Positions 1 through 28,241 of a stretch of DNA of 28,241 bases are shown one piece after another. Both the position numbers and the translations under genes were made by a program. The notes below the pieces were generated by a model that saw only the letters and a program-made list of their open reading frames with translations, was not told the DNA's origin and ran no database searches. Each line of letters begins with the position of its first letter. Within the stretch, counting starts at the first letter, position 1. The DNA is from Irineochytrium annulatum (Eukaryota > Chytridiomycota > Chytridiomycetes > Chytridiales > Chytridiaceae), in contig JADGJL010000262.1 in assembly GCA_027600665.1 (NCBI GenBank), forward strand, positions 1 through 28,241, given 5' to 3'.

Positions 1-20
1 CTGGCTACCGGGTCCCCTCC

Positions 21-57
21 GGCGGGCGGGGGGCGGGCATTGAGGGGGGGGGGCGGG
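21..57 (+). repeat. G-rich tract, possible G-quadruplex
   Basis: Five runs of three or more G (24-26, 28-33, 35-37, 44-53, 55-57) are separated by loops of 1-6 bases, which fits the simple G-quadruplex pattern on the plus strand. It lies about 90 bases beyond the stop codon of the minus-strand gene that ends at 144, so it could influence 3' end formation there. Function is inference. Confidence 0.45.
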
Positions 58-143
58 CCTTTGTTGTCCAAGTCATTTGCTGAGTATCGCCGCTTAGCCC
101 GCAAGAAGGATGGTGTGGTGAACATCTGTTGATGCATGTTAAT

Positions 144-2344
144 TTATGGCAGACAATATACAACAGGGACACGTACTGATTTTGAAAACGATGTCTCAGT
201 CGGCGTCACAACATCCTTCATATCTGGAACGGATTTCTGAGGCCGTACCGACAGTGTCCGGCCCCTCGGCTCGTCCTGATTAATCTCCATTGTCGACTGT
301 GTCCTCCTCGGCACCTTCTCGACGATTGAAGTCTCCTGCGGCTTCACTAACGGTAACGCGGCCACCCCAGGGTCCATCCTTAGCGACGACGTCCTAGGCT
401 TAAACACCAACTTGCTCCCGGAGTCGCCACCGCTTGCAGGGATGACGTCGACAGCTATCTCTACTGCCTTCACCGCAGTCTCCACGCTTGCAGGCGACTT
501 CTCCTTGTTGGCTTCTGTCGTAAATGCATCGACCACGCTGGCTGGTGACTTCTCCTCCCAAGCCTTCAACGCCTCAAAAGCATCCACGACGGTCGCTGGC
601 ACATTCACGTCTTCCACAACTACAGCCTTCTCGATCACGACCGAATTCCTCATCCTGGCATTAGACGCCGTCCTCCCACCCTCCGTCGACTTGGCCCTCC
701 CAGTCGGTGACAAGCTCGAGATCCGCCTAGACACGTTCCCCGTCGCTGGCAGCACCGGCAATGGCGGCGCCGTTGAAACAGGCGAGGCGCACACGGCAGC
801 TTTCATTGTTTCCTCAAGCCGTTTCGATATCTCGGCGACAGACGGCGTACGTTCGATTGCGGGCGGTGTCGGGAGCGACGCGGCGGCGGCGGTGAAGGAG
901 GTCGATGGCTGGATCTCCTTAAGCCGCTTCGAGATCTCGGCCACCGATGGCGTGCGCTCGACCGCTGGCGGTGTAGGGAGCGACGCGGCGGCGGCGATGA
1001 AGGACGACGATGGTGGGGTCGTAGTGGCCAGCCATGGCCGGGAAGGAGACTGGGAGGGCGTGCGTCGGCCGTAAGAAGACGTAGATCGGGAGAGCGTAGC
1101 GGTGGTGGCCGGGTTCGACGCGGTGGTGGCGAGGGAGACGGCAAAGGAGGAGGACTGCGAGACGGGGGGGAGGATGTACATGGACGCTGGGCGCGCCGGC
1201 TTCGCGGCAGGTTTTGGGGAGGGTGTCGAGGACGGAGAAGTGGTCATGGAGCGTGTCGGCGTGAGTAGAGATTTGAGACTATTCTTTCGCTGCGGGGATG
1301 CGCCAGGGGACGTTGTCGATGGCGATTGTACAGCTGGGAGTGATACTTAATGATTATAGCGGAAAAAACAAACTTACGATCGGGCTTCTTTTTCTCCATC
1401 GTCTTGACCAGCTCACGGACCTTTGGCCAATGCTTATCCGGTGTCGGTGGAGGCGCAACCTTAACCGATGACCGCTTATCCTTCGCACTCTCTGGCGAAT
1501 ACATGCAGCCGGTTACTAACGATGTCGAGCAACTATAGCAAGCGACTTACCCAAAGTGGAAACCAAAGATGCCAGGCCAGAGCTTCCCTGGCGATCCATC
1601 GATATCCGTCCCGTGGTCTCTATCGGCGCGGACGCCGTCGACAAGGTAGACCACCGCTTCGAGCCCTGCTCCGAGCTGGCCGAGTCGACAGAAGACCGAG
1701 GCCCATTGAAGCTCGCGCGGCGCGAGAAGAAGTCAGACGCAGGACCTGTCTGGCCAGTCGGGGAGGCGACCACTGCGGGAGCCGAGTCGAACACCGCGTT
1801 GGTGGCCTTCGTCTTAGTCAGGATCGTGTGGTCCTTCGCCATGCGGTCGACCCGCTGCGAAAGGGAGTCCGAGTCCTTCTCCAGGCTGCTGAGCCAACTT
1901 AAGCGGGCGGCGTAGCGGCTCTGCGTCGGAGCCTGGGCGGGTGGGGGAATCGAGGAGGCCAATGGTGCCTGATCCGACCCCCGAGCCGAACCCGCCGCCG
2001 CACCGTCTCTCCTGCCATTCATCGTAGAGTCGAGGTCGGCTCGATGTCGCTTATCAAGGGCGCGGCGAGTTCGACAAGGCAACGATATGAAGTTCCTGGA
2101 GCTCGCTCGCCAGCCGTTCTATCGATTCCGGAGATCTCGCGACGGGCGCAGTGCGTCCGTCAGGAAGTCGATATAGTACGGGCTGCCGTCCGGGAGGAGT
2201 GGATGCGGTTGAGCCGGCTGGAGGTCGCTGGTCGCTTGGATGCTTTGCCGCCCACTTTTCTTCGTTGTTTACGTGAGACACTCGTCTGGGCGCTGCCACG
2301 CTCCGGCGCTCCTCTAACAAGGCCGCCGTGGCCAGGTTGGGCAC
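144..2344 (-). CDS. Ser/Pro/Thr-rich protein of unknown function (multi-exon, 5' end unresolved)
   Basis: I do not recognise a family. Exons that join in phase are 2049-1551, 1491-1378 and 1333-144; introns 1550-1492 (59 nt, GTAAGT donor) and 1377-1334 (44 nt, GTAAGT donor) are convincing. The first ATG in this chain is at 2022 (MNGRRDGAAAG). A further open stretch, 2344-2084, can be added through a putative 34-nt intron (2083-2050); it has no ATG, so the true start may lie further upstream. The protein is low in complexity and rich in S, P, T and A. A short heptad-like stretch (RLSWLSSLEKDSDSLSQRVD) may form a coiled coil. The C-terminal exon holds a 35-residue tandem duplication and repeated EKSPASV units. 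No membrane segment or enzyme motif is visible. A disordered cytoskeletal or signalling scaffold is possible but unproven. Long plus-strand ORFs over it are shadows. Confidence 0.6.
813..1004 (-). repeat. tandem 105-nt coding duplication
   Basis: Two adjacent copies of a 35-residue unit share AAAASLPTPPA(V/I)ERTPSVAEISKRL. Copy 1 is about 1004-900 and copy 2 about 899-813. The second copy differs by a few substitutions (F-I to F-T, V to I, K to E), so the duplication is recent but not brand new. The period is a multiple of three and keeps the frame. TPSVAEISKRL could be a short linear motif or phosphosite presented twice. Confidence 0.85.
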
Positions 2345-3307
2345 CCGGAGTGGACGGCAGCTGCGGGTGGGTAGCCGGATCAGAACGGACGGCCGTCGGG
2401 TAGCCAGCCACCGTTAGGTCGGAAGCGGCATCCGCAGGTGCTGCAACCAATGCTCTCTACCACAGTTTGAACGCGGCCACTCTCTTGGACGGTTTCGGGC
2501 CCGTTTGCGGCGTCATGGGGTTCGGGGTAGGTAGCCGGAGCCGCTTACGCTCGAGGATGGCGTTGGTCGGGGGTTGCACCATATGATGAAGTGGCGGCCA
2601 CTATCGGCTGGCAATGCTCTTGCCTTGTGGAGTAACTTCCGCTAGATAGCTATATGAGCAGGGTGGAGTTGAGCCGGGAGGGTTTGGAACCTGTGCCGTA
2701 GCCGTTGACCCTGCATGACTTGTGCCATAAAGGTTGATCTTGCGTTAAGAGGAACAGCTATGAGACGGTACGGTGACGCAACAGGGAAGGCGATAGGCTC
2801 GCGATCTCCGGAGTCCGGAGCAGCGGGGCCGTTGGCTTATAGGGTGGGTTGCTAACCGAATGTCGCGGAGGCGTTCGTCGACGCGAGACCGGCACGTGAT
2901 TGTAACTCTCAGCGTATCTTTTGGCTTTCTACTCTATTCACCTTTTTTTTGCGAACCAGCAGGAAGAGTTTTTGTAGGTTCACAATCTCGTAATATGCGT
3001 CGTTTGCCCGCTTTACGCGGCGTGCTATTCTACTACTACCTTGTTCGCTAACGAATTTAAAGATAACGAGACGTTTGTTCATTCTAAAACCCCCTTAGAT
3101 TTAGTGAGGTGATAGTAGCACTTCACATAATGGGTATGGCTCTCTTTATATTAACATTTTCGTCTTGGTTCTGGTTTGCGTGACTCTACGTGTATGTTAA
3201 TTACGATGATTATTGAAGATGAAACTTAAAGATAGTTTGGCTTGGTTTGTGAGCCCCACGCATGGTACAAAAAATGCGAATAAACATTTCAACAAAAAGA
3301 ATACGGA
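2345..3307. other. intergenic region without a supported gene
   Basis: No ORF here has family similarity, and I see no tRNA-like cloverleaf. The left part (2345-2900) is GC-rich and may hold 5' exons or the promoter of the minus-strand gene ending at 144. The right part (about 2930-3307) is clearly AT-rich, as expected for the 3' UTR and terminator of the BEACH gene whose stop codon is at 3308-3310. The 63-codon plus ORF at 2860-3051 has no credible composition and is rejected. Confidence 0.5.
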
Positions 3308-6300
3308 TTACTCCGCGTCCTCGTCCTCATCCGCTCCGTCGTCCCAAGCAATAAGAAGCAGTTTACCATCCTGCTGACCAATATACAAATGTTGATCATT
3401 CTCGGACAGCGCAACGCTGATGACCGGCACCGAAACATCATACCGATGAAATATGTGCAGCCTGATTCGAATTAGTTTGCAAGTTCTGGTGATTACAACG
3501 TACCCATTGACTTTGACCAGCATGATCCCATTCCGGTTATCGGCGCACGCAAAGTACTCCCCACTTTTGGAGATCTCGATGTCCTGCAATCTCCACGGCA
3601 TGGTTTTCTCGCAACACAAGCTTCCGTTGATGGAATACACATGCAGGAAAGACATCCCTGACGCCGCAACTGTTGCGCCCGAGCCGGCAGAAAATGAAGG
3701 GGAGCGTTTCGGGGTCGCCTTCTCCTTCCCATCCGTAGAAGCCGCGGGCGCCGTGGGTGCCGATGTTTCCTCCGAATACAGGAGGATTGATGCGGCCTTC
3801 GTCATCTTCACGAGCTGGATTGACAAGTCCCCGTGCCGACTTCGAGAAGACGGAAAGATGCTCCGTACGTATTTTGCGTCGTGGAAAGCGTGAAGGATGC
3901 AGGTGCCATCCTAAAACAAGAAAATTTGGTTAACGGTTGTTGCTATGCTCGGTGCACACCTTTGATGCTGACGCTACTAAATCATGCTCCACATTTGCTG
4001 CCACGCTTGTAACCTTGGAATAACGTTATAGCAGATTGTAGAGGAACGGCGTATTCTACCTCATCATCGTGCCCGTAGAATATCCTGAAAGCGTTCTGGC
4101 GCACTGTAATAGTATCCGCAGCCCCTGGAATCAAGTCCCAGGCCATTGTTGTTGTATCTCTGGACCCGGTCAACAGAGTCTTTCCGTCCTCCGAGAGCGA
4201 CACGCACGTTACGATATCGTAGTGACCATATATAATATCCAATTCTCTCAATTGGCTTCCAGGGGTGTCCAGTGCAGTGATGTGAAAGGAAGCATCCCAA
4301 TGCCCACCAGAGAATAAAAACCGGCCGTCGAATGAGCACGCAAAGAGTGATGGTCGGGAGGATAGGCTTGACGCGAACACGGAGGATATAGATCTGTTCG
4401 GGAATGCCCCGGGATCAAGTTCAAATTGAAACGAGTTGCTGTCGGGGTTTTTGACGGCAGAGCACCGATGCAGTCCGACGGTGAGCGACGAGTCAACAGT
4501 CACAATGGAGTGCTTTTCGTTCCCCAGAGTTCCGCTTAAGAAAGACTGCAGAGACCCAGATCCTGCCGGTGGCAGCCCCGCCTTGTGGACGCCGTTGCAT
4601 GAGCCGACAAAATGAATCGCGCTCCCTCTCAGTTCGACCAAATAGCTCCGATGCTTCGCCGGTGTTAAAAACAATGACAGCGTTGCACATTGGGATCGGG
4701 GCAGTCGTTGCGGGTGAGGCTTCATAAACAACTGTGAAGGCGTTTGACCGAAATTGTTGATCTGATCCTCGAGCGACTTCTTCTCGACCGGATCCTTTAC
4801 GGAGTCGATATTGATGGCGCCTTCGTACGTAAGGTGATAAAATAAGTTGTTTGCCTTCGCCGCGTTTTCTCCTGTTTGTTTGAAGCCCCAAATCAGGTCG
4901 ATCCATTCGTGGAGGTGTTCCGAGACGTATTCCCCCTCCAACGCGTCGCGGTGGACCTGTATAAATTCCTGCGCAGATGACGCCCACTTGGGAAGAATTA
5001 CGTCGTCAACGACAGCCCCGGTCTGCTTAGTCCCCAAATCGAACTTATTTGTGTTCAAAAGAAACTCCGGCATGTAGAAAAACTCAGGGATTAACTCTTT
5101 AACGTCGCTATTCCCTGTAAAAACAGAATCCCAGCATCCTGCCATTGAATGAAACTGTCTAAGTGGGAGTAAGTAAATACGGAACAATACGAACGAATAG
5201 TTATTCACAAACCGGTCGGGATGATCGAATTTGCCCGCTTGAAGGGCAATGTGCAAGCTAGCAAATGGTTCAAGTCGAAGAAGATAGAAGAGGACTGCCG
5301 CAGACGTCGAATAGTGAGTGCCGTACAGAAACCGGGGGACCATAGGATCTTCAAATTGCCGGTATCTTTCCAAATATTGCTCCAAACGCGCCTCATTGAG
5401 TGCGCCGATGGGTTTCGATAAATCACGATAATTTAGAGGATCACTTAAGTCGATAGTCTCCGACGTGAAGTTGACCAAGACCCACGGAAATACGGGGTAC
5501 TGCGTGAGATCATTATAAGTCCTGCCTGATACCGTGTTTAGATGCATCAAGTATTCGAAGTTAGAAATCTCGCGCCTCTGCCATCGTTCGACAATATTAT
5601 CCCTTTTAATGATGTCCCTCGGGCTTCGAGCGTCCGTATTGAGCAAATTTTTGGGGCGAAGTTGGGCAATTTTGGTCAAAAACTTTAGCTTATCCTTCGA
5701 TTGGTGAAAATTGAATAGATAGTTTGTTCTGTCTGTGAAGAAGACTTCAAGGGCGGAGTTCCGAAGCATGTACCTCCGGAGGTACACTTCTCGTACACGG
5801 CTTAGATTCCATTTTCGCTCTCGAAGCAAAACCTCTGATTCCGCCAGCAGAGCAAGGATTCTTTGATCCGCTTCGTTCAGGTCTGCAGCAGTACCCCTCA
5901 GATCGGCCTTGAACGACAGATGCTGCGTTGTTAGCTCTAACCGGCCCTTTACCGCCGTCATCAGCAAAATCATCTCGCAGTCCGCGCCGCAGAGGAATCG
6001 TTCAGTGTCATCGGAAGGAGCTGTGGCATTTGAAGACGATCCAACGCTTCGGCTCCCCTCGTTATCTTTGAGAACGTTCCAGTCTTCTTCATCATCTTCC
6101 TCCATCGTTAACGAGGCCTCCGATGCATCGCGAAGGAGCTCTGCTGTCGATCCCGACTTGAAATGCATTCGGAGTTTCTCAACCTGAGCTTTTCGTCGAT
6201 CCGCAGCTGCCGTCGATAACGCGGCCGCAGCGCTTTGCTTCATCATAGCACGCTCGATTCGTGGTGAAGACTGCAAGCCCATTTTATCCTCGTGTCCGAC

Positions 6301-9300
6301 GTAACTAACTTTGTCGCGTCTTTTCGAAGCATCCCGATGATCATCAAATTCATAATTTTTCGCAAGCCGCGGCCGCATGCGAAGATAGTTCTCCATCCTA
6401 TCCAGTTTCCAATGGTCCCCTCGATTATCCATTCCCCAAATGCCACGTTGCTGGGTTAGCTCTCTATACATAGACAGCCACTGCCGCGTGATATACCGCC
6501 TATCTGATTCAATAGAGAAAACTTTTTCGGACATTCGGCTGATTTCGTCGTTCCGAAGTGAGAAAGCCAATGTCTGAACTTTCGTCGAGAGCAACGCAGC
6601 TATTTTGGCGACCGAGATTTCGTCCCGTCTCCAACGGACGAAGGTTGTCCTGGCAACTTTTGCAAAGCGCTTGGTGACCAACGGAACGACGCTGAAGTCT
6701 TCCTGCTCGACTTGCTTCAAGGCTGGGAACAAGTGCCCGTTGTAGATATCGGCCCAGCTCGACGATGACACCATCTCCACAAAGCGATCCTCTCCCGTTT
6801 CGCTAACAGACAGCGTTTGCGTAGAAATAATGAACGAGCCATCGTTATTCTTCAAAGCGGCAAGGTAATCCTGCCAGCGCGTGACGACCAGCATGTATAG
6901 CGGCAGAAGTATTCTGTTGTCGAGGTCGGAAGAAAGGGAGAAGGCGTCATGAACCGCAGCAATGATCTGCAGAACCCTTTGCCGAGAGTGCGTGTCGGCA
7001 AAGGATTGCGCGTGCTTGTCGAGTAAGGGGACTAAATGTGGCATTGCATTCAACCAGATTGCCGTGTCAGGTATAGCTAGCGCGCTCAGGAGTATGCGTA
7101 GCTCAAGCCTTATAAGTCCGCCGCTCCGAGTAGGGTTCTGTGACCGCGTTAGGATATCAATAAAAAACTGATAAACACCTTTTCATTGACATCCGATTGA
7201 GAAATATGAGTGATTCCGAAGTCAATAAAGGAGCTTAAAACGTTCAGGCATTCTTCAGCTAGTTGTTTGCATTCCTCAAATGGATATGAAACTCGTATTC
7301 CGACGTTATCACTGTTCCGCCGGGAAGGAGCTTTGCCTTTGCTGTCGGTACGATATTTTGATAAGCTTATCAAATCGCTCGCAGAGCCAATATCTAAATG
7401 CGTTTGGTTGGAAAAACCAAGGAAGGTCACCAAAAAAAAAAAAAGGATATTATTTTTGCTTTTACCTTTAAGCAAATCCGCCGGCAGACTCGAAGAGAGG
7501 GACTTCAGGTCAGCGGTCACGGCATCATGAAGATCATGGTGGCTAAACATAATTTCTTCCGCAAAACAAAGGAGGTTCCAAATATTCTCCGTTTTTACCC
7601 CGGAGAAAATCCCTGCGTGGCCGAGACCAATTTCCCTTTTAACCTCGCGCAACAGGTTTATAAGTATATCGCGAATAAAGCCGACTCCGGTCCCCTCTGC
7701 GTGACTTCTGTTGAGAGTCCACACAAATGCTGCGGTCTCCTCCATGAGCCGCCATCCGCGCTTGTCAGCCTCAAATGCCTCGTATATAATTGTAGATATT
7801 AGAGCCGTTATAGAGGACCGATACTCCGCATCGTCTTAAAGGTTGTAAGCGATATAGAAAAAATCAAAATAAGTGACGGTGAACGCTCCGTACCCTTCTC
7901 TGAATTGGCGCTGCTTACGGATGCTGATATGGGTGAATCATCGGTGTTGTACCCAATTTTCGGAGGGAGGTGAGGGCCAGAGGCCGCAGGCACCAACCGT
8001 AATAACAGCACTTGCCACCCATATATTCCCCGAAACGCCTGAGCATTACCCTTAAAGGAGGATATATACGCTAGGTCCTGAATGACCTTGCTTTCCAGAG
8101 CCTTGTCCCCCGTATCTGATGAGTTCGCCATTCTGCGATTAAATGATCCAAGTAAAGCGCAAAGAAGCCCGGGGTTCTTAATGGCGGGTGCATCGAGCTT
8201 TTTGAGGTCGGTTACCGCCGCGTTTGAACTCCACTCCAGCAGCTGTTTTTCCAAAACCAACTGCAGCATGGCGACGTAAATTTGGGAAGTTAAGGTATGC
8301 ACCCCAAAAGTATCTCCGCACGCGAGGCCGCACAGGACGTCCGCGCTCGATTGACTGTTAGTCATGTTATATCCAACCGCTTCATCCAATCGAACTCTTC
8401 GTTTCCATTTCTCCGGCACTTTAGGCGACTGGTACGATCATTAGAATACTAGCGTGGAAGGAAGCCTACTTTTAACAGAAATAGGGCGAGCTTGAGAATA
8501 AGAACACGAACGCCTTCGTCTGAACATTCGGAAAGAAGCCATAGCATCAATTCAAGAAACGTGGATTGAGACGCGACCGCTTCGAGTACGCCGTTCTCAG
8601 AGTCGCAGCTCTTCAATAAGAACCTTAAAACGTCACCCATATGTATCGGATCTGTCTTCATCGCCCACAAACTGCCCAGTATTCGCGCAAAGTCCTCTGA
8701 GCTAATGCCAGAACTTGTCAGCGATGAAAGTGCCCGGAACAATGCAGCTCGTATAAGTGGTATAGTTGCAGCATCTGGCCGCCCAATGATCAATCTTGCC
8801 AGTAGGTCCGGAGGAACGAAGTCAGGAGGGGCATTCCAGTAATATAACTCAAGCACATCCATCAAATAAGTAACACCGTATCGGCCCCGCCGCTCTACGT
8901 TGGTGGCCCCGTCGATGGCCTCGTCAGCTGCCTCATCAGTTGGCGCGACGTATTTAGACAAAAACTCAATGTAATCAACTTGGACCGGTGCCTCGGCGAT
9001 GGACCAGAGTCGAAAGTTGTAAATAAGGCTATCCTGAAGCTCAGCGAAAAGTTCATCAGAAAAGCTTAGCCCTTTAAAGGCAGAGGCCACTTTTGATAGC
9101 GCTACCACAGTGTCTAACATTGGTAGCGTCAAGCACCGAGGATTTTGTTGTTGAAGTAGGAGCGATATGATTTTAGGGCCTTTTATAGTCGCGAAACGCT
9201 CGGCATGGCTGGCGTCGTCGCCGATGAGGACGCCGACAATTCGCAAGAAGGTACTCAGGCGTTCAGCACTAACGGCTGCAGTTACACCCGTTACTTTTGG

Positions 9301-12300
9301 ACGTGCAGATTCTTCGGCTGACGGCGCGCATGTCGGATAATCCAAGTGGGTGACGAGAGGAAGAACAATTCCAATGCCTCCCAGGGCATGAACTGCCGTT
9401 CGGAGGGATTTGGTAGAACACGCCAAAACTTCTTTAGCCTGTCCTTTCCCTAAGCGCCTTGGAGACACGTCGCAACAGGAAGTATTCGGCCATCCTATCT
9501 CCACCGCCGTCGGGTAGAAATGCAGCACAATTCTGTTGAACCAGATAAGCAAGAGGAAAGGCTGAGAGAATATTTGAATGTTTGTGAGTTACCCACTTTG
9601 ATGTCAATGTGCCATCAAACAACGTTTTCGCCATGTCTGGATATGAGACGGCATCACTGGCGCGGAATTGACTGGCGTGGCCCTTCCCTAAGTCAAACAA
9701 CGCCGACAGCTGGCTCGTAGAAAGACATTCATCCATCATGTAAACAGAAGACATTTGCCCTGAGAAGCTATGAACACAGAATGCGGAAAGGAAATCCATG
9801 GAGGCGCTATTTAAATCTCCCGTCGAATAGAGAGGCGAGATGACTTCGGCATCCAGCCCACTTAAAGCTCCATCGCTGTCCGAGCTGACGACGACACCGG
9901 CGGATCCGACCCGATTTATGGTGTATTCACAAGACTCGGGGAACTCTAGCTTCTCTTGAGCTCTGACTTGACCGTTCACAAACAGCACGGTTTCGGTCGC
10001 ACCAAACCATGGGAATTTGGGAGCACTTTGGCAAATAGCAATGAAGTACCACCTGATCGTTTGCTAGTAAGTACAGAGAAGAAAAAAATAAAAAAAAATA
10101 AAAAAAATTGAAAAAACGGGAGAGAATACTAACCGCTGCGGTGATATCTGATAAGTGGCCGCGCTCAGCTCAAACGCTTTTCCGCTCTTCGTGACTCTTA
10201 AAGTCAAAATCCGATTTTGAACAAACAGCTCGATCCCGGACCCCTGGCCATTCTGCAGACTGACTATAACCATCCTCGAGTCGTCCGCTCGGGATCCAGC
10301 CTCCATGCCCTCCTCAATCTTCACCCACGTGAAAAATGAATACCCGGCAAGGTTGGACGGAAATTTCCCCAGCGGCGGAATTACGATGCCACTCGACTTC
10401 CCCGAGAAATAGAAGAAATCCAGCTCCGCTTCTTTCCGCTGAGACAATTTCCGCACACATCTCAGTAAGGAGTCGTAGTAGATCGGCAAGACAATCTGCC
10501 GGGAGGGGGGGCGTTTCTCTAAAAGCAGACTGCCGGACAGTCGCCGGCCTAGACGTGGTGAACGCGGCGAATGCAGCGGCGCTTGGTAATTGGCGTTCGG
10601 CTGAAGGGTTTCCGGTCGCCGTTCGACCGTTGATTCACCAGTTGGGACCGAAACCTCAAACGGTCGCAGACACTGGAACAGCGCCTTCGCCTCCGCGACA
10701 GTTAATGAATAGTTTGCAATGCCCTGTTTCCATATGTTACATCTTTCCCTCAAGCCAAAAGATACAGCAGATTGTATTCACCTGAAATAGAGTAGCCGTG
10801 CGTTCGATCAAGCGCTCAGATCGACACTCAGGAAGCACCTTCCTCAGCAACAACATCGGAAGACCGACCGTCGTCAACACGACCCGGTTCATCTCATGCC
10901 CCTTCGCCAGGATCTCAATCTTGTCAAGCACATCGATCATTAGCGCCTCCGGCAAATGCGGCTGGAGGCTAAGTAGAGCGTCGACGACGTCCGGGTTGCG
11001 GATAACGATAGGGCCTGGTATATTGTGCCTCTGGTCTGGCATCCACTGCGGCACCATGAGGCCAAACAGACACGCGATGTAATTCGGCCACGGGCTCCAA
11101 TTACCCTTCACGAACACGCGACGACGCATTTCCTCATATCCTTGCATTTCTTTGAAAGCCGACCTCGCATAATCATCGCTCGATATGATCCGCGCCAGCG
11201 TCAGGAAGATCGACGCGCATAATTCGTGGTACAACAAAGTGACGCCCTCCGACCGCTCCACGATCACGTCGTTGTTATCGTCCAGGAAATTGATGTTAAA
11301 TAGGGATAGCACGTTCTCGAAAATCAGGAACGAGATCAGGCTGCGTCTTAGCAGCCGGCGACTTCTCGAGCCCGGCGGGAAGGTATTTATAAGGGATTGA
11401 AGCTGATGCAAGAGTGAAAACACCAGCTTGGGAGTCCGGAACGGGATTTCGTCTCGAGGAAAACACGCGAAAAACTGCGACATCCATTCTGACGAGTGTG
11501 AGAACCTAACGAGCTCGGCGACTTCGGTGCTTGTGGTGGCCACGGGAAGGAACGACGTTGACACGGCACTCGTGACAGCAAGAACGATTGCGCATACCAT
11601 TTTCTCTCCCTCGCTCTTCACTTCACTCATCCCCTCGTTCGCCTTCACATAGGAGGCCATCAACGCCGTTCTTGCTGCCTTATTGTTCGACACATACAGC
11701 GCCATCTCCGTGGACGTGTCTATGATCTCCTTCAGCATCAGCAAAAGGGCTAACCTCATGGACTCGTCCTGAGCGGAGTCGTTGTCAAGGTTCAACTCCA
11801 AGAACAGAGGCTCGAGGAAATCCAACCGCATCATCGAGTTAAGAACGATATCAGTGTGAAGATGGATCAGCCGCCGGAAGTATCTGCAGAAATCGAGCCG
11901 AATTGATACCGTCAAGGCATTAAACTTCTTCGCTCTACACAGAATATCCAATAGAACGGACACGGCGCCGGTATTGAAGGATTGGGACACAGAGACAGCT
12001 CCCTCCGTAAGTTCTTTGACTGCATCCGACAAGAATGCCGACAGCGGGGACGGGCTGAGAATAAACCTCGAGCTGTACACTTGCGTCCAGACGCCGAGCT
12101 GTTCCATCCAGCCTAAACACAGGGCTTGCCGCTCGCCAACATCTACCGAGGGCACTGCATCGGCGGTAGCCCAATCTTCTAATCCGAGCATTATCTTCAG
12201 GAACTGCAGAAGTCCCAGCTCGAATATCGGTATCGTAGTTGCTGACACGGGTTTCGAGCTCTGCAAGGACTCTAGATCCCTTAACGCCCGCAGGAGAATC

Positions 12301-14590
12301 CGAAGTATTCTCTCCACATGCGACGCCATCTCACGGCCCGACTCGTTCCTCCGCGATGTGATTGGGGTCTGCGGCACCACAGGGGACGATATGGAGTCCG
12401 CCCCAGCCTCGATGGGGTTTCCCGGGTATAGACACATGGACAGCGCGTAGCTGAACAAGATATTCACCGGCGACAGGTCCCCAACAATAAGGCCGTCACG
12501 CCAGCTCGGCCCGGTCGACAACTTCAAATCAGATATCGGTTCTAGGAAGTCGGCGTAGACGCCTTCAGGTGAATCGAATCTCTCTAATCCGATACAAACT
12601 TTATTAAATTGCTGCCTAAGGAATGAGTAATATAACGGGCAGTACCTCCAACGGACGAGACCCACTGCAGAAGAAACGCGACGCCTCTAAAGCCATCCGC
12701 CTGCTCCATCCTTCTGACGGAGGTTCCGCTGATTCTCGACAAAAAATCGACGATGCTCCACACAAGTACCTGCGCTTTGAACTCACTCCTTAGCTTCCAA
12801 CCGGGTATAGCTTCATACGCAACGTCGTCAAAATAAGGCGGGCGCCGCAGAAGCTCAGCCAGCCGCGTTAGCCCCTCGTTCTTTAAGAGGTGCCTCCGTA
12901 CGGTCGTCGGCTTGGTGACTAGTAAAGACCCGAATGTTGTTAGGCTAAAGATTCGGATTGAGAAGATGATTGCGGAGGGGACGGCGGGTGCGTCGCTGAA
13001 GTAGAATAGGATGGTGGTAACGATCTCTGCAGCTCTCGAAAAGAACTTCGAGTCGAGCCGAGGGTCCCTCACCGGTGGCGCGGAAATCGTTGAGGCGGAA
13101 TTCCCAGCCTGGCGCACCCACTCCCTCCACCGCGCGCGGGGGTCCACACACCGCGACAGCACTAGCATGCACACGATCGTAAGGTTCCCCAAGTCGGTCA
13201 GCACGCCCAACAGCTCATCCGTGGCTGTCTCGCTGTCATCCAACCTAATCATTGCCGCGCCGCTCAAATCCAGGATCGTGAGGACCGCGTCCAGAAACCC
13301 GTGTGACATCATCGCGTCCCTGTTTCCCTCGTATCTGGTGAAAATCTCGATGTGGCGGAGGATGGTGAGCGCGAACGCGACGATCTGCGGGCACTTGTCC
13401 TTCTCTCCGTCTGGAGCCTGCTCAGACAAACAGACTCCCAGCTTCTCCGCAATCACAGCGAGGCCTTGAAGGGAGCCGAGGATGGCTTTATGTGGATGAG
13501 ACGGAAGCCGCGCCTCCGGAGTGGCTGATACCAAGAAGAAGGTAGAATTAAAAAACTGTGATCCTAAGCTCCGACCGACTTCCAAATCCCGGCGAACTCT
13601 ACCCCTACCATCGCCGCCACCCAAATCCTCTATTCATATAACAACCACGCCGCTTGCCCGACCACACGCCACCCTCGACCACCGAATCCGCCAATCTCCA
13701 CCACCACAAACGATTGATAAAACACCACCGCGACAGATAGCCAGATACTCCAGTCCAGCACAAAGGACGTTTAGTGTGCCGATCGGGGTGACGAAGGGTT
13801 GTGCGCGCCGATAGATGGTCGGTAGTGGCAAGCGGAGCGGCGCGATACCACCCCACACCACTTTAACCTTTTACGCTCTTCGATATCCGCCCCACCCGCC
13901 CCTGCCATCGCCCATCCCTATCAGCCCGTCGCTGCGCTCCGCTGCGTCTCTCAGCCCGTGTTCCGGGTTACACCGCCCTACTAACTCGCGCTCCTCCAGT
14001 GCCGTCCACCCCACACTGTCCCTAAAATCAACGAACACACACCTTTGGCAGTTGTGATCGACGGAGACTTAGTGGCGGCGAATATCCTCGAGAACAAAGG
14101 TACCGCCAAGGTCTCTGTAGACGGATTCGCCGCGAGCGCTGGCGCGGTCGGAGCTGCGGCGGTGTTTCCAGCGCTGCCGGCAGTCGAGATGCGTTCGGCG
14201 GTGGCCGTCGACACCGCGAACAGGGACACGATTTCGTCATCGTCAAATCTCAATTTATCGGCTATATGATGCCCGCCCAAAAAAGGGATCAGAACAGGAA
14301 GCGATCTAAGGAAAAAGGAGATAGATAACTTTACCTTCGCCGTGGGTATAGCTGAAGAGCGCCATAAAGCTTATGACGGGCGCGAGTTTATCGTCATTGG
14401 CGTCCGTATCTATCGTATTTAGACGAGCGCCATCAACGCGAGCCGATCGTCCCCCAGTAAATCCCCCTTACTCACCCGCATCCGCCAACATCGCATCCAG
14501 CAACTCCTCCGAACCCTCCGGAAGTGGTAGAGCGGCGGCGTGTTCTTCCTCCGCGGCCGAGCAGCATGGCCTCGCGTCAACGCTGGACAT
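3308..14590 (-). CDS. BEACH domain protein (neurobeachin/LRBA-like, ConA-PH-BEACH-WD40), about 3,360 aa
   Basis: BEACH proteins are giant scaffolds in vesicle traffic, lysosome-related and autophagic processes. My exon chain, with phases that agree, is 14590-14476, 14409-14335, 14261-14043, 13524-12646, 12598-10782, 10723-10134, 10052-9593, 9561-8470, 8428-7894, 7834-7466, 7393-5213, 5158-4060, 4013-3960, 3910-3308. Residues about 1100-1310 look like the concanavalin-A-like lectin region (FTWVKIEEG, WYFIAICQS, VLFVNGQV). A PH-BEACH module (GRLELTTQHLSF, KWNLSRVREVYLRRY) is near 2515-2620. The BEACH domain near 2640-2910 has RWQRREISNFEYLMHLN, ALQAGKFDHPDR and NSDVKELIPEFFYMPEFLL. C-terminal WD40 repeats include SGGHWDASFHI and the split DGTCILHAF. 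No FYVE domain follows, so it is not Alfy-like. One base appears to be missing at 7162-7167. The first three exons (14590-14043) are less certain because a 518-nt gap follows them. Length suits the family (roughly 2,500-3,700 aa). Confidence 0.93.
5159..5212 (-). other. 54-nt in-frame intron inside the BEACH domain
   Basis: The genomic frame stays open across this stretch, but the conserved BEACH segment KFDHPDR..FHS is interrupted by 18 residues that no BEACH protein is expected to have. Removing GTTTGT...CTTAG restores DRQFHSMAGCWDS in phase 2. An ORF-only annotation would wrongly retain it. Confidence 0.8.
7162..7167 (-). other. apparent one-base deletion in a T6 run (A6 on plus) within the BEACH gene
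   Basis: The minus-strand frame ends ...DVNEKVFISF and then meets a stop, while the conserved downstream frame resumes as FIDILTRSQNPTRSG with no possible intron between them: the nearest GT-AG pair spans 11 nt. Adding one T to the run gives VFISFFIDILTRS and also makes the exon 7393-5213 end in the phase (2) that the next intron needs. A homopolymer sequencing error is the simplest reading; a real disabling mutation is the alternative. Confidence 0.8.
7394..7465 (-). other. 72-nt in-frame intron with a T13 tract
   Basis: Donor GTAAAAGC follows LPADLLK and acceptor CATTTAG precedes the resumption as IGSASDLISLSK, phase 1. The intron holds a run of 13 T on the minus strand (plus strand A at 7432-7444). 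Its length is a multiple of three and has no stop, so the ORF reads through it into an implausible ILFFFLV segment. Confidence 0.75.
10053..10133 (-). other. 81-nt intron with repeated T tracts
   Basis: Donor GTTAGT, polypyrimidine-rich body (plus-strand A tracts at 10082-10116), a TACTTACTAG stretch and acceptor GATCAG. Splicing joins YQISPQR to WYFIAICQS in phase 2 inside the ConA-like lectin region of the BEACH protein. Confidence 0.75.
13525..14042 (-). other. 518-nt intron or promoter between putative BEACH exons 3 and 4
   Basis: Exon 3 ends at 14043 in phase 1 with a GTGTGT donor, and exon 4 begins at 13524 in phase 1 after TATCAG, so direct splicing is possible (ITTAK to ATPEARLPSHP). 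At 518 nt it would be about six times longer than the next-largest intron of this gene. The sequence is GC-rich with C-rich, low-complexity tracts on the plus strand. It may instead hide small exons, or be the real promoter with the three upstream exons belonging to another gene. Confidence 0.4.
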
Positions 14591-14641
14591 TTCTGAACGA
14601 GAATGTAAGAACGGCGTTAAGGGACTCAATGTTGACGCATG

Positions 14642-15096
14642 CTAAAAACAAGGGGAATACCAAGTGTTCTGCCACCAATCTAAAATAACGATCACGGTTG
14701 GCCTTGCGCGCGTAGACTCAGCGCCTTTAATTTGAAGATGGTCGTGGCACGACGCGGCCTTCAACAAATGTCCTCCGATGACAGATTTCAACACGGCCGG
14801 GCCCCCCACGACGGTCCTCCAGATCACGATGCCCAAGCAAAAGCACGCAGGAATAAAACGAGCGCGATTGGGTGCAGATCAACGCCGGCGGTCCGCCCGA
14901 CAGGGATTATTGAGAGGTCCAAGCCGACAGCCGACGAGAAAGGCGGCGGGGAAGTGATCGCGCCGACGAGCAAGCGGGCGATCGTGTAAGGACGGTCAGC
15001 GAGCCGGGAGTGAAGGATTCGGCCGACCAGAGCAGATGCAGGGCCGTCGGCAGAGGACGGAGCTCGGGGGTGGCGATCGGGATCACTGAAGGTCAA
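14642..15096 (-). CDS. doubtful small hydrophobic protein, frame broken
   Basis: Two minus-strand reading frames, 15096-14824 and 14836-14642, abut with a shift equal to one missing base at a T4 or G3 run (14832-14842). Joined, they would give about 150 residues with a hydrophobic stretch (HPIALVLFLRAFAW then IVIWRTVVGG). The first frame starts at an ATG (MTFSDPDRHPRAP). I recognise no family. Both strands are open here (plus ORF 14732-14989), so a chance ORF is quite possible. It sits just upstream of the BEACH gene on the same strand and could also be part of that gene's 5' region. Confidence 0.25.
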
Positions 15097-15618
15097 TTCT
15101 TTGATTCTTCATCATCCCCTATCGTGCTGCCTGGACACTGACGAGATCATTGACGTGACGACGCGTGGAACTTGCAGCGGGATGGAGCCGCACACACCGC
15201 AGGTCACGATCGCCGGCGCGGGCCGCACCCCTCAACAACGGCAAGTGGCATCGGGGTTGCGCGGCACGCTCGACCGCGAGTGAGGTAGGACGGAGGGCAG
15301 CAAGGGCCAGAGCAAGAGCATTCGAGTCGCTCGTTCGACAACCTCACCCACGTCGGCAGGCTCAAGGTTCCACACCGATCCTGCACTTTCTCAGGTTAAC
15401 ATCTTTTTACCTACTTCTATGTGAAGAATCCAATGCCGTTGCTATAAACTATCATGAACAACTTGACCATTGTCAGGGTATTTTCCAGCGTCAATATTGA
15501 ATATATATATTTTTTTTGGGTAAAAAATGAATGACTACGCAATTCGAACAGTATTATATCAAGTGAATGCTATGTTCATCCTCGACCCAAAGAAATCCTT
15601 AGTACAGCCCGTGTCATC
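15097..15618. other. intergenic region, nothing supported
   Basis: The plus-strand ORFs at 15101-15283 and 15165-15500 overlap each other in different frames and look like no known protein. The stretch 15390-15610 is AT-rich with a TATATATA and T8 run near 15503-15518, consistent with the 3' UTR and terminator region of the minus-strand membrane-protein gene that stops at 15619. Confidence 0.5.
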
Positions 15619-18019
15619 TTACCACCTCCTCCCGCTGAGATAATTATTGTTTCCGAAATACACGCCGGTGTCGGCGATGCAGAAGCAACCCAGCATCGAC
15701 ATCATGATCGTGACAACATACCAACAAACATCGAACGCGATCAACCCGACGGCGGCAACCTCATCGGCTACCTTTTCGTAACTCACGCCCAGACTCCTGC
15801 TCTCATGCCACATCATCAGCACGTCCACCGCGATCTTCATCGGCACGACGGTCGCGTACCGCAGCAAGAGGTCGAGCGGCGCGACGTACGAGAAGTTGGC
15901 GGACCACGTGGAGTGCGGCGGGGTGCTGACGAAGCAGAGGAGTATCAGGAAGGCGATCGCGTGGGAGCACTGGTTGGCAGTCGTGAGGGAAAGACGGAGG
16001 AAGCCGTAGTAGGTAGTGTCGTCGAGAGGCTCGAAGGGTTGTGGTTCAGGAGGGGGGTCGTTGATGATTGGAAGGGAAGTTAGAGAAGTATAGGCGTCGT
16101 CGTGGTTCCGTAGGGATGTTAAGGACGGTTCCGGCGCTACAGCTCGCGGGATAACTTTGTCCGCTTCCGTACTTGCGATTTTTATACGATTGACATCGGA
16201 TAAGCCTGATAAAGAATTAGGGAGGAGGTTCTGCGATAAGCTACTCACCCTCGCCCGTGACAGCAAACGTATTCTTAGTCGTTATAGCGCCGTCTGGCTG
16301 GTCTGAACACCGTTGAAGTCTGCGTTTAACAGGGCAGCGATTACCGTCGTTCGCGACAACTCGTCGACTTATAGGGGTAGTAGAGATTCTCTCAATCTGA
16401 ATAGCAACGCCAATTTTTGGTATCGCAGCCTGCGCTTCTCTCTTGAGCAGCAACGTGTTTCCTCTTGGTAAAATGTAAGTCCCGGAACTCACAGTCGGCG
16501 CTAATCTGGTCGACTGGCTGGCACCCTCACGTTCTAAAAGACGGGAATTCATGTGGGCAAGCGCCGTAGTCGCCGTGGTCGCCAAGCTTTTACCGCGATT
16601 CAATTTATCCTCGGAAGCGGCTACCTCGAAGGCCGGGATCAAGATAACTCGTGAGGATTTTCCTGGCTGCAGCGCGGGCTTGTTTATTTGCAGGCGGGCG
16701 ACGGCTATTTCAACGTAAGTCGTCGACAAACATAAATAGGGTCCAACCTTTAACGATTTCAGCACCGACTGGTGGAGGTGCTTGCACGTCCGGTCTATCG
16801 ACACCAATAGGTCCTTTTGTAGGATACTCCGATGGGTGAAACTTCTTCGCCATAATTCGGATCCGCCGTTTATGCATGCAGCCGGAGATCCAACGCTCCC
16901 CCATGGACATGCAAATCGTCGCCACTGTCGAGGTGTAATATATCTGGAGGTTTGGAGCCCGTAGCACCAGCAGATGTTCCATCGTATCCCAGAACCCAAA
17001 AGTCCCGATTTTGAAAGTGAACTGTTGAATGAAATCCCTTCAGTTGCAAACCGAGAAGAAAAGCTAGCTTACGTGCCGCTTGTTAACAACTTCTTCCTCT
17101 GCTCTCGACTTAGCTGGGATTCTTGTGTCTTTTTGAAGTCAAGTCAGTAAAGTGTCCCTCCTCCGAAATACACTTATACCTGTTTTATAAACGCGATTTT
17201 GTAGGTAAATCGTGAGCGACTTGAACAAGGGGATGACTAATCCGGCTTTGTATAGAGTAAAGTTTAGTTTCACATCACCAATCCAAGCAGATAGACATAC
17301 TAAATGCGCTCCTTTCAAGCGAGGAAACGATGCTGCCCTCATCGTCCTTGTACCGCAAATTCACAAACAAAAGGATCGTGACGATCATGACGCTTCGTGG
17401 AGAAGAGTAAGGGGACGTCCTAACACCACAACCAAGCAGACCGACACACTTACATATTCAAGTATGTGAAGCAAAGAAAGACCGTTTGCGACGTGATCAT
17501 TCTCACAACGTTCTTCTGCAGACTTTGTGAGCTGACCCACGTGTTCGTCGCCGTTGCCGGGCAAGTCAACACCAAGGCGAGGCCAAACGCGACCAACAAG
17601 AACTGCCAACCGACCAGCGGAGTGGCGACGCACCAGACCAGCACTTGGGCTGCCATATGCATCGCGTAGAACGCGAAGTAGTCGATCCGCGGCGTTATAA
17701 CGAGCCGGAAGCGCGCAAAGATCAATGGCACCATACAGCGGAAGACCATTTGTGCCTGGTAACAGTGTTCAGCCAAGACCTGTATCCGGGTCGCCTCCAA
17801 CACGCTCCCACTGGCCCTCACCATAAATCCAAAGACGACGCCGTCATCGACGAAGGGTTTCCCGACGGAACCGACGCAGCTCCAGACGAAAAGATACTTC
17901 AACGCCACGAGGATGACCACCTCAATCCAAGCGACGCTAAGGGTAAAGATGGCTACCATTTTAAATGGGCGGAATATGGCCGACACGGCCGCGAGCAGGC
18001 CGGAGGTATCCTTCGTCAT
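15619..18019 (-). CDS. polytopic membrane protein of unknown function, 676 aa, six exons
   Basis: Exons 18019-17454, 17392-17301, 17128-17073, 17021-16748, 16704-16249 and 16205-15619 sum to exactly 677 codons including the stop, and all phases agree. The intron 17300-17129 (172 nt) is the least certain. The ATG at 18019 (MTKDTSGLL) has an in-frame TGA just upstream. The N-terminal third carries about five hydrophobic segments (MVAIFTLSVAWIEVVILVAL, QVLVWCVATPLVGWQFLLVA, IVMIVTILLFV). A long hydrophilic loop of about 300 residues follows, with basic and Ser/Thr-rich parts. Three more hydrophobic segments lie near the C-terminus (AIAFLILLCFVS, FDVCWYVVTIMMSMLGCF). A 5+3 arrangement with a large middle loop suggests a receptor, transporter or sensor, but I recognise no family motif. 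The C-terminal tail is short (YLSGRRW). It lies 246 nt downstream of the RdRP-helicase stop codon on the same strand. Confidence 0.75.
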
Positions 18020-18265
18020 GGATCACGTCGTGGCGGAACCTTTGGTGGTCCGCCGTCGTCGGGTATGGCCGCGGCTTGCTCAGGGGATTGACGCGGTCCG
18101 CGGCAATCTTCATCGGCGGCGGAGATCAGTAAACCCCATTCTGGGCCACCACTCCTTCCTGTGTATTGCAGACTGGATCAACATCAGACAAACACGATCT
18201 GGCGTTCCATCTTCAAATGATGATATCTTACAGGAGGGGGCCAAGGAAGGAAGTCGCGTGATGAA

Positions 18266-21200
18266 CTAACTAGCGCGCAAAAGGTGAAGACGCAGGCTAC
18301 GGGAACCCGGGAATAACCTCTCTATACTTTCGCAGATAAAGAGGAGGCACCAACCGCACCACGACGGCGGCCGGTACGGCGTCCAAATGCGAAATTGTAA
18401 GGCCCACCGCTCATTTCTCTGAATCCTCGCGAAGAGCGCGACCTGCCCATTGGCGACGGCACTCCCAAACTTACCCTCGTCCTCGATGACGCACCTCTGC
18501 AGGCTTCCATCCACCATGATGCATGCCTGCCGCTCACCGAGCACGAGCGCCAGGTTCGTATAGTAAGCCGACGCGAGACGTTCGAGAAGGAATGCGCACC
18601 GGCCGGCGTGGTCCATCGCTGCCATAGCTGGAACACGCAAGATGGACGCGAAGGCCGGCGCCGTCGTCGACGAAGGCGCCGGCGCGTCCCCTTCTACATC
18701 CGACGCCCAGTTTCCAACGTCCAGCAGCCAGTCGTCGTTGTTGTCGTCGTCATCGTCGCCAACAATTATGACTCCGTCTGCCCGCTCGATCGCCTTTGTC
18801 GCTCTCATCTGCATTCGGAAGTAATTCTCCTCCGCCGTGCACCCCATCCCGGCTTTCGACATCAAAGTCGGTGATGCATTTTGCTTAGGCGCTGGCGGGT
18901 GTTTTGGTTTACCGCTTCCCGATCCAGGTCGCAGCCATGCGGCCTCGTCCATGTTCCATCTTTTGCGGCCAACCTCTCGCGCTTTCATGTGCCGTTGCAC
19001 CCGCATAACGGTCCCGTCCAGCGACTCCATCTCCCCTGCCTCTACCTGCCTAAACCTGCACCAGCCCCCGATCCCCTTGCGGCCCCTTCTCCTAAACGCG
19101 CAAAACACGTTCAGCATGGCTACGCTGGCGGGTACCGCCACGTCCCACCATCCCGCGGGAAGGCTTAAGGCCATAGGTCCTTCCTTAGCGGAGACGGACT
19201 CGATGAAACAGGTGTACGAGAACGCCCGGGAGCAGAGCATTGAGACGTTAACGGCGCCCATTCCCGCAAGAAAGCAGGCGAGTTCCCGGCAAGCGTGGTC
19301 GACGTCCCCCGCATCGACTGACCAGCAGTCGAGAAGGAAGCGGGCGGACTGGGCCGGAAGTTGGAAGCGGGACGTCAAGTCTTGAGCGGCCTCCCCGTCG
19401 GCCGTCAATTTCATATCGCCGAATGCGTCCTCAACGAGAAATCCAAGCGTCCGAAGGAGATAGAGGGTCCAGATGAAATCGTCGGTCGTCGGGCGACGGT
19501 AGAACGGGAATTGCGTGTAATCGCCAAAGTGGCGGGCGATGAATAAGAGTTGAGAGTCCAGCTGTTACGTAGAATACCCCTTTAAGCAAAACCAACAAGT
19601 TGCCAAGAAAATTACAGGAATGTAGCTGAATGTCTGGTTCGGGAAGTCCACAAAATCGTCGACACTGTAGAGCCGATAGCAGAAGCCAGGTCCCAGACGA
19701 CCGGCGCGCCCCTTGCGCTGAACTGCGGATACGACGCTCTGCATAAGTTAAATGCTAAGAAAAACAGTCCAAGGCAAAATCCGAACACGCACAGTGGTTG
19801 AGAGACGGCTGGACTGGATCCTCATATTATGCGACCAGTTAACGGACCACTGGAGCCCGGAGTCGATGACAAAGCCAATACTCGGGAAGGTAAGGGATGT
19901 CTCAGCGATGTTGGTGCAGAAAATCACACGCCGCGTTCCGTCGATTGCCGACTTCTTTTCCTGCGCCTACACTGCGCAGCCCGAAGGTCATTAACCTTTG
20001 CCCGGCGCTCGTCTGCCTCCTTCCTCTTCTGTGCCTTCGTCTTCTTTAGGCCATTTGGTTTTGGTCCTCGCAAAGCTTCCTCTTGCTGTTGCATATGCAA
20101 TATTAGAACGTAGAAATTAACGACAGAACTAGCGGCAGACACACCTCTTCCACCATAACGGCAATCGCTTTCTCGTCAACTTCCTCTCCCATCGACCTCT
20201 TCAGAGCAATTCTTAGCAATACGTCCATCTCCTCCGCCACAAACTTGCCGTTACCAGCATCAAGCACTTCATCCTCCTCCCAGGCGGCCCCTACCTTCGG
20301 ACCCGGCCAATCGCGCATATCCCCTCTCTCCAAAACAAACTTCTTTTCGGCGTCCTCAACACCTGAGTGCATCTCAAACGCATGGACGTGAGAGGCTGCC
20401 TGTGCGCCGACGCGCAGTGCGAGAATTTCCGGGAGGAAGTCGCAAGCCATCTGATGTCGCGCTTTTTCGGCAAGAATACGAGGATATCTGGGTTGGCGTC
20501 GTAAGGTGTCGCCACGTGGTCAGCGAGGGGGTTGCCGTCCGGACTGTAGCGGAGCGGGTGGCGGACGTGAAGGTCCACAACCTGGTCCACCGCGGAGCGA
20601 ATGTACATGCCCGAGGAGCGCTTAAGCGGACCGCCGTAGGCCTCTTCGATCGGAAAGCTGCGCCCCATGACCTTTAAAAATTTACTAAACCGAGTACGAA
20701 AAACATTCCTACTCACGTCAATAATGTCGCAGCCAGGGAAGAACTCGGTAATCTGATCCGTGTCCACCTTCGCCGACATCATAATAAGCCTTAACGCCGG
20801 GTTCTGCTCCATTGCGTGCTTGACGATGCCGAACAGGAATTGCAGTTCAGCACATCCTTCGTGCACCTCATCTAACACGACGACGGAGTAATTCATAAAG
20901 AGATGGTCACGCGCTGCGTATTGAAGCATCATGCCGTAAGTCATACACTCGATGATGGTCCGGTCCTTGTTAATCCGTGCCCGTTGTCGGCCAAGGTGTA
21001 AGCCGACGTGGTCCCCAATAGCGCTTCTACGGTCCTTGGAGAGATGATCCGCAAGAGAAGAACTCGCCGTGCGGCGGGGCTGGGCGACGAGGATTTTCTT
21101 GGACGGTGAGAGCTCGCCACGGAAAAAAAGTTCGTTGTATAGGAATTGCGGGATACACGTCGATTTCCCACTTCCCGTTGCCGACAGAATAAGCGACATT

Positions 21201-24200
21201 CGCGTTTTTAACAAGCCATCGACCAGCTTTGCACGGGACCCATAAATAGGCAATTCCCTGTATCCGAAGAGTGTTGAGCAAAATCTTCATGTAGCAGAGC
21301 ACAAACCTATCAAACATTAGCAACTCTAGCTTAACTACCTTGTCGCACTCCACCAGCACGCTTGCATCTATCACTTCCCCCATCCTTTCAAACAAATTTT
21401 CTACCCCTTTGGCGACACCAACAAGGGAAGTCGCCCTATCCTTCAACGCGCGGGCCTCCCCCCTTAGCCTCCGATATTCTTCCACTGAGGCTTTCCCCTC
21501 CGCCTCAAGCATCCTCCTCGCCTCCTCGACCTCGTCATCATACGCATCCACTTCGGCCCACGACTTGCTGCCCTTAAAAGCCGCTGCAACGACCGCATCT
21601 CGATTCTGTATGGCGGCGTTCAACGCACGCCGACGCACCGCAACCACATGCCCCGCTAGCTGTGCCCTCACGTTCGCGGATTGAGCGTGCAAGAAAGTAA
21701 CGTTACACTTCCACCACATCGCTGTATCGTTTTGCAGATGTGTGTGTATGGCGGCGCCAAAGGAACCTTCGACGGCCGCAAGCCCGCCGTCGTCGTCTAG
21801 GTCGACAGCGCTGCCGTCGACCTCGCGTAGCCGCAGTACGCGCGCCGTCAACGCCGCGGTGTCGCGGCGACGAGGCGGGGTGTAGTTGAAGGTGAGCGCG
21901 GGGTCGTCTCGCTCCGTGACATCCTTTGGTAGGCGCGCCGAGGATTCGACAAAGAGGTCCCACAACTTCTGGATGTAGGGTCGCTGCTCCTCCTCGATGA
22001 AATCGACGTCGGCGTCGGTGCGCCGCAGGCACTTTTGCAAAAGGCTGTCGAGGGGCGATATGGTGGGCGTGCGCGTCCGGATCATATAGCGTTCGACGGC
22101 GTGGAGGACAAAGGAAATGTTCAAGCCCATCTCGTCGATGCCGGCGGAGAATAAGGCGTTGAGGATGTCGAGGAGATCTTGACGAGTCGGCTGGCCGACG
22201 GGGACATCGGGGAATTCAAAGCGGCGCAGTTGTACGAGCATAGAATCGATTTGACAGACAAGCTCGTCCCGGCTTACGTTTGAAGTCAAGAGTTTAATGA
22301 GATCCTTGTCGCGTCCAGCCGATGGTGAACTCTTTTCGACCGAATATGCTACAAATGCAAATTAATTAAGAAAACGCTAAACAATTCGTTAACAATACCT
22401 TCGACCCCTAGCTTTTTCGCAACGCGTTGGATTGTCTCTTTAACCCCTTCCTTGGTGTAATCAAACGCCTCCATCGGCTGGACAGCAGCAACGATCCGTT
22501 GATCCCAAATGATCAAAAACCGATCTCCATCTAAATCACCCCCCGAAGCCATATCGGCCGCGGGTCTGTTCCCCTCTGTGGAGAACACCACCACATCCTC
22601 CAGATGCGCCAGCTCTTTCACCCATACAGCTTTAACCACGCGTATATCCGATGCGTGATAACAAGGGTTACGCACGTAGCACACCTCCCCCTCCAGCACC
22701 CTTACCATCCCCACCCCGCGCCGCTCGACGCCGCGCACGCCCGGCGGGTCCGCCGTCGCCACGCATATATGGACCTCGCCCGCTCGGAGAAGGCCCGTCG
22801 GGTCCGCGACGCCGTAAACAAGTCTGGCGTCCCTCAGCGGGATGTACACGCGGCGCATAGGGTCGGCCCTGCCGAGGGAATCAAGCGCGAGGAGCGCATT
22901 ATTGTCATCGTCGTCAAGTGCCACCACGGGTCGCGAGCTGTCGCCACCGTGGTCTAGCTGGACACGCTTGCGCCAGCGCGAAAGCTCTTGGAGCTGGCGA
23001 TCGCGGAGGTCGTTCCAGGCCTGCCGGAGCGAGCCGCGGCCGCGGGCACGTTGTGTCGGGTTTCGGATAGCGCGGAGGAGCTTGGCCATGAGGTGGGAGT
23101 TGCCACATAGGTATAAAAAGTCGAAGGCTGAGAGGACATCAACGGCCATGAAGCGGACGGCATCCTTATACTGGTTGTCGATCTCGAGAAGAAGCTAAGC
23201 ACCACGGCTAGTAAGATATCGACCGGCCATCAACTTTACCTCGGTTGGAACCCCTCTCTCAATTAACAGGGCGATAATTTGGCTGTTGAGTGGTCCGTCT
23301 GCCGACGGTTTCGCCTTTCCAATCACGACAAGATCTAAAAAGCCTCGTTGAAGTACATCCACCGCCTTATTGGGTCGCGTCCGGTCCTCAACCCGCACCT
23401 TAAGCTTCTTCATCGAATCCCTCAGCACAATTTTTCTTCCCATCAAGCGCTCATCCAGCGTCAGCATACCTTTAACCCCACAGCCTCTGATCTGCAACGC
23501 AGCCGGCACGAACGCGCCAGTTCTTCCACCCCCGTCTTTATCCACACAGCCGGCAGCCGCGAGCTCCTTCACGACCTCGGGACTGGCCCTCCCGCACCCG
23601 TCCGTGAAGCAGAAGCCATTCCGCGTCACATCCTTCTCCACGGTCACGTCCAGTCCCTCAATCCTGACGACGGGCTCGCCGTACACGTTGAACATCAGTC
23701 CTGAGTACTTGATGAACTTGCCCCGGTCCGCGATGGCTCCGAGCCCGGTCCCATCCAGCATCGCGTTCCGAGCATGCCCGCGTGCCATCCAGCATCCCAG
23801 CGAGCCCGTCACGCGCTGCGAACGCGTGACGGTCAGGAACTCCCAGCCTTCGAAACCGTTTTGGAGAAATTGCGCGTACGCGGCCAGGTGTACGTCCGAG
23901 CTGCGATCCCCACGAAACACGACCTGGATGAAGTCGACGCCGGGGCTATAGAGGGTCGCGGCCATGCAGTTAGGGGACGGGTCGCGGCGTTGGTACGAGG
24001 CCGAGTTGGGAGGCAGAATGCAAGCGTGTAGGAGACGCGGCGGTAGCGGCTCGTCGTAGCGCTGGCGATGGTGCCTTGGAAGAGCCTCTGTGCACCTGTC
24101 GGCTGTGGTATTGGACGAGGAGGGCGACAATGCCTGGGGGGTCCCGGCTTCGGGCGATTAGTTGGTGACAGCTGAACAGGTGCTGCCGATGAGGACGCCG

Positions 24201-24576
24201 AGCCTGCCAGGGTCTTCGCCGGTTGATCGTCAGCGAGGAACGCGGCGAGATCCTTCTCTGTGGCGAAGAGACTGGCGAGCACCTCGCGCTCGGACCGCCG
24301 AGCCTTCGACACCGACCCGATCGTGGCCAGCCTTGCGGCGCCAGGCCCAGCATCGTCGTCATCGCCAACGCAGATGACTTCCAGCTCCCGTTGGCGCTTG
24401 GAGGGGCCTGGTCGCTGTGCCGCGAGCGATCGGGCTCGCTTGCGCGAGGGACCCGCAGCTGCTACCGGCGACCCACCGCCGTCGACCACGATAGCGTGTT
24501 GCATCTCCGCAGGCAGCTGCAACCATACGTCCGCCTCCCAGCCGGGCGGAGGGGAGAGCGACCGCGCCCGCTTCAT
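18266..24576 (-). CDS. RNA-dependent RNA polymerase / DEAH-box helicase fusion, about 1,958 aa
   Basis: One gene encodes a cellular silencing-type RdRP followed by an RNA helicase. In-phase exons are 24576-24178, 24133-23240, 23194-22399, 22348-21307, 21257-20717, 20671-20145, 20085-19996, 19960-19793, 19738-19616, 19561-18266. Residues 1-133 form a disordered, basic N-terminus (KRARS, RKRARS) with a SUMO-interaction-like VICVGDDDD. The RdRP core spans about 165-680: SLGCWMARG, FCFTDGCGRAS (307-317), QIRGCGVKGML, LNSQIIALLIERGVPTE, GVADPTGLLRAGEV, VRNPCYHASDIR and catalytic GGDLDGD (D651, D653, D655). A helical, Glu/Arg-rich linker (about 700-1043) follows. The helicase has RELPIYGSRAKL, motif I ATGSGKST (K1075), Ia QPRRTASSSLADHL, II DEVH (1173-1176), III SAK instead of SAT (1205-1207), IV ILVFLP, V TNIAETSLTF and VI QRKGRAGR (1493-1500), then a ratchet/OB-like C-terminus. 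One base appears missing near 20452. The pairing implies dsRNA synthesis coupled to RNA remodelling in RNA silencing; that role is inference. Confidence 0.92.
18743..18772 (-). other. SIM-like motif in the helicase C-terminal region
   Basis: Residues about 1791-1800 read VIIVGDDDDD, a hydrophobic core followed by an acidic run, the classical SUMO-interacting-motif pattern. It lies in a hydrophilic insertion between the helicase ratchet region and the OB-like C-terminus. It closely echoes VICVGDDDD at the N-terminus. Pattern only; binding is untested. Confidence 0.5.
19961..19995 (-). other. putative 35-nt intron (or second frameshift) before helicase motif V
   Basis: The lysine-rich frame ...KEADERRAK must change to the frame EKKSAIDGTRRVIFCTNIAETS, which has a stop four codons upstream. 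A GTTAAT...CGCAG intron of 35 nt does this in phase 0. It is shorter than all well-supported introns here (41 nt or more). One missing A in the A4 run at 19956-19959 would also join the frames. Confidence 0.5.
20452..20467 (-). other. apparent one-base deletion between helicase motifs IV and V
   Basis: The frame NPDILVFLPKKRDI is the conserved motif IV region, yet it runs into unrelated sequence. The next conserved frame resumes as MACDFLPEILALRVG, one base out of step. Adding a base at 20452/20453 gives LPKKRDI-x-MACDFLPE, close to the usual DEAH pattern; adding an A to the A5 run at 20463-20467 is an alternative. A 29-nt intron GTATTC...CATCAG would keep phase but remove the conserved motif. 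Confidence 0.7.
22517..22543 (-). other. RdRP catalytic loop GGDLDGD
   Basis: The minus strand encodes GGDLDGDRF, the DxDGD metal-binding signature of the eukaryotic RDR/QDE-1/EGO-1 family (two-barrel polymerases). It is followed by LIIWD, also typical. The three Asp codons are at 22537, 22531 and 22525 (first bases). Viral palm-type RdRPs use GDD instead, so this is the cellular class. Confidence 0.95.
24352..24378 (-). other. SIM-like motif in the RdRP N-terminus
   Basis: Residues 67-75, VICVGDDDD, form a hydrophobic core plus acidic run after a basic patch (SKRQR). This is the canonical type of SUMO-interacting motif. Binding is untested. Confidence 0.5.
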
Positions 24577-25175
24577 AACAACGTGCTGTTGAGGACTTCA
24601 AACAATTACAGCAACCAAGATTAACGAAACGATTTTCAGGAGGACGCTTCTTTCTGGTTTAAATCACTGCAAATATACATGGTAGTACTTCTATACAGAT
24701 CACAAGGTTAGAGTAGGAAAGCAGGGTGACGGATGTGCGTGTCGGATGTGCCCTTGATGTGTCCCATATGTCAGGGCAAACCACCAACCAATAAAAGGGA
24801 TTAAGGGATCAGCGTAAACGGGTGCGTGTACGAGGTGGAAAGGGAAGCAGAAACTAGCCAAAGGTGCACGGCTGAAGCAAGTGAAAATACGGCCAAATAA
24901 AATTATAGGTGACTGGTGTGGGATCCTGCCCACCACCAAGAGAAAGCAAATAATTAAACAACAGGTTTTGAACACGGTAGAGCGAAACCAAACAGAACGA
25001 ACATAGAAGGGCAAAGGCGCGCGTTGCTAAGTACCTCAAAAGGAACCACTACCAGCAGGATCCGAAAACGATGGTTCGCATATGAACCAACAGTGTAATA
25101 AAAGAAAGCCATGCTTCCAAATCATGCTCGCATTTTACCCCATAAAACGATTTTATCACCAGTAACACCTCGAAA
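24577..25175. other. intergenic region between the AT-hook gene and the RdRP-helicase gene
   Basis: About 600 bases, AT-rich compared with the genes on each side, with no supported coding sequence on either strand. It should contain the 3' UTR of the AT-hook gene (stop at 25176) and the promoter of the RdRP-helicase gene (ATG at 24576), both on the minus strand. Small ORFs such as 25014-24700 are rejected for lack of any family resemblance. Confidence 0.55.
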
Positions 25176-27173
25176 TCAAGCCATCATTGTCCCTAGATCC
25201 ACATGACCACTATCCACCAATCCACCATCCGGCCCAATGACCCCTCCCACCGCCGGCGAACCATCATAAGGGCTATCAAACGGCCCACCGCTACCCCCAC
25301 CTCCTAGATCAATCCCTTCGAAATCCGCCAGCGACCCCGGCGTCCCAACGATCGGCGTGGACACGGCGCCGGCACTCGCCACTTGCCCACCACCGCCGGC
25401 GGCGGCCGCCGCCGCCGCCACCGCAATCTTCCTGGGCTTCGCGGGCCTCCCGCGCTTCTTAGCGGCTGGCCCCTGCGGACACTGCAGGCCGACGTGCATC
25501 CCCGCTATGTGCGGCGATGGCGAGTCGTCGCTCATGGTTTTGAAATGCTGCGGCGCGGGTCGGAGCTGTGGCAGCTGTTGCAGCCGGATGTGTGGCGCCT
25601 GCGGCTGGGGTTGGTGCTGCTGCTGGTGGTGGAACTGGTGGTGGAGATGTGGAGGTTCTGCGGACGGCGGGAGTGACGCGTGATGCATAGGAAGGTGTTC
25701 GTGGTGCAGCTGCGCGTGAAGCTCGTGCAGCATGGGCGTGTGCGACAGCTGTGGCGCGTTCTGGTGGTGCATGGCCAGGGCTTGCTGGAGTGTCGGTTGA
25801 AGAAGTTGTGGCGGGGGCGGCATGGGCGTGCCGAGGGCTGCGGCGAGGTCGTGGCCGATAGGTCCGACGACGCCGGCGTCGTGCGGGTGTTGTGACGAGT
25901 GCGGGGGGTGCGGGAGGCCCATCCCCACGGTCAAGTGGGCGTCGAGGAAGCCGAGGAGGCCCGTCGAATCCTCAGCTGTGAGGTGGGCGAGGTGAGAGTC
26001 AGTGAGGTGAGTTGCAGTTGCAAGGGCGGCGGCCGCCGCGGCGGAGGCGTCCGTGGCCAGTGCTGCAGCTGCTGCTGCGGCGGCGGCGGCCTCGATATCC
26101 TTCTTCTTAGGTCTTCCCCGACCCCGCTTATCCCCAGGAGCGGGCTTGGCTTTCGGTACGGGGGGCGGATTGTTTTTGCGCGCCTCCCGCCGGGCGGCCC
26201 GTTCCGACTCCCATTGTGCTTGCTCAGCCGGCGTACGAACCACCTTTGGCCGCCCACGGCCTCGCTTCTGCGGCACGGGTGGCCCGCCTAGCACACCGTC
26301 AGTGCCACCAGCGACAACGCTTGTCGGGGAAAGTTCCTGCTGCTCAGAAGGGGCGCCAGCGCCCTTCTTCTTCGGCTGATCGTCCTTGGCCTTCGGCGGC
26401 CGTCCGCGTTTCCGCTTGGCAAGATCCAGCTCAGGCTGTTGCGCATCCTGTGGCTGGAAATGCGGCTGCTGGTGATGGTCTAGCGTCGGCAGCATATGCT
26501 GTTGACTTGAATGTTGGGGGGTTGGAGGCAAGTCGAGGAGGGCGGAGAGGGACGAATTTGCCACCGAGTGACCCAAAACGTCGTGGTGTAGCATACTCAT
26601 ATCGAGGGGGTTTAGAGATATTGGATGTTCCATCATCATTAAGAGCTTGTCGTGAGTGGCGTCGTGAAGCGGAAGGTGGTGGTGCGTCGGATGCGAGAAG
26701 AGGTCGTCGTCGTGTGATGAGAGCGAAGATGTGGTCGGGAGGGGCTGATGCTGGTGAAGGTGAAGTGGCATCATGGCGGCGGAACTTACGGTTGATGCCG
26801 TTGTCGGAGCTGAGGACGTCGGCCCAACGGATATGCTCTGGTTGTTGCTGTGCATCGCCATGTTTGGCGGCCCGGCCGCGGGAGCCGATGCAAAGGTGAG
26901 GGGATGCAGGAACAGGGATTGATCGAAGAAAGGTGGGAAGCCAGCTATGGAGATGCCCGCGTCCTCGTGCTGACCAACCCCGCATCCGTTCTGGCCAAGC
27001 CCGTCTCCCTGTCCCGGCGCGCCGTGTCCACCGGAACCCTGTCCAATCGCGGCCCCCATCGGCATCGTCGGTGTAGGTGCTCCAACTCCGGCGATCCCGC
27101 CCCCGATTCCACCGCCGTGACCGTGCACGCCGGGGCCTCCGCCGGGGAGGGGGGCGCCGCCCATGTCATCCAT
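25176..27173 (-). CDS. AT-hook protein with four hooks, about 665 aa
   Basis: The ORF is open from before 27233; the first ATG is at 27173 (MDDMGGAPL), giving about 665 residues, and an upstream 5' exon is possible. Numbered from 27233, four AT-hook cores are visible: KRKRGRPPK (273-281), QKRGRGRPKV (322-331), DKRGRGRPKKK (368-378) and KKRGRPAKPRK (592-602). AT-hooks insert the RGRP core into the minor groove of AT-rich DNA. Around them lie Gly/Pro-rich, His/Gln-rich and Met-rich tracts, poly-Ala runs after hooks 3 and 4, and an acidic C-terminus. No zinc finger, bromodomain or homeodomain is seen. The first three hooks are spaced by about 50 residues and the fourth by about 220. A chromatin architectural or transcription-accessory nuclear protein is likely; partner and targets are unknown. 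Plus-strand ORFs across this GC-rich gene are shadows. Confidence 0.85.
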   Translation of the reverse strand: MDDMGGAPLPGGGPGVHGHGGGIGGGIAGVGAPTPTMPMGAAIGQGSGGHGAPGQGDGLGQNGCGVGQHEDAGISIAGFPPFFDQSLFLHPLTFASAPAAGPPNMAMHSNNQSISVGPTSSAPTTASTVSSAAMMPLHLHQHQPLPTTSSLSSHDDDLFSHPTHHHLPLHDATHDKLLMMMEHPISLNPLDMSMLHHDVLGHSVANSSLSALLDLPPTPQHSSQQHMLPTLDHHQQPHFQPQDAQQPELDLAKRKRGRPPKAKDDQPKKKGAGAPSEQQELSPTSVVAGGTDGVLGGPPVPQKRGRGRPKVVRTPAEQAQWESERAARREARKNNPPPVPKAKPAPGDKRGRGRPKKKDIEAAAAAAAAAALATDASAAAAAALATATHLTDSHLAHLTAEDSTGLLGFLDAHLTVGMGLPHPPHSSQHPHDAGVVGPIGHDLAAALGTPMPPPPQLLQPTLQQALAMHHQNAPQLSHTPMLHELHAQLHHEHLPMHHASLPPSAEPPHLHHQFHHQQQHQPQPQAPHIRLQQLPQLRPAPQHFKTMSDDSPSPHIAGMHVGLQCPQGPAAKKRGRPAKPRKIAVAAAAAAAGGGGQVASAGAVSTPIVGTPGSLADFEGIDLGGGGSGGPFDSPYDGSPAVGGVIGPDGGLVDSGHVDLGTMMA

Positions 27174-27765
27174 CCGAGCGCGCCCTGTCCGCCGATGCGC
27201 GGTCGTGCGATGCCGGCCGCAGGTGCCGTCCAACCACCAGCGCGCGGGCGGAGTTCCGTACGGGACCGCGAGCTGTCGACGGGAGACGTCGAGCGAGCAA
27301 CCGATAGGAGGGCCAACGGCGTGAAGACCTGCGAGGTCGGAGGCGTCGTCGCTGGTTCGCGATGGGGGCGGACGAGATACGTTGGCCTCTCTTTATGGGA
27401 TGCTGTCTAGACGACGGTGTTTTGGTTGAGGACCAACGCAGCAGCAATTTTCAAGCGCATCAACCTGCTCGACGAACCCGCCCGACCTCTCGCGAATGTC
27501 TACGAACCTCTCCTGGTGCGTGTAGACCGGGTGGGCCGATCGGGGACCTGCATCGTGGCGAGCATTGGCGGGAGCCGGTGGTCTGAGGACGCTGAAGTCA
27601 CTATACGGGGACGACCGCGGTCTGGCCGTTCTGAGCGGGGCCGGAGGTTCGGAGATGTATTTGGCCTCAGGATCGGCAAGATCGGGGAGTGTGGCGTCGT
27701 TCGAAGGCCTTGGCGACGATGACAGTGTCTTGCCGCGGCTTCTAACTTGATCATTGACCGCACAG
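27174..27765. promoter_or_regulatory. divergent region between the AT-hook gene (minus) and cytochrome b5 (plus)
   Basis: The start regions of two divergent genes face each other here. Both strands have open frames with believable composition: minus 27750-27393 (contains VYTHQERFVDIRERSGGF) and plus 27565-27750 (contains SGSARSGSVASFEGLGDDD). I cannot tell which, if either, is coding. A 5' exon of the AT-hook gene or the first exon of the cytochrome b5 gene may lie inside. A CTAAC branch-like site (27742-27746) and CACAG (27761-27765) precede the first certain cytochrome b5 exon. Confidence 0.4.
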
Positions 27766-28241
27766 GGCCGATGTCGCCTCGCACAACACGCGGGAGGATT
27801 GCTGTAGGTTTCTAGCGTTAGGAACGCAAGCGGGATCAGGCTGACGCCCTCCTTCCACTTCTCTAGGGATGGTAATCGACAAGAAGGTTTACAATGTGAC
27901 AAAGTTCTTGGACGAGGTTTGTGTGGTCGCTGACGGCATGGAGAAAATATGCTGATTGTATGCGCGCTAATCAGCACCCTGGCGGTGAGGAGGTTCTCCT
28001 GGAGCAGGCCGGTATGTACTTATTTCATCGACGACTGCGTTCCCAGCATTTTGACGACACTCAGGCACGGATGCGACGGAGGCTTTTGAGGAGATTGGCC
28101 ACTCGGATGACGCGCGGGACCTTCTCAAGACTTTCTTCGTAGCAAACCTGAGCGACTCGGTTCGTTTCCGCTTGCATCTGCTGTCCGTCTACTCACTCAC
28201 CTGCCTTTCCTTTTACTCATTTGACTCGCGCTGTTACGTAT
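27766..28241 (+). CDS. cytochrome b5 domain protein (partial at both ends)
   Basis: The cytochrome b5 fold binds heme b through two histidines and passes single electrons to desaturases, hydroxylases or P450s, usually on the ER. Four exons join in phase: 27766-27803, 27867-27916, 27975-28011 and 28065 to at least 28150; introns are 63, 58 and 53 nt. The spliced sequence reads ADVASHNTREDCWMVIDKKV, then YNVTKFLDEHPGGEEVLLEQ, then AGTDATEAFEEIGHSDDARD and LLKTFFVANLSDS. HPGG and GHSDDA supply the two axial heme histidines, and DCW(M)VI and YNVTKFLDEHPGG are family hallmarks. The first exon with the start codon was not identified. The reading frame runs on to the window edge, where a donor-like GTTCGT near 28159 may begin another intron. 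A C-terminal tail anchor cannot be judged. It could also be the b5 domain of a larger fusion. Confidence 0.9.

Follow-up and report, generated by a model that had tools for sequence, protein, structure and literature searches.

A single gene of the chytrid Irineochytrium annulatum (Chytridiales) was found to join a silencing-type RNA-dependent RNA polymerase (RdRP) to a C-terminal helicase of the DEAH/RHA type. It lies on the minus strand of the window (the whole stretch of 28,241 nucleotides that was analysed) and encodes, in colinear order, the RdRP, a linker of about 220 residues and the helicase, spliced by seven introns. A paralogue, relatives in four further genera and the phylogenies of both halves all support the earlier prediction from the DNA that these parts belong to one gene. 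The window gene and its Chytridiales relatives are predicted, on the basis of their sequences, to yield one transcript and one polypeptide each. Helicase-RdRP fusions of other types are already known, and a literature search restricted to open-licence papers found none on a chytrid RdRP-DEAH fusion. The parts of the gene are as follows.

18266..24576, minus strand: whole fused gene, RdRP, linker and helicase (GenBank HK101_005725, protein P0001)
22400..23965, minus strand: RDR/QDE-1-type RdRP core including the GGDLDGD active-site loop (PF05183 matches at 23848-22979 and 22852-22418; P0006 tblastn match at 23965-22400)
21307..22348, minus strand: bridging exon, from the C-terminal RdRP block (LNALFSAGID) through the linker to LLMFD, up to the residue before the helicase (P0002 777-1135, E 3e-17)
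20453..21257, minus strand: RecA1 and the start of RecA2, with GSGKST, DEVH and SAK as motif III (reading frames and tblastn of relatives)
19616..19957, minus strand: end of RecA2, with TNIAETSL and QRKGRAGR and the intron 19792-19739 inside it (reading frames and tblastn)
18929..19561, minus strand: HA2-like region, winged helix and ratchet (P0005 tblastn to 18929; fold from the Obelidium relative)
18297..18700, minus strand: OB-like C-terminus in two frames, split near 18405, with a stop at 18299-18297 (compared by eye with relatives)

The GenBank model P0001 (1867 aa) was 98% identical to the spliced reading of this analysis, and PF05183, PF00270 and PF00271 were all matched on it in a Pfam profile search. 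In tblastn, the Phlyctochytrium protein P0002 aligned colinearly from 24040 to 20307, with the linker exon (22304-21291) within the match, and a whole-genome search gave the linker itself an E value of 3e-17 against this protein. The GGDLDGD, Walker A (GSGKST), DEVH, TNIAETSL and QRKGRAGR motifs followed one another colinearly on the minus strand. They had been placed in one spliced frame, which was correct for the stretch that starts with the RdRP, includes Walker A and DEVH and ends at about 20453, but not for TNIAETSL and QRKGRAGR, which lie past a break at 20453 and a probable break near 19959. Two gene ends can be read: the frame originally followed runs to 18266, and a family-like C-terminus stops at 18299-18297 in another frame. 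The fused gene has a BEACH gene as a neighbour. The introns and the two frame breaks located in the helicase half are listed below.

23195..23239, minus strand: intron, 45 nt; the in-frame TAG 23197-23195 falls inside it (absent from the C166 paralogue, which reads straight on; P0001 agrees)
22349..22398, minus strand: intron, 50 nt, between RdRP and linker (splice analysis; P0001 agrees)
21258..21306, minus strand: intron, 49 nt, phase 2, directly before ELPIY (the C166 paralogue has it at the same position)
20672..20716, minus strand: intron, 45 nt (place and length identical in the C166 paralogue)
20086..20144, minus strand: intron, 59 nt, within the charged insert of RecA2 (splice analysis; P0001 agrees)
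19739..19792, minus strand: intron, 54 nt (splice analysis; P0001 agrees)
19562..19615, minus strand: intron, 54 nt (splice analysis; P0001 agrees)
20447..20453, minus strand: frame break with no space for an intron (tblastn, P0002 1372/1375)
19950..19970, minus strand: probable second frame break, near 19959, at the lysine-rich end of the RecA2 insert (reading frames and tblastn; P0001 bridges it with a 29-nt gap)

The junction peptides of all seven introns are present in P0001. The two introns originally held to join the halves (22398-22349 and 21306-21258) were exact, keep the frame and are both used by P0001, but the other five, including the one with the in-frame TAG, had been missed. That TAG was considered as a truncating stop and rejected, since it lies inside a 45-nt intron confirmed by the paralogue. 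In all, the copy in the window has, as assembled, one clear frame break, where P0002 residues 1137-1372 correspond to 21253-20453 and residues 1375-1421 to 20447-20307 in a different frame, and two or three probable ones, of which one is near 19959 and others are possible near 24141 and near 18405. In P0001 the two middle breaks are each spanned by a 29-nt gap, and the first by one of 116 nt. Two frame breaks suspected in the C166 copy were rejected, its GenBank model being free of breaks and showing short introns (about 40 and 44 nt) at the two suspect joints.

The RdRP half scored 226.3 bits with PF05183, for which the cut-off is 23.8. Of the profiles proposed at the outset as a check, this one was found in 9/9 members, whereas HA2 and OB_NTP_bind matched none of the nine at E <= 0.1, and the region they would cover was seen by fold only. 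The GGDLDGD loop occurred in 10 of the 14 family rows, the remaining four being three helicase-only models and P0048, a gene model without the loop. Folds were predicted on the Obelidium relative, for single halves rather than the whole chain, and by these the RdRP half is predicted to fold like RDR2 and QDE-1, with which it has the core fold and a DLDGD-type loop in common. The alignment covers RDR2 395-963; nothing in the chytrid model corresponds to the N-terminal portion of RDR2, and the chytrid protein adds a motor. The polymerase is presumably active in RNA synthesis, and because Argonaute and Dicer-like genes are present in the genome, we infer that it serves RNA silencing.

In the helicase half, motifs I, II, V and VI were intact (GSGKST, DEVH, TN[IV]AE and QRxGRxGR) in 14/14 family rows, with DEVH rather than DEAH as motif II. 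The SAT of motif III was present in 1/14 family rows versus 127/130 other rows, and the RF hook-turn in 0/14 versus 124/130. The predicted fold is of the DEAH/RHA type, with Prp43/DHX15 nearest by profile, and a winged helix, ratchet and OB after RecA2 were recognised by fold in the model of the Obelidium protein P0046 (aligned over 7-746). The whole fold from RecA1 to OB is common to Prp43/DHX15 and other DEAH-box helicases, from which the chytrid helicase differs in its DEVH, in the loss of SAT (13/14 rows) and of the RF hook-turn, and in a charged insert in RecA2. The family qualifies neither as a Prp43/DHX15 subfamily nor as a genuine DEAH-box motor as marked by SAT and RF. A quick tree of 46 of the 144 rows placed the 14 family rows in a clade of their own (SH-aLRT 100), outside the Prp43 rows; we are unsure of its place among other DEAH clades. 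Passages in PMC8025883 and PMC5262380 tie the altered features to the coupling of ATP hydrolysis with unwinding or translocation, and the latter singles out the RF hook-turn as the key feature for Prp43 to translocate. The changes in motif III and the hook-turn point to a motor adapted to gripping, to short steps or to stripping off bound protein rather than to unwinding long duplexes, and without SAT and RF it may even not translocate at all.

Contig C166 of the same genome carries a second copy, 37% identical, in which the parts follow in identical order and the intron directly ahead of the helicase is shared. Protein searches returned at least 11 gene models with the fusion: ten come from five genera of Chytridiales (Irineochytrium and four others) and one is metagenomic; the searches scored 7992 candidates (those sharing most words), 7995 (best 120 listed) and 7996, and more members may exist. 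Relatives that all encode the halves as separate genes, named in the original prediction as evidence against a fusion, were thus not found; among the models listed, separate RdRP-only and helicase-only ones occurred in two taxa, Obelidium and Chytriomyces sp. MP71. The Siphonaria member carries an UNVERIFIED_CONTAM flag from its source. Each half formed one clade in the phylogenies, which used the 46 helicase rows, 65 RdRP rows and, in a further RdRP tree, 36 of those 65. A viral origin was rejected, as no relative turned up in two scans of viral contigs and the RdRP half belongs to the cellular RDR type. A bacterial or archaeal member was also rejected: one scan of genome contigs brought up two contigs from MAGs under the label Deltaproteobacteria. 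Their RdRP shows 25% identity, no helicase of the DEAH, SF1 or DExD kind was matched within roughly 10 kb of it, and these contigs are likely a eukaryotic contaminant.

An RdRP is also partnered with a helicase in the fission yeast RDRC (Rdp1-Hrr1-Cid12), but there the two are separate subunits and the helicase is of a different family, while the chytrid protein is one chain. Hrr1 is termed an RNAi helicase in a passage of PMC5384783. RrpA, RrpB and RrpC of Dictyostelium and the oomycete proteins P0032, P0033 and P0043 likewise hold a helicase and a silencing-type RdRP in one chain; their helicase, however, is of the DExD/ResIII type and N-terminal (205-677 in the oomycete-type P0032, with the RdRP at 1066-1615), and that of the chytrid family is C-terminal. 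The contrast first drawn with RrpA and RrpB was borne out in part: the relevant passages of PMC3661229 give each of the three Rrp proteins a helicase and an RdRP domain, with deletion arms before the helicase and after the RdRP. In the RdRP tree, which took in oomycete-type rows and no Dictyostelium sequences, the oomycete-type rows branched apart from the chytrid family. The chytrid RdRP grouped with those of the Dikarya fusions P0024 (Coniferiporia), P0025 (Rhypophila), P0027 (Coprinopsis) and P0028 (Scleroderma), with support of 100/98. These also have the RdRP N-terminal and the helicase C-terminal, but their motor is of SF1 (AAA_11/AAA_12), about 700 residues away, and they lack a DEAH motor.

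The separate half models of Obelidium and Chytriomyces sp. MP71, each pair on contigs equal in length, 492,193 bp in Obelidium and 8,379 bp in Chytriomyces, would fit two adjacent genes merged by gene prediction. This is extremely improbable for the window gene, as one open exon (22348-21307) covers everything from the final RdRP block up to the residue ahead of the helicase, C166 shares the intron that follows, the linker itself is homologous to that of Phlyctochytrium, and the metagenomic member, of 1449 aa, lies within one 5426-bp contig. That the window holds a second copy in decay, with function left to C166-type copies alone, is somewhat unlikely. The frame breaks of the window copy, of which the C166 GenBank model needs none, speak for decay, but all of them seem to run in the same direction, the motif residues are intact, and an assembly error explains the breaks equally well; a missing base in homopolymer runs as the cause of every break is no more than a guess. 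The terminal branches of the window copy (0.80 for the helicase, 0.77 for the RdRP) are also similar to those of C166 (0.70 and 0.75).

As to function, DEAH motors move 3'-to-5' on RNA and RdRPs read their template 3'-to-5', so that a motor bound to the template strand would travel in the direction of the polymerase. We lean towards a single polypeptide in which an RDR/QDE-1-type RdRP is followed by a linker and a diverged DEAH/RHA-type motor that likely feeds the template, with dsRNA made for Dicer. The motor, which presumably handles the template, would draw single-stranded or protein-bound RNA into the polymerase, the polymerase would copy it into dsRNA for Dicer, and a dsRNA-making enzyme would in this way have its own template fed or stripped. 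The helicase half might instead be an RNA-binding scaffold or clamp, which binds ATP and RNA without translocating and holds the template or recruits Dicer or Argonaute. Replacement of the motif III T in 13/14 rows, and the absence from all 14 of a hook-turn that is key to Prp43 translocation in the account of PMC5262380, argue for this, but a dead ATPase needs none of the GSGKST, DEVH, TN[IV]AE and QRxGRxGR arginines kept in every row, and we regard a scaffold as unlikely. The original prediction of a self-contained machine unwinding its template or product in cis, by which one template would be copied many times, is consistent with the DEAH/RHA fold and the conserved ATPase motifs. It was weakened, because the helicase has lost two features tied to the coupling of ATP with unwinding or translocation and because unwinding the product would undo the Dicer substrate, and now appears very unlikely.

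For the origin of the putative template-feeding motor, it is possible, and we suggest tentatively, that one fungal RdRP lineage has exchanged its C-terminal motor (DEAH in Chytridiales, SF1 in Dikarya) and that the chytrid motor was rebuilt around the lost SAT and RF as a polymerase-coupled feeder, an invention separate from that of slime moulds and oomycetes, whose helicase-RdRPs carry the helicase N-terminally. With its motor so rebuilt, RdRP and helicase, elsewhere separate subunits, would form one dsRNA-making machine. Silencing RdRPs work with helicases in many organisms, and the contribution of the helicase to the polymerase is hard to isolate as long as the two are loose subunits; a natural fusion sets their ratio and geometry, which puts the question within reach of experiments on one purified protein and its single-site mutants. 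Because the family departs from two motor features regarded as general among DEAH-box enzymes, it also offers a natural experiment on the coupling of ATP to movement. With the chytrid gene, the helicase-RdRP fusions known so far gain a DEAH example, which backs the view that tight coupling is useful in itself.

The window gene is read on the minus strand from 24576 and encodes, in order, a low-complexity N-terminus, an RdRP core, a linker and a helicase. In a protein search, its spliced reading was 98% identical to HK101_005725 of Irineochytrium annulatum (Chytridiales, Chytridiaceae in the NCBI taxonomy), the GenBank model P0001. It has seven introns of 45-59 nt, and the junction peptides of all seven were present in P0001, including those of introns 2 and 3, both of which were found where the original prediction had them joining the two halves.

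Features of the window gene
23239-23195, minus strand: intron 1, in-frame TAG inside
22398-22349, minus strand: intron 2, junction peptide in P0001
22348-21307, minus strand: bridging exon, from the final RdRP block (LNALFSAGID) up to the residues (LLMFD) preceding the helicase entry
21306-21258, minus strand: intron 3, junction peptide in P0001
20716-20672, minus strand: intron 4, junction peptide in P0001
20144-20086, minus strand: intron 5, junction peptide in P0001
19792-19739, minus strand: intron 6, junction peptide in P0001
19615-19562, minus strand: intron 7, junction peptide in P0001

Since the bridging exon spans the RdRP end to the helicase entry, the bridge comprises one open exon and one intron. 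The predicted single spliced frame was borne out from the RdRP to about 20453, but not beyond: residues 1137-1372 of P0002, a fused relative from Phlyctochytrium, matched 21253-20453 and residues 1375-1421 matched 20447-20307 in a different frame, so that the copy as assembled certainly has one break. A second break near 19959 is probable, as are others near 24141 and 18405. The GenBank model spans the two middle breaks with 29-nt gaps and the first with a 116-nt gap. From 18395 onward, a different frame carries the family-like C-terminus (ISHLDAVP...), with its stop at 18299-18297. The breaks may be errors of the assembly (1082 contigs, 26.9 Mb), or they may reflect recent decay of the gene; trees of the helicase and RdRP halves gave the window copy and its paralogue similar branch lengths.

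This paralogue, on the plus strand of contig C166 (locus L013), has the identical domain order, and its GenBank model (P0005) is without a frame break, two of its joints being introns, roughly 44 and 40 nt long. Over 1828 aligned positions, the two proteins share 674 identical residues. Introns occupy equal positions ahead of ELPIY (49 and 55 nt) and ahead of the motif GR(S/A)(F/Y)PI (45 nt in each). In a genome-wide search with P0002, C166 and C284 were the only contigs to match the two halves in order; other contigs gave helicase-alone or RdRP-alone matches. No DEAH, SF1 or DExD helicase match was found in the 9-10 kb around each of three other RdRP loci (C579, C963 and C1). A partial RdRP match at L016 (G000 C1:37251-37922; profile 61-236, E 4.5e-10), within a 949-aa open frame, suggests a further RdRP relative or fragment.

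In agreement with the original prediction, relatives carry the RdRP-helicase order in one gene: among the matches listed there were 11 fused models, ten of them from five genera of Chytridiales.

Fused models
Irineochytrium annulatum: 2 proteins, protein search
Phlyctochytrium bullatum: P0002, P0004, P0008, protein search
P. planicorne: P0003, protein search
Siphonaria sp. JEL0065: P0006, protein search, source flag UNVERIFIED_CONTAM
Entophlyctis luteolus: P0007, protein search
Metagenome: P0009, 1449 aa, on a 5426-bp contig
Chytriomyces hyalinus: P0048, P0049, added by further search

Pfam RdRP, DEAD and Helicase_C were detected in all nine fused proteins scanned, and all three are in the precomputed domain lists of P0048 and P0049. 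Separate half-models in Obelidium mucronatum (P0166, RdRP-only; P0046, helicase-only; longest contig of 492,193 bases listed for both) and Chytriomyces sp. MP71 (P0167 and P0047; 8,379 bases listed for both) speak against strict fusion; P0050 of Obelidium is also helicase-only. No paper listed in literature searches of open-licence papers described an RdRP-DEAH fusion. Automatic annotation already shows the domain make-up, so the novelty lies in its recognition and characterisation.

For the RdRP half, a careful tree built from 36 RdRPs gathered the 13 family rows into one clade (100/99). A branch (100/98) placed the family and nine fungal rows on one side, four of those nine having an SF1 helicase fused C-terminally (P0024, P0025, P0027 and P0028; RdRP then AAA_11/AAA_12 in Pfam), and three oomycete-type helicase-RdRPs on the opposite side. 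The SF1 fusions share the polymerase lineage of the chytrid family, but their motor is SF1, not DEAH; in the oomycete type the helicase is N-terminal (P0032 of Peronospora, DEAD/Helicase_C then RdRP), unlike that of the chytrids. From this branch and these domain orders, the chytrid fusion is judged separate from the N-terminal-helicase kind. On the common lineage, one C-terminal motor may have replaced the other, or both may have been added anew. The SF1 fusions, with an RdRP sister to that of the chytrids, occur in basidiomycetes and one Sordariales-type ascomycete, Rhypophila. A weak MTPAP-like nucleotidyltransferase match at 1821-1919 of P0032 (E 3e-4, below cut-off) hints at helicase, RdRP and Cid12-like enzyme in one chain. 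Eukaryotic-type RdRPs at L025 and L026 (NYXK01000054.1 and NYXK01000162.1), labelled Deltaproteobacteria MAGs, are probably on contaminant contigs.

In the helicase half, motifs I, II (DEVH), V and VI were conserved in all 14 family rows. Motif III read SAK in six, SAS in five, SAQ in two and SAT in one (P0009), and the hook-turn RF was present in none, versus SAT in 127 and RF in 124 of 130 other DEAH rows, which were those with most words common to the query and are biased toward Prp43. The family reads IG(K/R) at the hook-turn, and the F was not recovered by shifting the alignment one residue. PMC8025883 and PMC5262380 link the two altered features to the coupling of ATP hydrolysis to unwinding or translocation, and according to PMC5262380 the RF hook-turn is the key translocation feature of Prp43. 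In the family, a charged, K- and acid-rich RecA2 insert between motifs IV and V is highly variable in length, short in P0009 and exceeding 200 residues in P0003.

Two neighbours lie in the window.
3308-13633, minus strand: gene of Neurobeachin-like type, with BEACH, PH_BEACH and WD40 matches
25176-27392, minus strand: open frame of 738 codons with many Q, H and A residues and basic KRGRPPK-like stretches
In the former, ORF 3982-7182 matched BEACH (E 4e-119), PH_BEACH and WD40, with an extra WD40 piece at 3311-3910; the latter had no Pfam match, and by eye its basic stretches look like AT-hooks.

Piwi-domain matches on five contigs of the genome, and paired RNase III domains with Dicer_dimer on two, make a silencing pathway likely in I. 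annulatum. DEAH motors travel 3'-to-5', and RdRP reads its template 3'-to-5'. In C. neoformans, siRNA was lost in two PRP43 alleles and a G-patch protein co-purified Prp43 and Ago1, according to PMC6643885, indicating that a Prp43-type motor can matter in fungal RNAi. The fused DEAH-type motor would handle the RNA template of the adjoining RdRP.
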